NCBI RefSeq assembly: GCF_014137855.1
Contig: NZ_JACGWT010000002.1
Location: 434,001 to 498,000 of the forward strand
Direction of reading: 5' to 3'
DNA length: 64,000 nt
Source of the DNA: Microlunatus kandeliicorticis
Lineage (GTDB): Bacteria > Actinomycetota > Actinomycetes > Propionibacteriales > Propionibacteriaceae
In this document: in pieces, positions 1-64,000 of the stretch
Layout of the letters: each line of letters opens with the position of its first letter
Numbering within the stretch: position 1 is the stretch's first letter
Position numbers and translations under genes: made by a program
The notes under the pieces: model-generated
Databases searched by the model: none
Seen by the model: the letters and a program-made list of their open reading frames with translations, nothing else
Told to the model about the DNA's origin: nothing

Positions 1-2
1 TC

Positions 3-464
3 GGCCAGGTGGCCTTCCTGGTCGTCGTGGTCTTCCTGGTGACCAACAAGGTCTACTCCCCGCAGTACGTGCTCTGGCTGTTGCCGCTGCTGGTGCTGGC
101 CCGGCCGCGCTGGCGCGACTGGCTGCTGTTCACCAGCGCCGAGCTCTTCTACTGGGGGGCGATCTGGTGGCACCTCGACGGCGTGCTCGGCCCGGGCAAC
201 GGCGGGCCGGACCGGACCTACTGGCTGGCGGTCATCGTCCGGATCGTCGTCGAGCTGGTGATCGCCGGGTTCGTCGTCCGCGACATCCTGCGGCCCGAGC
301 ACGACCCCGTGCGGACCCCGCGCGCGGTCGGACCGCCGCGTCGCGACGGCACTCATGCCCTGATCGACGACCCTGGCGGCGGCCTGCTCGACGGCGCCCC
401 GGACGCCCGCTGGCTGACCGCGCTGCTGCGACCGGGCCGCGAGGCGGTCAGCGGTGACCGCTGA
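3..464 (+). CDS. GT-C/GT87-like polytopic membrane glycosyltransferase, C-terminal part
   Basis: The reading frame is already open at the left edge, so only the last ~153 codons are present. The piece holds three hydrophobic segments and the NKVYSPQYVLWLLPL block, which is typical of the C-terminal part of polyprenyl-phosphate-mannose-dependent (GT87/DUF2029) mannosyltransferases. These use lipid-linked sugar donors at the outer face of the membrane to build actinobacterial cell-envelope glycans. The tail after the last helix is hydrophilic and Pro/Arg-rich. Its TGA lies inside the next gene, which begins 11 bases upstream, so the two are probably translated together. The family is inferred from the motif only; the catalytic N-terminal part is outside the window. 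Confidence 0.7.
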   Translation, partial: GQVAFLVVVVFLVTNKVYSPQYVLWLLPLLVLARPRWRDWLLFTSAELFYWGAIWWHLDGVLGPGNGGPDRTYWLAVIVRIVVELVIAGFVVRDILRPEHDPVRTPRAVGPPRRDGTHALIDDPGGGLLDGAPDARWLTALLRPGREAVSGDR

Positions 465-1704
465 GGCCGGGCTGCGCGAACGCGGACCCAGCGTCCGCGC
501 CGAGCGGGTGGCCGGTCTGCGGTCCCGGCTCCGCGCCCCGGCGGTCCGGACCGTCGCGCAGGCCTGGCTGGCCAGCCGCGGACTGATCGCGCTGGTCGCG
601 TTGCTGCTCGCGCTGCAGGGCTACCGGCTCGGTGACCAGGTGAGCAACTGGGACGTCCAGCACTTCGTCGCGCTCGCCCGCGGCGGCTACCTGGCCGACC
701 CGAGCGGCAAGCTGATGGCTTTCTTCCCCGGGCTGCCGCTGCTGCTCCGCGGCGGGCTGCTGCTCGGCGTCCCGGTGCAGGTCACCGGCATCGTGCTGGC
801 GACCGCCGGGTCGATCGCCGCGGCGGCTGCGCTGGCCCGGCTCGGAGGACCGTGGGCGGCGGTGGCCTGGCTGTTCGCCCCCACCGCGGTCTTCACCACC
901 GTGCCCTACACCGAGTCGCTGTTCTGCGCGGCCGCGTTCTGGGCCTGGGAACGTGCCCGCGCCGACCGCTGGGTGGCCGCGGCGGTGCTGGCCGGGCTGG
1001 CCTGCACGGTGCGGGTGTCCGGGCTGTTCCTGGTCGGGGCGCTGGTGGTCATGATCATCACCAGCCGCCGTGCGAGCGGATCAGGCCCTTCGACCAGCGC
1101 AGGCCCTTCGACAGGCTCAGGGAGCGGTTGGGGTCTCTCGACAGGCTCGAGGCACCAACGTTCAGGGGTGGGGCGGAAGCTGGCGCTGATGCTGCTGCCG
1201 ACGGCGGTGCTGGCCGGGTTCGCCACCTACCTGCACACGCTCACCGGGAGCTGGACGGCCTGGTACCACGCGCAGTCGACCGGGTGGGTGCGCAGCTTCA
1301 CCTGGCCCTGGCAGTCGTTCCTCAACACCATCCCGGCGATCGTGCCCGGCGCCTACGCCGACCACCCCTACTGGGCCTGGGTGTTCCGCGGCGAGATGGC
1401 CTCGATGGCGATCGGTGTCGGCGTCACGGTCTGGTGCCTGGTCCGCCGGCGGTGGGCCGAGGCCAGCTGGGTCGGGGTGCAGGTGCTGGCGTTCTCGCTG
1501 TCCTACTGGTTCTTCTCGGTCAACCGGGCCCTGCTGCTCTGGTTCCCGCTGTGGATCATGCTGGCTGAGTGGGGGCGGTGGCGCCCGCGCCGGCGCGTCC
1601 CACGGGTGCTGCACCGGACGGCGGTGGTCACGCTGTTCGTCGCCGGCGCCGTACTCATGCTGTGGTGGAGCTGGTTGTTCTTCACCGGGCACTGGGCGTC
1701 GTGA
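454..1704 (+). CDS. Mannosyltransferase-like (PIG-V/GT-C) integral membrane protein
   Basis: About 416 residues with roughly ten hydrophobic segments. An acidic motif, NWDVQHF, lies in the first outside loop (~residues 62-68), and 'MAFFPGLPLLLR' follows. This is the layout of PIG-V-like GT-C mannosyltransferases, in which the first-loop Asp is catalytic. The GTG at 454 overlaps the previous gene by 11 bases. A hydrophilic loop at residues ~211-233 (Gly/Ser/Thr-rich) is encoded by three copies of the dispersed CTTCGACAGGCTCAG repeat (1086-1152) and has no counterpart expected in the family. It lies between predicted helices, so the protein could tolerate it. Substrate unknown; a cell-wall glycan or glycolipid is the likely product. 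Confidence 0.65.
   Translation: MTAEAGLRERGPSVRAERVAGLRSRLRAPAVRTVAQAWLASRGLIALVALLLALQGYRLGDQVSNWDVQHFVALARGGYLADPSGKLMAFFPGLPLLLRGGLLLGVPVQVTGIVLATAGSIAAAAALARLGGPWAAVAWLFAPTAVFTTVPYTESLFCAAAFWAWERARADRWVAAAVLAGLACTVRVSGLFLVGALVVMIITSRRASGSGPSTSAGPSTGSGSGWGLSTGSRHQRSGVGRKLALMLLPTAVLAGFATYLHTLTGSWTAWYHAQSTGWVRSFTWPWQSFLNTIPAIVPGAYADHPYWAWVFRGEMASMAIGVGVTVWCLVRRRWAEASWVGVQVLAFSLSYWFFSVNRALLLWFPLWIMLAEWGRWRPRRRVPRVLHRTAVVTLFVAGAVLMLWWSWLFFTGHWAS
1086..1152 (+). repeat. Dispersed CTTCGACAGGCTCAG repeat inside a coding sequence
   Basis: Three copies in one orientation: 1086-1103 (degenerate), 1104-1122 (an exact CCCTTCGACAGGCTCAGGG) and about 1135-1151 (degenerate). They are read in frame as a Gly/Ser/Thr-rich loop of the mannosyltransferase-like protein. 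The same core recurs at 8320-8382, 12493-12554, 46032-46442 and 57058-57114. Confidence 0.85.
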
Positions 1705-1742
1705 CGCCGGGCGCGCGCACCCGCGGCCCCTATCCTGGCCGG

Positions 1743-2300
1743 GTGCGAGGCAGGGAGCGGACGGCGGACGACGAGGCGACGCCGCTGCTGCCGCGCAAGG
1801 CCCGGGGCATCCTGCTCGGCGTGATCGGGCTGATGCTCGCGGTCAGCTTCTTCCTGCCCAACGTCGCGATCCTGTCGCGCCCGCCCAGCTACCGCTGGCT
1901 GCCCGGCACGGCGGTCTCGTTCCTCGAGGTGACCTCGCGCTCGGTGCCCACCGCCGACCCGGACACCGTCGGGCTCGGCTTCACGGTGACCTTCCTCGGG
2001 CTCGGGGTGTGGCAGCTCGGGCTGCTGATGGTGGTGCTCTCGGCCTGGATCCTGGCCTCGGCCGAGGTCAACCGCTGGCTGTGGGTGTTCCTGCTGATCG
2101 GGTCGATCTTCCTGACCTTCGGCATCTCGACCACGGTGCTCGGGAAGGTCGCGCTCGACGCCGCCCGCGCCCCGACCACGATCGGGATCGCCTTCTGGGT
2201 GGCGTTCCCGGCCGCGCTGGCGCTGCTGATCTGGACGCTGCACGCGCACAGCATGGTCGACCGGACGATCTACGGCGTCCGACCCGACCTGATCACCTGA
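1743..2300 (+). CDS. Small four-helix membrane protein, unknown function
   Basis: 185 residues. After a charged N-terminus there is one hydrophobic helix, a ~45-residue probably extracytoplasmic segment, then three more helices, ending in a short cytoplasmic tail. No family is recognised. The GTG at 1743 was chosen because a TATCCT box (1731-1736) lies exactly 6 nt upstream, the leaderless pattern seen across this window. An in-frame GTG at 1701 would overlap the previous stop codon but is less well supported. It is convergent with proline iminopeptidase across a 20-bp gap. Confidence 0.6.
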   Translation: MRGRERTADDEATPLLPRKARGILLGVIGLMLAVSFFLPNVAILSRPPSYRWLPGTAVSFLEVTSRSVPTADPDTVGLGFTVTFLGLGVWQLGLLMVVLSAWILASAEVNRWLWVFLLIGSIFLTFGISTTVLGKVALDAARAPTTIGIAFWVAFPAALALLIWTLHAHSMVDRTIYGVRPDLIT

Positions 2301-2320
2301 GCCCGATCACCGCCGGCTGG

Positions 2321-3283
2321 TCATCGGAACCGGTCGGTCGCGGCCAGCAGTGCCGCGCCCATGGCCTCGTTCCCCTTGTGCCCGGCACCACCGAAGACCG
2401 TCAGCTCAGCGTCCGGCCAGAGCCGGCTGAGCTCCCAGGCGTTGACCGCGGGTCCGCTCAGGTCGGCCCGACCGTGGAGCATCACCCCGGGGATCCCGGC
2501 CAGCCGGTCGGCGCGGTCGAAGATCACGTCGTCGGGCAGGAACACCCGGTGGCTGAAGTAGTGCGCGCAGATCCGGACGAACGCGAGCCGGTCGTCGCCG
2601 ATCCGATCGCTGTAGGCGGTGGGGGAGCCGTACTCCTCGGTCGACAGCACCGCGTCCTCCCAAGCGCACCAGGCCGCGGCGGCGCGGGCGCGGACCTCGC
2701 GGTCGGGGTCGTCCATCAGCCGGGTGTAGCCGCGGAGCAGCCCGAAAGCGTCGAGCCCGTCACCGCGCAGCTCCTCGGGCACCGCGTCGCGGAAACGCTC
2801 CCACGCCTCGGGGAAGAACCGCCGGACCCCGCGGTAGAGCCAGTCGATCTCGCTGTGCCGGCCGGTGGTGACCCCGATCAGGATGAGCTCGCTGACCCGC
2901 TCGGGGTAGCGGGTGGCGTAGGTCAGCGCCAGGGTCGAACCCCAGGAACCGCCGAACACCAGCCAGCGGTCGACGCCGAGGTGCTCGCGGAGCCGTTCGA
3001 GGTCGGCGACCAGGTGCGCGGTGGTGTTGACGCCGAGGTCGGTCGCCGGGTCGGAGGCGTGCGGGGTGCTCCGCCCGCAGCCGCGCTGGTCGTACTGGAC
3101 GATCCGGTAGCGCGTCGGGTCGAAGCTCTTGCGCGGGCCGGGGCGCAGCCCGGAGCCGGGCCCGCCGTGGAGCACCACCGCGGGCTTGCCGTCGGGGTTG
3201 CCCGAGCACTCCCAGAAGATCGCGTTCTGGTCTCCGACGTCGAGCATCCCGGTCGCGTAGGGCTCGATCGGCGGGTAGGGCAC
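2321..3283 (-). CDS. pip: Proline iminopeptidase (alpha/beta hydrolase, S33)
   Basis: 320 residues, the usual family length. It removes N-terminal proline from peptides in the cytoplasm. The start YPPIEPYATGMLDVGD, the HGGPGSG oxyanion-hole motif and the nucleophile elbow GGSWGS are diagnostic of S33 prolyl aminopeptidases; a C-terminal GAGHKGNE segment supplies the catalytic His. The GTG at 3283 gives exactly the family N-terminus. A CATACT box (3290-3295 on the top strand as AGTATG) lies 6 nt before it, so the message is probably leaderless. It is divergent from the tyrosine phosphatase with only 36 bp between starts. Confidence 0.93.
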   Translation of the reverse strand: MPYPPIEPYATGMLDVGDQNAIFWECSGNPDGKPAVVLHGGPGSGLRPGPRKSFDPTRYRIVQYDQRGCGRSTPHASDPATDLGVNTTAHLVADLERLREHLGVDRWLVFGGSWGSTLALTYATRYPERVSELILIGVTTGRHSEIDWLYRGVRRFFPEAWERFRDAVPEELRGDGLDAFGLLRGYTRLMDDPDREVRARAAAAWCAWEDAVLSTEEYGSPTAYSDRIGDDRLAFVRICAHYFSHRVFLPDDVIFDRADRLAGIPGVMLHGRADLSGPAVNAWELSRLWPDAELTVFGGAGHKGNEAMGAALLAATDRFR

Positions 3284-3289
3284 CGGCTC

Positions 3290-3313
3290 AGTATGAGCGC
3301 CGTTTCCTAGACT
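3290..3313. promoter_or_regulatory. Back-to-back leaderless promoters of pip and the tyrosine phosphatase
   Basis: The 36-bp gap between the divergent GTG starts holds two -10-like boxes: CATACT for the minus-strand gene (3290-3295) and TAGACT for the plus-strand gene (3308-3313). Each is 6 nt from its start codon. The -35 region of each promoter must therefore lie over the other gene's start, so the two polymerases are likely to exclude each other. Confidence 0.55.
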
Positions 3314-3319
3314 CGGGCC

Positions 3320-4117
3320 GTGCAACCACGGTGGATCGAGCTCGAGGGACTGGCCAACCTGCGCGATGTCGGCGGGACGCCGACCACCGACGGGGGTGCC
3401 ATCGCCGACGGGGTGCTGCTGCGCTCGGACAACCTGCAGACCCTCAGCGAGTCCGACGTGGCCCGGCTGCGGGAGCTGCACCTGACCGACGTGATCGACC
3501 TGCGCAGCGACATCGAGGTGCAGGCCGAGGGGCCGGGGCCGATGATGCGCGCCGACGGCGTCGCCGTCCACCACCACTCGCTGTTCCGCGAGGACGAGTC
3601 GAGCCGCGACCTCGAGCACCTGGCCGCGAACACCGCCAAGGCGTTGCCCTGGGTCGAGCTCACGCCGACGGTCTCGATGGAGCACCCGACGGCCTCGATC
3701 TATCTGTCCTACCTGGTCGACCGGCCCGACTCGGTGCTCGCCTCGCTGCGCGAAATCGGGGCGGCCGAGGGGGCGGTGCTGGTGCACTGCGCCGCCGGCA
3801 AGGACCGGACCGGGACGATCATCGCGCTGGCCCTGCTGCTGGCCGGTGCCGACCCGGACGCGGTCACCGCCGACTACGCGGCCAGCACCGAACGGGCCCA
3901 GGCGATCCTCGACCGGCTGCTCGCCTCACCGACCTACGCCGACAACCTGCGCGACCGGCCGATCGAGAGCCACTACAGCCACCCGGAGACGATGCGCGCC
4001 TTCCTCGACTACATCGAGCAGGAACACGGCTCGGTGCAGCAGATGCTCGCCGGGATGGGCTGGACCGAGGAGGACACCAGCCGGATCCGGGCCAAGCTGC
4101 GCCCGGACCTCGGCTGA
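3320..4117 (+). CDS. Tyrosine (dual-specificity) protein phosphatase, PtpB-like
   Basis: 265 residues. The P-loop HCAAGKDRTGT carries the catalytic Cys (~residue 157) and Arg of the CX5R phosphatases, and the N-terminal NLRDVGG is typical of the MptpB/Y-phosphatase-3 family. Family members act on phosphotyrosine, phosphoserine or phosphoinositide substrates. No signal peptide is visible. The GTG at 3320 is supported by the TAGACT box 6 nt upstream. It is convergent with the next gene across 27 bp. Substrate unknown. Confidence 0.9.
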   Translation: MQPRWIELEGLANLRDVGGTPTTDGGAIADGVLLRSDNLQTLSESDVARLRELHLTDVIDLRSDIEVQAEGPGPMMRADGVAVHHHSLFREDESSRDLEHLAANTAKALPWVELTPTVSMEHPTASIYLSYLVDRPDSVLASLREIGAAEGAVLVHCAAGKDRTGTIIALALLLAGADPDAVTADYAASTERAQAILDRLLASPTYADNLRDRPIESHYSHPETMRAFLDYIEQEHGSVQQMLAGMGWTEEDTSRIRAKLRPDLG

Positions 4118-4144
4118 TCCGTCGTCCCGACCCCGAGCCTCGGC

Positions 4145-4729
4145 TCAGATCCGGTCGAGCAGTTGACGCGAGCGCTCGAGCACCAACGCGGTCGCGGTGG
4201 CGTCGTAGGTCGGTAGCGTCGAGTCGACGAACAGGTGGTGGTCGCCGGGGTAGGTGAACACCTCGGCGCCCTCGCCGACGGTGGCGGCCAGCTCGCGGGC
4301 CGCGTCCAGGTCGCCCTCCTCGGCGAAGAACGGGTCGTGGTCCATCCCGTGGATCTGCACCGGGACACCCTCGGGCCAGGGACCGATGGCCCACTCCCCG
4401 GTGATCGGGAGGCACGACTCGTAGAACAGGGCTCCGCGGGCACCCGGTCGGGTCTGGGCCAGTTCCTGCGCGGTCATCACGCCCCAGGAGATGCCGGCGT
4501 AGACCAGCTCGTCGGGCAGGTCGGCGAGCGCGGCCTCGACGCGGCGTTCGACCTCCTCCGAGCCGATCTCCTTGGACAGCGCGAGCCCGGCCTCGATGGT
4601 GTCGGCCCGGCGGCCGTCGAAGAGGTCCGGGGTGTGCACGGTGTGCCCGCTGGCGCCGAGCTGCTCGGCGAAGGCGCGGACGCCGTCGGTGAGACCCTGG
4701 ACGTGGTGGAAGAGGACGACGTCAGCCAT
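4145..4729 (-). CDS. Dienelactone-hydrolase-family protein with Ser nucleophile
   Basis: 194 residues, an alpha/beta hydrolase. Classical dienelactone hydrolases use a Cys in a G-x-C-x-G elbow; here the elbow reads GISWG with Ser81. An Asp in GMDHDPFF and a His in GDHHLF complete the triad. A paralogue with the same architecture lies at 31240-31821. It is divergent from an ArsR-like regulator, with a candidate operator between them, so it is probably that regulator's target. Substrate unknown; a small ester or lactone hydrolase is the safest call. Confidence 0.8.
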   Translation of the reverse strand: MADVVLFHHVQGLTDGVRAFAEQLGASGHTVHTPDLFDGRRADTIEAGLALSKEIGSEEVERRVEAALADLPDELVYAGISWGVMTAQELAQTRPGARGALFYESCLPITGEWAIGPWPEGVPVQIHGMDHDPFFAEEGDLDAARELAATVGEGAEVFTYPGDHHLFVDSTLPTYDATATALVLERSRQLLDRI

Positions 4730-4762
4730 GTCCTAAACTCCTTGATCGTACGGACGTTGTGG

Positions 4763-4786
4763 AATGATCCAAGAATCTAGATCATT
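4763..4786. promoter_or_regulatory. Candidate operator AATGATC-N10-GATCATT
   Basis: A perfect 7-bp inverted repeat with a 10-bp spacer in the 63-bp divergent intergenic region between the hydrolase and the regulator. A related half-site TTGATC lies at 4742-4747. The position, just before the regulator's ATG, suits autoregulation. Confidence 0.45.
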
Positions 4787-4792
4787 GAGGAG

Positions 4793-5377
4793 ATGGCGGT
4801 CAACATCTCGATCCCCGACTACCCGCTCGACGACCTGCTGGTCGTGACGGCGACCGAGCAGCTGCGGTTGCTCGGCGACGACCTACGCGGCCAGCTGCTC
4901 GAGCTGCTGCTGGAGCGCGCCGCCACCGTCACCGAACTGGCGGCCGCGGTGGGCCGTCCGAAGAGCACGGTGGCCTACCACGTCAACCTGCTGACCGAGG
5001 CGGGGCTGCTCAAGGTGGTGCGCACCCGCCGGGTCCGGGCGATCGAGGAGCGGTTCTACGGCCGGGTGGCCCGGACCTACTACATCGGGGTGCTCACCAA
5101 CGCGGAGGACCAGGCCCTGGTGGGCTCGATCAACGCACTGGCCGAGGCCGCCGCCGAGTCGGTGCCCGCGCAGCAGGCCGACGACCTGCGCTGCCTGCTG
5201 CTGCACGCCCGGATCCCGCGGGACGAGGTGCGGGCGTTCTGGGCCGAGGTGCAGGAGCTGTCCCGCAAGTTCGCCCAGATCCCGCGCTCCGGCGACGAGG
5301 TGTTCGGCTTCGCGGCCGGGCTCTACCCGACCGACGCCCCGACCCTGCCCGAGCCCGAATCGTCCGAGCCGGTCTGA
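4793..5377 (+). CDS. ArsR/HTH_20-type winged-helix transcriptional regulator
   Basis: 194 residues. The N-terminal third is a winged helix: helix 'VTELAAAVGRPKSTVAYHVNLL' followed by 'EAGLLKVVRTRR' as the wing (about residues 40-85). The remaining part is helical and acidic and may sense a ligand or form dimers. The ATG at 4793 directly follows GAGGAG with no spacer, so ribosome-binding-site use is doubtful and the message may be leaderless. Its position divergent from the hydrolase suggests that it controls that gene and itself. Ligand unknown; no metal-binding Cys cluster is visible. Confidence 0.8.
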   Translation: MAVNISIPDYPLDDLLVVTATEQLRLLGDDLRGQLLELLLERAATVTELAAAVGRPKSTVAYHVNLLTEAGLLKVVRTRRVRAIEERFYGRVARTYYIGVLTNAEDQALVGSINALAEAAAESVPAQQADDLRCLLLHARIPRDEVRAFWAEVQELSRKFAQIPRSGDEVFGFAAGLYPTDAPTLPEPESSEPV

Positions 5378-5387
5378 GCGGACGGGG

Positions 5388-6458
5388 TCAGGACTCGACG
5401 ATGTGGTCGACGGTGGCGGTGGTCAGCCGGAGCTCGACCGGGACCTCGTCGCCGACCGCGGGTGGGGTCTCCTTGCCGGGGAGGAACACCATGCTCGACT
5501 GCATGTGCGGCGGTTCGAGGAACCAGCGCTTGCGCCCGGCGACGGTGTAGGGGCTGAGCGCGAGCCCGGTGGCCTCGAGCGAGCCGGTGGCCAGCGCGAC
5601 CGCGCGCTGCCGGATGCTCGACGCCGACGTCGGCGCCTCCAGCCCGACCCCCTGCGAGGTGCCGCCCGCGATGACCAGCACCCAGCCGTCGGCGGGCACC
5701 AGCCGCTGCCGGTAGCCGATCCGCTCGCCGCGGCGGACCGGGTGGACGTCGAGCACGGTCGCGGTGGTCGAGCGCGAGTCCGCCGCCCCGAGCCAGAGCC
5801 GGGTGCCGACCCGCTGCCGCAATGGGGCGGGGCGGCCGTCGGCGCCGGTCAGCTCGCGGGACAGCGCCATCGCCTCGGCCGAGGGCAGGTGCGAGAGCCA
5901 GAGCGTGCCCGGGTGCGCCGCGAGCGCGGCCCGCCCGAGCCGCTGCGCCTCGGCGTAGCGGCCCTTCTCGAGCAGGGGCAGGTGGATCGTCCAGCCCTCG
6001 AACTTCACGCCGCCGTGGTTGAGCGCCTCCAGCTGTCGGGCGGTCTCGGCCAGCCGCTCGGGGACGATGCCGTGCCGCCGCATCGAGGTCAGCACCTCGA
6101 GTAGCACCCGCGGCGACGGTCCGCTGCCGGCCAGCATGGCCAGGTGCTCGACCGTCGACACGGTGGTGATCACCCGCGGGTCGGAGGCCAGCTCGGTGGC
6201 CAGCGGATCACCGGCCTGCCACGGGTGCAGCACCACGATGCTGCCGCCGAAGACCTCGCGGACGGTCTCCACCTCGGCGGCCACGCCGACCGCGACGGTG
6301 TCGACGCCGAGCCCGGCGGCCTCCTGGGCCAGCCGGCGCAGGCCGAACCCGTAGCCGTTGCCCTTGATCACCGGGACCAGACCGGGGGTGTTCGCGGCGA
6401 CGTCGCGGAGATGGGTGCGCCAGCCGTCGCCGTCCAGCCGCAGCGTCAGTCCCGTCAC
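5388..6458 (-). CDS. Alanine racemase-like PLP (fold III) protein
   Basis: 356 residues. VIKGNGYGFG near the N-terminus carries the PLP-binding Lys (K32), as in alanine racemase. The C-terminal part is shorter and more divergent than housekeeping Alr, so racemase activity on alanine is not certain. The GTG at 6458 has a TACGCT box 7 nt upstream, consistent with a leaderless message. The next gene in the same direction upstream is a FemABX peptidyltransferase, which suggests a role in supplying or editing a cell-wall amino acid. Alternatives are a D-amino-acid deaminase-like or serine/other amino-acid racemase. Confidence 0.75.
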   Translation of the reverse strand: MTGLTLRLDGDGWRTHLRDVAANTPGLVPVIKGNGYGFGLRRLAQEAAGLGVDTVAVGVAAEVETVREVFGGSIVVLHPWQAGDPLATELASDPRVITTVSTVEHLAMLAGSGPSPRVLLEVLTSMRRHGIVPERLAETARQLEALNHGGVKFEGWTIHLPLLEKGRYAEAQRLGRAALAAHPGTLWLSHLPSAEAMALSRELTGADGRPAPLRQRVGTRLWLGAADSRSTTATVLDVHPVRRGERIGYRQRLVPADGWVLVIAGGTSQGVGLEAPTSASSIRQRAVALATGSLEATGLALSPYTVAGRKRWFLEPPHMQSSMVFLPGKETPPAVGDEVPVELRLTTATVDHIVES

Positions 6459-6501
6459 GCCGCTCAGCGTAGTCGGGCGGGTTCCGGGCGCCGCGGGTCG
6501 A

Positions 6502-7614
6502 TCAGCGGCGCCGGAGGTAGAGGTCGAAGGCGGCGTAGAGCGGCCGGTTGAGCGGCAGGTCCCACTCGCCGAGGTACTCGACGGTCTGGCCGCCGGTGCC
6601 CACCTTGAACTGGATCAGCCCGATGTGCGGGTCGTCGGGATCGACGCTGTCGGTGATCCCGCGCAGGTCGTAGACGGTCGCACCGGCCTCGCGAGCGTCC
6701 CGGATCATCTGCCACTGGACGGCGTTCGAGCCACGGAACTCGCGCTTGGCGGTGGTGGAGGCGCCGTAGGAGTACCAGGCGTGCTCGCCGACCCGGACCC
6801 AGGTGGTGGCGGCGATCAGGTCGCCCTCGTGGTGGGCCAGGTAGAGCCGGATCCGGTCCGGGTCCTCGGCGGTGAGCGCCTCGACCATGGTGCGGAAGTA
6901 GCTCAGCGGTCGCGGGGTGAAGTGGTCGCGGGCGGCCGTCTCGGTGTAGATCGCGTGGAAGGCGGCCAGGTCGTCGACGCTCCCGCGGGTGACCGTCACC
7001 CCCGCCTTGGCGGCCTTCTTGATGTTGCGCCGCCAGAGCTGGTTCATCCCGGCCAGCAGCTCGTCCTCGGTCCGGTCGGCCAGCGGCAGCTGGAAGACGA
7101 ACTTGGGCTGGCCGGCGGCGAAGCCCTCGCCGTCGCGCGGCGGTCGCCAGCCGAGGTGGCGGAGCTGGTTGCGGGCCCGGACGCCGGCGGTGTTGAGGTG
7201 ATCCGGCGGGGCGTCACCGATCCGCGTCATCGTCGGGTCGGCGATGGCGGCCTTGGTGGTGTCGGCGTTCCAGCGGCGGAGGACGACCGGTCCGCCGAGC
7301 CGGACGGCGAAGGCCCGGCGGCGCTTCAGGTGGGCGACCATCGGGGCCAGCCAGGCGTCGAGGTCGTCGCTCTCCCAGTCGATCACCGGACCCTCGGGCA
7401 GATAGGCCAGCGAGCGGCCGATCCGCGGCAGCCGCCGGTGCAGCACCAAGCCGGCACCGACCAGCTCCGAGCCGTCGTACCAGCCGATCGACTCGTGACC
7501 CCACTCGCTCTTCACCTGCGCCCAGGCCGGGGTCTGCAGGAAGCTGACGCTGGGGCGTGAGTCGTTGAACGCACGGTGCTGGTCGGTGCTGATCGGCCGG
7601 ACCTGGAGACTCAC
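6502..7614 (-). CDS. FemABX-family aminoacyl-tRNA:peptidoglycan transferase
   Basis: 370 residues with the double-GNAT layout of lipid II:glycine glycyltransferases. Recognisable stretches are 'FLQTPAWAQVKSEWG' at the N-terminus, 'LWRRNIKKAAKAGV', and a C-terminal 'RGSNAVQWQMIRDA' followed by 'YDLRGI'. Such enzymes add the first cross-bridge residue to the peptidoglycan precursor from aminoacyl-tRNA, in the cytoplasm at the membrane. The start GTG 7614 has a TAACCT box 7 nt upstream (top strand 7622-7627). The amino acid is not predictable; a Gly bridge to LL-diaminopimelate would fit Propionibacteriaceae chemistry. Confidence 0.85.
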   Translation of the reverse strand: MSLQVRPISTDQHRAFNDSRPSVSFLQTPAWAQVKSEWGHESIGWYDGSELVGAGLVLHRRLPRIGRSLAYLPEGPVIDWESDDLDAWLAPMVAHLKRRRAFAVRLGGPVVLRRWNADTTKAAIADPTMTRIGDAPPDHLNTAGVRARNQLRHLGWRPPRDGEGFAAGQPKFVFQLPLADRTEDELLAGMNQLWRRNIKKAAKAGVTVTRGSVDDLAAFHAIYTETAARDHFTPRPLSYFRTMVEALTAEDPDRIRLYLAHHEGDLIAATTWVRVGEHAWYSYGASTTAKREFRGSNAVQWQMIRDAREAGATVYDLRGITDSVDPDDPHIGLIQFKVGTGGQTVEYLGEWDLPLNRPLYAAFDLYLRRR

Positions 7615-7624
7615 CTGCGCGAGG

Positions 7625-8398
7625 TTACCGACTCGCGGCGGCCGAGCCCCGATCCACCTCCGGCGCGGGAGGATGCAGCGCGGTGAGGCTGCGGACGGCG
7701 TCGGGATCGGGTCCGGTGCCGGATCGGTCGAGGTGGACGGCCTGCAGGCCGGCGGCCCGGGCCGCGACCACGTCGAGGTCGTACCGGTCCCCGACGTGCA
7801 GCACCCGCTCCGGGGGGACGCCGAGCGCGGCGCAGACCGTCCGGTAGCTCCGCGGGTCGGGCTTCGGGGTGCCGAGGGCCTCGGCGGTGAACACGTCGAC
7901 CAGGTACGGCGTCGCCCCGATCGCCGCGACCTTGGCACGCTGCTGGACGTCGGACCCGTTGGTCAGCACCGCGATCGGCACCCGGCGCCACCACCGCGCC
8001 AGCGTCGGGTGGACGTCGGGGAACGGCCGCCAGCACGCCTGGTAGCGGCTGCGGAAGCCCTCGAAGGTCGCGTCGAGCTCGTCGTCGGTGCCGACCGGGT
8101 GCCCGAGGACGGGGAGCAGGTCGCGGAGCCGGCGGCGGCGTTGCTCGGCGAAGCTGATCCGCCCGCTGCGCCAGCTCTCGAAGTGGACCTCCTCGACCCG
8201 GAACCAGAAGTCGACCAGCTCCGGCGTCGCCTCCGCGCCGAGGCCGGGCAGCCAGGCGGCGAGCGCGTCGCGGGCCGAGCCGGTGTGGTCGAACAGGGTG
8301 TCGTCGAGGTCGAGGACCAGCGCTTCGACGGGCTCAGCGGGCGCTTCGACGGGCTCGGCGGGCGTTTCGACGGGCTCAGCGGGCGTCGGGGAGGTCAC
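7625..8398 (-). CDS. HAD-IA hydrolase with repeat-encoded N-terminal extension
   Basis: 257 residues. Motif I is VLDLDDTL (Asp30/Asp32), motif II LTNGS, motif III the Lys in GTPKPDP, motif IV GDRYDLD; it is a phosphatase of the haloacid dehalogenase superfamily, probably on a small phosphorylated metabolite. The start GTG overlaps the TGA of the kinase gene upstream (GTGA), so the first ~26 residues are probably translated. They are three near-identical heptads PAEPVEA/T, encoded by three 21-bp units of the dispersed repeat. Motif I follows the extension at once, so a shorter ancestral start has been replaced. Pairing with a sugar-kinase-like gene suggests a phosphosugar substrate, by inference. 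Confidence 0.85.
   Translation of the reverse strand: MTSPTPAEPVETPAEPVEAPAEPVEALVLDLDDTLFDHTGSARDALAAWLPGLGAEATPELVDFWFRVEEVHFESWRSGRISFAEQRRRRLRDLLPVLGHPVGTDDELDATFEGFRSRYQACWRPFPDVHPTLARWWRRVPIAVLTNGSDVQQRAKVAAIGATPYLVDVFTAEALGTPKPDPRSYRTVCAALGVPPERVLHVGDRYDLDVVAARAAGLQAVHLDRSGTGPDPDAVRSLTALHPPAPEVDRGSAAASR
8320..8382 (-). repeat. Three 21-bp direct repeats coding for PAEPVEA heptads
   Basis: Units 8320-8340, 8341-8361 and 8362-8382 share the core CTTCGACGGGCTCAG and differ at one or two bases. Since 21 is a multiple of 3, they stay in frame and give a heptad peptide at the N-terminus of the HAD hydrolase. Same family as the 46-kb array. Confidence 0.9.
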
Positions 8399-9201
8399 GC
8401 GGGCTGGGCGCCGGGCCAGGTGGTGGCCTCGGCGGAATCGCGGACCGCGCGCTCGAGGGCCTCGGCTCGGTCGAGTCCCTGGGCCAGCGCACCGGCCAGC
8501 GACCCGGCGAAGGTGTCTCCGGCGCCGGTGGTGTCGACCACGTCGGTCTTCGGCGGGCGCGCGCTCGCGTTGCCCCAGCCGGCCCCGTCCGCGCCGCGGG
8601 TGATCACCGGGTCGGTGAGGTCGCCGAGCTGCTCGTGCTCACCCTCGTTGACGATCACCACGTCGGCCAGCTCGGCCAGCTCGGCCGCCCGGTCGGTCAC
8701 CGGCGACGGGTTGAGGATCGACGTGACGTGGTGCTCGCGGGCCAGCTCGAGCGCCGCCCGGACGGCGTCGGCCGGCACCTCGAGCTGGAGCAGCAGGACG
8801 TCGGCCGAGGCGATCAGCTCCGCCCGGGCACGGACGTCCTCGGCGGTGACCCGGCCGTTGGCACCGGCGATCACCACGATGGTGTTCTCGCCGTCGTCGC
8901 TGACCCGGATGTGCGCCTGGCCGGTCGGCACGTCGGGGGTCTCGAGCACGGCGTCGACCTCGACCCCGCGGTCGGCGAGCCGACGGCGGTAGTCGCGGCC
9001 GTCGTCGTCGGCGCCGACGCGACCGACCATGCTCACCCGGGCGCCCGACCGGGCCGCCGCCAGCGCCTGGTTGGCCCCCTTGCCGCCGTAGGTGCGTTGG
9101 AGTCCGGAGCCGACCAGCGTCTCGCCCGGCTCGGGCTGGCGCGACACCCGGACCACCACGTCGATGTTGACCGACCCGACCACCACGACGTGTCCGCTCA
9201 T
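8395..9201 (-). CDS. rbsK: Ribokinase/PfkB-family carbohydrate kinase
   Basis: 268 residues. The N-terminal 'GSVNIDVVVRV', 'YGGKGANQALAAARSG' (PfkB signature 1) and C-terminal DTTGAGDTFAGSLAG (signature 2, anion hole and catalytic Asp) identify a ribokinase-type enzyme that phosphorylates a pentose or nucleoside with ATP. The ATG at 9201 is preferred over GTG 9219 because AGAGGA sits 7 nt upstream. The overlap with the HAD gene (GTGA) implies translational coupling. No ribose transporter is adjacent, so the sugar is not proven. Confidence 0.85.
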   Translation of the reverse strand: MSGHVVVVGSVNIDVVVRVSRQPEPGETLVGSGLQRTYGGKGANQALAAARSGARVSMVGRVGADDDGRDYRRRLADRGVEVDAVLETPDVPTGQAHIRVSDDGENTIVVIAGANGRVTAEDVRARAELIASADVLLLQLEVPADAVRAALELAREHHVTSILNPSPVTDRAAELAELADVVIVNEGEHEQLGDLTDPVITRGADGAGWGNASARPPKTDVVDTTGAGDTFAGSLAGALAQGLDRAEALERAVRDSAEATTWPGAQPA

Positions 9202-9235
9202 GGCGGCATCCTCTCGCACCGCCGGCCGGCGGATC

Positions 9236-9619
9236 TCAGCCGAGCGCGCGGAAGAAACGGGTGACCGGCACGTCGGGTTCGATCAGCAGCACCTCGCCCC
9301 AGCGGCGCCAGACCGCGGCCCGCCAGCCCGCGAACCCGCCGACCACCACGGACGCCGTCCCGGTCGGGAGCCGTGCTGCCAGCGCAGCGGCCCGCCGACC
9401 GTCGGCGCAGACCAGCAGCAGCGGACGTCCGCCGGCCGCCTCCGGGTCGTCGACCGCGCCGGGCAGCAGGCCGTCGCGACGCCGCTCGGCGGTGGTGCGC
9501 AGATCGACCGGCACCGCACCCGCGATCCAGGCCGCGGCGGCTTCGGCCGGGCTGAGCAACGGCGGGACAGGCCGCGGCTGGGTCGCGCCGGGTGCCGGGG
9601 GGACGGCGAGCGCGGTCAC
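9236..9619 (-). CDS. Rhodanese-like sulfurtransferase domain protein
   Basis: 127 residues, a single rhodanese domain. The active-site loop CADGRRA carries Cys71, which would hold the persulfide, and the DLRTTAERRRDG segment is the usual CH2A region. The start GTG 9619 overlaps the stop of the cysteine dioxygenase-like gene (GTGA), so the two are co-translated. With the upstream dioxygenase and an EamA-type exporter, this looks like a cysteine/sulfur-handling operon. Sulfur donor and acceptor unknown. Confidence 0.85.
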   Translation of the reverse strand: MTALAVPPAPGATQPRPVPPLLSPAEAAAAWIAGAVPVDLRTTAERRRDGLLPGAVDDPEAAGGRPLLLVCADGRRAAALAARLPTGTASVVVGGFAGWRAAVWRRWGEVLLIEPDVPVTRFFRALG

Positions 9620-10164
9620 CGGGTCACCCCGAGCCGCCGGTCCTCGACCACGTCGAGCAGGTCGCCGACCACCGCGTACCGGGTGATCTCGGTCAGGGCC
9701 GGGCCGTAGGCGTGCAGGCTGACCGCCGGCTCCGGGCTGGCGTTGATCACGTGGTGGACGTGCGGGATGCCGAAGGTGCGGACGTGGCCGGTCTCGACCA
9801 GCCGCTGCCCCTGGATCCGCGGCGGGCGGACCGGGTCGGTGCTGCCGGCCACCCACTCGGTCAGGGTGCCGAGCACCGGGACGAACGCGCCGTGGCTGTC
9901 GCCGTGACTGTGCCAGCCGTTGCCCTGGCCGGGCGCCCAGCGGAGCAGCCAGAGCTCGACGTCCGCCGTCTCCTCGAGCAGCACCCGGACCGGGCCGGCG
10001 CCTGCGTGCGGACCGAGGTCGTGGTCGAGGCGGGGACGCCAGCGGTCGGGTTCGGCGAGCAGCCGGCGCAGGGCCAGCCCCGGGTCGGTGGAGGAGGTGG
10101 GGAGTGCGTCGGTGTGGGCAGCAGCGGGAACGGACAGCGAGGACGACGAGGACGACGGGGACAT
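9616..10164 (-). CDS. Cysteine dioxygenase-family cupin
   Basis: 182 residues. The motif HSHGDSHGAF provides iron ligands His85 and His87, and a later HVHHVIN the third His, as in bacterial type I cysteine dioxygenases. These oxidise cysteine to cysteine sulfinate with O2. The first ~25 residues are Ser/Ala/Thr-rich and probably disordered. It precedes the rhodanese gene with a 4-base overlap and follows an EamA exporter across an empty 197-nt leader. A 3-mercaptopropionate dioxygenase is the main alternative. Confidence 0.85.
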   Translation of the reverse strand: MSPSSSSSSLSVPAAAHTDALPTSSTDPGLALRRLLAEPDRWRPRLDHDLGPHAGAGPVRVLLEETADVELWLLRWAPGQGNGWHSHGDSHGAFVPVLGTLTEWVAGSTDPVRPPRIQGQRLVETGHVRTFGIPHVHHVINASPEPAVSLHAYGPALTEITRYAVVGDLLDVVEDRRLGVTR

Positions 10165-10361
10165 GGGTGGTCTCTCGGGTGTGGCCGGGACGCCGGCCGG
10201 GCGGACGTGGGACGCGGAGGTCAGGCTCGCGTCAGCGACACGTCGCGCTGGCGGTCCGGCGAAGGTCCACGTGCAGCCGACGGCACCCGGTGCTCGGCGT
10301 CGCCGAGTCCGTCCGGTCGTGCGGTCGGGTCACTGGTCCTCCGGGGTCGCTCAGGTGCGGG
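10165..10361 (-). other. Unassigned 197-nt leader between exporter and dioxygenase genes
   Basis: No ORF of note and no recognised riboswitch. Neither the SAM-I nor SAM-IV core could be matched by eye. It is unusually long for this gene-dense strand, so it may hold a promoter or cis-acting RNA for the cysteine dioxygenase-rhodanese pair. A weak TACCGT box is present near its upstream end. Confidence 0.4.
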
Positions 10362-11321
10362 TCACGGTAGGCGGACGTCCTGGGTGGCGTCAACGACCTC
10401 GCCGGCGGTCTCGCCCGCTGGTCCGCCGACCGGTCCGTCCGCCGGTTCGGACCGCCGTCGAGGCGGGCGGCTGGCCACCAGTACGCCGCCGACCACGGCG
10501 ACGCCGGCGACCAGCTCGACCAGGTCGGGCTGCTCGCCGAAGATCGCCCAGCTGGCCAGCACCCCGATCACCGGGACCAGCATCGAGAACGGGGCCACCT
10601 GGTTCGACGGGTGCCGGGCCAGCAGGGTGGTCCAGATGCCGTACCCGACGACCGTGGCCACCAGCACCACGTACAGCAGGCCGAGCACCGAGGGCAGGGC
10701 GGACAGCCGGGCCAGCCCGGTGAAGGCGCCGGCGATCCGCTGCGGCCCCTCGACCGCCAGCGACAGCAGGAACACCGGCACCGGCGGCACCACCGACATC
10801 CAGAGGGTGAGGTGCAGCGGCTTCGGCGCCCGGGCCTGACGGCTGCAGACGTTCCCGATCGCCCAGCCGAGCGCACCGCAGAGGGTCAGCACGACCGGGA
10901 GCAGCGCGGCGACCTGCGCCCGGTGCACGGCGATGGCGGCCAACCCGAGCACCGCCACCCCGATCCCGATCGCCTGCCGGCGGGTGATCCGTTCGTGCAG
11001 GAAGAAGCCGGCCAGCAGCACGGTGAAGGGTGCCGAGGCCTGCAGCACCAGCGAGGCCAGCCCGCTCGGCATCCCGGCGGCCATCCCGAGGTAGAGGAAG
11101 GCGAACTGGAGCAGCCCGATCCCCAGCCCGACGCCGAGCAGCCAGCGCAGCCGGACCCGCGGCCGCGGGACGAAGAGGATCGTCGGCACGGCGAGCAGCG
11201 CGAACCGGACGGCGACCATCAGCAGCGGCGGGAAGTGCTCCAGAGCGATCGCGGTGGCGGGGAAGTTGAGCCCCCAGCAGACGGCGACCAGCAGGGCGAG
11301 CAGACGGTCGCGTACGGGCAC
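10362..11321 (-). CDS. eamA: EamA-family exporter (O-acetylserine/cysteine exporter-like)
   Basis: 319 residues with ten hydrophobic helices in two EamA halves. Along its length it resembles E. coli EamA (YdeD): CWGLNF near the start, 'GMPSGLASLVLQA' in the first half and 'LYVVLVATVVGYGIWTTLL' in the second. EamA exports cysteine and O-acetylserine. The downstream cysteine dioxygenase and rhodanese support a sulfur role here. The GTG at 11321 follows GGAG by 2-3 nt, which is tight but has no better in-frame alternative. Exact substrate is inferred. Confidence 0.8.
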   Translation of the reverse strand: MPVRDRLLALLVAVCWGLNFPATAIALEHFPPLLMVAVRFALLAVPTILFVPRPRVRLRWLLGVGLGIGLLQFAFLYLGMAAGMPSGLASLVLQASAPFTVLLAGFFLHERITRRQAIGIGVAVLGLAAIAVHRAQVAALLPVVLTLCGALGWAIGNVCSRQARAPKPLHLTLWMSVVPPVPVFLLSLAVEGPQRIAGAFTGLARLSALPSVLGLLYVVLVATVVGYGIWTTLLARHPSNQVAPFSMLVPVIGVLASWAIFGEQPDLVELVAGVAVVGGVLVASRPPRRRSEPADGPVGGPAGETAGEVVDATQDVRLP

Positions 11322-11448
11322 GGCTCCATCCTCGGGCCTGCGTCGACCGGTATTCGCCGGGAGGCCCTGGGTGGACGAGGGACCGCGGGTCTACTGTGCG
11401 AAGTGAAGGTCGGCACCGTCCGACGCCGATCCGACGAGAGGAGACGCG

Positions 11449-11622
11449 ATGGGTTTGCTCGATGACGCGAAGAACGCCCTGAACAACGACAAGGGCGAGG
11501 AGACGAGCGACTCCGCCATCGACAAGGCGAAGGAGTTCGGCTCGGAGAAGACCGGCGGCAAGTACGACGACAAGCTGGACAAAGCCGGCGACGCCGTCGA
11601 CCGCCAGGTCGGCAACGAGTAA
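11449..11622 (+). CDS. Small MT0933-like antitoxin-family protein
   Basis: 57 residues, highly charged and without hydrophobic segments. MGLLDDAKNAL at the start and DKAGDAVDRQVGNE at the end match the short MT0933-like 'antitoxin' family of actinobacteria (M. tuberculosis Rv0909). A good ribosome-binding site (GAGAGGAG) lies 6 nt before the ATG. A 15-bp perfect hairpin follows the stop, so it is a one-gene transcript. No SRPBCC toxin partner is adjacent, and many relatives are orphans, so an antitoxin role is uncertain; it could be a stress-induced CsbD-like small protein. Confidence 0.75.
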   Translation: MGLLDDAKNALNNDKGEETSDSAIDKAKEFGSEKTGGKYDDKLDKAGDAVDRQVGNE

Positions 11623-11644
11623 CCCTCGTTCCTGTCACGAGACC

Positions 11645-11682
11645 ACGAACGCCCCGCGGACACCGTTCCGCGGGGCGTTCGT
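11645..11682 (+). terminator. Strong hairpin terminator, 15-bp perfect stem
   Basis: Arms 11645-11659 and 11668-11682 are exact complements with an 8-nt loop, 23 bp after the small antitoxin-like gene. No long U-tract, as usual in high-GC actinobacteria. Confidence 0.85.
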
Positions 11683-11759
11683 CGTGTGAGCGCGGTCCTC
11701 GGCACGATGACCCGGAAATGGACGGGCGCCGGTCCGGCGCGGCTGTCTAGGCTGCCGCC

Positions 11760-12488
11760 GTGACCGCCGACGCCCCGACCATCCTCGCCACCTCAGGCGG
11801 GCTCGCGCCCGGACGGCGCACCCGGTACGAGTTCTCCGCGCTGAGCCGGCTGGCCGTGGACCTGGCCGGGGTGACCGGCCGGGCGCCGCGGGTCTGCTTC
11901 CTGGCCACCGCCACCGGTGACAACCCGGTGGTGCTGCACTGGCTCACCGAGGCGGCGATGCTCGCGGGCTGGCAGGCCAGCCACCTGACCGCGTTCTCGA
12001 TGCCCAACCTGCCCGACCCGGCCGCGCACCTGCTCGAGCAGGACGTCGTCTGGGTGATGGGCGGCAGCGTGGCCGGACTGCTGGCGATGTGGCGGCTGCA
12101 CGGCTGGGACACCGCGCTCCGGGACGCCTGGCAGGCCGGGGTGGTGCTGACCGGGATCTCCGCCGGGTCGATCTGCTGGCACGCCGGCGGCACCACCGAC
12201 TCGTTCGGCCCCGAGCTGCGTCCGGTCACGAACGGGCTCGGGCTCCTCCCGTACAGCAACGGCGTCCACTACGACGCCGAAGCGCAGCGGCGACCGCTGC
12301 TCCAGTCACTGGTCGCGGACGGGACGCTGCCGCCCGGCTACGCCACCGACGACGGCGCCGGGCTGCTCTACCGCGGGACCGAGCTGGTCGAGGCGGTCAG
12401 CGAGACCGACGGCGCGCTGGCCTACCGGATCGACCCCGGCCCGGACGGCACCGCCGTCGAGGAGCCCCTGGACACCCGTCGGCTCTGA
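11760..12488 (+). CDS. pepE: Peptidase E (S51, alpha-aspartyl dipeptidase)
   Basis: 242 residues. GISAGSICW carries the nucleophile Ser134, and 'NGVHYD' holds the His of the S51 triad; the GATase-like fold is complete. Peptidase E hydrolyses Asp-X dipeptides in the cytoplasm. The GTG start at 11760 is supported by TAGGCT 6 nt upstream (leaderless). The gene ends 68 bp before the convergent TetR gene, in a large repeat-derived hairpin. A more distant S51-like protein is encoded at 34121-35110. Confidence 0.85.
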   Translation: MTADAPTILATSGGLAPGRRTRYEFSALSRLAVDLAGVTGRAPRVCFLATATGDNPVVLHWLTEAAMLAGWQASHLTAFSMPNLPDPAAHLLEQDVVWVMGGSVAGLLAMWRLHGWDTALRDAWQAGVVLTGISAGSICWHAGGTTDSFGPELRPVTNGLGLLPYSNGVHYDAEAQRRPLLQSLVADGTLPPGYATDDGAGLLYRGTELVEAVSETDGALAYRIDPGPDGTAVEEPLDTRRL

Positions 12489-12492
12489 GCCC

Positions 12493-12554
12493 GCCCTTCG
12501 ACAGGCTCAGGGCGCGGTCGACGTGACCACGGTGCCCTGAGCCCGTCGAAGGGC
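12493..12554. terminator. Repeat-derived bidirectional hairpin between convergent genes
   Basis: Two copies of the dispersed repeat in opposite orientation. Arms 12493-12513 and 12534-12554 match at 20 of 21 positions, with a 20-nt spacer. It fills the gap between peptidase E and the TetR gene, so it would fold in transcripts from either strand. Confidence 0.75.
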
Positions 12555-12556
12555 CT

Positions 12557-13138
12557 TCAGGCCGAGGGTGCGGCGGTGTCGAGCAGCAGCTCGGCGGCGG
12601 CGCGGGCGTCGTCGGCGATCGAGGGGTCGCGGTCGATCCGGGCGGACAGGCTGGCGCCGTCGTAGACCAGCTGGAGGCGGCGGGCCAGCGCCTCCGGGTC
12701 GTCGGCGCCGAGCTCGGCGGCCAGGTCGCGGAACAGGCCCCGCACCGCGCGCCGGAACCGGCGGGTGGCCTCGTCGACGCCGTCGCCGGGCGTCGACTCG
12801 GCGCTCGCGGTGGCGAAGGGGCAGCCGTGGTAGTCGGCCCGCCGGAAGACCGCGGCGTGCGAGTCGAAGACCGCCAGCACCTTGTCGCGCGGGCTCTCGA
12901 CGTCGGCCATGGCCCGGTGCATCCGCTCGAGGATCGCCTGGTGACGGCTGTCGAGGTAGGCCGCGATCAGCGCGTTCTTGCTGCCGAAGGTCTTGTAGAG
13001 CGAGGCCTTGGCCACCCCCGCCTCGTCGATGATCCGGTCGACGCCGATGGTCTGGATGCCCTCGGCGTAGAACAGCCGGTTGGCTGTCTCCAGGATGCGC
13101 TCGCGGGCGCTGACCCGGGTCGCGGTGCTGACTGCCAT
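12557..13138 (-). CDS. TetR/AcrR-family repressor
   Basis: 193 residues. The N-terminal HTH spans ~12-58, with 'ETANRLFYAEGIQTIGVDRI' and 'GVAKASLYKTFGSKNALI' as helices 1-3. The C-terminal domain resembles the YcdC-like group ('RADYHGCPFATASAE'), which binds a hydrophobic ligand. The ATG 13138 has GAGGAG 7 nt upstream. It is divergent from an MFS carrier, with three palindromic operator-like sites between, so it almost certainly represses that carrier and itself. Inducer unknown. Confidence 0.9.
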   Translation of the reverse strand: MAVSTATRVSARERILETANRLFYAEGIQTIGVDRIIDEAGVAKASLYKTFGSKNALIAAYLDSRHQAILERMHRAMADVESPRDKVLAVFDSHAAVFRRADYHGCPFATASAESTPGDGVDEATRRFRRAVRGLFRDLAAELGADDPEALARRLQLVYDGASLSARIDRDPSIADDARAAAELLLDTAAPSA

Positions 13139-13155
13139 GGTCGTCTCCTCGTCGG

Positions 13156-13243
13156 TAGACCGGTCTGTCCACTTTATCGCCGAGACAGGTAGACAGACCT
13201 GTCTGTTGTGTGCCAGTCTCCTCCGAGTAGACAGATCTGTCTA
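13156..13243. promoter_or_regulatory. Three TetR operator-like palindromes
   Basis: A perfect 16-bp palindrome TAGACAGATCTGTCTA (13228-13243), a second site with AGACAGGT and ACCTGTCT arms (13183-13204), and a third AGACCGGTCT (13157-13166), all in the 120-bp divergent region. They share the half-site AGAC(A/C)G. The strongest lies just before the MFS ribosome-binding site. Confidence 0.75.
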
Positions 13244-13258
13244 GTCGAGGAGCTCTTC

Positions 13259-14488
13259 ATGACCGTCACCACCGACTGCCCTGAGGTCAGCGTCGTAGCC
13301 GCACCGGTCGAGCGAGTCCGGCCGCGGCACGCCCGCCGCTCCGGCGCCCTGGCGCTGCCGCTGTCGATGGTGGTGTCGTTCCTGGCCGCGTCGGCGGCTC
13401 CGGTGCCGCTGTGGGCCCACTACGGGGCGGTCTGGCACGGCGGTGCGCTGGTCACCACGGCGGCCTTCGCCACCTACGCCGGCGCGGTGCTGGTCGGGCT
13501 GCTGGTGCTCGGCGAGGTCTCGAACCACCTGGGCCGGGTCCCGGTGCTGCTCGCCGCGCTGGCCCTGCAGACCACCGCGCTGCTGCTCTTCGCCGGGGCC
13601 GACGGCTACCCGCCGATCTTCGTCGGCCGGGTGCTCCAGGGGCTGGCGGCCGGAGCCGCGCTCGGCACCCTGGGTGCGCTGATGATCGAGGCGCACCGCG
13701 AGCGCGGGACGCTGGCCAGCGCGGCCGCGCCCGGCGTCGGCACCGGGACGGGCTCGCTGCTCGCCGCGCTGCTGGTCGCCTACCTGCCCTGGCCGACCCA
13801 CCTGGTCTACCTGGTGCTGGTCGGGGTCTTCACCGTCCAGGCGGTGGCGCTGCTGCGGATCGGTGAGTCCTCGCCGCGCCGTCCCGGTCTGCGCCGGTCG
13901 CTGCGGCCGACGGTCGCGGTGCCCGGCCGGGTGCGGCCGGCGTTCGTCGCGGTGGCGCCGGTGCTGTTCGCGGTCTGGGCGCTGCCCGGTTTCTTCAGCT
14001 CGCTCGGTCCGGTGCTGATCCGCCGGCTCGCGCACTCGCCGTCGGTGCTGCTCGGTGGGCTCGGGCTCTTCCTGCTGGCCACCGTGGCCACGGTGGCCAC
14101 CGTGGTGCTGCGCGACCTGACCGCCGCCCGGACGATGCTGGTCGGGGTGCTGACGCTGCTCGTCGGCCTGGTCGGGCTGGTCGGCGGCCTGCTGCTCGGA
14201 TTGCCCGTGGTCTACCTGGTCGCCACCGTGCCGGCCGGCGCGGGTTTCGGCAGCGCCCTGCAGGGAGCGATGCGGTCGGTGGTCTCGCTGGCCGCCCCGG
14301 ACGAGCGGCCCGGTCTGCTCTCGGCGGCCTACCTGGTCAGCTACGCCGGGCTCGGGCTGCCCGCCGTCCTCGCCGGGGTGCTGGTCAGCCTGGGGCTCCC
14401 GGTCGACGACGTGGCCACCGGCTACCTGGCCGCGGTGGCGGGGTTGGTGCTGCTCGGTTACGTCTCGCTCCGACGCGCCACCCGCTGA
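13259..14488 (+). CDS. MFS drug/metabolite exporter
   Basis: 409 residues with 12 predicted helices. The segment 'GEVSNHLGRVPVLLAAL' is the MFS motif A region between helices 2 and 3. The ATG 13259 has GAGGAG 7 nt upstream; an in-frame GTG at 13208 would lie inside the operators and is rejected. Divergent from and probably controlled by the TetR repressor, which is the usual arrangement for inducible efflux. Substrate unknown. Confidence 0.88.
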   Translation: MTVTTDCPEVSVVAAPVERVRPRHARRSGALALPLSMVVSFLAASAAPVPLWAHYGAVWHGGALVTTAAFATYAGAVLVGLLVLGEVSNHLGRVPVLLAALALQTTALLLFAGADGYPPIFVGRVLQGLAAGAALGTLGALMIEAHRERGTLASAAAPGVGTGTGSLLAALLVAYLPWPTHLVYLVLVGVFTVQAVALLRIGESSPRRPGLRRSLRPTVAVPGRVRPAFVAVAPVLFAVWALPGFFSSLGPVLIRRLAHSPSVLLGGLGLFLLATVATVATVVLRDLTAARTMLVGVLTLLVGLVGLVGGLLLGLPVVYLVATVPAGAGFGSALQGAMRSVVSLAAPDERPGLLSAAYLVSYAGLGLPAVLAGVLVSLGLPVDDVATGYLAAVAGLVLLGYVSLRRATR

Positions 14489-14495
14489 TTCTCCC

Positions 14496-14558
14496 GCACT
14501 CGACGGCGCGCGCCGGGGCCGTTGAGCGTGAGCGACCGGCCCGGCCGTCGTCGAGTGC
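14496..14558. terminator. Weak bidirectional hairpin between two convergent MFS genes
   Basis: GCACTCGACGGC (14496-14507) pairs with 14544-14558 apart from a 3-nt bulge. The loop is long (36 nt). It lies in the 77-bp convergent gap. Confidence 0.4.
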
Positions 14559-14565
14559 CGGGTTC

Positions 14566-15804
14566 TCAGCGGATCGGTCCGTCGGGCATCAGGGCGGTAC
14601 GGACCGGGGTGAGCGCGAGCCAGCCGGCGACCACGGCGAACAGCGCCGCCACCACCCACAGCGTCGCCGGGATCCCCGCCCGGTCGGCCAGCAGCCCGGC
14701 CAGCGGGGCGCTGAGGACGATCATGCTGCGGTTGACCGACCGGCCGGTGGCGTTGGTCCGGCCCTGCAGCCGGTCCGGGGTGACCGCCTGCCGGAAGCTG
14801 ATCTCGGCCGGTCCCTCGAGCCCGAACGCCGCTCCGACCACGACCTGCGCGGCGGCGAACACCGCCACGGTGGCCCACCCGTCACGGGTCGGGGTGGCCA
14901 GCAGCAGGAGCACCCCGGGCAGGTAGCCGATCCTGGACACCAGCACCGTCTGGCCGACGCCCCACCGGTCGGAGAACCGCTCGCTGACCGTGGTGGTCAC
15001 CAGCGCGGCGACGCTGCCCAGGGCCAGGCAGACCCCGATGACCAGCACGTCCAGCCCGAGCCCGCGGAGCGCCCAGGCGACCAGCACGGTGTTCCAGCCG
15101 GTGTAGGCGACGAACCACAGGTGGGTGTTGAGGGTCAGCGGGCCGAGCTCGCGGTGGCCGTAGATCCACCGCAGCCCCTCGACGACCTCGTGCCGCAGCG
15201 CGCGGCGCCCGGCGCGGTCCGGTGACGGCAGCGTGGGCAGCCGGGTCATCGCCACCGCGCTGAGCAGGTAGGAGACCGCGTCGGCCAGCAGGGCCAGCGG
15301 CGGCCCGACGGCGGCGATCACCACCCCGGCCAGCGCGGGGCCGCCGGTCGCGGCCACCGCACCGCTCTGCTGCAGCCGGGTGTTGGCCCGGGTCAGCAGC
15401 GGACGCGGCACCAGCTGCGGGGTGATCGCCTGGTAGGCGGCGTCGCCGAACAGCGCGAGCAGGCCGAAGACCGTCATCAACCCGACCAGGCCCGGGATCC
15501 CCAGGTGGCCGGTCAGGGCCAGCACCGCGATCGTCCCCAGCACCAGCCCCTGGCCGAGGTCGGTCCCGATCAGCACCGGCTTGCGCCGGACCCGGTCGAG
15601 CCAGCTGCCGGCGACCAGTCCCACCACCGCGTACGCCACCCAGCGGGCCGCGTTGACCAGGCCGACGTCGGTGGTGCTGCCGCCGAGCCGGGTCAGCACC
15701 AGCGTCTGCAGCGCCAGACCGGTGAGCGCCGACCCGAACGCCGAGACCGTCGTCCCGGTCCAGAACGCGACGAACCCCCGGTGCTCGCGCAGCCGGGGGC
15801 TCAT
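14566..15804 (-). CDS. MFS transporter (MFS_3/EntS-like)
   Basis: 412 residues with 12 hydrophobic helices. The motif 'GSWLDRVRRKPVLIGTDLGQ' at the helix 2-3 loop and an N-terminal 'FVAFWTGTTVSAFGSAL' are typical of the EntS/MFS_3 group, which exports siderophores or antibiotics. The ATG 15804 is preferred because GGAG lies 6 nt before it; an upstream in-frame GTG (15816) would include that GGAG. Substrate unknown. Confidence 0.85.
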   Translation of the reverse strand: MSPRLREHRGFVAFWTGTTVSAFGSALTGLALQTLVLTRLGGSTTDVGLVNAARWVAYAVVGLVAGSWLDRVRRKPVLIGTDLGQGLVLGTIAVLALTGHLGIPGLVGLMTVFGLLALFGDAAYQAITPQLVPRPLLTRANTRLQQSGAVAATGGPALAGVVIAAVGPPLALLADAVSYLLSAVAMTRLPTLPSPDRAGRRALRHEVVEGLRWIYGHRELGPLTLNTHLWFVAYTGWNTVLVAWALRGLGLDVLVIGVCLALGSVAALVTTTVSERFSDRWGVGQTVLVSRIGYLPGVLLLLATPTRDGWATVAVFAAAQVVVGAAFGLEGPAEISFRQAVTPDRLQGRTNATGRSVNRSMIVLSAPLAGLLADRAGIPATLWVVAALFAVVAGWLALTPVRTALMPDGPIR

Positions 15805-15841
15805 CCGTTGCTCCACGTCGGGTCGGACCGACCGACCAGGG

Positions 15842-17569
15842 TCAGCCGGTGATCTTGCCCGGGTTGAAGTGGTGCCCCGGGTCGGCGGCGTCGAACAGAC
15901 CGCCCATCAGCTCGGCGCCGGCTGGGCTGAGGTCGTCGGCCAGCCAGCGGGCGTGCTCGGTACCCACCGCGTGGTGGTGCGACAGCGTGCCGCCGCTCTC
16001 GATGAACGCCTGCTGGATCGCGGACTTCACCACGTCGTACTGCGCGATCGCCTCGTGCGGGTCCTGCTTGAAGGCGAAGGTGAAGTAGAGGCAGGCGCCG
16101 GAGTGGTAGCTGTGCGACAGGTGGCACATGATCCAGCCCTTGACGCCGATCTGGTCGAACGCGCGGTGCGCCGAGGCGACCACGTTGTCGTAGAGCCCCT
16201 TGAGCTTCGACCACGGCGCCGCGGTCTCGCTGACGTCGCCGGCCGCGCCGCGGTCGAGCAGGAAGTCGCGGATGTAGGGGGTGTCGAACTTCTTCTGGTC
16301 GTAGAGCTCGCCCGGCCCCTTGCCGAGCACGATCCCGCCGTGCTCGGAGACGATCTTCTTGACCATCGACCGCTGCCGGGCGACGTGGTCCTTGCCGCCC
16401 TCGTAGCCGATGAAGCTCAGGCACACCTGGTCGAGGTCCCAGCCGCGGCGCTTGAGCACGGCCATCAGCCCGTTGCTGACCACCGAGGAGAGGCCGGAGC
16501 TCTTCTTCCGGGTGGCGAAGCTGAACGCGGTCTCGCCGGCGTCGGAGACCCGGGTGATCGACGGGCTGGCGTCGCTGACCGAGATGGCGTGCATCGCGGC
16601 GAGACCGGCGCTCCAGCTCGGGAACAGGTAGCCCAGGACCAGCCGCTCCTCGGGCAGCCGGTGGACGTTGACCGTCACCTCGGTGATCACGCCGAGCCGG
16701 CCCTCGCTGCCCAGGATCATCTCGCGGACGCTGGGCCCGGTCGAGGTGCTCGGCAGCGGCCGGATGACGATCTTCTTGCCCGGCTGGACGACCCGCAGAC
16801 CGCGGGTGATGTCGGCGATGTCGCCGTACTTGTCCGACTGCATCCCCGAGCTCCGGGTGGCCACCCACCCGCCGAGGGTGGAGTGGGTGAAGCTGTCGGG
16901 GAAGTGGCCCATGGTCCAGCCGCGGGCGTTGAGCTGCTTCTCCATGTCCGGGCCGAGCACGCCGGCCTGGATCCGGGCCAGCCCGGAGTCCTCGTCGACG
17001 TCGACCACCCTGTCGAGCCGGCCCATGTCGAGCGAGACCACGGTGCGGGTCTCGGCGGGCGGCGGCTCGAGGCTGCCGGCGATGTTGCTGCCGCCGCCGA
17101 ACGGGATGATCACCGCGTCGGACTCGACCAGCAGGTCGACCACGGCCTGCACCTGGTCCTCGTCGGCCGGGTAGACGACCACGTCGGGGACGCGGGGCAG
17201 GATGCCGGCGCGGATCTTCACCAGGTCGCGCAGGCTCTTGCCGTAGGTGTGGACGATCCGGCTCATCGGGTCGGTGTGGACGTGCTGCTCGCCGAGGGTC
17301 GAGCGCAGCCGGGCGAGGACGTCGTCGCCGACCTTCGGCTCCGGGATCGGCAGCTCCTCGAAGGTGAGCATCGGGTTGCCCGGCGTGGTGACGTCGAGGT
17401 CGATGACCTTCTGCACGAACGCGGCGAACTTCGGCTTGTCGTCGTGCCGGAAGCTGACGCCCTCGACGCCCCAGCCCCACCACTTCATGTGCTTGACCTG
17501 CGGCTCCACCGTGCTGTCGGTGCTCCCGCCGGGGCTGCTGGTGGTCGGGGTGGTCTCGGCGTCGGTCAT
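15842..17569 (-). CDS. agpS: Alkyldihydroxyacetonephosphate synthase-like FAD enzyme
   Basis: 575 residues. The FAD-binding PCMH domain (about 125-310) contains 'PFGGGSNIAGS' and HFPDSFTHSTLGGWV, and the C-terminal half carries the HHH cluster (SHHHAVG) that is catalytic in AGPS. AGPS swaps the acyl group of acyl-DHAP for a fatty alcohol, the committed step of ether-lipid synthesis. The ATG overlaps the stop of the plsC gene (ATGA). With the PlsC acyltransferase and a nearby SDR, it forms a plausible ether-lipid set. A lactate- or glycolate-oxidase-like FAD protein is a less good fit. Confidence 0.85.
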   Translation of the reverse strand: MTDAETTPTTSSPGGSTDSTVEPQVKHMKWWGWGVEGVSFRHDDKPKFAAFVQKVIDLDVTTPGNPMLTFEELPIPEPKVGDDVLARLRSTLGEQHVHTDPMSRIVHTYGKSLRDLVKIRAGILPRVPDVVVYPADEDQVQAVVDLLVESDAVIIPFGGGSNIAGSLEPPPAETRTVVSLDMGRLDRVVDVDEDSGLARIQAGVLGPDMEKQLNARGWTMGHFPDSFTHSTLGGWVATRSSGMQSDKYGDIADITRGLRVVQPGKKIVIRPLPSTSTGPSVREMILGSEGRLGVITEVTVNVHRLPEERLVLGYLFPSWSAGLAAMHAISVSDASPSITRVSDAGETAFSFATRKKSSGLSSVVSNGLMAVLKRRGWDLDQVCLSFIGYEGGKDHVARQRSMVKKIVSEHGGIVLGKGPGELYDQKKFDTPYIRDFLLDRGAAGDVSETAAPWSKLKGLYDNVVASAHRAFDQIGVKGWIMCHLSHSYHSGACLYFTFAFKQDPHEAIAQYDVVKSAIQQAFIESGGTLSHHHAVGTEHARWLADDLSPAGAELMGGLFDAADPGHHFNPGKITG

Positions 17570-18420
17570 GCGTCCTCTTTCTGTCTGACCTGCGGGTTGC
17601 CCGGGTTCGCCGCACCGGGCCGGTGCCGGGCGTCCGGGCGGGGGAGTGCGGAGGGGGAGAGGGACCGCTGGGCGGTGCCGTTGCTCCCCTGGTGGCCGTT
17701 GACCCCGCGCTTGACGCCGCGGGCCTTGCCGCGGAGCTGCCGGCGGGTGAGCGTGGTCACCGGTTTGTCGATCTCGGTGAACAGCGCGCGGACGGCGGCG
17801 GTCATCCGCTCGGCGAACTGGAGCACGGTCTCGCCCGGCTCGGGTCGCAGCGGGGCGCCGATGTTGACGGTGACCGGCGGGCGCCCGCGGCGCGGCCAGT
17901 TAGTGCCCTTGGGCATCGCCTCGTAGGCGCCGACCAGCGCGACCGGGACGCAGGGGACGTTGCGGCTGACGCAGAGCGCCGCCGCCCCCGGGGTGAACCG
18001 GCCGAGCTGGCCGTCCTTGGACCGGGTGCCCTCGGGGAAGATGACCAGCGGGACGCCGTCGTCGAGCAGTTTGGTGGCCATCCCGCCGCGGCCGCGCAGG
18101 CCGGTCCGGTCGACCGGGAAGGCGTTGAAGAACAGCGCGGTGAGCGCCTTGCGCCAGGTCACGTCGAAGAAGTAGTCGGCGGCGGCGTTGGCGGCCAGAT
18201 AACGGCTCTGCTGGCGCGGCCAGGCGCCCATCACCAGTGGCGCGTCGAGGTGCGAGGAGTGGTTGGAGACCACCACGTAGGGCATCTCGAGCCCGTCGAG
18301 GTGCTCGCGGCCGCGGACGGTCACCGAGGTGAGTGACCACACCAGTGGCTTGAGCAACATCCGTTGCGCCACGAAGCGGGCGCTCGCGTGCACCGGCGAG
18401 GTGTAACGACTGCGGGGCAC
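17566..18420 (-). CDS. plsC: 1-acylglycerol-3-phosphate acyltransferase (PlsC-like)
   Basis: 284 residues. NHSSHLD (residues 53-59) is the NHX4D catalytic motif and FPEGTRS (~128) the phosphate-binding motif. It transfers an acyl chain to a lysophospholipid or glycerol-phosphate at the membrane. The tail of ~60 residues after the domain is basic and then Pro/Ser-rich. The GTG start 18420 has TAAGGT 6 nt upstream (leaderless). It overlaps agpS by 4 bases. The acceptor could be 1-alkyl- or 1-acyl-glycerol-phosphate, or DHAP itself. Confidence 0.88.
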   Translation of the reverse strand: MPRSRYTSPVHASARFVAQRMLLKPLVWSLTSVTVRGREHLDGLEMPYVVVSNHSSHLDAPLVMGAWPRQQSRYLAANAAADYFFDVTWRKALTALFFNAFPVDRTGLRGRGGMATKLLDDGVPLVIFPEGTRSKDGQLGRFTPGAAALCVSRNVPCVPVALVGAYEAMPKGTNWPRRGRPPVTVNIGAPLRPEPGETVLQFAERMTAAVRALFTEIDKPVTTLTRRQLRGKARGVKRGVNGHQGSNGTAQRSLSPSALPRPDARHRPGAANPGNPQVRQKEDA

Positions 18421-18533
18421 CTTCGTACCTTATTCCTTACTCGGCGTGGAACCGGCTCGGTGGAGCAGGCTGCCGCCGGGCCAGTCGGCCGTGGGGTCCG
18501 GGCGGTGGCTCGCCGGGTGCGATCCGCGGCACC

Positions 18534-19349
18534 CTAGTGCGGCCTCCGACTCGAGGACAACTTCGCCGAGACCGCCCGGATCGCGGGTCGCGGGGCGAGC
18601 CGGGCCGCCGCCATCAGCACCCGGTAGCGGACGCTCGGGATCGAGATGACCCGGCCGGCCTCGGAGTCGTCGAGGGCCTGCCGCACCAGCGGACCGGCCT
18701 CGAGCCAGAGCGGCTCGGGGATCCGGCCGGCGTTGATCCCGGCGCGGGCGTGGAACTCGGTGCGGACCCAGCCGGGCATCAGCAGCGTGACCCCGACCCC
18801 GGTGCCGGCGAGCTCGTTGGCCAGCCCCTCGGTGAAGACGCCGACGAACGACTTCACCGCGGAGTAGACGCCCATGGTGACGTAGCCGGCGGTCGACCCG
18901 ACGTTGATGATCCGGCCCGCCGGTTCACCCCGCTCGGCCCGCGCGGCCATCGCCCGGCCCGCGGTGCCGGCGAGCACGACGACGGCGCGGACCATCACCT
19001 CGATCGCCCGGTCGTGCGGGGTGAAGTCGTCGACGCAGATCCGGCTGTGGACGCCGAAGCCGGCGTTGTTGACCAGCAGGTCCACGGCCCGGTCGTCCTG
19101 GCGGAGCCGGGCGGCGACCCGCTCGACCTGGTCGCGGTCGGCGAGGTCGGCGGGCAGCACCTCGACGTCGATCCCGAACCGGCGGTGCAGCCGTTCGGCC
19201 TGCTCGGCCAGCCGCGCCTCGTCGCGTGCGACCAGCACCAGGTCGGTGCCGCGGGCGGCCAGCTCGTCGGCGAACGCGGCGCCGATCCCCGACGTCCCGC
19301 CGGTCACCAGGGCGCGGGACGCGGACGGGTTGGGTGCGGGCTCAGGCAT
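18534..19349 (-). CDS. Short-chain dehydrogenase/reductase
   Basis: 271 residues. TGGTSGIG (NAD(P) binding), NNAG, the Ser of 'NVGSTAGY' and YSAVK catalytic Tyr/Lys are all present. The length and C-terminal extension suit the lipid- or steroid-acting SDRs. The ATG 19349 has TAAGGT 6 nt upstream, so it has its own leaderless promoter, 113 bp before plsC. In ether-lipid synthesis the ketone of alkyl-DHAP must be reduced, and an SDR does this in animals; that role here is inferred from the neighbours. Confidence 0.85.
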   Translation of the reverse strand: MPEPAPNPSASRALVTGGTSGIGAAFADELAARGTDLVLVARDEARLAEQAERLHRRFGIDVEVLPADLADRDQVERVAARLRQDDRAVDLLVNNAGFGVHSRICVDDFTPHDRAIEVMVRAVVVLAGTAGRAMAARAERGEPAGRIINVGSTAGYVTMGVYSAVKSFVGVFTEGLANELAGTGVGVTLLMPGWVRTEFHARAGINAGRIPEPLWLEAGPLVRQALDDSEAGRVISIPSVRYRVLMAAARLAPRPAIRAVSAKLSSSRRPH

Positions 19350-19391
19350 CTGGCCACCTTAACCAGCGCGACGGTGCCGGCGGGCTCCCGC

Positions 19392-20555
19392 TCAGCCGAC
19401 GAGGGCGACGGCTTGCCGCGCGATGGCCAGCTCCTCGTCGGTCGGCACCACCAGCACGGTGACCGCGGTGCCGTCGGGCGAGATCACCCGCGGATCCCCG
19501 GACGCGGCCTGGTTGCGGGCCGGGTCGACGGCGATCCCGAAGCCGTCGAGCCCGTCGGCCACCGCGGCCCGCAGGGCGGCGTTGTTCTCGCCGACCCCGG
19601 CGGTGAAGACCAGGGTGTCCAGTCGGCCGAGGGTGACCAGGTAGGCACCGACGTAGCAGCGGATCCGGTGGACGTAGACCGCGAAGGCGAGCGCCGCGGC
19701 GGCGTCCCCGGTGGCGCGTCGCTGCTCGAGCTCGCGGAAGTCGTTCACCCCGGCCAGCCCCTTGAGCCCGGACTGCTTGTTGAGCAGGGTGTCGATGGCA
19801 CCGGCGTCGAGCCGCTCGGTCCGGGCCAGGAACCCGTGCAGCCCGGGGTCGACGTCGCCGGAGCGGGTGCCCATCACCAGCCCCTGCAGCGGGGTGAGGC
19901 CCATCGAGGTCTCGACCGCCGCGCCGTGGTGGATCGCCGACGCCGAGCACCCGTTGCCCAGGTGGAGCACGATCTGGTCCAGCTCCTCGGTGGGCCGGCC
20001 GACCGTCTCGGCGGCCAGGGCTGAGACGTAGGCGTGCGAGGTGCCGTGGAACCCGTAGCGGCGGATGCCGTGCCGGGCGGCGAGCTCGGTGGGGACGGCG
20101 TAGGTGCGGGCCGCCTCGGGCAGACCGGTGAAGAAGGCGGTGTCGAAGACCGCGACGTGCGGGACGTCGGGGAGCATCCGCTGGGCGGCGCGGATCCCGG
20201 CCAGCGCGGGTGGGTTGTGCAGCGGGGCGAGGGCGCTGAGCTCGTCGATCGCCGCGACCACCGCGTCGTCGATCACCGTCGGCTCGCTGAACCGCTCGCC
20301 GCCGTGCACCACCCGGTGCCCGACCGCAACCACGCCGAGCCGGTCGAGGTGCAGGTCCCGGTCGGCGAGCTGGTCGGTCATTGCCGTCATCGCCGCGTCG
20401 TGGTCGGCCACCCCGTCGGGCTCGCCGATCCGCTCGATGGTGCCCTTGGTGAGCACCTCGGCCCGGCCCGCCCGCAGCAGCTGGTATTTCAGCGACGACG
20501 ACCCGGAGTTGATCACCAGCACCAGGTCCCGCGGCGCGTCGGCCCTCTGCTCCAC
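19392..20555 (-). CDS. ackA: Acetate kinase
   Basis: 387 residues. 'VLVINSGSSSLKYQL' at the N-terminus, 'GHRVVHGGERF', YGFHGTSH and 'VFTAGVGENNAALR' are diagnostic. It converts acetyl phosphate and ADP to acetate and ATP. The GTG start lies 1 base after the pta stop, so the two are coupled; GGAG upstream is inside the pta end. Together pta-ackA give substrate-level phosphorylation during overflow or fermentative growth. Confidence 0.96.
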   Translation of the reverse strand: MEQRADAPRDLVLVINSGSSSLKYQLLRAGRAEVLTKGTIERIGEPDGVADHDAAMTAMTDQLADRDLHLDRLGVVAVGHRVVHGGERFSEPTVIDDAVVAAIDELSALAPLHNPPALAGIRAAQRMLPDVPHVAVFDTAFFTGLPEAARTYAVPTELAARHGIRRYGFHGTSHAYVSALAAETVGRPTEELDQIVLHLGNGCSASAIHHGAAVETSMGLTPLQGLVMGTRSGDVDPGLHGFLARTERLDAGAIDTLLNKQSGLKGLAGVNDFRELEQRRATGDAAAALAFAVYVHRIRCYVGAYLVTLGRLDTLVFTAGVGENNAALRAAVADGLDGFGIAVDPARNQAASGDPRVISPDGTAVTVLVVPTDEELAIARQAVALVG

Positions 20556-20556
20556 G

Positions 20557-22698
20557 TCAGCTCCTCTGCTCGGTCTGCGGGTCGTGCTCGTCGGTCACCG
20601 TCTGCGCCTGGACGGCGGTGATGGCCACCGTGTTGACGATGTCGTGCACCAGCGCGCCGCGGGAGAGGTCGTTGACCGGTTTCCGCAGGCCCTGGAGGAC
20701 CGGGCCGATGGCCACCGCGTTGGCGCTGCGCTGGACCGCCTTGTAGGTGTTGTTGCCCGTGTTGAGGTCGGGGAACACGAAGACGGTGGCCTGGCCGGCG
20801 ACCGAGGAGTCGGGCAGCTTGGTCCGGGCCACCTGCGGGTCGATCGCCGCGTCGTACTGGATCGGTCCCTCGAGCGGCAGGTCCGGCGCCCGTTCGGCGA
20901 CCAGCGCGGTGGCTGCCCGCACCTTGTCGACGTCGGCACCCGAGCCGGACTGCCCGGTGGAGTAGGAGAGCATCGCCACCCGCGGGGTGATGCCGAAGTC
21001 GGCGGCGGTGGCCGCCGAGGAGATCGCGATGTCGGCCAGCTGCTCGGCCGTCGGGTCGGGGTTGACCGCGCAGTCGCCGTAGACCAGCACCCGGTCGGCC
21101 AGGCACATCAGGAAGACGCTCGAGACGATCGCCACCCCGGGTCGGGTCTTGATGAACTCCAGGCTGGGTCGGATGGTGTGCGCGGTGGTGTTGACCGCGC
21201 CGGAGACCATCCCGTCGGCCATCCCGAGGTGGACCATCATGGTGCCGAAGTAGGAGACGTCGGTGACCACCTCGCGGGCCCGTTCGAGGGTCATCCCCTT
21301 GTGCGCCCGCGCCTCGGCGTAGACCGCGGCGAACCGCTCGACCAGCTCGGGGTCGTGCGGGCTGACCACCCGGACCGCGTCGAGGTCGAGACCGAGGGCC
21401 GAGCCGCGCGAGCGGACCCGGTTCTCCTCGCCGAGCAGCACCAGGTCGGCGACGCCCCGGCGGAGCAGGATCGCGGCGGCCTCGAGGATCCGGTCGTCGG
21501 TCGACTCCGGCAGCACGATGGTCCTCCGGTCGGCGCGGGCCCGCTCCATCAGCTGGTACTCGAACATCAGCGGGGTGCGCACGTCGGAGGCCGGCACGTG
21601 CACCGCGCGGAGCAGCGCCTCCTGGTCGACCCGCTCGGCGAACAGCCGCCGGGCCGTCTCCGCCTTGACCGGCGAGTGCTTGGTCAGGGGCCCGCGGACC
21701 CGCGACAGCCGGTCGGCGGTGGTGAAGGTGTCCTGCTCGGTGAGCAGCACCGGGAGGTCGTGGTCGACGCCCTGGGCCAGCCGGGCGATCGAGTCGGGCA
21801 CCGCGTAGCCACCGGTGAGCACGATCCCGGCCAGCGCCGGGAAGGTCCCGGACTGGTGGGCCAGCATCAGCCCGGGCAGCAGGTCGGTGCGGTCGCTGGC
21901 GGCGATCACGGTGACGTCGGGTTCGAGCCGTTCGAGCACGTGCGGCAGACCCATGGCGGCCACCAGCAGCCCGAGCGACTCGCGGTCGAGCCAGCCGTCG
22001 CTGCCCTGGATCAGCTCGGCGCCGACGGCGTCGCCGAGCGCGCGCACGGTAGGCGCCGCCAGCACCCGGTTGGCGGGCAGCGCGGCCACCTGGACGCCCT
22101 CGATCCGGCCCAGCGCGGAGACCGTCGCGTCGAGCCGGTCGGGCTCGACCCGGTTGGCGATCACCGCGACTGTGTGCACGTGCTGCGCCCGCAGCTCGGC
22201 GATCCCGCTGAGCGCGGCCGCCTGGACCTCGTCCGGGGTCCGGTCGCGACCGGTGACCACCAGCACGGCCGGCGAACCGAGGTTGGCCGCGATCCGCGCG
22301 TTGAACGAGAGCTCGGTGCCGGTGTTGATGTCGGTGTAGTCCGAGCCGAGCACCAGGACCACGTCGAAACGCTCGGCGAGCTCGCCGAACCGCTGGACGA
22401 TGGTGGCCAGCGCCTCGTCCGGGTCGCGTCGGGCCTCGGCGTAGGTCACGCCGATCGCCTCGGCGTAGGTCTGCTCGACCGCGGGCTGGCTGACCAGCAG
22501 GTCGAGGATGACGTCGGTCTGCGCCGACTCGGGCCGACCGGGGTCGGCGGCCGGGCCGTACGGCGAGGCGTCGTGGGTCAGGGGCCGGAAGACGCCGACC
22601 CGGCCGACCTCGCGGGCCAACAGGTCGAGCAGCCCCAGCGCCACCGCGGACTTGCCCGTCTGACCCTCCGGGGAGATGACGTAGACGCTGCGGGTCAC
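20557..22698 (-). CDS. pta: Phosphate acetyltransferase, long form with P-loop and DRTGG domains
   Basis: 713 residues. The N-terminal ~200 residues are a P-loop (BioD-like) domain starting SPEGQTGKS, a DRTGG-type domain follows, and the C-terminal ~320 residues are the catalytic PTA_PTB domain with 'YSTGQSGSGADVDKVRAAT' and 'GPVLQGLRKPVNDLSRGA'. It converts acetyl-CoA and phosphate to acetyl phosphate. The GTG 22698 is chosen because TACGCT lies 6 nt upstream and the sequence then starts at the P-loop strand. First gene of pta-ackA. Confidence 0.95.
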   Translation of the reverse strand: MTRSVYVISPEGQTGKSAVALGLLDLLAREVGRVGVFRPLTHDASPYGPAADPGRPESAQTDVILDLLVSQPAVEQTYAEAIGVTYAEARRDPDEALATIVQRFGELAERFDVVLVLGSDYTDINTGTELSFNARIAANLGSPAVLVVTGRDRTPDEVQAAALSGIAELRAQHVHTVAVIANRVEPDRLDATVSALGRIEGVQVAALPANRVLAAPTVRALGDAVGAELIQGSDGWLDRESLGLLVAAMGLPHVLERLEPDVTVIAASDRTDLLPGLMLAHQSGTFPALAGIVLTGGYAVPDSIARLAQGVDHDLPVLLTEQDTFTTADRLSRVRGPLTKHSPVKAETARRLFAERVDQEALLRAVHVPASDVRTPLMFEYQLMERARADRRTIVLPESTDDRILEAAAILLRRGVADLVLLGEENRVRSRGSALGLDLDAVRVVSPHDPELVERFAAVYAEARAHKGMTLERAREVVTDVSYFGTMMVHLGMADGMVSGAVNTTAHTIRPSLEFIKTRPGVAIVSSVFLMCLADRVLVYGDCAVNPDPTAEQLADIAISSAATAADFGITPRVAMLSYSTGQSGSGADVDKVRAATALVAERAPDLPLEGPIQYDAAIDPQVARTKLPDSSVAGQATVFVFPDLNTGNNTYKAVQRSANAVAIGPVLQGLRKPVNDLSRGALVHDIVNTVAITAVQAQTVTDEHDPQTEQRS

Positions 22699-22953
22699 GC
22701 GACGAGCGTAGTGGGCACGCCGGCGGTGCACTCCCGGCCGCGACGGCTCAGGTCTCGGTCAGGACGCGAACGGGTGAGAACCTGAGCCGGATCCGCGGCG
22801 GGGCGCTGACCGAAAGCTGAGCTTGGCGGAACTTCACGGCTTTTTGCCCTGGTCCTGGGCAGATCCAGTTGACGATTCAAACGTCCGGCGAAGCTTCGGA
22901 CGGGAGTCTTCCGGTGTCGGTTCGCGGGAGCCGACGGACCCCGAGGAGACACC
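22699..22953. other. 255-bp divergent intergenic region, pta / GT2
   Basis: It holds the pta -10 box (22705-22710) and the leader of the glycosyltransferase, whose CGAGGAGAC ribosome-binding site is clear. A TTGACG hexamer at about 22872 could be a -35 for the glycosyltransferase, but no convincing -10 is placed after it. The lower GC at 22830-22900 fits a promoter. Confidence 0.45.
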
Positions 22954-24657
22954 ATGAACGAGAACACCACCCCCGAGAGCTGGACCGAGGACGACCGGTG
23001 CGGCCACGACGGACTCACCGACCACTTCCACCTGGGCACCGCCGCCCTCGAGCCGCACGAGCTCGCCGAGGTCGACGAGCTCGAGGCGCTGGTCGCCGCC
23101 GACACCATGATCATCGACGAGCGCGGGGACCTGGTCGCCGACGCGGCCGCCGAGCAGGCCGACGAGGACGAGGACGCGCCCGTCCGGGCTCGCCGCAGCC
23201 GGGAGCGCAAGCCGGCTCGCGACCTGTCCTCCTACCTGAAGCAGCACCTGGCCGACCTCGAGTCGCTGCCGACCTACCGGCCGACCATCGGCTGCGTGAT
23301 CCCGGCCTACAACGAGGCCGAGTCGATCGAGGCCGTGCTCCGCTCGCTGCTGGCCCAGACCCGGCTGCCGGACCAGATCCACGTGATCGTCAACAACACC
23401 AAGGACGCGACCTTCGACATCGCGGCCCGGTTCGCCGGCCCGCGCAAGGGCCGCAAGCCCACCCTCGAGGAGAAGCGCCGCGGGATCAAGCGCGGCAAGA
23501 CCGAGGTCTTCGTCCACGACATCGGCGAGAACCCGGACAAGAAGGTCGGCGCGCTCAACTACGGCTACGCGCTGATCGACGGCTCGGGCGACTTCCGCGC
23601 CGACTACCTGCTCGGCGTCGACGGTGACACCACCCTGGCGGTCGACGCGGTCGAGAAGCTCGAGGCCGAGATCTGCTCGGACTCGCGGATCGGCGGCATC
23701 TCGGCGATCTACTCGATCGACGACAGCGTCCAGAAGGGGCTCGTCGCCCCGCTGCTGATCGCCGGCCAGCGCGCCCAGTTCGCCGCCTTCAACATGCAGA
23801 ACATGCTCCGCGGCCGCAACATGGCGGTGCTCGGTGGCCAGTGCTCGATCTTCTCGATGAAGGCGCTGCGCGAGGTCATGACCGCCAACCACCAGAAGAC
23901 CCCGTGGGTCAACGACTCCGAGGTCGAGGACTCGCTGCTCAGCCTGCAGATCAAGTCCGCCGGCTACCTGACCAAGATCAGCGCGACCGCGCGGGCCGAC
24001 GTCGGCGGCATGACCACGCTGCGCAGCCTCGACGGGCAGCAGGTCAAGTGGAACTACGGCGCCATCGACCTGATGTGGCCGGGCCAGCGGGGTGACACGA
24101 AGGGCCAGCCGTTCCACCCGAACCTGCGGCTCCGGTGGGCCGAGAACGTCGGGATGCTGACCAACATCTTCACCCGGATCGCGTTCGTGCTGCTGCTCGC
24201 CGCGGCGCTGAGCATCCACGCCTTCGTGTTCAGCCCGCTGTGGCTGATCCCGCCGGCAGTGGCCATCCTGCTCAACGTCCGGATCGCCATGAGCATGAAG
24301 AACCGCACCTGGAAGGACATCGTCTTCGCCGCGACCGGCATCCCGGCCGAGCTCTACATGTGGCTGCGCGCCGGACACTTCCTCCGCGCCTGGTCGAAGT
24401 TTCTCTCCAAGGTCAAGACCGACAACTGGGCCGAGCAGGCCAAGGCCGAGCGCGGCTCGGGCAACAGCTACCTGATGCCGCTGGTCATCCTGCTGGTCTC
24501 GTTCGTCGCGCTGGCGATCACCTGGTTGCAGATGCCGACCGTGGTGCAGTCCACCGTGCTGTGGCTCGGCTGGCCGGTGCTCTACGTGGTCACCATCGCG
24601 CAGACCGTGGTGATGGCGGCCAAGCTCTTCCGTCGCCAGCACGGCTACCGCGTCTGA
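22954..24657 (+). CDS. Processive-type family 2 glycosyltransferase, membrane-bound
   Basis: 567 residues. A charged ~100-residue N-terminal region precedes the GT-A domain: 'CVIPAYNEAESIEAVL', the VDGDTT motif (DxD-like), EVEDSLLS with the catalytic base Asp, and QQVKW, the counterpart of the Q(Q/R)xRW motif of cellulose, chitin and hyaluronan synthases with Lys in place of Arg. Two helices follow the domain and two more end the protein. Such enzymes polymerise a sugar from a nucleotide donor and pass the chain through the membrane. It stands alone, without partner export genes, so the polymer is unknown. ATG with GAGGAG upstream. Confidence 0.85.
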   Translation: MNENTTPESWTEDDRCGHDGLTDHFHLGTAALEPHELAEVDELEALVAADTMIIDERGDLVADAAAEQADEDEDAPVRARRSRERKPARDLSSYLKQHLADLESLPTYRPTIGCVIPAYNEAESIEAVLRSLLAQTRLPDQIHVIVNNTKDATFDIAARFAGPRKGRKPTLEEKRRGIKRGKTEVFVHDIGENPDKKVGALNYGYALIDGSGDFRADYLLGVDGDTTLAVDAVEKLEAEICSDSRIGGISAIYSIDDSVQKGLVAPLLIAGQRAQFAAFNMQNMLRGRNMAVLGGQCSIFSMKALREVMTANHQKTPWVNDSEVEDSLLSLQIKSAGYLTKISATARADVGGMTTLRSLDGQQVKWNYGAIDLMWPGQRGDTKGQPFHPNLRLRWAENVGMLTNIFTRIAFVLLLAAALSIHAFVFSPLWLIPPAVAILLNVRIAMSMKNRTWKDIVFAATGIPAELYMWLRAGHFLRAWSKFLSKVKTDNWAEQAKAERGSGNSYLMPLVILLVSFVALAITWLQMPTVVQSTVLWLGWPVLYVVTIAQTVVMAAKLFRRQHGYRV

Positions 24658-24789
24658 GCCGCGCTCCAGGCGGGACGCTCTCGCCGCGGCGGTCGGGGCC
24701 CTCTGCTCTCGGGCAGTCGGGGGAGGGCCCCGGTCCCGCAGCCGCTGCGGCGGTGGTCACCCGGTGCGAACCGGCTGACCGATCCCGAC

Positions 24790-24820
24790 ACCGGGCCGGA
24801 GGCATCGCTTCCGGCCCGGT
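24790..24820. terminator. Hairpin terminator of GT2, convergent gap
   Basis: ACCGGGCCGGA (24790-24800) is exactly complementary to 24810-24820 with a 9-nt loop, 132 bp after the glycosyltransferase stop. It is flanked on the right by the 14-bp tandem repeats. Confidence 0.65.
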
Positions 24821-24907
24821 TCGCGTTCCCCGGTTTGCGTTCCCCGGTTTGCGTTCCCCGGTTCGCGTTCTCCGGTTCGCGTTCTCCGGTTCGCGTTCTC
24901 CGGTTCG
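24815..24907. repeat. 14-bp tandem repeat, six full copies
   Basis: Unit (C/T)CCGGTT(C/T)GCGTTC. Full copies start at 24815, 24829, 24843, 24857, 24871 and 24885; a seventh is cut off at about 24907, six bases before the stop codon of the convergent sugar dehydrogenase gene. Point differences run in blocks (C/T at base 1 and at base 8), as expected from slippage growth. Confidence 0.9.
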
Positions 24908-24912
24908 TCTGC

Positions 24913-26109
24913 TCAGAGCGCGACGCGCAGGATCCGGTCGTCGTTGCGGCCGGGAGTGGCCCGGCCGTCCGTGTTGCTGGTGGTCATCCACAGTGCACCG
25001 TCGGGGGCGACGACCACGGTGCGGATCCGGCCGTGCTCGCCACCGAAGTGCCGGACCGGGTCGGCGGCGTCGGTGCCGTCGAGCGCCACCGAGAACAGGC
25101 ACTCGCCCCGGAGCGCCCCGACGAAGGCGGTGCCACGGGTGACCGCCAGGCCGCTGGGCGAGCAGCTCGAGGTCGGGCTCCAGGTGGCTGCGGGGGAACG
25201 GAACCGGCTGTCGTCGGACCGGCCCTCGACGTCCGGCCAGCCGTAGTTGCCGCCCCGGACGATCCGGTTGAGCTCGTCGGTGCTCTTGTCGCCGAACTCG
25301 GTCGCCCACAACCGGCCGGCGGCGTCGAAGGCCAGGCCCTCCACGTTGCGGTGGCCGTAGCTCCAGGTCCGGTTGCCGAACGGGTTGCCGTCGGCGGCGC
25401 CGCCGTCGCGGGTGATCCGGAGGATCTTGCCGGTCAGCGCCGTCCGCGACTGCGCGGTGGCCCGGTCCTCGGCGTCGCCGACCGAGACGAACAGGGTCTT
25501 GTCCGGGGCGACGAGCAGCTTGCCCCCGTGGTGGTGGGTGCTGGTCGGGATCCCGGTCAGCACCGGACGCGGGCGGCCGACCCGGTCACCGGCGAGGCTG
25601 ACCCGCACCACCCGGTTGTCCGCGGCGGTCGTCGTGTAGGCGTAGAGCACGTCCTCGTCGTCGGGGTCGAGGGCCAGTCCGAGCAGACCGCCCTCCCCGC
25701 CGGCCGACGGGCGCTGGACGCCCGCGACGGTTCCGAGCGTCCGGACCCGTCCGGCCGGGGTGATGCTGAGCAGCCGGGCCGAATCGCGTTCGCCGACCAG
25801 CGCGGTGCCGTCACGACGGAAGGCGATGCCCCAGGGCACCTCGAGGTCCTCGGCCACCGTCCCGGTGATCCGCGGCCGCGGCGGTCCGGCGTCCGCGCTG
25901 GGTGAGGCGCTGCCGGACGGGCTGGTCGAGGCGCTCGGGACGGCGCTCGACGGGCTCGGCGTCGGCCCAGCACTCGTCGGGGCGGCGCGGCTCGGTGTCG
26001 TGTTCGGAGCCGAGTCCGGTGCGCTCTCCGCCCCGCCGCTCGCGCAGCCGGCCAGGGTCACGGCGCCGGCGCCGACCGCGGCGCCCAGCAACCGTCGTCG
26101 TGAGATCAC
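24913..26109 (-). CDS. Lipoprotein PQQ-type glucose/sorbosone dehydrogenase
   Basis: 398 residues. Twin-Arg-like SRRRLLGA and the lipobox LAGC (Cys22) give a secreted lipoprotein, followed by a ~60-residue Ser/Pro/Thr/Ala-rich linker. The beta-propeller begins 'EVPWGIAFRRDGTALVGER' and has HHHGGKL and 'EFGDKSTDELNRIVRGGNYGWP', hallmarks of the GSDH (soluble glucose dehydrogenase) family. It would oxidise sugars outside the membrane with PQQ. No PQQ synthesis genes are in the window, and many GSDH-fold proteins have no proven activity. GTG start with GGAGGG 6-7 nt upstream. Confidence 0.88.
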   Translation of the reverse strand: MISRRRLLGAAVGAGAVTLAGCASGGAESAPDSAPNTTPSRAAPTSAGPTPSPSSAVPSASTSPSGSASPSADAGPPRPRITGTVAEDLEVPWGIAFRRDGTALVGERDSARLLSITPAGRVRTLGTVAGVQRPSAGGEGGLLGLALDPDDEDVLYAYTTTAADNRVVRVSLAGDRVGRPRPVLTGIPTSTHHHGGKLLVAPDKTLFVSVGDAEDRATAQSRTALTGKILRITRDGGAADGNPFGNRTWSYGHRNVEGLAFDAAGRLWATEFGDKSTDELNRIVRGGNYGWPDVEGRSDDSRFRSPAATWSPTSSCSPSGLAVTRGTAFVGALRGECLFSVALDGTDAADPVRHFGGEHGRIRTVVVAPDGALWMTTSNTDGRATPGRNDDRILRVAL

Positions 26110-26210
26110 AGGTGCCCTCCTGTCGGAAAGGGCACTCCACGCTACCCGGCGGTTCCTGTGCAGCCCCGGGTTCGCACTGCCGCCGCACCGGAGGGCGCTG
26201 GCCGGCGGGC

Positions 26211-27014
26211 TCAGGCCTCGAGCCGCTCCCGCAGCCAGGCCAGGTCGGCGGACTGGCCCTCGACCCCGCCTGGGGTCTCGACGATCACCGGGACGCCGGC
26301 GTCACGGACCACGGCGACCAGCCCGTCGGGGTCGGCGTACCCCTGGCCGAGGTTGGTGTGCCGGTCGGCGCCGGACCCGAACGCGTCGCGCGAGTCGTTG
26401 GCGTGCACCAGGTCGACCCGCCCGGTGACCGCCTTGACCCGCTCGACCAGGCCGACCAGCTCCTCACCGCTGGCGTGGAAGTGGCAGGTGTCGAGACAGA
26501 AGCCGACGGTCTCACCGCCGGGCGCGGCGGTGACGGCCTCCCACAGCCGACCGATCCGGTCGAGCTGGCGGGCCATCGCGTTCTCGCCGCCCGCGGTGTT
26601 CTCGATCAGCACCGTGGCCGGCATCTCCATCCGCTCGATGCACTTGCGCCAGTTGTCGAAGCCGACCGCGGGGTCGTCCGCGTCGGAGACGTGACCGGCG
26701 TGCACGACGATCCCGAGCGCGCCGATCGCGGCGGTGGCGTTCACGTAGGACTGCAGCAGCTTGCGGCTGGGGATCCGGATCCGGTTGTTGGTGGTGGCCA
26801 CGTTGATCCGGTAGGGCGCGTGCACCACCAGAGCGATCCCGGCCCCGGTGGCCGCGTCGCGGAGGGCCTCGGCGCCGCCCTCGTAGCGGACCACCGGCTC
26901 CTTCCAGGCCTGCGGCTCCCCGAGGAAGAACTGGCTGACCTGCGCGTCGCGGGCCCGGGCCTCGGCGATCGGGTCGGTCTGGTCGACGTGCGCCCCCAAC
27001 AACACTCCACTCAC
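26211..27014 (-). CDS. nfo: Endonuclease IV (AP endonuclease)
   Basis: 267 residues, a TIM-barrel of the AP_endonuc_2 fold. Metal ligands are visible in 'HAPYRINVAT', 'VVHAGHV', 'IENTAGGE', 'CLDTCHFHASG' and 'HANDSRDAFGSGADRHTNLGQG', in the order typical of endonuclease IV. It cuts DNA at abasic sites in base excision repair. The GTG 27014 has TACTCT 7 nt upstream (leaderless); longer upstream frames are Arg/Pro-rich and unlike the family. Confidence 0.92.
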   Translation of the reverse strand: MSGVLLGAHVDQTDPIAEARARDAQVSQFFLGEPQAWKEPVVRYEGGAEALRDAATGAGIALVVHAPYRINVATTNNRIRIPSRKLLQSYVNATAAIGALGIVVHAGHVSDADDPAVGFDNWRKCIERMEMPATVLIENTAGGENAMARQLDRIGRLWEAVTAAPGGETVGFCLDTCHFHASGEELVGLVERVKAVTGRVDLVHANDSRDAFGSGADRHTNLGQGYADPDGLVAVVRDAGVPVIVETPGGVEGQSADLAWLRERLEA

Positions 27015-27226
27015 CCTGGCGAGAGTAGGGCACGGCTCGGACACCGCCGGGGCGCACGGCCACCGGCCAACGTTCGGTAACGGCTCGGCGACGACTCCGC
27101 GACATGCCCCGCGTGCCGGGCCGGATCGGCCGTCCGGCCGCCGCGGTCGTGTCATATTGACGCCACCGGCGCTCAGCGGGGTGGCGGTGGCGAGGGCGCC
27201 CGGACGGGCCGAGCGGGAGGACAGTC

Positions 27227-28354
27227 GTGCGGAAGATCGGGATCGTGGCGGGGGCCGTGCTGGCGACCGGGGTGCTGTTCGCGGGGGCCGGCTGCGCGCC
27301 GCCCGCCTCGACCGGCTCGTCGAGCGGGTCGAGCTCGACCGGGGCGGCGTCGTGGAACTCGGCGCAGGACGCCGGCGGCATGGACGCCCTGGTGGCCGCG
27401 GCCAAGAAGGAGGGCAAGCTGAACGTCATCGCGTTGCCGCCGGACTGGGCCAACTACGGCAAGATCATCTCCTCGTTCCAGAGCAAGTACGGCATCACCG
27501 TGAACTCGGCCCAGCCCGACGCGGCCAGCCAGGACGAGATCAACGCAGCCGGCCAGCAGAAGGGCACCGACCGCGCCCCCGACGTCTTCGACCTCGGGCA
27601 GTCCGTCGCGCTGGCCAACACCGGGATGTTCGCGCCCTACAAGGTCTCGACCTGGGACACCATCCCCAGCGACCTCAAGGACGGCAACGGCGTCTGGGTC
27701 AACGACTACGGCGGCTACATGTCGATCGGGTACAACGCCGACAAGGTGCCCACCCCCACCGGCGTCAAGGACCTGCTCGGCTCGGGCTTCAAGGGCAAGG
27801 TCGCGCTCAACGGTGACCCGACCCAGGCCGGGGCGGCCTTCGCCGGTGTCGCGATGGCCTCGCTGGCCAACGGCGGCAGCGCCGACAACATCCAGCCCGG
27901 TATCGACTTCTTCTCCTCGCTCAAGAAGGCCGGCAACTTCCTGCCGGTCGACCCGACCGCGGCGACGATCGAGTCCGGTCAGACCCCCGTGGTCATCGAC
28001 TGGGACTACACCAACGCGGCCGAGACCGCCAAGGTCCCGAGCTGGAAGGTCATCGTCCCGAGCAACGCGGTGGTCGGTGGCTACTACTTCCAGGCCATCA
28101 ACAAGGACGCCCCGCACCCGGCGGCCGCCCGGCTGTGGGAGGAGTACCTCTACTCCGATGAAGGCCAGAACCTGTTCCTCAACGGCGGCGCCCGCCCGGT
28201 CCGGGCCGACGCGATGGAGAAGGCCGGCACCATCGACAAGACCGCCTACGCCAAGCTCCCGAAGGTCGAGGGCACCCCGGTGATCCTCACCCCTGACCAG
28301 ACCAAGACGGCCGCCGGCGTGCTCAGCAAGGAGTGGAGCAAGGCGGTCGGCTGA
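27227..28354 (+). CDS. ABC importer substrate-binding lipoprotein (PotD/AfuA-like)
   Basis: 375 residues. Signal peptide with Cys23 (relaxed lipobox AGAGC), a Ser/Gly/Thr-rich linker, then a periplasmic-binding fold with the 'VFDLGQSVAL' and 'VWVNDYGGYMSIGYNADKV' segments typical of the polyamine, iron and 2-aminoethylphosphonate binding proteins (SBP_bac_6/8). First gene of a four-gene operon with two permeases and an ATPase. GGGAGGA lies 5 nt before the GTG. A CATATT box at about 27152 could be the promoter. Substrate not predictable by eye. Confidence 0.88.
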   Translation: MRKIGIVAGAVLATGVLFAGAGCAPPASTGSSSGSSSTGAASWNSAQDAGGMDALVAAAKKEGKLNVIALPPDWANYGKIISSFQSKYGITVNSAQPDAASQDEINAAGQQKGTDRAPDVFDLGQSVALANTGMFAPYKVSTWDTIPSDLKDGNGVWVNDYGGYMSIGYNADKVPTPTGVKDLLGSGFKGKVALNGDPTQAGAAFAGVAMASLANGGSADNIQPGIDFFSSLKKAGNFLPVDPTAATIESGQTPVVIDWDYTNAAETAKVPSWKVIVPSNAVVGGYYFQAINKDAPHPAAARLWEEYLYSDEGQNLFLNGGARPVRADAMEKAGTIDKTAYAKLPKVEGTPVILTPDQTKTAAGVLSKEWSKAVG

Positions 28355-28373
28355 GGCGAGAGGACACCCGCGG

Positions 28374-29231
28374 ATGGCGAGGCGATCGGGCGTCCGGCTC
28401 CGGCCGGCGCTCGGCGTGCTCCCGTTCGGCGTCTACCTGCTGATCTTCCTCATCGTCCCCACCGTGACGGTGCTGATCGGTGCGTTCGCCGAGAACGGCC
28501 GGCCCAGCGCGGCCAACCTGGCCGCGCTGGCCGACGGCAGCGTGGCCACCGCGCTGCTCAACAGCGTCGCGGTCTCCGCGGTCACCGCGCTGATCGGCGG
28601 CGTGGTCGGGGCGCTGGCCGCCTACGCGGTGGTGACCGGGCGGCCGGACGGCGTCCTGCGCCGGCTGGTGACCTCGGTCTGCGGGGTGCTGGCCCAGTTC
28701 GGCGGCGTCACGCTGGCCTTCGCCTTCATCGCCACGCTGGGCATCTCCGGGGTCGTCTCCACCTGGCTCGACGCGCACCTCGGGACCTCGCTGACCAGCA
28801 GCGTCTGGCTGTTCGGGCTCAAGGGCCTGGTGCTGGTCTACTCCTACTTCCAGATCCCGCTGATGGTGATCGTCTTCCTGCCCGCGCTGGACGGAATCCG
28901 GCCGCAGTGGCGCGAGGCGGCGGCGAACCTGGGGGCGACCGGGTGGCAGTACTGGCGCTACGTCGGGCTGCCGCTGCTCGCGCCGGCCTTCCTCGGTGCG
29001 CTGCTGCTGCTCTTCGCCAACGCCTTCGCCGCCTACGCGACCGCCGCCGCGCTGGTCAGCCAGGGCAGCCCGATCATCCCGCTGTGGATCCGGACCGCGC
29101 TCACCAGCGAGGTGGTCCTGGGTCGGCAGAACTTCGCCTACGCGCTGGCGCTCGAGATGATCGTCGTGGTCGCCGCGGTGATGATCGGCTACACGCTGCT
29201 GGTCCGTCGCACCGCGCGGTGGATCCGATGA
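28374..29231 (+). CDS. ABC importer permease, first subunit
   Basis: 285 residues with six predicted helices. The EAA loop 'WREAAANLGATGWQYWRYVGLPLLAPAF' at about residues 180-207 binds the ATPase. It belongs to the PotB/CysT-like permeases. RBS GAGAGGA before the ATG, 19 bp after the binding-protein gene. Confidence 0.92.
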   Translation: MARRSGVRLRPALGVLPFGVYLLIFLIVPTVTVLIGAFAENGRPSAANLAALADGSVATALLNSVAVSAVTALIGGVVGALAAYAVVTGRPDGVLRRLVTSVCGVLAQFGGVTLAFAFIATLGISGVVSTWLDAHLGTSLTSSVWLFGLKGLVLVYSYFQIPLMVIVFLPALDGIRPQWREAAANLGATGWQYWRYVGLPLLAPAFLGALLLLFANAFAAYATAAALVSQGSPIIPLWIRTALTSEVVLGRQNFAYALALEMIVVVAAVMIGYTLLVRRTARWIR

Positions 29232-29250
29232 TCACCACGGGCGGAGCCCG

Positions 29251-30108
29251 ATGACCCCCCGCCAGGCGGCCCGGGCGCGGCTGACCACCTTCCGGGTGGT
29301 CGTCCTGGTCCTGGTCGGGCTGTTCTTCCTCGTCCCGCTGCTGAGCATGCTCGACTTCAGCACCCGCAACTTCACCGGCACCGGCCGCACCGGGGCCGCC
29401 TGGGCGCTGCTGGTCACCGACCCGCTGCTGCGCGGGTCGATCATCACCTCGCTGGTGCTCGCGGTGCTCACCGTGGTGCTGATGCTGGTGCTGCTGGTGC
29501 CGACGATGATCTGGGTCCGGCTGCGGGTGCCCTGGGTGGCCCGGCCGCTCGAGTTCTTCTGCCTGCTGCCGCTGACCGTGCCGCCCCTGGTGCTGGTGGT
29601 GGGGCTCAAGAACGTCGTGCTCTGGCTCAACTTCCTGTTCGGCGACACCCCCTACGTGCTGACCTTCCTCTACGTGGTGCTGGTGCTGCCCTACGCCTAC
29701 CGCGCGCTCGACGCCGGGCTGTCGGCCATCGACGTCCCCACGCTGGCCGAGGCGGCCCGGAGCCTCGGCGCCGGCTGGGCCACGGTGATCACCCGGGTGG
29801 TGGTGCCGAACATCAGGACCGCGCTGCTCTCGGCCTCGTTCATCTCGATCGCGCTGGTGCTGGGCGAGTTCACCTTCGCCTCGCTGCTGAACTACAACAC
29901 ACTGCAGGTGGTGATCAACCTGCAGTCCAAGGCCAACGCGCAGGAGTCGGTGGCAGCGTCGCTGGCCTCGATCCTGTTCGCCGCGGTGCTGTTGATCATC
30001 CTGTCGGTGGTCAGCGGCGGGCGGCGTGGCCGGGCGGTCGCCTCGGCGGCTCCGCTGCCCACCGGCACCGCACCCGCCGCCGCACCGGCCGGGACGGCCG
30101 GCTCGTGA
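29251..30108 (+). CDS. ABC importer permease, second subunit
   Basis: 285 residues, six helices, with the EAA loop 'LAEAARSLGAGWATVITRVVVPNI'. PotC-like partner of the first permease. A GGAG lies 5 nt before ATG 29251; an ATG at 29228 overlapping the previous stop is out of frame with this gene. Ala/Gly/Pro-rich tail. Confidence 0.92.
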   Translation: MTPRQAARARLTTFRVVVLVLVGLFFLVPLLSMLDFSTRNFTGTGRTGAAWALLVTDPLLRGSIITSLVLAVLTVVLMLVLLVPTMIWVRLRVPWVARPLEFFCLLPLTVPPLVLVVGLKNVVLWLNFLFGDTPYVLTFLYVVLVLPYAYRALDAGLSAIDVPTLAEAARSLGAGWATVITRVVVPNIRTALLSASFISIALVLGEFTFASLLNYNTLQVVINLQSKANAQESVAASLASILFAAVLLIILSVVSGGRRGRAVASAAPLPTGTAPAAAPAGTAGS

Positions 30109-30145
30109 TCGTCACCGGCGACGTCCGGAGAGGGAGGCACCACCG

Positions 30146-31195
30146 ATGAAGCCCGAGCGGGGAACCGGCGTCGAGGTGCGGCTCGAGGAGCTGCACCGGC
30201 ACTACGGCAGCACCCGGGCGCTGGACGGTCTCGACCTCACCCTGCGCCCCGGTGAGCTGGTCGCGCTGCTCGGGCCGTCGGGCTGCGGCAAGACGACCGC
30301 GCTGCGGATCCTCGCCGGGCTGGACGAACCGACGTCGGGCCGGGTGCTCGTCGACGGCCGCGACGTCACCACGGTGCCGGCCAACAAGCGCGACATGGGC
30401 ATGGTCTTCCAGGCCTACTCGTTGTTCCCGCACCTGACCGCGCAGGCCAACGTCGAGTTCGGGCTCAAGCTGCGCAAGGTCGACCGGGCCCGCCGGGCCG
30501 CCCGGGCGCGCGAGATGCTCGACCTGGTCGGGCTGGCCGACCAGGCGTCGCGGTACGCCACCGAGCTCTCCGGCGGCCAACAGCAGCGGGTCGCCCTGGC
30601 CCGCGCGCTGGCCATCGAGCCGTCGGTGCTGCTGCTCGACGAGCCGCTGTCGGCGCTCGACGCCAAGGTGCGCACCCAGCTGCGCGACGAGATCCGCCGG
30701 GTCCAGCTCGAGGTGGGCACCACCACGCTGTTCGTCACCCACGACCAGGAGGAGGCGCTGGCCATGGCCGACCGGGTCGGGGTGATGAGCAAGGGGGTGC
30801 TGCAGCAGCTCGACACCCCGCAGGAGCTCTACGCCCACCCGGTCAACGCCTTCGTGGCCGACTTCGTCGGGCTGATGAACCGGGTGCCGGCCGAGGTCGC
30901 CGACGGCCGGGTGCGGCTCCTGGGCACCGAGGTCGCCACCCTCGACGGCTCGGTCACCGACGGCGCCGGGGTGGCGCTGCTCCGGCCCGAGCAGCTGACC
31001 GTCCGGCCCGACCCGGACGGGACCGCCGAGGTGGTCGACGTGATGTTCTCGGGCGCGGTGTCGCGGCTCCGGCTGCGCGCGGGCGAGCAGGAGCTGGTGT
31101 CCCAGCTCTCCGGGTCGGCGCTCAGCGGGCTGTCCGCCGGAACCCGGGTGCGGCTCGGCGTGGACGCCGAGCGGCTGCTGGTCACCGCGCCCTGA
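30146..31195 (+). CDS. ABC importer ATPase (PotA/FbpC/PhnT-like)
   Basis: 349 residues. Walker A GPSGCGKTT (43-51), Q-loop in MVFQAYSLFPHL, signature LSGGQQQR, Walker B VLLLDEPLSALD and switch VTHDQEEA are all present. The C-terminal ~100 residues form a TOBE domain. It energises the two permeases before it. GGGAGG lies ~9 nt before the ATG 30146; upstream in-frame codons would overlap the permease gene and are not family-like. Confidence 0.95.
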   Translation: MKPERGTGVEVRLEELHRHYGSTRALDGLDLTLRPGELVALLGPSGCGKTTALRILAGLDEPTSGRVLVDGRDVTTVPANKRDMGMVFQAYSLFPHLTAQANVEFGLKLRKVDRARRAARAREMLDLVGLADQASRYATELSGGQQQRVALARALAIEPSVLLLDEPLSALDAKVRTQLRDEIRRVQLEVGTTTLFVTHDQEEALAMADRVGVMSKGVLQQLDTPQELYAHPVNAFVADFVGLMNRVPAEVADGRVRLLGTEVATLDGSVTDGAGVALLRPEQLTVRPDPDGTAEVVDVMFSGAVSRLRLRAGEQELVSQLSGSALSGLSAGTRVRLGVDAERLLVTAP

Positions 31196-31239
31196 CCCGT
31201 CCGGGTCGCGCTGTCGGACGTCCGTGCCAGGCTGGGCCC

Positions 31240-31821
31240 ATGGCCAAGGTCGTCCTGCTCCACCACGTCCACGGGCTGACCGACGGCGTGATCGCGTTCG
31301 CCGACCGGCTGCGCCGTGCCGGGCACACCGTGCACACGCCCGACCTGTTCGACGGGCACACCTTCGCCGAGCTCGCCGCCGGGATGGCCTACGAGGAGGA
31401 GACGGTCGGCTGGGAGGGGATGCAGGCCCGGGCGCACGCCGCGGTCGAGGGCCTGCCCGCCGGACTGGTCTACGCCGGCTTCTCGATGGGGGCGGTCTAC
31501 GACACCGTGCTGGTGCTCGAGCGGCCCGGGGCCCTCGGCGCGGTGCTGATGGAGTCCTGCCCGGACCCGGCGGACTTCGGCGGCTGGCCGGCCGGCGTAC
31601 CGGTGCAGGTGCACGGCCGCGACGCCGACCCGTACTTCGGCGCGGAGGGCCGGGCGAACGCGGAGGCGGTGATCGCGCTGGCCGGTGCGGGGGAACTGTT
31701 CGTCTACCCGGGCGAGCAGCACCTGTTCGCCGACGCGTCGCTTCCGGGCTACGACCCCGACCAGACCGCGCTGCTCGTCGACCGGGTGCTCGGGTTCCTG
31801 GGCGGGCTCGACCGCGGCTGA
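31240..31821 (+). CDS. Dienelactone-hydrolase-family protein with Ser nucleophile (paralogue)
   Basis: 193 residues, clearly homologous to the product at 4145-4729: both start MA-VV-HHV-GLTDGV and share HTVHTPDLFDG. The nucleophile elbow is GFSMG (Ser82) instead of the classical Cys; the Asp in GRDADPYFG and His of GEQHLF complete the triad. The ATG 31240 has CAGGCT 6 nt upstream, so it is likely leaderless and separate from the ABC operon. Substrate unknown. Confidence 0.82.
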   Translation: MAKVVLLHHVHGLTDGVIAFADRLRRAGHTVHTPDLFDGHTFAELAAGMAYEEETVGWEGMQARAHAAVEGLPAGLVYAGFSMGAVYDTVLVLERPGALGAVLMESCPDPADFGGWPAGVPVQVHGRDADPYFGAEGRANAEAVIALAGAGELFVYPGEQHLFADASLPGYDPDQTALLVDRVLGFLGGLDRG

Positions 31822-31840
31822 CCGCGCCGGCCGCCGGGGC

Positions 31841-31975
31841 TCAGGTCCGCTTGACCGGCGGCCGCGGTCGCCGGCGCGGCGGGTGCGCGTCGCGCCAGTA
31901 GCCGGCGAAGACGAGCGCCGCGCCCATCACCAGGGCGAGGATGCCGCCCAGCAGCAGCGCGTTCGAGAGCTCCAT
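31841..31975 (-). CDS. 44-residue single-helix membrane protein
   Basis: MELSNALLLGG begins one hydrophobic helix (to about residue 25), and the rest is Arg/Pro-rich. The ATG overlaps the stop codon of the M48 protease gene by one base (TGATG), with GGAG upstream, so it is translated with the protease. It may be a small accessory or anchor for that protease; no family recognised. Confidence 0.6.
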   Translation of the reverse strand: MELSNALLLGGILALVMGAALVFAGYWRDAHPPRRRPRPPVKRT

Positions 31976-33048
31976 CAGCGCTTCTCCTCCGACCCGTCGT
32001 CGAACCGGTCCCCGGACTGGCCGCTCTGCCACCAGTCGCGGACCCGGCCCGCCGCCGCGGCCCCGACGCCGCCGACCACCCCGCCCAGCTTGCCGACGAC
32101 CTTGATCAACGGGTCCGAGCTGGTGGCGAACGCCCGCTTGTAGGACTCGGCGGCGGCCCGGACGTCCTCACCCATCGGGGCGTCCTTGTCGGCCGACCGC
32201 TTCGGGTAGTGCCCGGCCAGGATCTCGCGGTACTCGCTGCCGGCGGCCCACTGCTGGAGCTCCGCAGCGCGGAGCGCGGCCATCGGGTGGCTCTGGCCCG
32301 AGATCTGCAGCAGCTTGAGCACCGAGTCCCGGACGTCCCCGCTGCCCTGGTACTCCCGGGCCTGGTCGAGGAAACCGGCGACGTCCATGTCGTCGGGGTT
32401 GAGCGCCCCGGCGAGCGCGGCGTGCACTTTGAGCGCGCTCTGCGGGTCCTGGGTGCAGAGCAGGCCGGCGCGGTCGCAGGACAGCTCCGACTTCCGGAAC
32501 CACTCGTTCAGTCCGGTGATGATCGCCCGGACCCCCCACGAGCCGACCGGGATCCAGGCCACCGAGGTGGAGATGTTGATCAGCTGGAGCAGCAGCGTCC
32601 GGTAGAGCGCGTGTCCGCTGAGCACGTGACCGACCTCGTGGCCGATCACGAACCGCAGCCCTTCGGCGTCGAGCAGCTGGAGCATCCCGGTGCTCAGCAC
32701 GATGATCGGCTTGTCCAGCCCGATGGTGTTCGCGCTCGGCACCGGGTCCTGCTGGACGAACAACTCGGGGACCGGGTGCAGGTCGAGGGTGGCGGCGCAC
32801 TCGTCGACCATCCGGTAGAGCTCCGGGTACTGCCGCACCGAGACCCGCACCGAGGTGGCGAGCTGGAGCAGCCGGACGCTCCGCTCGCCGACCGCGCCGG
32901 AGACCGCCCGGAGCACCTGGTCGAACCCCGGGACGGCGCGCAGCGCGACCAGCGCACCGCGGTCGGCGGGGTGCTCGTAGGCCCGCGGGCTCAGGTCCGG
33001 GAACCGGATCCTCCCGGGACGGAGCTCCCGGCTGGTGGCGTAGCTCAT
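31975..33048 (-). CDS. M48-family zinc metalloprotease
   Basis: 357 residues. HEVGH (His137, Glu138, His141) is the zinc site; the third ligand is Glu in 'KSELSCDRAG'. The order N-terminal helical domain, catalytic domain, 'SHPMAALRAAEL' agrees with the M48 Ste24/HtpX group, but the family's strongly hydrophobic helices are few, so it may be peripheral or cytoplasmic. ATG 33048 with CATCCT 6 nt upstream. It shares a one-base overlap with the 44-residue membrane protein. Possible role in envelope protein quality control. Confidence 0.88.
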   Translation of the reverse strand: MSYATSRELRPGRIRFPDLSPRAYEHPADRGALVALRAVPGFDQVLRAVSGAVGERSVRLLQLATSVRVSVRQYPELYRMVDECAATLDLHPVPELFVQQDPVPSANTIGLDKPIIVLSTGMLQLLDAEGLRFVIGHEVGHVLSGHALYRTLLLQLINISTSVAWIPVGSWGVRAIITGLNEWFRKSELSCDRAGLLCTQDPQSALKVHAALAGALNPDDMDVAGFLDQAREYQGSGDVRDSVLKLLQISGQSHPMAALRAAELQQWAAGSEYREILAGHYPKRSADKDAPMGEDVRAAAESYKRAFATSSDPLIKVVGKLGGVVGGVGAAAAGRVRDWWQSGQSGDRFDDGSEEKR

Positions 33049-33146
33049 GGCGCAAGGATGCCCGATCCGGGCCCGGACGCGACGACGCCGCCGCCGGTCG
33101 GGGACCGGCGACGGCGTCGCGTGGGTGCGTGGACCGACCGCGGAGG

Positions 33147-33422
33147 TCAGCCGCCCATCTGGGTGCGGGCCATCGGCAGCAGCACCGCGAGGTAGACGAT
33201 CCAGAACACGATGTAGAGGACCGTCAGGATGATGCCGACGATGAGGCCGACCTTGGCCGGCGTGTTCTTGACGCCGACCGCCTTGGACTGGTTGAGCGCG
33301 ACCGCGCTCAGGATCAGGCCGACCAGCGGAGCGAGGAAGGCCAGGACCACGCCGACGATGCCGAGGGTCTTCCCCGGGTAGTCGGCCGGCGCCTGGGCGG
33401 GAACCGGCTGGGTTGCACTCAT
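33147..33422 (-). CDS. Small DUF4190-like membrane protein
   Basis: 91 residues. After a Pro-rich start, KTLGIVGVVLAFLAPLVGL begins the first helix; a short 'ALNQSKAVG' loop and a second hydrophobic hairpin follow. This is the DUF4190-like two-helix type. AAGGAG lies 9 nt before the ATG; a TAATGT box (minus strand, top-strand 33459-33464) fits a -10. A homologue lies just upstream at 33559-33834. Function unknown. Confidence 0.75.
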   Translation of the reverse strand: MSATQPVPAQAPADYPGKTLGIVGVVLAFLAPLVGLILSAVALNQSKAVGVKNTPAKVGLIVGIILTVLYIVFWIVYLAVLLPMARTQMGG

Positions 33423-33558
33423 GTGCGGTGTCTCCTTCTGGAGGGGATGGGCGCGGGCACATTAACCGGCGCGCGGCCCACGGGGTGGATGATTGACCTG
33501 GCTTCCGGCGATCTTGGCCGGATCGATATGAAACCGATGCTTCCCGGGACGGATCCGG

Positions 33559-33834
33559 TCAGTTGACGGTGCCGAGCTGGGTCGCGACGGCGATCACGTT
33601 GACGACCACCGCGATCACGGTGAGGCCGGTGGTGATCGCGCCGACGATGATCCCAGCCTTGGCGACGCCGTTCTCGAAGCCGGCGTTCTTCGACTGCTTG
33701 TAGGCCACGATGCTGACGATCAGCCCGACGACGTTGGCGACGATCGACAGCACCAGGCCGACGATGCCGAGGGTGCGGCCCGGGTCCTGCTGGGCGGCGG
33801 CGTAGGGGGCGCGGGTCTCGGTGACGTTGCTCAT
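33559..33834 (-). CDS. Small DUF4190-like membrane protein, tandem paralogue
   Basis: 91 residues with the same plan as the next gene: RTLGIVGLVLSIVANVVGL, 'KQSKNAGFENGVAKAG', second hydrophobic stretch. The ATG 33834 is chosen because AAGGAG lies 5 nt upstream; a much longer in-frame extension is not family-like. The pair arose by tandem duplication. Function unknown. Confidence 0.75.
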   Translation of the reverse strand: MSNVTETRAPYAAAQQDPGRTLGIVGLVLSIVANVVGLIVSIVAYKQSKNAGFENGVAKAGIIVGAITTGLTVIAVVVNVIAVATQLGTVN

Positions 33835-34120
33835 GGCTGCTCCTTGGTGGTGACGGTGCGCGGGCATGCGCACCGGGTCTGCGGGTTCGTGACGGGGGTC
33901 GGACGCATCGCGCGTCGGCTCGGTTCCCTGCCGGTGCGGGACCGGGAGAATCCGGATCGGTGGTGGTCGGCCGGGCCCCCGCGCCGGCCGCTCCCCACGA
34001 CCGGAGAACCTAGTCAGCGACAAGATCATCGAGTCGGTGAACGGGCCGTGGCCCGGCCATGGTTTCGCCCCGAAATCCCTGAGATCCGGTTCAGATCACG
34101 GCGACGGCTACCCTGCACGG

Positions 34121-35110
34121 GTGGCGGTCACCCTGCTCGGCCCGCAGCGTCGGCCGGCCGCGGCCCGCGCCGCGGTGGCCGAACGCGTCCCGGACGGCCA
34201 GATCGCGACGATCAACGCGGGCTGGCAGGAGCGAGAGCCGGACACCGGTGAGCTGGGCCGGGTGCTCGAGGGCCGGATGCGCAACCTCGAGCTCTGGGCC
34301 CGCTGGCAGCAGGTGCTGCGGGAGGACGCCGAGCACGCCCGCGCCGAGGGCGAGCTCGCCGCGGCCCTCGAGCAGCAGCAACGGCTCTACACACTGCGGC
34401 TCCGGCACGCCCTGGCCGCGCTGACCGCCGTCGCCCGCCAGGACGGCGACCCCGAGGCACGGACGGCGGCGCTCGACGACTGCCTCCGCGTGGTCCGCGA
34501 CCTCGACGACTGGCACCTGGCGCGGGTCAGCCGGCTGCGGACCGACTTCTACCTGGCCGTCCGTCTCGGCGAGCGCCCGGCGTTGCGGGCGCAGCGCGAG
34601 CAGGTCGCCGAGGTGGTCGCCGGGTGCCGTGGTGTCGTGGTCACCGGCGGTCACGTGGGTGTGCTGCTGCACGTGCTGCACCTCTTCGACGCCCGCCGCC
34701 TGATCACCGACGGACCGGCCGGCCGCGCGGTGATCGCCTGGTCGGCCGGGGCGATGGCCTGCTCGGAACGGGTGGTGCTCTACGGCGACTTCGCCGCCTC
34801 CGGCCCGCTCGACCCGCAGTACTGGGCCGAGGGGCTCGGTCTCTATCCGCGGGTCCTGCCGTTCCCGCACGCGCGCCGTCGGCTCGACCTGGACGACCGC
34901 GAGCGGCTCGGGGTGCTGGCCCGGCGTTTCGCCCCGAGGCGGTGCCTGTTGCTGGCCGACGGTGAGCGGGTCGACGTCGGCGACGCCGGCGAGCTGCCGC
35001 CCGCCGCCCGCACCCTCGAGCCGTCCGACCCGGGCCGCTCACCGGGGACCGCGTCCGGCTCCATGATCAGCGGCACCGTGACCGGCGATCCCGTGCCGAG
35101 CGCCTCATGA
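34121..35110 (+). CDS. S51/cyanophycinase-like (type 1 GATase-like) protein with helical N-terminal domain
   Basis: 329 residues. The C-terminal half carries 'VVVTGGHVGVLLHVL' and 'IAWSAGAMACSERVVLYGD', where the Ser of WSAGAM is the S51-type nucleophile. The N-terminal ~170 residues are Glu/Gln/Arg-rich and probably a long helical bundle, which is not part of classical peptidase E. GTG 34121 has TACCCT 6 nt upstream. Its stop codon overlaps a 22-codon mini-ORF that links it to the esterase gene, so the two products probably act together. Peptide or amide cleavage is the best guess. Confidence 0.7.
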   Translation: MAVTLLGPQRRPAAARAAVAERVPDGQIATINAGWQEREPDTGELGRVLEGRMRNLELWARWQQVLREDAEHARAEGELAAALEQQQRLYTLRLRHALAALTAVARQDGDPEARTAALDDCLRVVRDLDDWHLARVSRLRTDFYLAVRLGERPALRAQREQVAEVVAGCRGVVVTGGHVGVLLHVLHLFDARRLITDGPAGRAVIAWSAGAMACSERVVLYGDFAASGPLDPQYWAEGLGLYPRVLPFPHARRRLDLDDRERLGVLARRFAPRRCLLLADGERVDVGDAGELPPAARTLEPSDPGRSPGTASGSMISGTVTGDPVPSAS

Positions 35111-35165
35111 TCAGCGCTTCCATGATCAGGGTCTCCATGATCAGCGCTTCCGTGGTCAGCGAGGT
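35062..35165 (+). repeat. CATGATCAG repeats with 15-bp period
   Basis: CATGATCAG occurs at 35062, 35106, 35121 and 35136, and as a variant CGTGGTCAG at 35151. The last four are exactly 15 bp apart. They cover the end of the S51-like gene and the whole gap to the esterase gene. Confidence 0.85.
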
Positions 35166-35175
35166 GGGCCGGTGA
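35107..35175 (+). CDS. 22-codon repeat-encoded mini-ORF bridging two genes
   Basis: ATG 35107-35109 overlaps the TGA of the S51-like gene (35108-35110), and its own TGA (35173-35175) overlaps the GTG start (35172-35174) of the esterase gene. The peptide is built of five-residue repeats MISAS, MIRVS, MISAS, VVSEV, then GR. The double 4-base overlap is the geometry of termination-reinitiation coupling. No own ribosome-binding site is needed or seen. It may serve only to carry ribosomes across the gap; chance is not excluded. Confidence 0.4.
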   Translation: MISASMIRVSMISASVVSEVGR

Positions 35176-36326
35176 CCGGGCGACGGAAGCTGGCGATCAA
35201 CCGGCTGCGCTCGAACCCGCAGCTCGACCAGGCCGCGGCCGAGCGTTTCCTGGCCCGCCACACCTTCCCGATCATCGAGGGCGTCAAGGCGACGTTCGCG
35301 GTCCGGGTCGACGACGTCGACGCGGTCTACCTGCGGCACCGGGTGCAGGGACTGCCCGGCGATCTCGCGCTGCGCCGGCTGCCTGGCACCACGGTGTGGT
35401 GGGTGGTGGTCGAGATCCCGTCGAGCTCGCGGGTCGAGTACCAGTTCGAGTCGCGTCGCGGTGATCACTGGCACCGGTTCAACGACCCCGGCAACCCGCA
35501 CCTGGCCCGGAGCCCGGTCGGAGACTCGTCGGTCTGCTTCGGCGACGGTTACCGCACACCCTCCTGGAGCGAGCCGGACCCGGAGGCCCGCCCCGGCGAG
35601 CTGGTCGCGTGGGAGCTGCGCAGCGTGGCCCAGCGCCGGACCAACCGGGTCACCCTCTATCTGCCGGCCCGGTTCCGCGAGACCACCCGCTATCCGTTGC
35701 TGGTGGTCCACGACGGCGCTGACTACCTCGAGTACGCGCAGATGAAGACGGTGCTGGACAACCTGATCCACTCGCTCGACCTGGCCGAGACGGTCGTCGC
35801 CTTCACCGATCCCGGCGAGCGGCTCACCGAGTACCCGAACAACGCCGCGCACGCCCGCTGGATCGCCCACGAGCTGGTGCCCACCCTCGAGGAGCGGCTG
35901 CCGCTGGCCGGCCGCCCGTCCGGTCGCTGCCTGATGGGGTCGAGCTTCGGCGGCGTCGCCTCGCTCTCCGTCGCCCACCGCAACCCCGGCTACTTCGGGT
36001 CGCTGCTGGTGCAGTCCGGCTCGTTCGTGTTCACCGACATCGGCGACGACCACGGCGAGGACCCGGCCTTCGACCCGGTGGTCGCCTTCGTCAACCGGTT
36101 CCGGGCCCGCCCGCGGCGGGTGGTCGAGCGGATGTTCGTCTCCTGCGGCGTCTACGAACCGTTGATCACGCCTAACCGCTCGATGCTCAACACCTTCCGC
36201 GAAGCCGGGATCGAGGTCGACTACGTCGAGTCCCGCGACGGGCACAGCTGGCCGTCCTGGCGGGACCGGCTGCGGGACGGACTGAGCTGGATCTACCCGG
36301 GTCCGAGCACCTTCGTCTACGAGTAG
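35172..36326 (+). CDS. Enterochelin-esterase-like alpha/beta hydrolase
   Basis: 384 residues. The N-terminal ~130 residues resemble the beta-sandwich of Fes/esterase D-like proteins; the C-terminal domain has 'YPLLVVHDGADYL', the elbow GSSFGG (Ser nucleophile) and a His in RDGHSWPSW. It would cleave ester bonds of a siderophore or another polyester. GAGGTGG lies 5 nt before GTG 35172. Coupled to the S51-like gene through the mini-ORF. No siderophore genes are nearby, so that substrate is unproven. Confidence 0.8.
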   Translation: MTGRRKLAINRLRSNPQLDQAAAERFLARHTFPIIEGVKATFAVRVDDVDAVYLRHRVQGLPGDLALRRLPGTTVWWVVVEIPSSSRVEYQFESRRGDHWHRFNDPGNPHLARSPVGDSSVCFGDGYRTPSWSEPDPEARPGELVAWELRSVAQRRTNRVTLYLPARFRETTRYPLLVVHDGADYLEYAQMKTVLDNLIHSLDLAETVVAFTDPGERLTEYPNNAAHARWIAHELVPTLEERLPLAGRPSGRCLMGSSFGGVASLSVAHRNPGYFGSLLVQSGSFVFTDIGDDHGEDPAFDPVVAFVNRFRARPRRVVERMFVSCGVYEPLITPNRSMLNTFREAGIEVDYVESRDGHSWPSWRDRLRDGLSWIYPGPSTFVYE

Positions 36327-36387
36327 GCCTGCCACCCGCCGGGGAAACCAGTTGTCGGCGGTCGGCGTCGGCTGCTTCACTCCGCGG

Positions 36388-37293
36388 GTGTCCCTGACCG
36401 AACGCCCACTGGCCGAGACCGACCTCGACGCGATCATGGCGATGCTGCACAGCTACGACCTCGCCTACGTCGGCGAGCCGATGATGGACGCCGAGGACGT
36501 GCTCGGCGAGTGGCAGATGCCGAGCTTTGAGCTGGCCCGCGACACCCTCGGGCTGGTCGACGACGACGGACGGCTGGTCGGTTACGCCAGCGTCGACAGC
36601 GGCGGGACGGTCGAGGTCACCACGGACCGGGAGCTCTGGAACGGTCCGGAGGAGGAGCGGTTGCTCGACCACGCCGAGCGGCACGCCGCCGCCCGCGGGA
36701 TCACCTCGGTCCGCCGCTTCGTCGCCGGCGCCGATGTCGAGGGGCAGGCGCTGATGAGGCGTCGCGGGTGGTCGGAGGCCTACACGAGCTGGGTGCTCCA
36801 GCTCGGCCCCGACGACGAGATCCGCACCCGCGAGCTCCCGCCCGGCTACGCCGTCCGTCCCTTCGCCGCCGAGGACGCCGAGGAGGTCCACCGGGTGGTC
36901 GCCGAGGCGTTCTCCGAGTGGCAGCAGAACCAGCGCAGCTTCGAGGACTGGCACGCCTCCGTCGTGGAGCGGCCCGGGGCCGACTCGACCCGGTTCCGGG
37001 TGGTCACCTTCACCGACCCGGCCGGCGGCGACGCACCGCAGATCGTCGGGGCCTGCGTGGTCTTCGACGGCCCGGAGGAGGCCTGGGTCTCGCAGCTGGC
37101 GGTCGCCCGCGACCACCGGCACCGCGGACTGGCCCAGCGGCTGCTGGCCGACACCTACCGCGGGGCCCGCGAGCGCGGCGTGGCCAGGGGCGGCCTCAGC
37201 ACCGACAGCCGGACCGGTGCGCTCGGGCTCTACCAGCGGCTCGGGATGACCGTCTTCTGCGAGTACCGCTGCTTCACCCGCACGCTGGCCTGA
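36388..37293 (+). CDS. Double GNAT-domain N-acetyltransferase
   Basis: About 301 residues with two GNAT folds. The C-terminal one is active-type: 'SQLAVARDHRHRGLAQRLLADTYRGARERG' contains the acetyl-CoA-binding R/Q-x-x-G-x-A. The layout recalls mycothiol synthase and other tandem GNATs, but key MshD features were not confirmed. GTG 36388 follows TTCACT by 6 nt, with TTGTCG (36352-36357) as a fair -35 at 18-nt spacing; a TTG at 36352 is an alternative start. Convergent with the DUF805 gene. Confidence 0.75.
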   Translation: MSLTERPLAETDLDAIMAMLHSYDLAYVGEPMMDAEDVLGEWQMPSFELARDTLGLVDDDGRLVGYASVDSGGTVEVTTDRELWNGPEEERLLDHAERHAAARGITSVRRFVAGADVEGQALMRRRGWSEAYTSWVLQLGPDDEIRTRELPPGYAVRPFAAEDAEEVHRVVAEAFSEWQQNQRSFEDWHASVVERPGADSTRFRVVTFTDPAGGDAPQIVGACVVFDGPEEAWVSQLAVARDHRHRGLAQRLLADTYRGARERGVARGGLSTDSRTGALGLYQRLGMTVFCEYRCFTRTLA

Positions 37294-37305
37294 CCGGTCG
37301 CCCGG

Positions 37306-37758
37306 TCAGTCGAAGCGGTCGCCGGCCGTGCTGTCGGGGGCGGCGAGCAGCGCGAGCAGGATGAGCGGGCCGGCCACCGGGATCAGCACGCCGAGCACCC
37401 AGAACCCGGAGTGGCCGCTGTCGTGCAGCCGCCGCACCATCACCGCGAGCGCCGGCACCACGATCCCCAGCGCCCAGACGTAGCCGATGACGTCGCCCGC
37501 CGAGCCGGTGCTGACCAGCGAGGCACGCCAGCCGCCGGAGCTGACCACGTCGACGATCTTGAGCACCACGTTGACCGCGCTCGCGAACAGGAACCACCAC
37601 CAGAACTCGCTGCGGCTGGCCCGGCCCCGGAAGACCGCGTACTTGCGGAACACCCGGGACAGCGCCTCGCGCGGGGTGGCGCCGTAGAGCGGCGCAGCGA
37701 AATCGTCGCCCTCGTCGGGGCGGCCGCTCGGACGGCCTGCGGTCACCGGTGAGCTCAC
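37306..37758 (-). CDS. DUF805-family membrane protein
   Basis: 150 residues. 'YAVFRGRASRSEFWWWFLF' is the typical DUF805 opening of helix 1, and VRRLHDSGHSGFWVL lies in the second half; four helices in all. Inner-membrane protein of unknown function, common in actinobacteria. The GTG 37758 gives a ~25-residue polar N-terminal tail. Convergent with the GNAT gene and divergent from rpsF. Confidence 0.85.
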   Translation of the reverse strand: MSSPVTAGRPSGRPDEGDDFAAPLYGATPREALSRVFRKYAVFRGRASRSEFWWWFLFASAVNVVLKIVDVVSSGGWRASLVSTGSAGDVIGYVWALGIVVPALAVMVRRLHDSGHSGFWVLGVLIPVAGPLILLALLAAPDSTAGDRFD

Positions 37759-37854
37759 GCGCCCACCGTGCTCCGCCGGAGGGTCAGCGCGGGCCGGTCC
37801 CGGTCCGTGGACCGCGGCCGCCTCGAGGATTGGGCGCCCGGGCGCCCCGCCGGG

Positions 37855-37992
37855 TAGAGTCGTCCCTTGGTCCCGGCTCCGGTCGGGACCGACTCGCGTC
37901 CCGCCGACCAAGAGGCGGCCGCGGGTCCGCATCGCCCTCCTGTCGCGGGGACGTCCCGTGACCGCAGAGACCAGAGGAGGAGGAGTTCGCGC
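37855..37992 (+). promoter_or_regulatory. rpsF promoter and structured leader
   Basis: TAGAGT at 37855-37860 is the likely -10. The ~125-nt leader folds: CTTGGTC (37866-37872) pairs with GACCAAG (37906-37912) and encloses GTCCCG/CGGGAC (37870-37875 with 37884-37889). A CCG lies at the base of the outer stem. S6:S18 autoregulatory leaders in other bacteria carry a CCG in a bulge beside such stems, so this may be one; the two stems share three bases and could be alternative folds. Confidence 0.45.
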
Positions 37993-38283
37993 ATGCGCAA
38001 GTACGAAGTCATGGTCATCATGGACCCGGACGTCCAGGAGCGGGCCGTCGCCCCGGCGCTGGACCAGTTCCTGACCGTCATCACCAAGTCCGGTGGCACC
38101 GTCGACAACATCGACATCTGGGGCCGTCGTCGGCTCGCCTACGAGATCCAGAAGAAGAGCGAGGGCATCTACGCGGTGCTCAACCTCACCGCCGAGCCCG
38201 ACGCCGTCCGCGAGCTGGACCGTCAGTTCGGCATCAACGAGTCGATCATGCGGACGAAGGTGCTGCGCACCGACGCCAAGTGA
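37993..38283 (+). CDS. rpsF: 30S ribosomal protein S6
   Basis: 96 residues. [13 protein letters not shown] and '[23 protein letters not shown]' are diagnostic. It pairs with S18 on the 30S platform. ATG 37993 with a GAGGAGGAGG-rich ribosome-binding site. First gene of rpsF-ssb-rpsR-rplI. Confidence 0.98.
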
Positions 38284-38441
38284 TCCGCTGACCGTCGGCC
38301 CACCGGTGGCGGCGTCCGGCAGCCCACGACCCGAGGGTCTTGGCGTTGTCGGTGGCCGCTGACAGACTCCGGCCCGACGGCGTCCGCGATCGACGGCAGC
38401 ACCGTCCACAGCACTGGTCAACCGGAGCACGGAGCAGAGAC

Positions 38442-39029
38442 ATGGCAGGCGAAACCACCATCACCCTGGTCGGCAACCTCACCGCCGACCCGGAGCTGCG
38501 CTTCACCCCCTCGGGTGCGGCCGTGGCGAACTTCACCGTGGCCTCGACGCCGCGGACGTTCGACCGGCAGACCAACGAGTGGCGTGACGGCGACGCGATG
38601 TTCATCAACTGCGCGGTCTGGCGCCAGGCCGCCGAGAACGTCGCGGAGTCGCTGCAGAAGGGCACCCGGGTCATCGTCCAGGGTCGGTTGAAGTCGCGCA
38701 GCTACGAGACCCGCGAGGGTGAGCGGCGCACCGTCTTCGAGATCGACGTCGACGAGGTCGGCCCGGCGCTGCGGTACGCGACCGCCAAGGTCACCCGGAC
38801 CAGCAGCGGCGGCGGACAGGGCGGCGGCTACTCCGGTGGCGGCGGCCAGGGCGGCGGCGGGTACTCCGGCGGTCAGGGCGGCGGTCAGGGCGGGGGCCAG
38901 GGCGGCTCGCGTCAGCAGTCCGGCGGCCAGGGCGGCGGGTACGCCAACGACCCGTGGGCCACCGGCGGGGGCAGCTCCGGCGGTTCCGACCCGTGGGCCA
39001 GCAACGGCGGCGACGAGCCCCCGTTCTGA
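38442..39029 (+). CDS. ssb: Single-stranded DNA-binding protein
   Basis: 195 residues. OB-fold with '[20 protein letters not shown]' and '[20 protein letters not shown]', then a Gly/Gln-rich linker (about 125-180) with GGGQGGG-type repeats and the acidic tip DEPPF that recruits replication and repair proteins. ATG 38442 with GGAG upstream; longer in-frame starts are unlike the family. The 158-bp gap after rpsF may hold a separate promoter. Confidence 0.98.
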
Positions 39030-39107
39030 TCGGGACTCGTCCCGCACCACACAGACACACACGGCACATTCCGGCTCCGGCCGGGCTCACAGAAGGAGAG
39101 CACCACA

Positions 39108-39344
39108 ATGGCCAACGCACGTGATCCACTGCGCAAGCCGAAGAAGAAGGCCAACCCGCTCAAGAAGGGTCAGGTCGTCGACTACAAGGACACCCAGACG
39201 CTGCGGAAGTTCATCTCCGAGCGCGGCAAGATCCGCGCCCGCCGGGTGACCGGGCTGAGCGTCCAGGAGCAGCGCCTGGTCGCCATCGCGATCAAGAACG
39301 CCCGCGAGGTCGCGCTGCTCCCGTACGCCTCGACGGCTCGCTGA
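39108..39344 (+). CDS. rpsR: 30S ribosomal protein S18, cysteine-free (C-) form
   Basis: 78 residues. '[25 protein letters not shown]' is the S18 signature. The N-terminal zinc-ribbon cysteines of C+ S18 are missing; no Cys occurs in the protein, and '[25 protein letters not shown]' is closer to zinc-free paralogues. AAGGAG precedes the ATG. It sits in the housekeeping operon, where many actinobacteria have the C+ form. Confidence 0.97.
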
Positions 39345-39367
39345 GCCGCGGGAAGGAGAGAACACCG

Positions 39368-39814
39368 ATGAAGCTCATCCTGACCGCTGCGGTCGACAAC
39401 CTGGGTGTGGCCGGTGACGTGGTCGAGGTCAAGGACGGGTACGCCCGCAACTACCTCGTCCCGCGCGGGTTCGGCATCCGGTGGACCCCGGGTGCGGAGA
39501 AGCAGATCGAGGGCATCAAGCGGAGCCGCGACGCACGCGAGATCCGGGGCGTCGAGCACGCCCAGGAGGTGCGGGCGCAGCTCGAGGAGATCACCGTCGA
39601 GGTGCCGGTCCGCGCCAGCGCGGGCGGCAAGCTGTTCGGCGCGGTGACCCCGAGCGCCATCGCCGGCGCGGTGAAGAAGGCCGGTGGCCCGGCGATCGAC
39701 AAGCGGGCCGTCACCATCGCCAAGCCGATCAAGAGCCTCGGCACCCACCAGGTCGGCATCAAGCTCCACGACGCCGTGACCGCGCACCTGCCGGTCACCG
39801 TCGTCGCCGAGTGA
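39368..39814 (+). CDS. rplI: 50S ribosomal protein L9
   Basis: 148 residues, the normal length. 'GVAGDVVEVKDGYARNYLVPRG' is the L9 signature; the C-terminal domain follows a long helix. GGAAGGAG precedes the ATG. Last gene of the operon, followed by a strong terminator. Confidence 0.98.
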   Translation: MKLILTAAVDNLGVAGDVVEVKDGYARNYLVPRGFGIRWTPGAEKQIEGIKRSRDAREIRGVEHAQEVRAQLEEITVEVPVRASAGGKLFGAVTPSAIAGAVKKAGGPAIDKRAVTIAKPIKSLGTHQVGIKLHDAVTAHLPVTVVAE

Positions 39815-39864
39815 GCTGACCCTCGCAGCACCCTCGCAGGACCCGTAACACCCAGCAGCACCGT

Positions 39865-39895
39865 CACCGCCCCGGAGCACCGCTCCGGGGCGGTG
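39865..39895 (+). terminator. Terminator of the rpsF-ssb-rpsR-rplI operon
   Basis: A perfect 14-bp stem (39865-39878 with 39882-39895) and a 3-nt loop, 50 bp after rplI. Confidence 0.9.
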
Positions 39896-40046
39896 TCGTC
39901 TTCCCGGCCGGTCGCGCCGCCGCCGGGATGCGCTGTCGGGCGGAGGCCTCGTCCGTCTGCAGGGTGATGCCGGCGGCGCCGCGCCGGCCGACAATGAGGT
40001 GCGGCGCGGCAGTGGGGCCGCGCGTTCGCGTCACTGGGGAGACGTC

Positions 40047-41705
40047 ATGGAAGCACCCGTTCCGCTCGTACCGCCGGACGCACCGGAGGAGGTGCGACGC
40101 CGGGCCGCGGGTCCGGCCCGGGTGCCCGAGTTCGACCCGACCCTCGGGCTGCCGGTGCAGCGCGCGTCCGGACCCGAACCGCGGCACCGGCTGGTCACCA
40201 TCGGGGACTCGCTCACCCACGGCTTCCAGAGCGGCGCGATCCACAACACCGACCTCTCCTGGCCGGCGATCCTCGCCTACGAGCTCGGCTGGTTCGACCA
40301 GTACCGGTTCCCGATCTATCCGGGCTTCGGCGGTCTCGGGCTGAACCTGGAGTACCTGCTCCGCGACCTCGAGGAGCATCTCGGCCCGGAGATCAGCTGG
40401 TGGGAGGCGCCCGAGGCGGCTGTCCGGGTACTCGGCACGCTGACCCGCGCCGACCGGTACTGGGCCCGCGGCGCGGGGGCCGAGGTGCCGCCGCACGCCT
40501 ACGTCCACGACCTCGCCGTCTACGGCTGGACCCTGCACGACGCGCTGACCGTCACCGCGGCGTCCTGCCAGGCGACCATCGACAGCGCCCGCGACCGGCT
40601 GGTCGAGCTGGTGGTGTCGCACAGCGCCGAGCGCGCCGCGCTGCGGGTCTATCCGGACACCCAGCCGGCCTACCGGCACGAGACCGTCTTCGACACCGCG
40701 GCCCGGCTCGGCGCGGAGGGCGACGACGGACCGGGCATCGAGACCCTGGTGGTGATGCTCGGGGCCAACAACGCGCTGCAGTCGGTGACCGACCTGAGGG
40801 TGCGCTGGACCGACGACACCTACGCCGCCGAGCGCGACGGCACCGGTTACACCGTCTGGGACCCGGTCCACTTCCGCGAGGAGCTCGACCAGGTGCGGCA
40901 GGCGGTGGAGCGGATCGACGCCCGGCACGTGATCTTCTGCACCGTGCCGCACGTGACCATCGCGCCGATCGCCCGCGCCGTCGGCACCACGAAGGCGCGT
41001 CCGGGGTCGCGCTACTTCCCCTTCTACACACGGCCGTGGATCAGTGACGCGGACTTCGACCCGGCCCACGACCCGCACCTGACCGAGAACGAGGCGCGGG
41101 CGGTCGACACCGCCATCGACTGCTACAACGACGCGATCACCGCGATGGTCCGCGCCGCCCGGTCCGGGCCGGCGCCGCGGGACTGGCTGTTGTTCGACCT
41201 GTCGGCGCTGCTCGACCGGCTGGCCACCAAGCGCTACCTGCGGGATCCGTCGGCGAAGCCGGCCTGGTGGACGCCCTATCCGCTGCCCGCCGAGCTCACC
41301 GCGCTCGACCCGGTGCCCAACACGGTGTTCCTCAGCGCGAAGCCGGGCGGCGGCCGGGCCGACGGGGGACTCTTCTCGCTCGACGGCGTCCACCCGACGA
41401 CGGTGGCCTACGGGCTGGTCGCCGACGAGCTGGCCCGGATCATGGCCGGTGCCGGTGTCGAGTTCCGGAGCTCCGACGGCGCGGTCCGACCCGACCCGCA
41501 CGTCGACTTCGCCCGGCTGGTCGCCCGCGACAGCCTGATCACCTCGCCGCCGCGGCTGGTCGACGAGACGCTGCGGGTGCTCGGCTGGTGCGACCAGACG
41601 CTCGACTGGGTCGACCGGGTGCTGCACCGTCGGCCCCGGCCGGCACCACCCTCGACCCGGGCCACCACCCCGACCGCGGACGTCGCCGCGCCGGCCACCG
41701 CCTGA
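40047..41705 (+). CDS. Large SGNH/GDSL-family hydrolase
   Basis: 552 residues, much longer than the ~200-residue core of the family. Block I is TIGDSLTHGF (Ser54), block III LGANNAL and block V DGVHPT with the catalytic Asp/His; about 150-residue insertions separate the blocks. No signal peptide, so it is probably cytoplasmic. GGGGAGA lies 5 nt before the ATG. The Pro/Thr/Ala-rich tail is low complexity. Ester substrate unknown. Confidence 0.82.
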   Translation: MEAPVPLVPPDAPEEVRRRAAGPARVPEFDPTLGLPVQRASGPEPRHRLVTIGDSLTHGFQSGAIHNTDLSWPAILAYELGWFDQYRFPIYPGFGGLGLNLEYLLRDLEEHLGPEISWWEAPEAAVRVLGTLTRADRYWARGAGAEVPPHAYVHDLAVYGWTLHDALTVTAASCQATIDSARDRLVELVVSHSAERAALRVYPDTQPAYRHETVFDTAARLGAEGDDGPGIETLVVMLGANNALQSVTDLRVRWTDDTYAAERDGTGYTVWDPVHFREELDQVRQAVERIDARHVIFCTVPHVTIAPIARAVGTTKARPGSRYFPFYTRPWISDADFDPAHDPHLTENEARAVDTAIDCYNDAITAMVRAARSGPAPRDWLLFDLSALLDRLATKRYLRDPSAKPAWWTPYPLPAELTALDPVPNTVFLSAKPGGGRADGGLFSLDGVHPTTVAYGLVADELARIMAGAGVEFRSSDGAVRPDPHVDFARLVARDSLITSPPRLVDETLRVLGWCDQTLDWVDRVLHRRPRPAPPSTRATTPTADVAAPATA

Positions 41706-41730
41706 ACGGCCACCTCGTGAACGGCTGGGC

Positions 41731-43086
41731 TCAGCGGCCGGTCCGCATCCAGCCGGTGGTCCGGACGCGGAGGACCAGCGTGATCATCCGGGCGACCATG
41801 AAGCCGGCGTAGCCGACCCAGAGCCAGACCAGCCCGGCGTCGAGGTGCCGGACCAGCAGCACCAGCGGCAGGTAGGCCGCCAGCGCGCAGGCTCCGGCGA
41901 ACGCCAGGTAGCGGCCGTCACCCGCGCCGATCAGCACGCCGTCGAGCACGTAGACCACGCCGGCCACCGGCGCGGTCACCGCGAGTACCACCACCACCTG
42001 GGCGAGCAGCGCGCGGACGCCGGGGTCGGGGGAGAAGAGCGGCGCGTACAGCGGGCGGGTGAGCAGCAGGGCGAGCCCGAACACCACGCCGGCCCCGACG
42101 CCCCAGCCGATCATGCGTCGGGTCATCCGACGCACCACCGCGGTCCGGCCGGCGCCGAGCTGGCGTCCGATGATCGCCTGCGCGGCGATGGCGATCGCGT
42201 CGAGCGCGAACGCCAGCAGGGTCCAGAGGCTGGTGCTGACCTGGTGCGAGGCGAGCGCGACCGCGCCGAACCCGGCCGCGGTCAGCGTGGTGAGGGTGAT
42301 CGCGGTCTGCAGCCAGGCCGTCCGCAGCACCAACCAGGCCCCGGTGCGAGCGGCGGTGAGCACACCCAGCGGGTCGAACCGGACGGCGATCCGTGCCCGG
42401 CGGGCGCCGCGGACCACCACGGCGGCCAGAACCAGGGCGGCCGCGGTCTGCGCGATCAGCGTCCCGGTGGCCGAGCCGGCGATGCCCAGGTCGAGCCCGT
42501 AGACGAGCAGCAGGTTGAGCCCGACATTCACCAGGTTGGCGCTGACCGCGACGGCCAGCGGGGTCCGGGTGTCCTGCAGGCCGCGGAGCACCCCGGTCGA
42601 GGCGAGCAGCAGCAGCACCGACGGCAGCCCGTACCCGGCGATCCGCAGATAGCGCTCGGCCTGCTCGGCGACGGCCGGGGCCACGCCGTACCAGCCGATG
42701 ACGGTCGGCAGCAGCAGCTCGAGGGCCAGCGCGAGCACCGCCCCGAGCAGCAGCGCGAGCACCATGCCGTCGATCCCGCCGGCCAGGGCGCCCGGTCGGT
42801 CACCGGCACCGAGCCTCCGCGCGACCGTCCCGGTGGTGCCGTAGGCCAGGAACACGCTCAGCCCGGTCAGCACCCCGAGGACGTTGGCGGCCACCCCGAG
42901 CCCGGCGAGCTGGTCGGTCCCCAGGTGTCCGACGATCGCCGAGTCGGCGGCCAGCAGCAGCGGCTCGGAGACCAGCGCGGCGAACGCCGGGACGGCCAGC
43001 GCGAGCATCTCGCGGTCGAGGGCTCGGCCGTCCGGCGTACCCGCCGTCGACTCCGGCTGCCTGCTCACGCCCACCCGCGTCCCCAC
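41731..43086 (-). CDS. MATE-family efflux transporter (DinF-like)
   Basis: About 451 residues with 12 helices. 'LALAVPAFAALVSEPLLLAADSAIVGHLG' and the later 'GVLRGLQDTRTPLAVAVSANLVNVGLNLLLVYG' are typical of the DinF branch. It exports cationic drugs or metabolites against Na+ or H+. The start is uncertain: GTG 43086 is at the edge of a 68-bp inverted-repeat element, and in-frame GTGs at 43074 and 43068 would give an equally good N-terminus. Confidence 0.88.
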   Translation of the reverse strand: MGTRVGVSRQPESTAGTPDGRALDREMLALAVPAFAALVSEPLLLAADSAIVGHLGTDQLAGLGVAANVLGVLTGLSVFLAYGTTGTVARRLGAGDRPGALAGGIDGMVLALLLGAVLALALELLLPTVIGWYGVAPAVAEQAERYLRIAGYGLPSVLLLLASTGVLRGLQDTRTPLAVAVSANLVNVGLNLLLVYGLDLGIAGSATGTLIAQTAAALVLAAVVVRGARRARIAVRFDPLGVLTAARTGAWLVLRTAWLQTAITLTTLTAAGFGAVALASHQVSTSLWTLLAFALDAIAIAAQAIIGRQLGAGRTAVVRRMTRRMIGWGVGAGVVFGLALLLTRPLYAPLFSPDPGVRALLAQVVVVLAVTAPVAGVVYVLDGVLIGAGDGRYLAFAGACALAAYLPLVLLVRHLDAGLVWLWVGYAGFMVARMITLVLRVRTTGWMRTGR

Positions 43087-43153
43087 TCTGCGTCCGTTTC
43101 TCGCGCTCTATGCCTGCGGCAACCGAAGCAAAGAGCACGGAGCGGACGCAAAG
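43086..43153. repeat. 68-bp imperfect inverted-repeat element
   Basis: Ends CTCTGCGTCCG (43086-43096) and CGGACGCAAAG (43143-43153) are complementary at 10 of 11 positions. The inside is markedly lower in GC than its surroundings and has further complementary pieces. It sits between the MATE and GntR genes. It looks like a small dispersed or MITE-like element, but only one copy is in the window. Confidence 0.5.
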
Positions 43154-43194
43154 CCGGGGTGGGAGGTCGTGTGAGAGGCGTTGGGCGAAAGGGG

Positions 43195-43923
43195 TCAGGA
43201 CGGGTCGCGGATCAGCGGGAAGGCCAGCTCGAACCGGTCGCCGGGGAGCGCGGCCTGGGCGTACTCGACCGGTTCGCCGCCGGCGAAGGCGCGTCGGGTG
43301 AGCCGGAGCAGCGGCCGGGTGCCCGCGATGGCGAGCAGCTTGGCCTCCTCCTCGGTCGGCAGTCCCACGGTCACCGACTCCTCGCCGCTGTCCGGGAGCA
43401 CGCCGGCCTCGCGGAGGAGCGCGTACAGGCTGCCGGCGAGCACCTCCTCGGTGAGCGGCGGGACGCGGTCGGCGGAGAACCAGGCCTCCTCGAGAGCGAG
43501 CGGGGTGCCGTCGCCCAGCCGGAGCCGGCGTGAGCGGCGGAGCGTCCGCGGCGCCGGGCCGCCGCCGGGGCGGGCGGCGAAGAACTCGACCGCGGCGGGC
43601 GGCGGTTCGGGGTCGTCGTCCCACTCGAGCGGCTGGGTGCTCGGGGTCAGGCCCTGGGCGCGGACGGTCTCGGTGAAGCTCCACAGCTGGACCCGCAGCC
43701 GCATCGGATCGGCCGAGCGCAGGTTGCCCTTGCCGTGGACCGGGGTGACGATGCCCTCGCGGACGAGCCCGCCGATCGCCTGGCGGACGGTCATCCGGGC
43801 GACTCCGAGCCGGGTGGCCAGATGGCGCTCCGGGGGCAGCCGCTCGCCCGGGGACAGCGCGAGCACCTCGGCCCGCAGCTGTTCACGGATCGTTTCGTGC
43901 TTCGAGTCGCTGCGTTCGGACAT
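43195..43923 (-). CDS. GntR/HutC-family transcriptional regulator
   Basis: 242 residues. N-terminal winged helix 'SPGERLPPERHLATRLGVARMTVRQAIGGLVREGIV' (about 22-60) and C-terminal UTRA domain ('LPTEEEAKLLAIAGTRPLLRLTRRAF'). UTRA regulators sense sugar phosphates, histidine derivatives or other small ligands. ATG 43923 was chosen to give the normal short N-terminus; ATG 43932 is an alternative, and no strong ribosome-binding site is seen. The MATE gene downstream may be its target. Confidence 0.88.
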   Translation of the reverse strand: MSERSDSKHETIREQLRAEVLALSPGERLPPERHLATRLGVARMTVRQAIGGLVREGIVTPVHGKGNLRSADPMRLRVQLWSFTETVRAQGLTPSTQPLEWDDDPEPPPAAVEFFAARPGGGPAPRTLRRSRRLRLGDGTPLALEEAWFSADRVPPLTEEVLAGSLYALLREAGVLPDSGEESVTVGLPTEEEAKLLAIAGTRPLLRLTRRAFAGGEPVEYAQAALPGDRFELAFPLIRDPS

Positions 43924-44000
43924 CGGTCGCATTGTCGCGCAACGGGCCGGTGCAGCGTGGGAAGTTGTCGTCAGTGGGCGTTCAGGAGGCGGATCGGTCG

Positions 44001-44032
44001 TTGTCCACACCTGTGGTCAACACTGTGGAAAA
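44001..44032. promoter_or_regulatory. Cluster of three DnaA-box-like 9-mers
   Basis: TTGTCCACA at 44001-44009 on the top strand; TTGACCACA (44012-44020) and TTTTCCACA (44024-44032) on the bottom strand. The first matches the actinobacterial DnaA box. They lie within 32 bp between the GntR gene and crgA. oriC itself should be next to dnaA, which is not here. Confidence 0.5.
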
Positions 44033-44050
44033 CCACACCGATGTAATTCG

Positions 44051-44326
44051 CTACTTCCAGAAGGTGGCGATCACGAAGGCAGCGGCCATGCCGCCCATGC
44101 CGATGAGGATGTTCCAGTTGCCCAGGTCGGACATGAACGGGATGCTCTGGCCGGCCACGTAGTAGACGATCAGCCAGGCGACGCCGAGCAGACCGACGGT
44201 GATGAACGTCGGCGGCACCCACCGGCGGCTGCCGGGGGCGCGGGGGGTCTTCTTCGGCCGGGCGTCGGGAGACTTCTTGGCCTTCTGCTTCTCCGCTGCC
44301 GCCTTGCGCACTTTCGACTCGGGCAC
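44051..44326 (-). CDS. crgA: Cell division protein CrgA
   Basis: 91 residues. A Lys-rich cytoplasmic N-terminus, then 'PPTFITVGLLGVAWLIVYYVAG' and a second helix beginning 'WNILIGMGGMAAAFVI', the CrgA pattern. It helps to recruit FtsZ-ring and peptidoglycan factors at the septum. GTG 44326 with GAGGAG upstream. Divergent from the DUF881 gene, as in mycobacteria. Confidence 0.95.
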   Translation of the reverse strand: MPESKVRKAAAEKQKAKKSPDARPKKTPRAPGSRRWVPPTFITVGLLGVAWLIVYYVAGQSIPFMSDLGNWNILIGMGGMAAAFVIATFWK

Positions 44327-44412
44327 ACGCTCTCCTCACGGGTCAGTGGGTAGCGTAGTCAATGCCCCGGCCCGAAGCATGTTCCGCGACGCCCGGCCGT
44401 GGGTCGCCCCAG

Positions 44413-44467
44413 GTGAGACACGGGTGGGACAGGGGCGGGACACGGGCAGGACGTGGGCGGGGCCTGG
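44413..44467 (+). repeat. Five helically phased 11-bp direct repeats
   Basis: Units start at 44413, 44424, 44435, 44446 and 44457, with consensus G(T/C)GGGACACGG. They end 25 bp before the DUF881 gene and follow the divergent crgA promoter (TACGCT, top-strand 44352-44357). The 11-bp period puts each unit on the same face of the helix. Confidence 0.65.
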
Positions 44468-44491
44468 CACCGGACGAGGGGAGGAGCGATC

Positions 44492-45325
44492 GTGACCGAG
44501 CCGTCGTCCGACGTGCCCGGGCTCCTCGGGCGGCTGCGCCGGCGGTTCATCCGGGCCCGGGTCCGGCAGCGGGTCCGCAACCCGCGCAGCCGGGGCGGCA
44601 AGGCGCTGACCGGGCTGGTCTGCCTGGTCGCCGGGCTGCTGATCACGGTCAGCGCGGTGGCGGCGCGGGGCATCGACCTGCGACCGGGACGCAACACCGA
44701 CCTCATCGGTCTGGTGGAGACCCAGTCACGGCGCAACGCCCAGCAGGCCCGCGAGGTCACCCAGCTGCGTGCCGAGGTCGACGCGCTGTCGGCGCAGCAG
44801 AACGCCTCGGTCGACACCGCCCTGCTCACCGAGCGGGCCCGGGACGCCGGGGTCGAGCCGGTCACCGGGCCGGCCCTGACCGTGACCCTCGACGACGCGC
44901 CGTCCGACGAGGCGGCGACCGGCATCGACCAGGATCTGCTGGTGGTGCACCAGGAGGACATCCAGTCGATCGTCAACCTGCTCTGGCTCGGCGGCGCCGA
45001 GGCGATGACCATCCAGGGCCAGCGGGTGATCTCGACCACCGGGGTCAAGTGCGTCGGCAACGTGGTGGTGCTGCACGGCATCCCGTACGCCCCGCCGTAC
45101 GTGATCAGTGCGATCGGCGACCAGCGCCGGATGGCCACCACCCTGGCCACCTCGCAGTTCGTGGCCATCTACAAGGAGTACGTCGACCGGTACCGGCTCG
45201 GCTACTCCGAGAAGCTCGAGGCGAAGGCGAGCTTCCCGGCCTACCAGGGCTCGCTCGAGCTCAGCTATGCCTCGGTGCCCGGCTCGGACGCGAGCGCCGA
45301 GCCGACCTCGTCGCCCACCGGCTGA
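44492..45325 (+). CDS. DUF881 membrane-anchored coiled-coil protein
   Basis: 277 residues. One helix at about 48-68, then an extracytoplasmic coiled coil (about 85-115) and the DUF881 domain ('NLLWLGGAEAMTIQGQRVISTT'). Same place as M. tuberculosis Rv0012, between crgA and trpG. Function not established; the division-locus context suggests an envelope role. GGGGAGGAG lies 6 nt before GTG 44492. Confidence 0.9.
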   Translation: MTEPSSDVPGLLGRLRRRFIRARVRQRVRNPRSRGGKALTGLVCLVAGLLITVSAVAARGIDLRPGRNTDLIGLVETQSRRNAQQAREVTQLRAEVDALSAQQNASVDTALLTERARDAGVEPVTGPALTVTLDDAPSDEAATGIDQDLLVVHQEDIQSIVNLLWLGGAEAMTIQGQRVISTTGVKCVGNVVVLHGIPYAPPYVISAIGDQRRMATTLATSQFVAIYKEYVDRYRLGYSEKLEAKASFPAYQGSLELSYASVPGSDASAEPTSSPTG

Positions 45326-45373
45326 GCTGGAACGCCCGGGTCCCTCGGCGGGTCGGCGGGGGAGAATGGCGTC

Positions 45374-46021
45374 ATGACCGCGCGGATCCTGGTCGTCGAC
45401 AACTACGACTCCTTCGTCTACAACCTCGTGCAGTACCTGGCCCAGATCGGCGCCGAGGTCGAGGTGTGGCGGAACGACGACCAGCGCTTCGCCGAGCCGG
45501 GCGCTCTGGACGGCTTCGACGGGGTGCTGCTGTCGCCCGGGCCGGGGACGCCCGAGCGGGCCGGCGTGTGCATCGACCTGATCCGCGAGCAGGCGGGGCG
45601 GACACAGGGTCAGGTGCCGGTCTTCGGGGTGTGCCTCGGTCTGCAGGCCATCGGGGTCGCCTTCGGCGGCGTGGTGGACCGGGCGCCCGAGCTGCTGCAC
45701 GGCAAGACCTCGCTGGTCGAGCACGACGGCTCCGGGGTGTTCCGCGGGCTGCCCAGCCCGTTCACCGCCACCCGCTATCACTCGCTGGCCATCGAGCCCG
45801 AGACCGTCCCGGACAGCCTCGAGGTGACGGCGCGGACCGAGAGCGGGGTGGTGATGGCCGTCCGGCACCGCAACCTGCCGATCGAGGCGGTGCAGTTCCA
45901 CCCGGAGTCGGTGCTGACCGAGCACGGCTACCAGATGCTCGCCAACTGGCTCGCCGACTGCGGGGACGTCGACGCGCCCGTCCGCGCGGCCGGGCTGACG
46001 CCGCTGATGTCGGCCCACTGA
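45374..46021 (+). CDS. pabA: Aminodeoxychorismate/anthranilate synthase glutamine amidotransferase
   Basis: 215 residues, class I GATase. The nucleophile is Cys in FGVCLGLQ; His/Glu are in VQFHPESV. 'VVDNYDSFVYNLVQYL' is the family opening. It releases ammonia from glutamine for p-aminobenzoate or anthranilate synthesis. The chorismate-binding subunit is not in the window, so PabA and TrpG cannot be told apart; the place matches Rv0013 (trpG). Followed by a 430-bp repeat region. Confidence 0.93.
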   Translation: MTARILVVDNYDSFVYNLVQYLAQIGAEVEVWRNDDQRFAEPGALDGFDGVLLSPGPGTPERAGVCIDLIREQAGRTQGQVPVFGVCLGLQAIGVAFGGVVDRAPELLHGKTSLVEHDGSGVFRGLPSPFTATRYHSLAIEPETVPDSLEVTARTESGVVMAVRHRNLPIEAVQFHPESVLTEHGYQMLANWLADCGDVDAPVRAAGLTPLMSAH

Positions 46022-46451
46022 GGTCGCGGCTGCGGGCTGAGCTTGTCGGCGCCCAGCCCTTCGACGGGCTCAGGGCACCGTGGGTGAGGACGCGGGCTGA
46101 GCTGGTCGAAGCCCAGCCTTCGACGGGCTCAGGGCCCGGATCAACGCGGGCTGAGCTTGGCGAAGCCCAGCCCTTCGACCGGCTCAGGGCGCGGATCAAC
46201 GCGGGATGAGCTGGTCGAAGCCCTGCCCTTCGACGGGCTCAGGGCCCGGATCAACGCGGGCTGAGCTTGGCGAAGCCCGGCCCTTCGACAGGCTCAGGGC
46301 ACCGTGGGTGAGGACGCGGGCTGAGCTGGTCGAAGTCCAGCCCTTCGACAGGCTCAGGGAGCGGGTGTTTGCCCTTCGACAGGCTCAGGGTGCGGGGGTC
46401 TGCCCTTCGACAGGCTCAGGGCACCGTCGACGGGCTCAGGGCACAGCGAAG
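46022..46451. other. 430-bp gene-free convergent gap filled by repeats
   Basis: Between the pabA stop and the AlkB-like stop there is no convincing gene. Open frames across it are repeat translations. Nearly all of it is the tandem array described next. Confidence 0.8.
46032..46442. repeat. Tandem array of hairpin-forming repeats
   Basis: Six 54-60-bp units begin at 46032, 46092, 46146, 46201, 46256 and 46316. Each has the form GCGGGCTGAGC..GTCGAAG..CTTCGAC(G/A)GGCTCAGGG, an inverted repeat with a tiny loop, followed by one of two linkers (ACCGTGGGTGAGGAC or CCCGGATCAAC-like). Three single half-units follow to 46442. The two linker types recur (units 1 and 5; 2, 3 and 4), so growth was by unequal duplication of multi-unit blocks. 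Confidence 0.9.
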
Positions 46452-47081
46452 TCAGCGGACGCCGCGGGGGCGGAACTGGACGCTGATCCGGGGGCCGACA
46501 GGCTTGGCGGTCTTGGCGATGGCGTGCTCCCAGGTGCGCTGGCAGGAGCCGCCCATGACGATCAGGTCGCCGTGGCCGAGCGGGAAGCGGTGTACGGCCG
46601 GGCCGCCGCCGCGGGGCCGGAGGGCCAGCTGCCGGGCCGAGCCGAGCGAGAGGATCGCCACCATGGTGTCCTCGTTGCGACCGCGGCCGATGGTGTCGCC
46701 GTGCCAGGCCACCGAGTCGCGGCCGTCGCGGTAGAGGCACATCCCGGCGGTCCGGAACGGCTCGCCGAGCTCGCCGGCGTAGTGCGCGGTGAGGCGCTCC
46801 CGGGCCTGCCTCAGCGTCGGGTTCGGCAGCGGACGCTGCTCGTCGTAGAAGCAGAGCATCCGCGGCACGTCGACCACCCGGTCGTACATCTGCCGACGCT
46901 CGGCGTACCAGGGCACGGTGTCCAGCAGCTCGGCGAACACGGCGTCGGCGCCGGTCAGCCAGCCCGGCAGCAGGTCGACCCAGGCCCCGCGGCTGAGCGG
47001 GATCCGCTCGGCCCGACCGAGCGCGGCGAGCTCGGGCTCCTCGACCAGGTCGAGCAGCGAGGACTGCAGTGTCGTGGACAT
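46452..47081 (-). CDS. alkB: AlkB-like 2-oxoglutarate/Fe(II) dioxygenase
   Basis: 209 residues. WHGD carries the first His and Asp ligands, and 'GSCQRTWEHAIAK' the distal His; a C-terminal Arg (ISVQFR) binds 2-oxoglutarate. Such enzymes reverse N-alkylation of DNA or RNA bases. ATG 47081 has TAGTCT 6 nt upstream, so it is transcribed on its own although it follows pknB. It is an insertion relative to the mycobacterial order. Confidence 0.88.
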   Translation of the reverse strand: MSTTLQSSLLDLVEEPELAALGRAERIPLSRGAWVDLLPGWLTGADAVFAELLDTVPWYAERRQMYDRVVDVPRMLCFYDEQRPLPNPTLRQARERLTAHYAGELGEPFRTAGMCLYRDGRDSVAWHGDTIGRGRNEDTMVAILSLGSARQLALRPRGGGPAVHRFPLGHGDLIVMGGSCQRTWEHAIAKTAKPVGPRISVQFRPRGVR

Positions 47082-47141
47082 GGATCGAGACTAGCTCGAT
47101 GCGCAGACACTTTCGAATAAGACGTCGAACAGGCGTACGGT

Positions 47142-48929
47142 TCAGCTGGGCGTGGGGCTCGGCGTCGGGCTCGGCGTCGCGCTCGGGGTCTCCGACGGCG
47201 TGGGCGTCGGGGTCGGCGTCGGGGTGCTCTCGGGGCCGCGCGAGACGACGATCGTCACCGTGCTGCCCTCCTTGGCCACCGAGCTGCCCGTCGGGTCCTG
47301 GTCGGCGACCACCCCGGCCGCCGTGGTGTCGGAGTACTCGCGCTTGACCGACACCTTGAAGCCCGCGCCCTCGAGCTGCTCGCGCGCGCCCTGCTCGCTC
47401 TGCCCGGTCACCGGCGGCACCGTGACCTTGCCGCTGGCGTAGCTGAGGGTGATCTTCGTCCCGAGCGAGACGCTCTCGCCCTCGCCCGGGTCGACCTGGG
47501 TCACCTCGTTCGTCTTGCCGTCGCTGTTGTCCACCGCGACGGGCTCGACGTTGTTGAAGCCGAGGTTGGTGAGCTCCTTCTCGGCGTCGGCCCTGCTCTT
47601 GCCGACGATGTCGTCGGGGATCTGCGCGGTCTTCGGGCCGTCGTTGATCGTGATGGTGACCGGGCTGTTCTCCGGCACGTTGCTGCCGGCCGTCGGGTTC
47701 TGCCGGATCACCGTGTTGACCGTGTTGTCGTCGGCCCCGTTGGTGTGGGCGACGGTGACCGGCCCGGACAGCTGGCTGTTCATCAGCTGACTCCGCGCCT
47801 GCGCCTCGCTGTAGCCGGTGACCGACGGCATGGTGACCATCGCGACCGCGGGTGGCTGGAAGTAGCGGTAGAGGCCGTAGGCGCCACCGAGGGCGAGCAG
47901 CAGCACCGCGACGATGACGATCGGGATCCAGGCCCGACGCTTCCGCGGCGCCTCATCCTCGGGCGGCTCCTCCTCGGTCTCCCGGGTGACCACCGGGATC
48001 GGCGCGGGCGGCGGCACCCGGGTCGCGACCCGGGTCGCCTCCGGGTCGGGCACCGGCGCGGTCGGGACGATCGCCGTCACCTGCTCACCGGCGAGCACCC
48101 GTGTGATGTCGGCCTTCATGTCACGGGCCGACTGGTAGCGCTCGTCCGGCGACTTGGCCAGCGCCTTGAGCACGATCGCGTCCATCTCCGGGGTGACCGC
48201 GCCGTTCAGCTCGCTCGGCGGCACCGGGTTCTCCCGGACGTGCTGGTAGGCCACGCTCACCGGCGAGTCGCCGACGAACGGCGGACGTCCGGTCAGCAGC
48301 TCGTAGAGCAGACAGCCGGCCGAGTAGATGTCGCTGCGGGCGTCGACGGTCTCGCCGCGGGCCTGCTCGGGGGACAGGTACTGCGCGGTGCCGATCACCG
48401 CCGCGGTCTGGGTCATCGTCGCCGAGGTGTCGGCGACCGCCCGGGCGATGCCGAAGTCCATCACCTTGACGTTGCCGGTCTGGGTCAGCATCACGTTGGC
48501 GGGCTTGATGTCGCGGTGCACGATCCCCGCCCGGTGGCTGTAGCTCAGGGCGTCGAGGACGCCCTGGGTCAGCTCCAGCGCCCGCTCGGGCATGATCTTG
48601 CTGCCGTCGCGCAGGATGTCGCGCAGCGTCGGCCCCTCGACCAGCTCCATCACGATGTAGGGGACCGACACCCCGGTCTGCGGGTCGGTCTCCTCGCCGG
48701 TGTCGTAGACGGCCACGATCGTCGGGTGGTTGAGTCCGGCCGCCGACTGGGCCTCGCGCCGGAAGCGGGCCTGGAAGGTGGGGTCGCCGGCGAGGTCGGT
48801 CCGCAGCTGCTTGACCGCGACCGGACGCCCGAGCCGGGTGTCCATGGCCCGGCGCACCTCGGCCATGCCGCCGCGGCCCAGCAGGTCGCCCAGCTCGTAG
48901 CGACCGCCGACGCTCACCGCCTCTGGCAT
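47142..48929 (-). CDS. pknB: PASTA-domain Ser/Thr protein kinase PknB
   Basis: 595 residues. Kinase domain ~10-275 with glycine loop GRGGMAEV, Lys40, HRD at 138-140, DFG at ~158 and an activation loop with SATMTQTAAVIGT. After a basic linker one helix ('WIPIVIVAVLLLALGGAYGL') is followed by three PASTA domains, which bind muropeptides or lipid II, and a Thr/Pro- and Ser/Pro-repeat tail of ~30 residues. M. tuberculosis PknB has four PASTA domains. ATG 48929 with GGAGACG upstream. It is the only kinase in the locus; no pknA is present. Confidence 0.95.
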   Translation of the reverse strand: MPEAVSVGGRYELGDLLGRGGMAEVRRAMDTRLGRPVAVKQLRTDLAGDPTFQARFRREAQSAAGLNHPTIVAVYDTGEETDPQTGVSVPYIVMELVEGPTLRDILRDGSKIMPERALELTQGVLDALSYSHRAGIVHRDIKPANVMLTQTGNVKVMDFGIARAVADTSATMTQTAAVIGTAQYLSPEQARGETVDARSDIYSAGCLLYELLTGRPPFVGDSPVSVAYQHVRENPVPPSELNGAVTPEMDAIVLKALAKSPDERYQSARDMKADITRVLAGEQVTAIVPTAPVPDPEATRVATRVPPPAPIPVVTRETEEEPPEDEAPRKRRAWIPIVIVAVLLLALGGAYGLYRYFQPPAVAMVTMPSVTGYSEAQARSQLMNSQLSGPVTVAHTNGADDNTVNTVIRQNPTAGSNVPENSPVTITINDGPKTAQIPDDIVGKSRADAEKELTNLGFNNVEPVAVDNSDGKTNEVTQVDPGEGESVSLGTKITLSYASGKVTVPPVTGQSEQGAREQLEGAGFKVSVKREYSDTTAAGVVADQDPTGSSVAKEGSTVTIVVSRGPESTPTPTPTPTPSETPSATPSPTPSPTPS

Positions 48930-49047
48930 CCGTCGTCTCCCTCGTGCGTGCTGCCGTGCTCCCCGTCCGACCGGCGCGGCGGGCGTCCTCCCTGGCATGC
49001 GACCTTAACGGCCGCGGTCGTCCTCGACCGGTCCGCCGTCCCGCCGG

Positions 49048-50484
49048 TCACCCGAGCACCGCCTGCATGGTGGCCCGGGCGATCGGGGCGGCGACCCGGC
49101 CGCCGGCGATGTCCTGGCGGGGGATGTCGGCGTCCTCGACGACCACGGCGACCGCGACGCTCTTGTCCCCCGACCGTGCGAACGACGTGTACCAGGCGAA
49201 AGGTTTCCGGTTCGGGTCCGACTGTGCGGTCCCGGTCTTGCCGCCGACCTCGACCCCGCTGATCGCGCCGTTCCCGCCGGTGCCCTGCTGGACCACCGAG
49301 ACCATCATCTGCTGCAGCGCGCGGGCGTTCTGCTCGGTCATCGGCTGGCTCAGCTCGGTCGGGGTGTGCCGGTCGATCACCGACAGGTCCGGACCGCGGA
49401 CGGTGGAGACCAGATAGGGGTCCATCAGCTTGCCGTCGTTGGCGATCGCGGCGCTGACCATGGCCATCTGCAGCGGCGAGGCCGCCACGTCGAACTGCCC
49501 GATCGAGCTCAGCGCGAGCTGGCTCGGGTTGAGGTCGTCGGGGAACTGGCTGGCCGCGCCGCCGACGTCGTCGAGGTGCCGGGCGTCGAAACCGAACGCC
49601 TTGGCCTGCGCGCGCAGCTTGTCCTGGCCGAGGCTCAGCCCGAGGTTGGCGAACGCGGTGTTGCAGGACACGTCGAGCGCCCGGGTCAGGGTGATCCGGG
49701 TGCCGCCGCAGTTGTTCTCGTTGGGCAGGTAGGTGGTCGTCCCGGGAAGCCGGAGCCGGCTCGGCGAGTCGATCATCGTGTCCGGCGTCCTGCCGTCGGC
49801 GAGCGCGGCGGCCGCGGTGACCAGTTTGAAGGTCGACCCGGGCGGGTAGATCTCGCGGGCCGCCCGGTTCGACATCGGCGAGCCGGAGGCGTTGATGTAG
49901 GTGTCGTAGGCCTTGTCGGCCGCGGTGACGTCGTGGCTGGCGATCTTGTTCGGGTCGTAGCTCGGGCTGGTGACCATGGCGAGCACCGCGCCGGTGGTCG
50001 GGTCGAGGGCCGCCACCGCGCCCTTCTGGTTGCCCAGCGCCTTGGCCGCGGCCTCCTGGGCGGCCGCGTCGATGGTGGTCTGGACGGTCGCTCCCTGCGG
50101 CGCCTTGTTGGTCACCGTGTCGATCAGCCGGCGGACGAAGAGGGCGCCGTCGGTGCCGGCGAGCTCGCTGTTGTAGCTGCTCTCCAGGTTGGAGCTGCCG
50201 TGGTCGTAGGAGAAGAAGCCGGTGATCGGCGCGTACAGCGGGCCGTCGCTGTAGACCCGCTGGTAGCGGAACCGGTCGTCGGAGGGCTTGGTGCTGGCGA
50301 TCGCGGTCGACCCGACCAGGATCGGCCCGCGGTCCTGGGCGAACTCCTCGTCGCGGACCCGGCGGTTGTAGGGGTTCGCGTCGAGCGAGTCCTGGCGGAC
50401 CACGGTCAGGTAGGTGCCGTTGGCCAGCAGCAGCGCGAACATCAGCATGGCCAGGAAGGCGATCCGGCGGATCGGTTTGTTCAT
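49048..50484 (-). CDS. pbpA: Class B penicillin-binding protein PbpA
   Basis: 478 residues. N-terminal anchor helix (~7-27), then the transpeptidase with STFK (Ser217-Lys220), SCN (Ser273) and KTGT in 'GVEVGGKTGTAQS'. It cross-links peptidoglycan with RodA. The ATG overlaps the rodA stop (ATGA). Lies 118 bp before pknB. Confidence 0.96.
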   Translation of the reverse strand: MNKPIRRIAFLAMLMFALLLANGTYLTVVRQDSLDANPYNRRVRDEEFAQDRGPILVGSTAIASTKPSDDRFRYQRVYSDGPLYAPITGFFSYDHGSSNLESSYNSELAGTDGALFVRRLIDTVTNKAPQGATVQTTIDAAAQEAAAKALGNQKGAVAALDPTTGAVLAMVTSPSYDPNKIASHDVTAADKAYDTYINASGSPMSNRAAREIYPPGSTFKLVTAAAALADGRTPDTMIDSPSRLRLPGTTTYLPNENNCGGTRITLTRALDVSCNTAFANLGLSLGQDKLRAQAKAFGFDARHLDDVGGAASQFPDDLNPSQLALSSIGQFDVAASPLQMAMVSAAIANDGKLMDPYLVSTVRGPDLSVIDRHTPTELSQPMTEQNARALQQMMVSVVQQGTGGNGAISGVEVGGKTGTAQSDPNRKPFAWYTSFARSGDKSVAVAVVVEDADIPRQDIAGGRVAAPIARATMQAVLG

Positions 50485-51899
50485 GCCGGCCTCCGGATCA
50501 GCTCGGTGGTCTCGGCGGAGGCGGACCGGGTGTCACGCCCGGCGGGCGACGCCTCGAGGTCGACGGTGGTGGCGATCGGCTTGCGGACCTGGTGGCTGAT
50601 CAGCAGCAGCAGACCGATGACCACCCAGTTGGCGATCATCGACGAGCCGCCCTGCGACATGAACGGGGTGGTGAGGCCGGTCAGCGGGAGCAGCCGGGTC
50701 ACCCCGCCGATGATCGCGAAGACCTGCAGGGCGAAGGCGAAGGCCAGACCGGCCGAGAGCAGCTTGCCGAAGGCCTCGCGGCAGGCCAGTGCGGTCCGCA
50801 GCCCGCGCTCGACGATCAGCGCGTAGACCATGATCACCGCGAACAACCCGGTGATGCCGAGCTCCTCGCCGATCGCGGCGGAGATGAAGTCGCTGCGGGC
50901 CAGCGGAGTCAGCCCGGGCCGGCCCTCGCCGAGACCGCGGCCGAGCAGCCCGCCCCAGGCGAACCCGAACTGCGCGCTGATGATCTGCCCGTACTCGTCG
51001 TAGTTGGTGAACGGGTGCAGCCAGGCGCCGACGCGGACCCGGACGTGCCCGAAGTTGAGGTACCCGAACGCCGCCCCGGCCGCGAACATCAGGGTGCCGA
51101 GCACCGCCCAGCCGGGGCGCTCGGTCGCGACGTAGAGCATCATCACGAACAGCCCGAAGAACAGCAGCGAGGTGCCGAGGTCGTTCTGCAGCACCAGGAT
51201 GGCCAGGCTGAGCAGCCAGACGCAGAGGATCGGGCCGAGGTCGCGGGCCCGCGGCAGGTCGATCCCGAGGAACCGCGGCCCGGCCAGCGCGAGCACGTCG
51301 CGCTTCTCGACCATGTAAGACGCGAACGCGATGGCCAGCAGCACCTTGGCCACCTCGGCCGGCTGGAAGCTCAGCCCGAAGGCCCGGATCCAGATCCGGG
51401 CGCCGCCGATCTCCACCCCGAGCCCGGGGATCAGCGGGAGCAGTAGCAGCACCAGGCCGGCCAGCCCGAGGGTGTAGGTGAACCGCTGCAGCGGGCGGTG
51501 GTCGCGGATCACCACGATCACCGCGATCACCAGCACCACACCGATCCCGGTCCACAGCAGCTGCTGGGTGGCGCCGTGGGTGGGCGGTGAGTTGATCAGG
51601 TCGATCCGGTGGATCATCGCCAGCCCGAGGCCGTTGAGGAAGACCGCGCAGGGCAGCAGGACCGGGTCGGCGTAGGGCAGCCGCCAGCGGATCACCGCGT
51701 GCACGACCACCGGCATCCCCACCCAGATGCCCGCCACCCAGGGCAGCACGGTGGGGATCTCACCGGTGACGTTGTAGCTGACGATCGTGTACGCGGCCAG
51801 GCCGATGGCGGCGGCGAACAGCACGAGGAACAGCTCGACGTTGCGGCGCTTGCGCGGGACGATGATCACCGCACGGTCGTCGGACAGGTTGAGGCTCAA
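50481..51899 (-). CDS. rodA: RodA/FtsW-family SEDS glycosyltransferase
   Basis: 472 residues with 12 helices. The block 'FQPAEVAKVLLAIAFASY' and a late LPLTGLTTPFMSQGGSS are the SEDS hallmarks. It polymerises lipid II into glycan strands. Start codon TTG, overlapping the pstP stop (TTGA); GGGAGGG lies ~8 nt upstream. Coupled to pbpA. Confidence 0.96.
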   Translation of the reverse strand: MSLNLSDDRAVIIVPRKRRNVELFLVLFAAAIGLAAYTIVSYNVTGEIPTVLPWVAGIWVGMPVVVHAVIRWRLPYADPVLLPCAVFLNGLGLAMIHRIDLINSPPTHGATQQLLWTGIGVVLVIAVIVVIRDHRPLQRFTYTLGLAGLVLLLLPLIPGLGVEIGGARIWIRAFGLSFQPAEVAKVLLAIAFASYMVEKRDVLALAGPRFLGIDLPRARDLGPILCVWLLSLAILVLQNDLGTSLLFFGLFVMMLYVATERPGWAVLGTLMFAAGAAFGYLNFGHVRVRVGAWLHPFTNYDEYGQIISAQFGFAWGGLLGRGLGEGRPGLTPLARSDFISAAIGEELGITGLFAVIMVYALIVERGLRTALACREAFGKLLSAGLAFAFALQVFAIIGGVTRLLPLTGLTTPFMSQGGSSMIANWVVIGLLLLISHQVRKPIATTVDLEASPAGRDTRSASAETTELIRRPA

Positions 51900-53521
51900 C
51901 AGCGCTGCCCTCCCGGCGGGAGGGCGCCCGAGGCGGTCGCGGTCGGCGTCGGGGTCCCGGCACCGGCGGAGGCGGTGGCCTGGCCGGTTGCCTGGCCGGT
52001 GGCTTGGCCGGTGGCCTTGCTGGTCGCCTGGCCGGTCGCCTTCGCGGTGGCCCCCGTGCTGGGCTTGCCGCTGGCCTCGACGCTCGATCCGCCGCTGACC
52101 TTGCCGGTGGGCCGGCTCGACGGCGTCGCGCTCGCCCAGGAGCTGGGCTTCGCCGACGCGCCCGGCGTCGACCCGTCGCCCTGCCGGCGGCAGCTCTCGG
52201 CGGCCTCCCGCAGCTGGCCGACGGTCGCCCGGGCGCCGTCGAGGTCGGCCACGTCGATGCCCGAGCTGACCATCTCCTGGTAGACCGGCGGGAGGGCGGC
52301 GACCGGGAGCTGCTGGATCTCGTAGACCCGGGAGAGCGGGATGCCGAGCGGCTTGGCGGCCAGGCCCTGGTAGATCGCCACCTGGGTGCCGGAGGCGCCG
52401 ACGTAGTACTGGGTCCGGCTCCAGGCGTACCCGGTGCCGAGACCCGCGCTGAGCACCAGCACCAGCACCAGCAGCCCGACCAGCGGTCGCAGCACCCGGC
52501 GTCGTGACGGCAGCTGGGGCGCGTAGCGGTCCTCGTCGTCCGGCCCGTCGTCGTCCGAGCCGCTCCCGTCACCGGCCTCGTCGAGGTCGTCGAGGTCGTC
52601 GAGGTCGGCGAGCTCGTCGGGATGGTCGGGGTCGCCGAGCGGCGCCAGCCGCCCACGGACCATGGTGTCGCTGCTCGGGATGTCGCGTTCGGTGGCCGCC
52701 CCCAGCACCACCGGCGCCGCGACCGCGGCCGACGGGGCGGCGGAGGACGCGTCGGCCCCGACCAGGTCGACCAGGATGATGGTGATGTTGTCGGCCCCGC
52801 CGGCGGCGTGCGCGTCGGCCACCAGGGCGTCCATCGCGACGTCGAGGTCCTCGGCGGCGAGCTCGGCGGCGATGTCCTCGTCCTCGACGAAGCCGCACAG
52901 ACCGTCGCTGCAGAAGAGCAGCCGGTCGCCGGCCCGGAGCGGGACGCGGGTCAGGTCGGGCTCGTTCGCGGGCTGGCCGTTGAGCACCTTGAGCAGCAGC
53001 GAACGGTGCGGGTGGACGGCTGCCTCGCCCTCGCTGATCTTGCCGTCGTCGATCAGCGACTGCACCCAGGAGTGGTCGTGGGTGAGCCGTTCGAGCCGGC
53101 CGTCGCGAAAGAGGTAGGCGCGGCTGTCGCCGATGTGGGCCAGGCTCAGCTGGTCGTGCTCGAGGATGCCCGCGGTGACGGTGGTCCCCATCCCCTCGAG
53201 CTCGTAGTCGGCGGTGACCAGGTCGGAGATCTTGCCGTTGGCCTCGTCGATCGCGGTGGCGAGCAGGTCGCGGTTGCGTTCGTGCAGGCTGACGGTGTCC
53301 CCGCCGGCGTCGCCCTCCGACGGGTCGGCGCCCACCTGCTCGTCGACGTGCTTGATCACGTCGACGGCGACGGCCGAGGCGAGGTCGCCGGCGGCCGCGC
53401 CTCCCATCCCGTCGGCGATCAGCACCAGGTGCCGTCCGACGAAACCCGAGTCCTGGTTCATCTTGCGGACCAGACCGATCTCGGAGTGGGCGCGGAAGAC
53501 CCAGGAGAGCGTGTCGGCCAT
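51896..53521 (-). CDS. pstP: PP2C-family Ser/Thr phosphatase PstP
   Basis: 541 residues. The PP2C core (1-~240) has 'NQDSGFVGRHLVLIADGMGG', 'AHIGDSRAYLFRDG' and the late GGADNITIILV, giving the Mn-binding Asp residues. An acidic linker, a helix ('PLVGLLVLVLVLSAGLGTGYAW') and an outside domain follow. The last ~70 residues are a low-complexity Ala/Thr/Gly tail with ATGQ repeats. It reverses PknB phosphorylation. One-base overlap with fhaB (TGATG). Confidence 0.95.
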   Translation of the reverse strand: MADTLSWVFRAHSEIGLVRKMNQDSGFVGRHLVLIADGMGGAAAGDLASAVAVDVIKHVDEQVGADPSEGDAGGDTVSLHERNRDLLATAIDEANGKISDLVTADYELEGMGTTVTAGILEHDQLSLAHIGDSRAYLFRDGRLERLTHDHSWVQSLIDDGKISEGEAAVHPHRSLLLKVLNGQPANEPDLTRVPLRAGDRLLFCSDGLCGFVEDEDIAAELAAEDLDVAMDALVADAHAAGGADNITIILVDLVGADASSAAPSAAVAAPVVLGAATERDIPSSDTMVRGRLAPLGDPDHPDELADLDDLDDLDEAGDGSGSDDDGPDDEDRYAPQLPSRRRVLRPLVGLLVLVLVLSAGLGTGYAWSRTQYYVGASGTQVAIYQGLAAKPLGIPLSRVYEIQQLPVAALPPVYQEMVSSGIDVADLDGARATVGQLREAAESCRRQGDGSTPGASAKPSSWASATPSSRPTGKVSGGSSVEASGKPSTGATAKATGQATSKATGQATGQATGQATASAGAGTPTPTATASGALPPGGQRC

Positions 53522-54006
53522 CAGGTCTCCAGCTTGATCAGCGTCTTGCCGATCCGCACCGTGTCCGCCAGCGTCAGCGAGGTCGGCGCGGTGATCCGCT
53601 GACCGTTGACGTAGGTGCCGTTGGTGGAGCCGAGGTCCTCGATGTACGGGCCGGCCTCGCCGAGCACCACCCGCGCGTGCCGGGTGGAGACGTAGTCGTC
53701 GTCGAGGATCAGCGCGCAGTCCGAGCCGCGGCCGATCATCACCACCGCGTTCTCACCGGTCTCGCCGACCAGGTCGGCCGACTGGCCCGACTGGCTGCCG
53801 TTGGTGATCGCCACCCGGCGCGGACGGCCCCGCTGGCGGCGGGTCCGTCGGGCCGGGGCGGCGGGCTCGTTGAGCTGCTGGCCGGCCCGGTTGGGGACCG
53901 CCTTGCCGAACAGGTCGGAGCGGATCACCGAGACGATCGAGGCGATGAACAGCCAGAGCAACGCCAGGAACAGCACCTTGACGATGGTCAGAGTGATCTC
54001 GGACAT
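53521..54006 (-). CDS. fhaB: FHA-domain protein FhaB (FipA-like)
   Basis: 161 residues. An N-terminal helix (5-27), a basic stretch rich in Arg, then the FHA domain with GRGSDC, STRHARV and 'GSTNGTYVNGQ'. It binds phosphothreonine and links kinase signals to division proteins. Starts 19 bp after fhaA. Confidence 0.95.
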   Translation of the reverse strand: MSEITLTIVKVLFLALLWLFIASIVSVIRSDLFGKAVPNRAGQQLNEPAAPARRTRRQRGRPRRVAITNGSQSGQSADLVGETGENAVVMIGRGSDCALILDDDYVSTRHARVVLGEAGPYIEDLGSTNGTYVNGQRITAPTSLTLADTVRIGKTLIKLET

Positions 54007-54025
54007 GCGGGTGGGTGGCCTGGGC

Positions 54026-54859
54026 TCAGCGTCCGGCCGGGGCGTGCACGAGCATCCGCGTGCTGCCGATCTCGATCCGGGACCCTTCGCCGAGCGGCGC
54101 CTGCTTCACCCGCTTCCCGTTCACCGTCACGCCGTTGGTCGACCCGAGGTCGACGATGTCGATGTCCAGCCCTCGCTCGCCGCCGCGCACCCGGATCTCG
54201 GCGTGCCGGCGGGACACCCCGGGGTCGTTGATCCGCAGGTCGGCGTCGGTGCCGCGGCCGATCACCAGACCGGGCGGCTCGAGCGGGTGCCGCAGGCCGT
54301 TGACCTCGATCACCAGCTGCGGTCGCCGCGGCGCGGGCGGGGCCGGTGGGGCGGCGGGGCGCGCGTAGGTCGGGGTGGGCTGCGGGTCGCGCCGGTCGTC
54401 GCGGTCGGCCCTGGGAGCGTCCTGTCGGTCGCCACCGTCCCAGGCCGGGACCTCCACCCGCTCGTGGTGGGGCTGCTCGGCCTCGTCGACGGCGACCGCC
54501 TGCGACTCCACCGTGAACCGGCCGGTGGGCAGCTGCGGGCTGAGCTCGAGGTGGACCATGATCGGCCCGTTGAAGACGTAGCCCATCGCGGTGGCGTGCG
54601 ACCGCAGCTCGGGGAGCAGCTCGGCCATCAACGTCTTGCCGTAGGGCGCGAGCCGGTCGTAGTCGTGCTGGGACAGGCCGATGGCGAACTCGTTGGGCAC
54701 CAGCCGGCGGTCCCGCGACATCAGCTTGGCCTCGGCGTCGAGCTCGCGCTGCAGCCGGGCGGCGATCTCGACCGGTTGCACGTCACCCTTGAACGCCCGG
54801 GCGAAGAGGCCGCTGACCGCTCCCTCGATCCGACGCTCGAAGCGTCCGAAGACTCCCAC
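54026..54859 (-). CDS. fhaA: FHA-domain protein FhaA (DUF3662-FHA)
   Basis: 277 residues. DUF3662 domain at the N-terminus ('VFGRFERRIEGAVSGLFARAF'), a Pro-rich linker of ~70 residues and a C-terminal FHA domain (GRGTDADLR, SRRHAEI, STNGVTVNG). Shorter than the mycobacterial protein because the linker is short. GTG 54859 with GGAGGAGGG upstream. First gene of fhaA-fhaB-pstP-rodA-pbpA-pknB. Confidence 0.94.
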   Translation of the reverse strand: MGVFGRFERRIEGAVSGLFARAFKGDVQPVEIAARLQRELDAEAKLMSRDRRLVPNEFAIGLSQHDYDRLAPYGKTLMAELLPELRSHATAMGYVFNGPIMVHLELSPQLPTGRFTVESQAVAVDEAEQPHHERVEVPAWDGGDRQDAPRADRDDRRDPQPTPTYARPAAPPAPPAPRRPQLVIEVNGLRHPLEPPGLVIGRGTDADLRINDPGVSRRHAEIRVRGGERGLDIDIVDLGSTNGVTVNGKRVKQAPLGEGSRIEIGSTRMLVHAPAGR

Positions 54860-55067
54860 CGGCCCTCCTCCCGTTCGTCCGTTCCCTCTGTTCAGGCGTC
54901 CCTGATCGTATCCGGCGGGCCTCAAGGGTTCCTGTAGCCCGCGCCCGGGGCGGAGGGTCGATCCGGTCCGGAATCGGTGATCGGGCGGTGCGCGTGCTAG
55001 CCTTCCACGGCGGTTTCCGCAGTCGGGCCAGACTTGTCGCTCTTGTCTGTCCGGCTGTCCGCACCAC

Positions 55068-55150
55068 GCGCGAGTGGCGGAACGGCAGACGCGCTGGCTT
55101 CAGGTGCCAGTGCCCGAAAGGGTGTGAGGGTTCAAATCCCTCCTCGCGCA
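55068..55150 (+). tRNA. tRNA-Leu (anticodon CAG)
   Basis: Acceptor arms GCGCGAG (55068-55074) and CTCGCGC (55143-55149) pair fully; anticodon stem CTGGC/GCCAG encloses TTCAGGT with anticodon CAG (55101-55103); T-arm GAGGG TTCAAAT CCCTC. A long variable arm marks Leu. CCA is not encoded (CCG follows). A TAGCCT box at 54998-55003 may be its promoter. Confidence 0.97.
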
Positions 55151-55156
55151 CCGCAC

Positions 55157-55183
55157 ACGGCCCGGGTCCTCGACCCGGGCCGT
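55157..55183 (+). terminator. Terminator after tRNA-Leu
   Basis: ACGGCCCGGGTC (55157-55168) and its exact complement 55172-55183 with a 3-nt loop, 6 bp after the tRNA. Confidence 0.85.
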
Positions 55184-55215
55184 TCCGCGTCCTGGGGCCT
55201 GCATAGGTTGAACCG

Positions 55216-57048
55216 GTGCCCCAGCGAACCCCGGAAGAGATCGTCCGTTCCCTGCTCGACCTGCGCGCCTGGCAGGCCTTCGACATCGACGAGGAGGGCC
55301 GGGTGCTCGCCGGCCACGACGACCTCGGCAGCCTGCAGCTGGTCGAGATCGGGACCGACGGCACCCGCACCCCGCTGACCGCGCTCCCGTCGCGGTGCTC
55401 GGGCCGCTACGTACCCGGGCGCCGCCAGGTCGTGGTCGAGCACGACACCGGGGGCGACGAGCGGATGCAGCTGTCGCTGCTCGACCTCGATCCGCTGCCC
55501 GCCGCGCCGGTCGGTCTGGACGGTCTCACCCCGCTGCTCCGCGACCCCGAGTCGATGCACGTCCTCGGCGACGTCACCGCCGACCACCTGGTCTACTCCA
55601 CCAACCGGCGCAACAAGGTCGACATGGACGTGATCGTCCGCTCGCTCGCGGACGGCAGCGAGCAGGTGGTTCACGACTACGGCGGGTACGTCGGCGCGAT
55701 GGCGGTGAGCCACGACGGCGGCTCGGTGGCGATCACCTCGCTCACCCTGCAGCCGGCCTCGACCGCGGTCGCGGTCTCCGGGCCGCGGGCGGCCGACGGT
55801 CCGTTCGGGCCCGGGGCGGTCACCGATCCCGAGGACCACGCGCAGAACCACGGGGTCGGCTGGACCGCCGACGACACGGCGCTGGTGATCGACACCAACC
55901 ACGACCGCGAGTACCTGGCGGTGGTCCGGGTCGGCCTGGACGGGACGGACCGGCAGGTGCTGGCCGCCGACGACGGGCACGACCTCACCCACTGGCTGGC
56001 ACCCGACGGGTCGGCGATGGTGATCGGCACCCTGGACGACGGGGCCGAGACGCTCGCCGTCCACGAGGTCGACGGCACCCACCGGCTCGATGTCGATCTC
56101 GGGCGGCTGGGCGTCCCCGACGTGGTCTGGGCCGCGGACGGGTCACGGTTCGTGGTCACCCTGACCACCCCGACGGTGCCGACCTCGATCCTGGCCGTCG
56201 ACGCCCGCACCGGCGCGGTGACCACCCTGGTGGACGGCGCCGCGCAGCTCGACCCGGACACCGCGGCCGCGCTGGTCGAGCCGACCAGCCACCGGGTGCC
56301 CACCCCGGACGGTGAGCAGGTGCCGTGCTTCGTCTTCCGGCCGGCCGCTCCGGTCCCCGGCGTCGACGGCGCCTCGGTGCTGCTGGTGCACGGCGGTCCG
56401 GAGGGCGCCTCGACCCGGATGTTCAACCCGGTGGTGCAGGCGCTGGTCGGCTGCGGGCTGACCGTGCTGGTCCCCAACGTCCGTGGGTCGGTGGGTTACG
56501 GCAAGCGCTGGTACAGCCTCGACGACGTCGACCTGCGGCTCGACTCGGTGGCCGACCTGGCCGCGCTGCACGCCTGGCTGCCGAGCATCGGGCTCGACCC
56601 GGCCCGGAGCGCGCTCTGGGGCGGGTCGTACGGCGGCTACATGGTGCTGGCCGGGGTGACCATGCAGCCCGAGCTGTGGGCGGCCGGCGTCGACATCGTC
56701 GGGATCAGCTCGCTGGTGACGTTCCTGGAGAACACCTCGGGCTACCGACGCGCCTACCGCGAACGCGAGTACGGCCGGCTCGACCGGGACCGCGAGCTGC
56801 TGGTGCGGGCCTCGCCGATCACCTACCTCGACCAGCTCCGGGCGCCGCTGTTCGTCATCCACGGGGCCAACGACCCACGGGTGCCGCTCAGCGAGGCCGA
56901 GCAGATCGTCGCCGCGCTGGCCGAGCGCGGCATCCCGCACGTGCTCAAGGTCTACGACGACGAGGGCCACGGGCTGGCCAAGCGCGCCAACCGGCTGGAC
57001 GCCTACCCGGCGGCGATCCGGTTCCTGCTGGACCGGCTGGCGGGCTGA
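55216..57048 (+). CDS. S9-family prolyl oligopeptidase/acylaminoacyl-peptidase
   Basis: 610 residues. An N-terminal beta-propeller (to ~350) precedes the hydrolase domain, with 'VLLVHGGPEG', nucleophile GGSYGGYM, Asp in HGANDPRVPL and His in DEGHGLAKR. It cleaves short peptides, usually in the cytoplasm; no signal peptide. GTG 55216 has TAGGTT 6 nt upstream (leaderless). Confidence 0.92.
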   Translation: MPQRTPEEIVRSLLDLRAWQAFDIDEEGRVLAGHDDLGSLQLVEIGTDGTRTPLTALPSRCSGRYVPGRRQVVVEHDTGGDERMQLSLLDLDPLPAAPVGLDGLTPLLRDPESMHVLGDVTADHLVYSTNRRNKVDMDVIVRSLADGSEQVVHDYGGYVGAMAVSHDGGSVAITSLTLQPASTAVAVSGPRAADGPFGPGAVTDPEDHAQNHGVGWTADDTALVIDTNHDREYLAVVRVGLDGTDRQVLAADDGHDLTHWLAPDGSAMVIGTLDDGAETLAVHEVDGTHRLDVDLGRLGVPDVVWAADGSRFVVTLTTPTVPTSILAVDARTGAVTTLVDGAAQLDPDTAAALVEPTSHRVPTPDGEQVPCFVFRPAAPVPGVDGASVLLVHGGPEGASTRMFNPVVQALVGCGLTVLVPNVRGSVGYGKRWYSLDDVDLRLDSVADLAALHAWLPSIGLDPARSALWGGSYGGYMVLAGVTMQPELWAAGVDIVGISSLVTFLENTSGYRRAYREREYGRLDRDRELLVRASPITYLDQLRAPLFVIHGANDPRVPLSEAEQIVAALAERGIPHVLKVYDDEGHGLAKRANRLDAYPAAIRFLLDRLAG

Positions 57049-57430
57049 GGTTCCCTGCCCTTCGACAGGCTCAGCGTCCTTCGACAGGCTCGGGGCCCTT
57101 CGACAGGCTCAGGGACCTCCAGGACACGGAAAAGGCCGGACCGGCAGCTGCGACCTCGGGGGAAAGGACGTAGGTGCCGGTCCGGTGTGGGACTGCTCGG
57201 TTGTGGGTGCTGCGGTGACGGTCGGATGAACTCTGCCGGCGTCGGGGGCCACCGGGGTCGTTCACGTGCTGCCGTCTTGCTGTTCGCTTGCTCGGTGTCC
57301 GGTTCGGCCTCGGTGTCGGGGGCCACCTGCTCCGTTCCTGACACCCAGAACTCTACGGAGCCCGGACCGGGAGTTCTCGGCGCTCTGTGCAGACCTGGTC
57401 GGCAATCCGTGCACAGCTCGCCGGTGCCTG
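57049..57430. other. 382-bp gene-poor convergent gap
   Basis: It starts with three repeat copies, then an 11-bp inverted repeat (57136-57146 with 57175-57185, spacer 28). From 57187 to 57430 the sequence has lower GC and weaker codon bias; an 88-codon plus-strand frame there is Cys/Ser/Gly-rich and not convincing. It may be a decayed gene or an untranslated RNA. Confidence 0.5.
57058..57114 (+). repeat. Three direct copies of the dispersed repeat
   Basis: Copies at 57058-57074, 57078-57094 and 57096-57114, the last a perfect CCCTTCGACAGGCTCAGGG. They begin 9 bp after the stop of the S9 peptidase gene. Confidence 0.9.
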
Positions 57431-58150
57431 CTAGGCCTGCGAGACCGGGCTGATCACCAGCTCGTCGATCCGCACGTGCGGCGGACTCTGCAGCACGAAC
57501 GCGACGGTCGCGGCGACGTCCTCGGGGGTCAGCATCACCGCGCGGGCGTCGGCGTCGGGGACGTTCGGACGCAGCTCGAGGAAGTCGGTGGCCACGTCGC
57601 CGGGACACAGGTGGCAGGCGCGGACCCCGTGCGCTGCCTCCTGCGCGTTGAGCATCTGGCAGACCGAGGCGAGCGCGGTCTTGGTGGCGCTGTAGGCCAC
57701 CCCGGCGCCCGGACTGAACCGCCAGCCCGAGTACGAGGAGACCACCACCACCTGGCCGCCCGCCGTGCGGAGATCGGGCAGCGTCGCGTCGACCACGGCG
57801 AGCACGCCGGTCAGGTTGACGTCGACGATCGCCTGCACCTCGTCGAGCTGCTGGTCGGCCCAGGTGCGGCGTTTGGCGTTGAGCCCGGCGGCCAGCACCA
57901 GGTCGGTCACCGGACCGGTCTGCTCGCGGGCGGCGCGGACCGCCGCGGCGTCGGCGACGTCGACCGGCACCACCAGCGCTCCGCCCGGGCCGGCCTGCTC
58001 GGCCAGCCGGGCGGTCTCCTCGAGCGCCTCGCGGCGGCGTCCGCTGAGCACCACCCGGGCGCCGGCGGCGGCCGCGGCCACCGCCGAGGCCCGCCCCATC
58101 CCGCTCCCGGCCCCGGTGACCCAGACCGTCCGACCGTCGAGCCCGGTCAC
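57431..58150 (-). CDS. Short-chain dehydrogenase/reductase
   Basis: 239 residues. TGAGSGMG, 'VVSSYSGW' with the catalytic Ser and YSATK; the usual NNAG is replaced by AAGLN. GTG start overlaps the stop of the next SDR (GTGA), so the two are made together. Stop codon TAG. Substrate unknown; see the neighbouring rhamnosidase. Confidence 0.88.
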   Translation of the reverse strand: MTGLDGRTVWVTGAGSGMGRASAVAAAAAGARVVLSGRRREALEETARLAEQAGPGGALVVPVDVADAAAVRAAREQTGPVTDLVLAAGLNAKRRTWADQQLDEVQAIVDVNLTGVLAVVDATLPDLRTAGGQVVVVSSYSGWRFSPGAGVAYSATKTALASVCQMLNAQEAAHGVRACHLCPGDVATDFLELRPNVPDADARAVMLTPEDVAATVAFVLQSPPHVRIDELVISPVSQA

Positions 58151-58929
58151 CGGGCGTCCCCGCTGCCGAGGTCGCCGGCGAGCTCGTAGGCCTTCTTCGG
58201 CACCTGGGTGGCCAGCTTGCCGCCGCTGACGTCGACCAGGGTGCCGGTGATGTAGCGGGCGGCGTCGCTGGCCAGGAAGACCAGCAGGTCGGCCACCTCG
58301 CCGGCGCTGCCCCAGCGTCGCAGGGTCAGGGTGTCGAGCAGCCGGGTCTGGACGTCGTCGGGGAGTTCGGTGAAGTGGTTGATCGCGGTCGGGATCATCC
58401 CCGGCGCGTAGGCGTTGACCGTCACGTCGTAGGGACCGAGCTCACCGGCCAGCACCCGGGTGAACTGGACCACCGCCGACTTCGTCGCGGCGTAGGCGGC
58501 ACTGGTGATGCTCGGCACGATCGCCGCGAACGAGGCCGCGTTGATGATCCGGCCGGCGCGCTGCCGCTTCATGATCGGCACCACCGCCCGGCACATCTTG
58601 AAGACGCCGCCGACGTTGACCGCGAAGCAGCGGTCCCACTCCTCGTCGGTGTAGTCCTCGACCAGGGCCTCCGCGTTCACCCCGGCGTTGTTGATCAGGA
58701 CGTCGACCCGGCCGAAACGGTCGGTGATCCCCTGGACCAGCGCGGAGACGGCCGCGGTGTCGGTGACGTCGGCGGCCAGCCCGGCGGCCAGCCCGTCGAG
58801 GTCGGGGGGCGCCAGGTCGACCCCCACCACCCGGGCGCCCTCGGCGACGAACGTCTCGGCGATGCCGGCCCCGATGCCGCGGCCCGCACCGGTGATCACC
58901 ACCACCCGGTCGGTCAGGTCGAGCTGCAT
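58147..58929 (-). CDS. Short-chain dehydrogenase/reductase
   Basis: 260 residues. TGAGRGIG, NNAG, 'INAASFAAIVPS' and YAATK are the full classical set; 'ARYITGTLVDVSGG' at the C-terminus is typical of sugar- or polyol-type SDRs. ATG 58929 was chosen because it gives the normal N-terminus. It is divergent from a GH78-like gene; L-rhamnose dehydrogenase is a reasonable but unproven role. Confidence 0.9.
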   Translation of the reverse strand: MQLDLTDRVVVITGAGRGIGAGIAETFVAEGARVVGVDLAPPDLDGLAAGLAADVTDTAAVSALVQGITDRFGRVDVLINNAGVNAEALVEDYTDEEWDRCFAVNVGGVFKMCRAVVPIMKRQRAGRIINAASFAAIVPSITSAAYAATKSAVVQFTRVLAGELGPYDVTVNAYAPGMIPTAINHFTELPDDVQTRLLDTLTLRRWGSAGEVADLLVFLASDAARYITGTLVDVSGGKLATQVPKKAYELAGDLGSGDAR

Positions 58930-58996
58930 GCCGCTCAGCCTCTCACCAGCGTCCGGGCGCCACCCGGGCACCTCGGGGCTTCGCCGGTCGGTGATC

Positions 58997-61381
58997 ATGG
59001 ACGACGTGCCCGATGCCGTTCACGCCCGTGCCGTCCGCGTCCCCTACGACCACGACCCGTTCGCCGGGTCGGACCCGTCGTGGGCCCGCCGCGGGCAGTG
59101 GCCGGCCCGCTGGATCGCGGTCCCCGGGGCGAGCGCGCCGGTGGTGGCCGGCTACCGGCTGGCGCTGGAGGTCGAGGCCGACACCGAGCTGCTGGTGCAC
59201 GTCAGCGCCGACGAGCGGTACGCCCTGCACCTCGACGGCGCCCTGGTCGGACGCGGCCCTGAGCGCAGCGAGGTCGGCGCGTGGGCGTTCGAGACCTACC
59301 GGGTGACCCTGCCCGCCGGCCGGCACTGGCTGGCCGCGCAGGTCTGGTCGCTCGGCGACGGCGCCCCCTACGCCCAGCAGTCGTTCGGCCACGGCTTCCT
59401 GGTCGCCACCGAGCCCGGCGCCTCGGTCGACCTCGACACCGGCCGCACCGACTGGCGGGTCAGCGTGCTGCCCGGTCACGGCACCCGGCCGCAGGGTGAC
59501 GCCTGGGGCTGCGGGCTCAAGCACGTCTCGGACGGCCGGCTGCTGCCTTGGGGCTGGACCACCGGCGGCGACCGGCTCGACTGGACCAACCCCGTGGTCG
59601 GCGACCCCGGCTACGACACCGCCTGGGCCAACGACATGCCGCCCGGCCGGATGCTCCGTCCGGCCCTGCTCCCGCCGCAGTGGGAGCAGCCCTTCGCCGG
59701 CGGCCGGGTGCGGCACGTGGCCAGCCACCCGAGCAGCCAGCCGACCCACGAGATCCCGGTCCGCTCCGACGACTGCCTCGCCGACGAGCTGGTCACCTGG
59801 CAGGGCCTGCTGACCGGGGGCGAGGTCGAGGTGCCACCGTGGACGTGCCGGCGGGTGCTGATCGACCTCGAGGAGTACGTCTGCGCCTACCCCGAGCTGA
59901 GCCTGCGCGGCGGACGCGACGGTCGCGTCCGGGTGCACTGGCAGGAGTCGCTCTACGAGCCCGCCGAGCGGGTCCCGGCCGGCATGAAGGGGCACCCCAA
60001 GGGCCACCGCGACGCCATCGAGGGCAAGCTCTTCGGCCGCCCCAACCTCACCGAGGACGGCGCCGGCGACCTGGTGATCGCGGGCGGTGGCGCCGAGACC
60101 CACACCACGCTGTGGTGGGAGGCCGGGCGTTACGTCGAGCTGCTGGTCAGCACCTCCGACGACCCGCTGACGCTGACCGGGTTGCGGTTCGTCGAGACCC
60201 GCTATCCCTACGAGGACCGCAGCAGCTTCCGTGCGGCCGACCCGCGGCTCGACGACGTCGGCCGGCTGGCCTTCCGGACGCTGCAGATGTGCAGCCACGA
60301 GACCACCATGGACTGCCCCTACTACGAGCAGCTCCAGTACGGCGGCGACACCCGGCTCCAGCTGCTGGCCGCGTACGCGACCAGCGACGACGACCGGCTG
60401 GCCCGGCAGGCGCTGCTCGCGTTCGACCGCAGCCGGGACACCGACGGGCTGACCCGCAGCCGGACGCCGTCGCGGGTGCGGCAGACCATCCCGCCGTTCT
60501 CGCTGTGGTGGGTGGCGATGGTGCACGACTTCGCCCTCTGGCGGGGCGACCTCGACTTCGTCGCCGGGCTGATGCCGGGCGTCCGCGCCGTGATCGACGC
60601 GCACCGGCGCACCGTCGACGCCGACGGCGTCTTCCACGCCCAGCCGGGCTGGAACTTCACCGACTGGGTCGACCGCTGGCCCGACGGCGCCCCGCCCGGA
60701 GGCCACTGGGACGTCTCCGGCGTGCTCCACCTGCAGCTGGCCCACGTGGCCGGGCTGGCCGCCGAGCTCGAGGGCTGGCTGGGCGAGGACCAGCTGGCGG
60801 CCCGGGACCGCGACCTCGCCGACCGGCTGCTGGCCGCCGCCGAGACCGTCTTCTGGGACGCCGGCACCGGGCTCTACGCCGACGACCGCGACCACACCGC
60901 GTGGAGCGAGCACGCGCAGTGCCTGGCGCTGCTGGCCGGTGCCGCGCACGGCGAGGCCGCGGTCACCGGGATGCTCGACCGCGGCACCGGGACGGACCTG
61001 GCGCGCACCACCGTCTACTTCGACCACTACCTGTTCGACGCGCTCTACCGGGTCGGTCGCGCCGACGCGCTGCTCGACCGTCTCGGGCTCTGGTTCGGCC
61101 TGGTCGACGAGGGGCTGCGGACGGTGATCGAGCAGCCCGAGCCGAGCCGGAGCGACTGTCACGCCTGGGGTGCGCACCCGCTCTACCACCGGGTCGCCTC
61201 GCTGCTCGGGATCCGGCCGACCGCGCCGGGGATGCGCGAGGTGGTGGTCGCCCCCGACCTCGGCGGGCTCGCCTGGGCCGAGGTCAGCCTGCCCACGGTG
61301 CTCGGCACTCTGCACGTCCGCGCCGAGGGCGACGCGGTGCGGGTGAACGCCCCGGAGGGCATGACCGTCCGCCGTCCCTGA
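58997..61381 (+). CDS. GH78-like alpha-L-rhamnosidase
   Basis: 794 residues. N-terminal beta-sandwich domains (about 1-370), then an (alpha/alpha)6 barrel with 'ETTMDCPYYEQLQYGGD', the GH78 catalytic stretch, 'FSLWWVAMVHDF', and a C-terminal beta domain with 'GLAWAEVSLPTVLG'. No signal peptide is visible, so it acts inside the cell on imported oligosaccharides. ATG 58997 has only a weak ribosome-binding site. Specificity within the family is not certain. Confidence 0.85.
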   Translation: MDDVPDAVHARAVRVPYDHDPFAGSDPSWARRGQWPARWIAVPGASAPVVAGYRLALEVEADTELLVHVSADERYALHLDGALVGRGPERSEVGAWAFETYRVTLPAGRHWLAAQVWSLGDGAPYAQQSFGHGFLVATEPGASVDLDTGRTDWRVSVLPGHGTRPQGDAWGCGLKHVSDGRLLPWGWTTGGDRLDWTNPVVGDPGYDTAWANDMPPGRMLRPALLPPQWEQPFAGGRVRHVASHPSSQPTHEIPVRSDDCLADELVTWQGLLTGGEVEVPPWTCRRVLIDLEEYVCAYPELSLRGGRDGRVRVHWQESLYEPAERVPAGMKGHPKGHRDAIEGKLFGRPNLTEDGAGDLVIAGGGAETHTTLWWEAGRYVELLVSTSDDPLTLTGLRFVETRYPYEDRSSFRAADPRLDDVGRLAFRTLQMCSHETTMDCPYYEQLQYGGDTRLQLLAAYATSDDDRLARQALLAFDRSRDTDGLTRSRTPSRVRQTIPPFSLWWVAMVHDFALWRGDLDFVAGLMPGVRAVIDAHRRTVDADGVFHAQPGWNFTDWVDRWPDGAPPGGHWDVSGVLHLQLAHVAGLAAELEGWLGEDQLAARDRDLADRLLAAAETVFWDAGTGLYADDRDHTAWSEHAQCLALLAGAAHGEAAVTGMLDRGTGTDLARTTVYFDHYLFDALYRVGRADALLDRLGLWFGLVDEGLRTVIEQPEPSRSDCHAWGAHPLYHRVASLLGIRPTAPGMREVVVAPDLGGLAWAEVSLPTVLGTLHVRAEGDAVRVNAPEGMTVRRP

Positions 61382-61420
61382 CCGGACACTCCACGGTGCG
61401 GGAAATGGGGCAGGCAGGCT

Positions 61421-61467
61421 GTCAAGCGAGGGTTGACGGGGTCGGAGTGTCAACTTAGCCTTGACAC
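61421..61467 (+). promoter_or_regulatory. Strong promoter with two GTCAA-N7-TTGAC operators
   Basis: TTGACG (61433-61438), 17 bp, TAGCCT (61456-61461), then 6 nt to the GTG: a near-ideal leaderless sigma-A promoter. GTCAA-N7-TTGAC at 61421-61437 covers the -35, and GTGTCAA-N7-TTGACAC at 61447-61467 covers the -10 and the start. The centres are 28 bp apart. Confidence 0.8.
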
Positions 61468-62082
61468 GTGGATCGCGTCGAGCTGAGCGAGCAGATCGCC
61501 AAGGTGGCCGACCTGCTGCGGTTCGAGCTGGACGACCCGGCCGCCGACCCGGTGCACGCGGTCGCGGCCGCCCGGACGCTGCGGGGGCTGGCCGACGACG
61601 CGCTGGCCGAGCTGGTGGCCGCCGCCCGTAGCCGCGGCGCGTCCTGGCAGCGGATCGGGGACGCCCTGGGGACCAGCCGACAGAACGCGTTCCAGCGGTT
61701 CGGGCAGCCCCTCGACCCGAGGACCGGTGAGCCGATGTCCCGTGCCGTCGTCGAGGACGCCGAGCCCCGCGCGCTCGCCCTGCTGCGAGCGGTCGCCGAG
61801 CACCGCTGGGCCGACGCCTGCCGCGACTTCGGACCGACGATGGCCGCCGCGCTGACCCCCGAACGGCTCGCCGACGCCTGGGCGCAGGTGGTCGCGATCG
61901 GCGGCGAGCTGGAGCGGTTCGGCGAGCCGCGGAGCCACCCGCTGGCCGGGGTCACCGTGGTCGAGGTGCCGATGCACCACGAGGCGGCCGACCTGCTCGG
62001 CCGGGTCAGCCTGGCCGCCGACGGCGCCGTCGCCGGCCTGTGGTTCCTGCCCGTCCCGGACGGCAGGGGAGCGGAGGAGTGA
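61468..62082 (+). CDS. HTH-containing regulator-like protein with DUF3887-like C-terminus
   Basis: 204 residues. Residues ~57-77, 'GASWQRIGDALGTSRQNAF', form an HTH of the type found in actinobacterial Clp-N-like and related small regulators. The C-terminal ~110 residues resemble DUF3887 (a small alpha+beta domain with 'LAGVTVVEVPMHHEAADL'). The GTG start is fixed by the leaderless promoter. Two operators at its own promoter imply autoregulation. Overlaps the CPBP protease gene by one base (TGATG). Confidence 0.72.
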   Translation: MDRVELSEQIAKVADLLRFELDDPAADPVHAVAAARTLRGLADDALAELVAAARSRGASWQRIGDALGTSRQNAFQRFGQPLDPRTGEPMSRAVVEDAEPRALALLRAVAEHRWADACRDFGPTMAAALTPERLADAWAQVVAIGGELERFGEPRSHPLAGVTVVEVPMHHEAADLLGRVSLAADGAVAGLWFLPVPDGRGAEE

Positions 62083-63068
62083 TGAACCCGGTGCCGACGA
62101 CCTCGCGCCCGGAGAACCCGACGGCCACCGACCGGCGCGGACCGCAGCCGGCGGTCGCGATCGACGTGCCCGACCGGGTGCCCTGGCGGGCGGTCGGGCT
62201 GTTCGTCCTGATCGCGTACGCCCTGATGTGGCTGTTCACGGTGCCGTTCTGGCTGTCGCCGCACGGGCTGGCCGTGCCGTGGATGACCCCGGTGCTGCTG
62301 GTGGCGATGTTCTCGCCGGCGCTGGCCTCGCTGCTGGTCGTCCGGGTCGTCGAGCGCCGGTCGTGGCTGCGGGTGGCCGGGCTGCGGGCGGGTCGTCCCG
62401 GCCGGGTGGTGCGCCACGCGTTCCTGGGGCTGGGGCTGGTCGTGCTCGCGCTGGTGCTCGGGGTGCTCGTCTCGGGGCTGGCCGGCGTCCAGCGGCTCGA
62501 CCTGACCGAGCTCTCCGGGGTCCGGCTGGCCCAGCGTGCGGTACCCGCACCGCTCGACGCGCTGCCGCCGGCGGTCTACCTGGTGGTGCTGGTGGCCAGC
62601 GGGCTGGTCAACCTGCTCACCGTCGGGACCGTCTCCGCGCTCGGCGAGGAGACCGGCTGGCGCGGCTTCCTGCTGTCCCGGCTGCTCCCGCTCGGACGCG
62701 TCCGGGCCATCCTGCTCACCGGGGTGGTCTGGGGCTTCTGGCACACCCCGTTGGTGCTGCTCGGCTACGAGTACCCGGGCGCGAACCGCCTCGCCGCGCT
62801 GCTGCTGTTCGTGGTCTTCACCGTGGCCTTCGGTGCGCTGCTGGCCTGGCTGCGGCTGCGGTCGGCCTCGACCGTCCCCGGCGCGGTCGCGCACGCCGCG
62901 CTCAACGGCTACGCCACCCTGACCTTCCTGCTGATGGCCGGCGGCCGCCCCGGGCCCGTCCTGCTCGGGGCGCCGATGGGGCTGGTCGCCATCGGGGTGC
63001 TGGTCGTGCTGGTCGCGGTGCTGTTCGCGCTGGCACCGGACCGGCGACCCGAGGGTCCGGTCGGCTGA
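62082..63068 (+). CDS. CPBP-family intramembrane glutamic protease
   Basis: 328 residues, about eight helices. Motifs EETGWRG (EExxxR), GFWHTP (FxxxH) and HAALN (HxxxN) are the complete CPBP/Rce1 active site. Family members cleave within the membrane or, in bacteria, serve in immunity or regulation. GGAGGAG upstream of ATG 62082. Co-translated with the HTH protein, so it may be a signalling pair. Confidence 0.9.
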   Translation: MNPVPTTSRPENPTATDRRGPQPAVAIDVPDRVPWRAVGLFVLIAYALMWLFTVPFWLSPHGLAVPWMTPVLLVAMFSPALASLLVVRVVERRSWLRVAGLRAGRPGRVVRHAFLGLGLVVLALVLGVLVSGLAGVQRLDLTELSGVRLAQRAVPAPLDALPPAVYLVVLVASGLVNLLTVGTVSALGEETGWRGFLLSRLLPLGRVRAILLTGVVWGFWHTPLVLLGYEYPGANRLAALLLFVVFTVAFGALLAWLRLRSASTVPGAVAHAALNGYATLTFLLMAGGRPGPVLLGAPMGLVAIGVLVVLVAVLFALAPDRRPEGPVG

Positions 63069-63089
63069 GCCGGAGGGGTCGCGCCGGGC

Positions 63090-63533
63090 TCAGACCTCGA
63101 CCGAGAGCACGGCCACCGCGACCCGACCGACCTGGTGACCGGCCCCGGTGATCAGCGCGGTGGCACGGGTCCGGACGTCCTCGGCGATCTCGTCGGCCGG
63201 CCGGACCGGGTGGACGGCCACGTCGATCCGGGCCTCCACCACCCCCGACCGCCGCGACAGCACCACGCCGTCGGGGAGCCCGCCGACGCCGATCACGTTC
63301 ATCGGGCCGGTCGAGAGCGCCCGCAGGTGGCCGCGCAGCGTCGGCTCGAGCCGCGCCACTCCGGGGACCGCGAGGGTCGCCTCCGCGACGGCCTGGGCCA
63401 GGACGACGAGCTCCGCGGTCGCGCCCGTCGGGGTGGAGCCCGGCGTGCCGGTGGCCGCGTCGGCGGCCACCGCCACACCCGGGTCGGCCGTCGCCGGGCC
63501 GGGCGAACCCGGCTGGTCGGACAGGTCAGGCAT
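63090..63533 (-). CDS. Asp23/Gls24-family-like protein
   Basis: 147 residues. A Thr/Ala/Gly/Pro-rich first ~40 residues, then a fold with 'EATLAVPGVARLEPTLRG' and 'VVEARIDVAVHPVRPADEIAEDVRTRA', which fits the alkaline-shock (Asp23/Gls24) family. The ATG overlaps the end of a second such gene by 8 bases. Function in actinobacteria: envelope stress, not well defined. Confidence 0.7.
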   Translation of the reverse strand: MPDLSDQPGSPGPATADPGVAVAADAATGTPGSTPTGATAELVVLAQAVAEATLAVPGVARLEPTLRGHLRALSTGPMNVIGVGGLPDGVVLSRRSGVVEARIDVAVHPVRPADEIAEDVRTRATALITGAGHQVGRVAVAVLSVEV

Positions 63534-64000
63534 CGAACACGTCCTCGACCGTGATGTCGACCGCGACCACGTCGAGCCCGGTCTGCTCGCGGACCGAGGT
63601 CCGGACCCGCTGCCGCAGGTCGGCGGCCAGGCTGGCCATCCGGGTCCGGGCGCTCAGCGCGGTGGACAGCTCGACCCGCACCCGCGACCGGCCGTCGGCG
63701 TGGTGCGCGGGCTCCACGGTGCGGACCCGGCAGCGCCGGGCCATCACGCCGGGGATGCCGTCGGCGGTCCGCCGGACCAGGGTGGCCACCGACTGCTCGC
63801 TGATGGCCAGGTCCGGCGCCTCCGGTGGCGTGGTCTGCCGCAGCGGGAGCATCTGCCCCCGGCGCACCTCGGCGCGGGCCAGCTCCATGATCGACGCCTT
63901 CGCCCGGTCGCTGGGCTGCATTCCCGGGTCGCGCTCGTCGGACGTCCGCAGGTCGCGGGCCGCCTCCTCGAGCCGGCCGAGGCTGGCCCGGGCCGCCTGG
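63526..64000 (-). CDS. Asp23/Gls24-family-like protein, N-terminus at or beyond the edge
   Basis: A full Asp23-like domain is present ('LVRRTADGIPGVMARRCRVRTV', 'VRVELSTALSARTRMASLAADLRQRVRTSV'). ATG 63921 gives 131 residues, but no ribosome-binding site precedes it and the frame stays open to base 63999 with plausible helical coding sequence, so the true start may lie outside the window. Confidence 0.65.
   Translation of the reverse strand, partial: QAARASLGRLEEAARDLRTSDERDPGMQPSDRAKASIMELARAEVRRGQMLPLRQTTPPEAPDLAISEQSVATLVRRTADGIPGVMARRCRVRTVEPAHHADGRSRVRVELSTALSARTRMASLAADLRQRVRTSVREQTGLDVVAVDITVEDVFDA

Follow-up and report, generated by a model that had tools for sequence, protein, structure and literature searches.

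The intergenic array found in the window (the whole 64,000-nt stretch analysed here, from Microlunatus kandeliicorticis, assembly GCF_014137855.1, contig NZ_JACGWT010000002.1, positions 434,001-498,000 of the forward strand) is probably a BIME-like cluster that grew by tandem duplication and belongs to an orphan family of REPs whose copies are tolerated at the 3' ends of genes. It extends from 46032 to 46444 and consists of six units of 55-60 bp and three half-units. The array lies inside a 430-bp gap, of which it covers 411 bp, where trpG/pabA converges with an AlkB-like gene for a 2OG-Fe(II) oxygenase. The initial annotation had described six hairpin units with three half-units filling this gap, in a locus with crgA, DUF881, trpG and pknB. 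The array is real by TRF and by measurement of the units, and the locus is confirmed by Pfam and by synteny in relatives. The features are the following.

45374-46021, plus strand: trpG/pabA (GATase, Pfam PF00117), the left convergent neighbour
46032-46090, unstranded: array unit 1, an inverted REP pair with linker type A (59 bp)
46091-46145, unstranded: array unit 2, linker type B (55 bp)
46146-46200, unstranded: array unit 3, linker type B (55 bp)
46201-46255, unstranded: array unit 4, linker type B (55 bp)
46256-46315, unstranded: array unit 5, linker type A, 90% identical to unit 1 (60 bp)
46316-46370, unstranded: array unit 6, linker type C (55 bp)
46371-46401, plus strand: half-unit 1, a single REP with linker (31 bp)
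46402-46423, plus strand: half-unit 2, a single REP (22 bp)
46424-46444, plus strand: half-unit 3, a truncated single REP (21 bp)
46452-47081, minus strand: 2OG-Fe(II) oxygenase (AlkB-like, Pfam PF13532), the right convergent neighbour

TRF reports the segment 46032-46364 with a period of 55 (score 408) or 110 (score 490), and periods of 31 and 20 bp continue 3' to position 46444. In each array unit, either arm corresponds to a single REP-like element. The linkers are ordered A-B-B-B-A and then a third type; the earlier description spoke of two linker types alternating in blocks. Units 1 and 5 share an identity of 0.90, units 2, 3 and 4 are 0.89-0.93 identical to one another, and the remaining pairs are at about 0.8. 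Taken with the linker order, these identities are consistent with block-wise growth.

The element has the form stem-TTCGACNRGCTCA-stem followed by a short RCGK tail, where TTCGACNRGCTCA is a nearly invariant 13-nt interior. Its consensus, derived from 180 copies in 800 kb, is GCSC-TTCGAC[AG]GGCTCAG-SGC-RCGK. The stem of 4-5 bp surrounds a conserved interior of 11-13 nt, and its letters vary yet still pair. The pair -2:14 is Watson-Crick in 93% of copies versus 50% after shuffling (G-C in 102 copies, C-G in 60). In copies from other phyla, a set made up of copies that do not match the scan pattern, the pairs -3:15 and -2:14 are 91% Watson-Crick versus 46-47%, with none of 500 shuffles as high. 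When -1:13 is included, the values are 91-93% versus 46-85%. In this genome and in the other phyla, the stem pairs are 91-95% Watson-Crick, far above the shuffles. The element is therefore a small hairpin with covarying outer letters. A lone REP copy folds weakly, while an inverted pair forms a single long hairpin.

The core CTTCGACNRGCTCAGG occurs 838 times in the 4.3-Mb genome (at most 1 mismatch) versus 4 times for a reversed-pattern control, and the repeat sought by the whole-genome search is accordingly not confined to the trpG locus. Among adjacent copies, 84 of 155 pairs have the same orientation. The inverted pairs of this genome vary in spacing from 19 to 42 bp, and of 55 clusters 17 consist of one copy only, which does not point to a doublet of fixed form as the unit here. 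Several other classes of repeat were set aside. An oriented KOPS- or Chi-like signal was rejected, since the retrieved sequence shows no strand bias by replichore (26 of 59 and 60 of 111 copies on the plus strand). On sequence grounds, the integron attC (the units have no intervening cassettes or ORFs), CRISPR (no unique spacers) and DNA-uptake sequence (patchy occurrence, covarying stem) assignments seem not to apply. In Rfam the array gave sub-threshold chance matches, and no family scored above its gathering score.

In the whole window, the REP motif (at most 2 mismatches) was found 36 times versus 4 expected, with a shuffle maximum of 9. Besides the array, there are four further sites.

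1087-1120 (about 1081-1121), plus strand: two REP copies within the predicted ORF 454-1704
8320-8385, plus strand: three REP copies of period 21 in the predicted N-terminus or leader of a HAD hydrolase
12496-12551, unstranded: an inverted REP pair in a convergent gap
57057-57112, plus strand: three tandem REPs of period 19 in a convergent gap

The ORF 454-1704 has a marginal PIG-V mannosyltransferase match. At 8320-8385 the 21-bp period is in frame and translates to PAEPVE-type heptapeptides (TPAEPVE, APAEPVE), resembling the REP-like elements within Rickettsia genes, and the true start of the HAD hydrolase could lie just 3' of these copies. At 24815-24907 the window also holds 6.6 near-perfect tandem copies of another unit, the 14-bp CCCGGTTCGCGTTC, which is not related to the REP.

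To place the repeats relative to genes, 984 kb of this genome were annotated by a gene caller built for the purpose and validated at the trpG locus. This sample contains 64 clusters, 58 of them intergenic and 6 within genes (by extrapolation, the whole genome would hold about 280). Convergent gaps carry 39 clusters versus 9.7 expected by length (p 2e-17), tandem gaps 17 versus 31.7, and divergent gaps 2 versus 16.6 (p 1e-6). One third of the convergent gaps of at least 20 bp have a REP cluster. The enrichment holds when the expectation is taken from the count of gene 3' ends (p 3e-6), and three relatives show the same trend, with 13 of 26 clusters in convergent gaps (p 4e-8). The clusters in tandem gaps begin at a median of 20 bp 3' of the upstream stop. 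Their orientation is opposite to that of the upstream gene in 39 of 47 copies (14 of 17 clusters, same 984 kb), a bias that is absent in the relative G009. The bias hints that orientation matters for the RNA; pure tolerance does not explain it.

The orthologous trpG-AlkB gap differs strongly between species (one genome per species); the initial annotation had suggested that the array could vary between strains. Here the gap measures 430 bp and holds 14 copies, in G018 it measures 92 bp and holds 3, and in G010 (24 bp) and G009 (12 bp) it holds none. This series indicates that the array arose recently, by tandem amplification in place. The gap between SDR and ackA shows another difference, with one REP in each of three relatives and none in this genome. 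Across the sampled part of the genome, adjacent copies of the same orientation have a flank identity of at least 0.7 in 29 of 84 cases (35%), versus 0.6% of random pairs, and these shared flanks support local tandem duplication; slippage or unequal recombination may lie behind it. An empty site bearing a target duplication did not turn up in the genus, which leaves insertion as such presumptive there.

Within the genus, 14 of 20 members have 49-838 copies and the other six have 1-8, three of these six being at 99-100% completeness. On a TrpG tree of 16 genus members, the presence of the repeats needs about 4 changes, at least two of them forced by well-supported branches, and G006 (5 copies) is the sister of G012 (109 copies). 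Among 396 sampled actinobacteria, the exact 15-mer is present in 28, nearly all with 1-6 copies and one with 28. The latter, G374, is a member of the same phylum with a complete 4.5-Mb genome; its congener G384 has none, and G374 is a separate actinobacterial expansion of the core.

The core is present in at least ten bacterial phyla. A stricter 24-position pattern matches more than 115 stretches in named genomes versus about 0.06 expected (our own estimate). Its carriers are Sphingomonadales and Hyphomonadaceae, Chloroflexi, Bacteroidetes, Nostoc, Planctomycetes, 'Deltaproteobacteria', Fibrobacteres, Eremiobacterota, Methylomirabilota, Zixibacteria, Saganbacteria, Vicinamibacterales, and the actinobacterial Desertihabitans and Microbacterium. 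Between the window and Desertihabitans aurantiacus, TrpG identity is 81%, within the range of genus-mates, which suggests that the window belongs to that taxonomic neighbourhood. In 48 carriers from other groups the 15-mer reaches 163 copies per genome, while the control occurs once in all 48. Many of these 48 are metagenome-assembled and single cases may be binning errors, but binning error is unlikely as a general explanation, given the copy numbers and the fact that some carriers are isolates. In the Deltaproteobacteria MAG Ww165, several contigs share a longer near-palindrome, CTTATCCATGGGGGA...TTCCCCCACGGATAAG, that contains the REP core. Caulobacter phage phiCbK and its relatives have a 22-nt exact REP match in a hypothetical gene (17 of 17 records), which at an E value of 0.04 may be due to chance.

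The strong enrichment in convergent gaps could mean that REP arrays are functional bidirectional terminators or barriers, which selection would favour where two genes converge because they block read-through and antisense RNA; termination from both sides had been proposed for this array. In agreement with this, the array RNA folds better than shuffled sequences on both strands (z -5.2 and -4.4), and REP-bearing convergent gaps, when the REPs are masked, seem to lack a separate strong hairpin (24 gaps), a result that would fit REPs having taken over the 3'-end role. However, no U-tract follows the hairpins on either strand, as an intrinsic terminator would require, and a single REP hairpin has about -7 kcal/mol (RNA) versus -15 for the hairpin in the trpG-AlkB gap of G010. 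REP-free convergent gaps have stronger hairpins than coding DNA of equal length (p 2e-7), whereas the REP-bearing ones are no more structured than such DNA. Two relatives have a gap of 12-24 bp, and G009, which has 523 copies elsewhere, has none in its 12-bp gap. On Sphingobium chromids, a REP pair behind htpG is placed ahead of a hairpin, on the side of the stop codon; the strains with the pair retain this hairpin, and sister strains lacking the pair have it too (the gap differs between sister strains by about 145 bp, more than one REP pair). From the missing U-tract, the structure of the gaps and the Sphingobium htpG case, the repeats appear to be elements added close to the ends of genes and not terminators, and selection for termination is an unlikely explanation of them.

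On the usual view, REPs need RAYT transposases. The copies might be fossils of a standard RAYT-REP system whose RAYT was recently lost in the genus, which the REP architecture of the elements and the known precedent of such systems (PMC2817692, PMC8266576) favour. Against this, a Y1 transposase gene (PF01797) was found neither in this genome nor in 39 relatives, while control genomes were positive. These 40 genomes belong to one order, and some of them are complete and carry 170-520 copies. Of the 48 carriers elsewhere, 30 have a Y1 gene and 18 have none, and copy numbers are alike in the two groups (medians 16 and 18.5, respectively, p 0.22), and the core is near only 1 of 30 Y1 loci. Actinobacteridae carry only Y1 genes of the IS200-type subclass 1.1, according to a survey (PMC6006769). 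A recent loss of RAYT is hence quite improbable. The search for another mobiliser gave no protein family recurring beside the core across phyla, and no gene with REPs on both sides at distances of up to 400 bp, in the 984 kb (about 23%) read of this genome plus 617 kb of relatives; a single-copy mobiliser may lie elsewhere in the genome.

It is very doubtful that the repeats organise the chromosome by binding a protein (such as gyrase, as in BIME-2) and that arrays are selected between convergent genes, where positive supercoils accumulate: the location 3' of convergent genes and the transcription-independent gyrase sites of E. coli BIME-2 (PMC6379681) agree with it, but the core is unlike E. 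coli REPs and its near-absence from six genus members, three of them essentially complete, makes such sites dispensable.

The orphan REP family falls within the general REP/BIME definition, with a covarying stem, a high copy number, extragenic 3' placement and inverted or tandem arrays, and the comparison with REP/BIME families suggested at the outset turned out well founded. Like E. coli BIME-2/REP (GTAG), the elements are short imperfect palindromes in hundreds of extragenic copies with a short unpaired tag on one side, and their inverted pairs are tandemly arrayed, lie 3' of stop codons and are rare in divergent gaps. Unlike them, they have another sequence, an RCGK tag on the 3' side and no Y1/RAYT gene. 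The family differs from the GTAG superfamily in its flank, RCGK (MCGY on the other strand) instead of GTAG/GTGG, and no RAYT flanked by the repeat was found in the genome. The CGTC-tagged REPs (Di Nocera 2013) likewise have no dedicated transposase and occur in several phyla, being common in alphaproteobacteria; the phyla reported for them do not include Actinobacteria (PMC3733652). Their stem of 8-9 bp begins with A-T pairs and encloses a loop of 4-5 nt next to the CGTC tag (PMC3733652), whereas here, compared by description, the stem is of 4-5 bp and GC-rich, with an 11-nt interior and another tag. Head-tail dimers are rare in both the GTAG and the CGTC families (PMC3733652), while same-orientation neighbours are common here. 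In Sphingopyxis, the core forms inverted doublets of fixed spacing that fold into one 29-bp hairpin, as in REPINs; the inverted pairs of this genome, with their variable spacing, single-copy clusters and many same-orientation neighbours, differ from REPINs.

The 13-15-nt core is not printed in the open-access literature searched (subscription journals and preprints lay outside it), so an earlier description may exist. Pieces of 12 nt gave only unrelated primer lists there, the main text of RepRanger 2025 contains none of the core's 6-mers, and two leads concerning sphingomonads and Frankia had no bearing on it. It is possible, and we propose it only tentatively, that the family is a third REP superfamily, characterized by the interior TTCGACNRGCTCA and a covarying stem, found in at least ten phyla, spread by means other than Y1/RAYT, patchy between lineages and re-expanding genome by genome.

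Something other than a resident Y1 (RAYT), none being present, would have brought the elements to the 3' ends of genes all over the genome, and they would persist mainly 3' of stop codons, where neither coding sequence nor promoters are damaged. In the trpG-AlkB gap, replication slippage or unequal recombination may then have copied an inverted pair with its flanking DNA in tandem, one unit at a time as well as in blocks, so that a gap once only some tens of bases long grew to 430 bp. The array, if transcribed, would fold into strong hairpins. E. coli REPs act as a 3'-end barrier against exonucleases, and a barrier of this kind, rather than a terminator, is the likeliest cellular effect of the array by analogy.

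Taken alone, the array is nothing unusual for this REP family. What matters is that the family reaches high copy number in a genus without RAYT, and that the same interior occurs from Chloroflexota to Sphingomonadales. This raises the testable question of what copies the repeats and why the 13-nt interior is kept while the stem drifts. With species of 1-8 copies beside species with hundreds, the genus offers a natural comparison set.

Follow-up and report, generated by a model that had tools for sequence, protein, structure and literature searches.

A twin operator in the predicted leaderless promoter of an HTH-DUF3887 and CPBP protease gene pair of Microlunatus kandeliicorticis points to a family of probable ClpC2-type autorepressors in actinobacteria

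In actinobacteria, the palindrome CGTCAAC-n5-GTTGACG often occurs twice, over the -35 and the -10 element of the leaderless clpC2 gene, and DNA binding by ClpC2, autorepression and release by cyclomarin A have been demonstrated (Taylor et al. 2023; PMC10030653). In the same study, DNA binding was assigned to the C-terminal domain on the basis of an R185A/R189A variant that binds DNA less well, and the crystal structure of the N-domain (8ADA) ends at residue 72 (PMC10030653). Among the open-licence papers searched, this was the only one found to deal with the operator. A second described protein, RelI, consists of 85 amino acids, neutralises the toxin RelS and carries an F-type recognition helix (ITRQAAFQRFG) of the same helix-turn-helix (HTH) family. 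In the accessible part of the article describing it, no evidence is given that RelI binds DNA, no inverted repeats were found upstream of relS-relI of M. tuberculosis, and DUF3887 fusions are named among the RelI homologues as typically encoded by stand-alone genes, with neither operators nor CPBP partners described for them (Han et al. 2026; PMC13284704). For DUF3887 itself, binding of a small molecule has been proposed in a structure paper (PMC3924330).

The stretch of DNA analyzed here, a window of 64 kb from M. kandeliicorticis, contains a gene pair whose operator architecture is already known from ClpC2 (Table 1). An earlier note on this DNA had described GTCAA-N7-TTGAC as present twice, 28 bp apart, over the -35 and -10 elements; indeed, both copies are perfect and their starts are separated by 28 bp. 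It had also regarded the switch as one of a kind not recognised, which does not hold because ClpC2 shares the architecture. The 28-bp spacing follows from the distance between the -35 and -10 elements, and its interpretation as a sign of protein-protein contact was therefore set aside. When one mismatch is allowed, the window contains these two palindromes and no others, with 0.34 expected from shuffled sequences. They are also the only exact matches in the whole 4.30-Mb genome, and a search with the looser orthologue consensus GTMAA-N7-TTKAC again returned just these two. The note had suggested such a scan and counted a lack of further sites against its proposal; sites elsewhere are indeed lacking, but without them the two palindromes are a dedicated self-operator, so that this objection does not apply. 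The GTG start codon lies 2 nt past operator 2, approximately where transcription should begin, and the mRNA of the HTH gene would therefore be leaderless.

Table 1. Positions of the regulatory elements and genes of the HTH-DUF3887/CPBP locus within the window
Feature	Position	Strand	Remarks
Operator 1, GTCAAGCGAGGGTTGAC	61421-61437	+	perfect GTCAA-N7-TTGAC; right arm forms the -35 element; architecture shared with relatives
Operator 2, GTCAACTTAGCCTTGAC	61449-61465	+	perfect GTCAA-N7-TTGAC; holds the -10 element
-35 hexamer TTGACG	61433-61438	+	right arm of operator 1; read from the sequence
-10 hexamer TAGCCT (TANNNT)	61456-61461	+	17-bp spacer from -35; inside operator 2; pattern conserved
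HTH-DUF3887 gene, 204 aa	61468-62082	+	GTG start; predicted leaderless mRNA
CPBP (Rce1-like) glutamic intramembrane protease gene, 328 aa	62082-63068	+	EExxxR, H and HxxxN intact

The HTH-DUF3887 protein possesses an N-terminal dimer/HTH domain (residues ~28-79), in which a helical dimer part with the Asp-Arg pair precedes the recognition helix of the HTH, and an NTF2-like DUF3887 domain (residues 93-203). In the structure model, the HTH helices comprise residues 60-67 and 71-78, the latter being the recognition helix with the motif TSRQNAFQR. Residues D43, R54 and W60 correspond to D46, R57 and W63 of ClpC2, and D43/R54 match the salt bridge D46-R57 of the ClpC2 dimer. The protein resembles mycobacterial ClpC2 (Rv2667) in its operators over -35 and -10, its leaderless layout, its N-terminal dimer domain and its HTH family, whereas DUF3887 takes the place of the cyclomarin A-binding Clp_N domain at the C-terminus. 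It is therefore not a ClpC2, and while no protease partner has been reported for ClpC2, the HTH gene studied here adjoins a CPBP gene. The score against the DUF3887 profile (PF13026, 27.1 bits) is below the Pfam cut-off of 31.8. The assignment nevertheless holds because all 41 aligned family members, the window protein included, match at E <= 0.01 and because the fold agrees, the predicted model aligning with 4HYZ with a Z score of 13.4 over 104 residues. Unlike 4HYZ, the domain is fused to an HTH in a soluble protein of the DNA-binding type; a transmembrane segment was not detected in it (best 19-residue hydropathy 1.39). Among solved structures, RelI (9SDC, E 2.4e-6) comes closest in sequence; it shares the HTH, with a helix of the F type, but is far shorter. 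The model also resembles the N-domain of the cephalosporin esterase ORF12. An NCBIfam match to the esterase EstD, far under its cut-off, probably reflects the shared NTF2-like domain and was dismissed.

Relatives were collected with an alignment of six HTH-DUF3887 proteins, as a search of genome contigs with the window protein alone as the query had found none. This yielded 251 relatives, of which the best 80 loci, i.e., the top-scoring ones with close relatives among them, were kept, and further relatives were found in the order. A set of 99 orthologues was examined. A perfect GT[A/C]AA-N7-TT[G/T]AC site is located upstream of 80 of these 99 genes, as opposed to 12 of 4169 control segments, and a twin site upstream of 48, as opposed to none of the 4169 controls. 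The start codon follows 2-4 nt past the last site in 60 orthologues. In the remaining 19 of the 99, the scanned upstream stretch lacks a perfect site, but at least two (L006/L065, L008/L064) have a site 378-409 bp upstream, and the gene may therefore be second in an operon there.

The downstream gene encodes a polytopic membrane protein, as judged by motifs and hydropathy, that matches PF02517 with 58.7 bits (cut-off 22.4, E 7e-16) and shares the conserved EExxxR, H and HxxxN motifs with CPBP/Rce1-like proteases; it fits none of the named NCBIfam subfamilies. The one-base overlap with the HTH gene that had been described before is confirmed for the ATG start (TGATG), while an alternative GTG start at 62079 would give a 4-bp overlap as in relatives. 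A CPBP homologue is encoded directly downstream in 35 of the 99 orthologues, 27 of these CPBP genes overlap the HTH-DUF3887 gene by 4 bp, and the three motifs are kept in 34-35 of these 35 paired loci. The conservation of pair and operator to which the earlier note had looked is thus found, although more broadly for the operator (80/99) than for the pair (35/99). Elsewhere, the gene downstream of the HTH-DUF3887 gene encodes an ORF12-like secreted protein with a beta-lactamase fold, a PH-like protein or another protein, or there is no partner at all. In seven loci (L098, L103, L111, L119, L124, L149, L169), the HTH-DUF3887 gene is followed by the gene for the secreted ORF12-like protein, the N-terminal domain of which matches ORF_12_N (Pfam, checked on L149). 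Downstream of the M. kandeliicorticis pair, an Asp23-family gene and then a second small gene without a Pfam match are located on the minus strand (63093-63921).

The same layout extends well beyond the DUF3887 proteins. Of the 395 genomes of the class, 212 contain the twin pattern, as compared to four matches for the reversed control. The HTH encoded behind it is the same one, either unfused or joined to DUF3887, Clp_N or a ClpX zinc finger. A second survey that started from the HTH domain covered 134 loci, at which GTCAA and GTCAG are the commonest palindrome arms, with spacers of 6-7 bp. There are 121 distinct twins: in 108 the two sites lie 27-29 bp apart, in 83 the -35 arm is followed by TANNNT after a spacer of 16-18 bp (3.8% expected), and in 93 the first in-frame start lies 2-4 nt past the last site. 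Here, too, unrelated domains (ClpX zinc finger, Clp_N, PASTA or DUF3887) are fused to the HTH under one operator type, and 58 proteins of 66-94 aa consist of the HTH only and have the same operators.

The recognition helix and the half-site vary together. When the residue at helix position 4, i.e., the one after RQ or KQ, was compared with base 5 of the half-site, all 150 pairs agreed without exception: alanine goes with GTCAA (or GTAAA) in 128 of 128 cases and serine or threonine with GTCAG in 22 of 22. All mutual information on base 5 resides at this position, while base 3 and the length of the spacer are best predicted from helix position 6 (Phe/Tyr allows GTAAA; His is found where the spacer is 6 bp long, Gln and Phe where it is 7 bp). 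Selecting loci by operator instead gave alanine for 23 of 23 GTCAA twins and serine for 4 of 4 GTCAG twins; a regular expression recognised no HTH downstream of 7 of 30 GTCAA-twin loci, nor in one (L286) of the 5 genomes out of 395 that contain the GTCAG twin pattern. Relatedness inflates these counts, and a tree-based test identified three well-supported independent switches (seven on the best tree), all of them concordant, three being too few for significance on their own. The window protein has asparagine at position 4, neither alanine nor serine/threonine, and its sites are of the GTCAA type. In W-type helices, alanine at position 4 is accompanied by GTCAAG and serine by GTCAGG, which makes them natural single-residue switches (L185, L060, L061). 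The open-licence literature searched contained no description of this code.

Operator, promoter geometry, conservation, helix-to-operator code, gene pair and predicted fold are computed results, and the regulatory unit is real, conserved and functional-looking. We consider it probable that the HTH-DUF3887 protein represses both its own gene and the CPBP gene until a ligand releases it. The earlier proposal that the two genes form a unit under their own control, with twin operators inside the promoter and a sensor of the DUF3887 type, is supported. The HTH-DUF3887 protein would be a dimeric member of the ClpC2-type HTH family whose N-terminal HTH reads both palindromes in its own leaderless promoter, and since these contain the -35 and -10 elements, the bound repressor would keep RNA polymerase out. 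It would be released by a signal, the likeliest candidate being a small molecule in the NTF2-like pocket that the predicted fold of DUF3887 suggests, and transcription would then supply more sensor together with the co-transcribed CPBP membrane protease, which would carry out the response. Autorepression is well supported; binding and repression, which are demonstrated for ClpC2 only, we infer, as we do the ligand and the role of the protease. Against this reading stand the 19 orthologues without a perfect site, the asparagine at helix position 4 and, as far as the accessible text on RelI goes, the absence of DNA-binding evidence for that protein.

It is unlikely that the protease instead regulates the switch by cleaving or releasing the HTH protein. 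This idea goes back to the earlier note, in which the protease might release or inactivate that protein, and it is not supported. The genes are coupled in the 35 paired orthologues and the CPBP protein looks active with its motifs intact, but CPBP proteases act in the membrane, whereas the HTH protein lacks a transmembrane segment, and most orthologues have no CPBP neighbour and yet retain the operator. Quite unlikely, too, is a toxin-antitoxin-like pair in which the CPBP protein would be harmful and the HTH-DUF3887 protein would neutralise it as RelI does RelS. RelI is the nearest solved structure and, in the accessible part of the article, DUF3887 fusions are placed in the RelI family, but the same text calls them typically stand-alone (PMC13284704). 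The partner, moreover, differs between loci (CPBP, ORF12-like hydrolase, PH-like protein or none). CPBP proteins are not a known toxin family. The RelS-RelI layout, a short HTH protein encoded beside a RelS toxin gene, is not found at this locus either, where the HTH gene codes for 204 aa and is flanked upstream by a gene matching alpha-L-rhamnosidase and downstream by the CPBP gene.

We see very little likelihood that the operator is that of a different regulator with a wider reach, for which the HTH gene is merely one target. The half-site resembles the consensus -35 element and the motif could therefore be partly promoter-driven, but the genome holds no further site, the fifth base follows the recognition helix encoded by the adjacent gene in every one of the 150 pairs, and the twins by far outnumber the reversed-control matches. 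It is equally improbable that the C-terminal domain reads the DNA, as proposed for ClpC2 from residues R185/R189, and that the N-domain only dimerises. The reduced binding of the double variant speaks in its favour. However, the HTH-only proteins have the same operators, a single type of operator is found with fused domains that are unrelated to one another, and the half-site tracks the helix of the N-domain, which argues for the N-terminal HTH as the operator reader and against the published placement in ClpC2. In a model of a ClpC2 relative, the recognition helix is located at residues 74-81, just past the end of the 8ADA crystal structure; the recognition helix was not visible when DNA binding was placed in the C-terminal domain. 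For the question of which ClpC2 domain binds DNA, the complete N-terminal HTH is now the better candidate.

With the autorepressor reading, a single published case, ClpC2, becomes part of a family with a predictable operator, whose targets and spacings can be read from the protein sequence, and the simple protein-DNA recognition code can be tested by single substitutions. Possibly, though we advance this only tentatively, actinobacteria have a large class of soluble one-component autorepressors that share this HTH, the twin operator within the promoter and the recognition code. The sensor domains of many members (Clp_N, ClpX zinc finger, PASTA, NTF2-like) resemble parts of antibiotic targets, so that each member may sense when the protein imitated by its domain comes under attack; the HTH-DUF3887/CPBP pair would then be one such resistance switch. 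The family thereby points to candidate antibiotic-sensing switches.

Some members deserve mention in their own right. HTH-only proteins of 66-94 aa with twin GTCAAC operators and a 6-bp spacer are encoded at L019, L023, L027 and L174-L176, among other loci. Soluble proteins in which an HTH with the helix RQSAWER is fused to a PASTA domain, which is otherwise usual outside the cell, occur at L270, L272, L276, L277 and L279. Fusions of the HTH to a ClpX-type zinc finger account for 12 of 38 (L014, L030, L185, L220, L221, L257 and others), most of those named here carry GTCAGG twin operators, and the genome of M. kandeliicorticis itself contains a ClpX-zinc-finger-like paralogue (L250).
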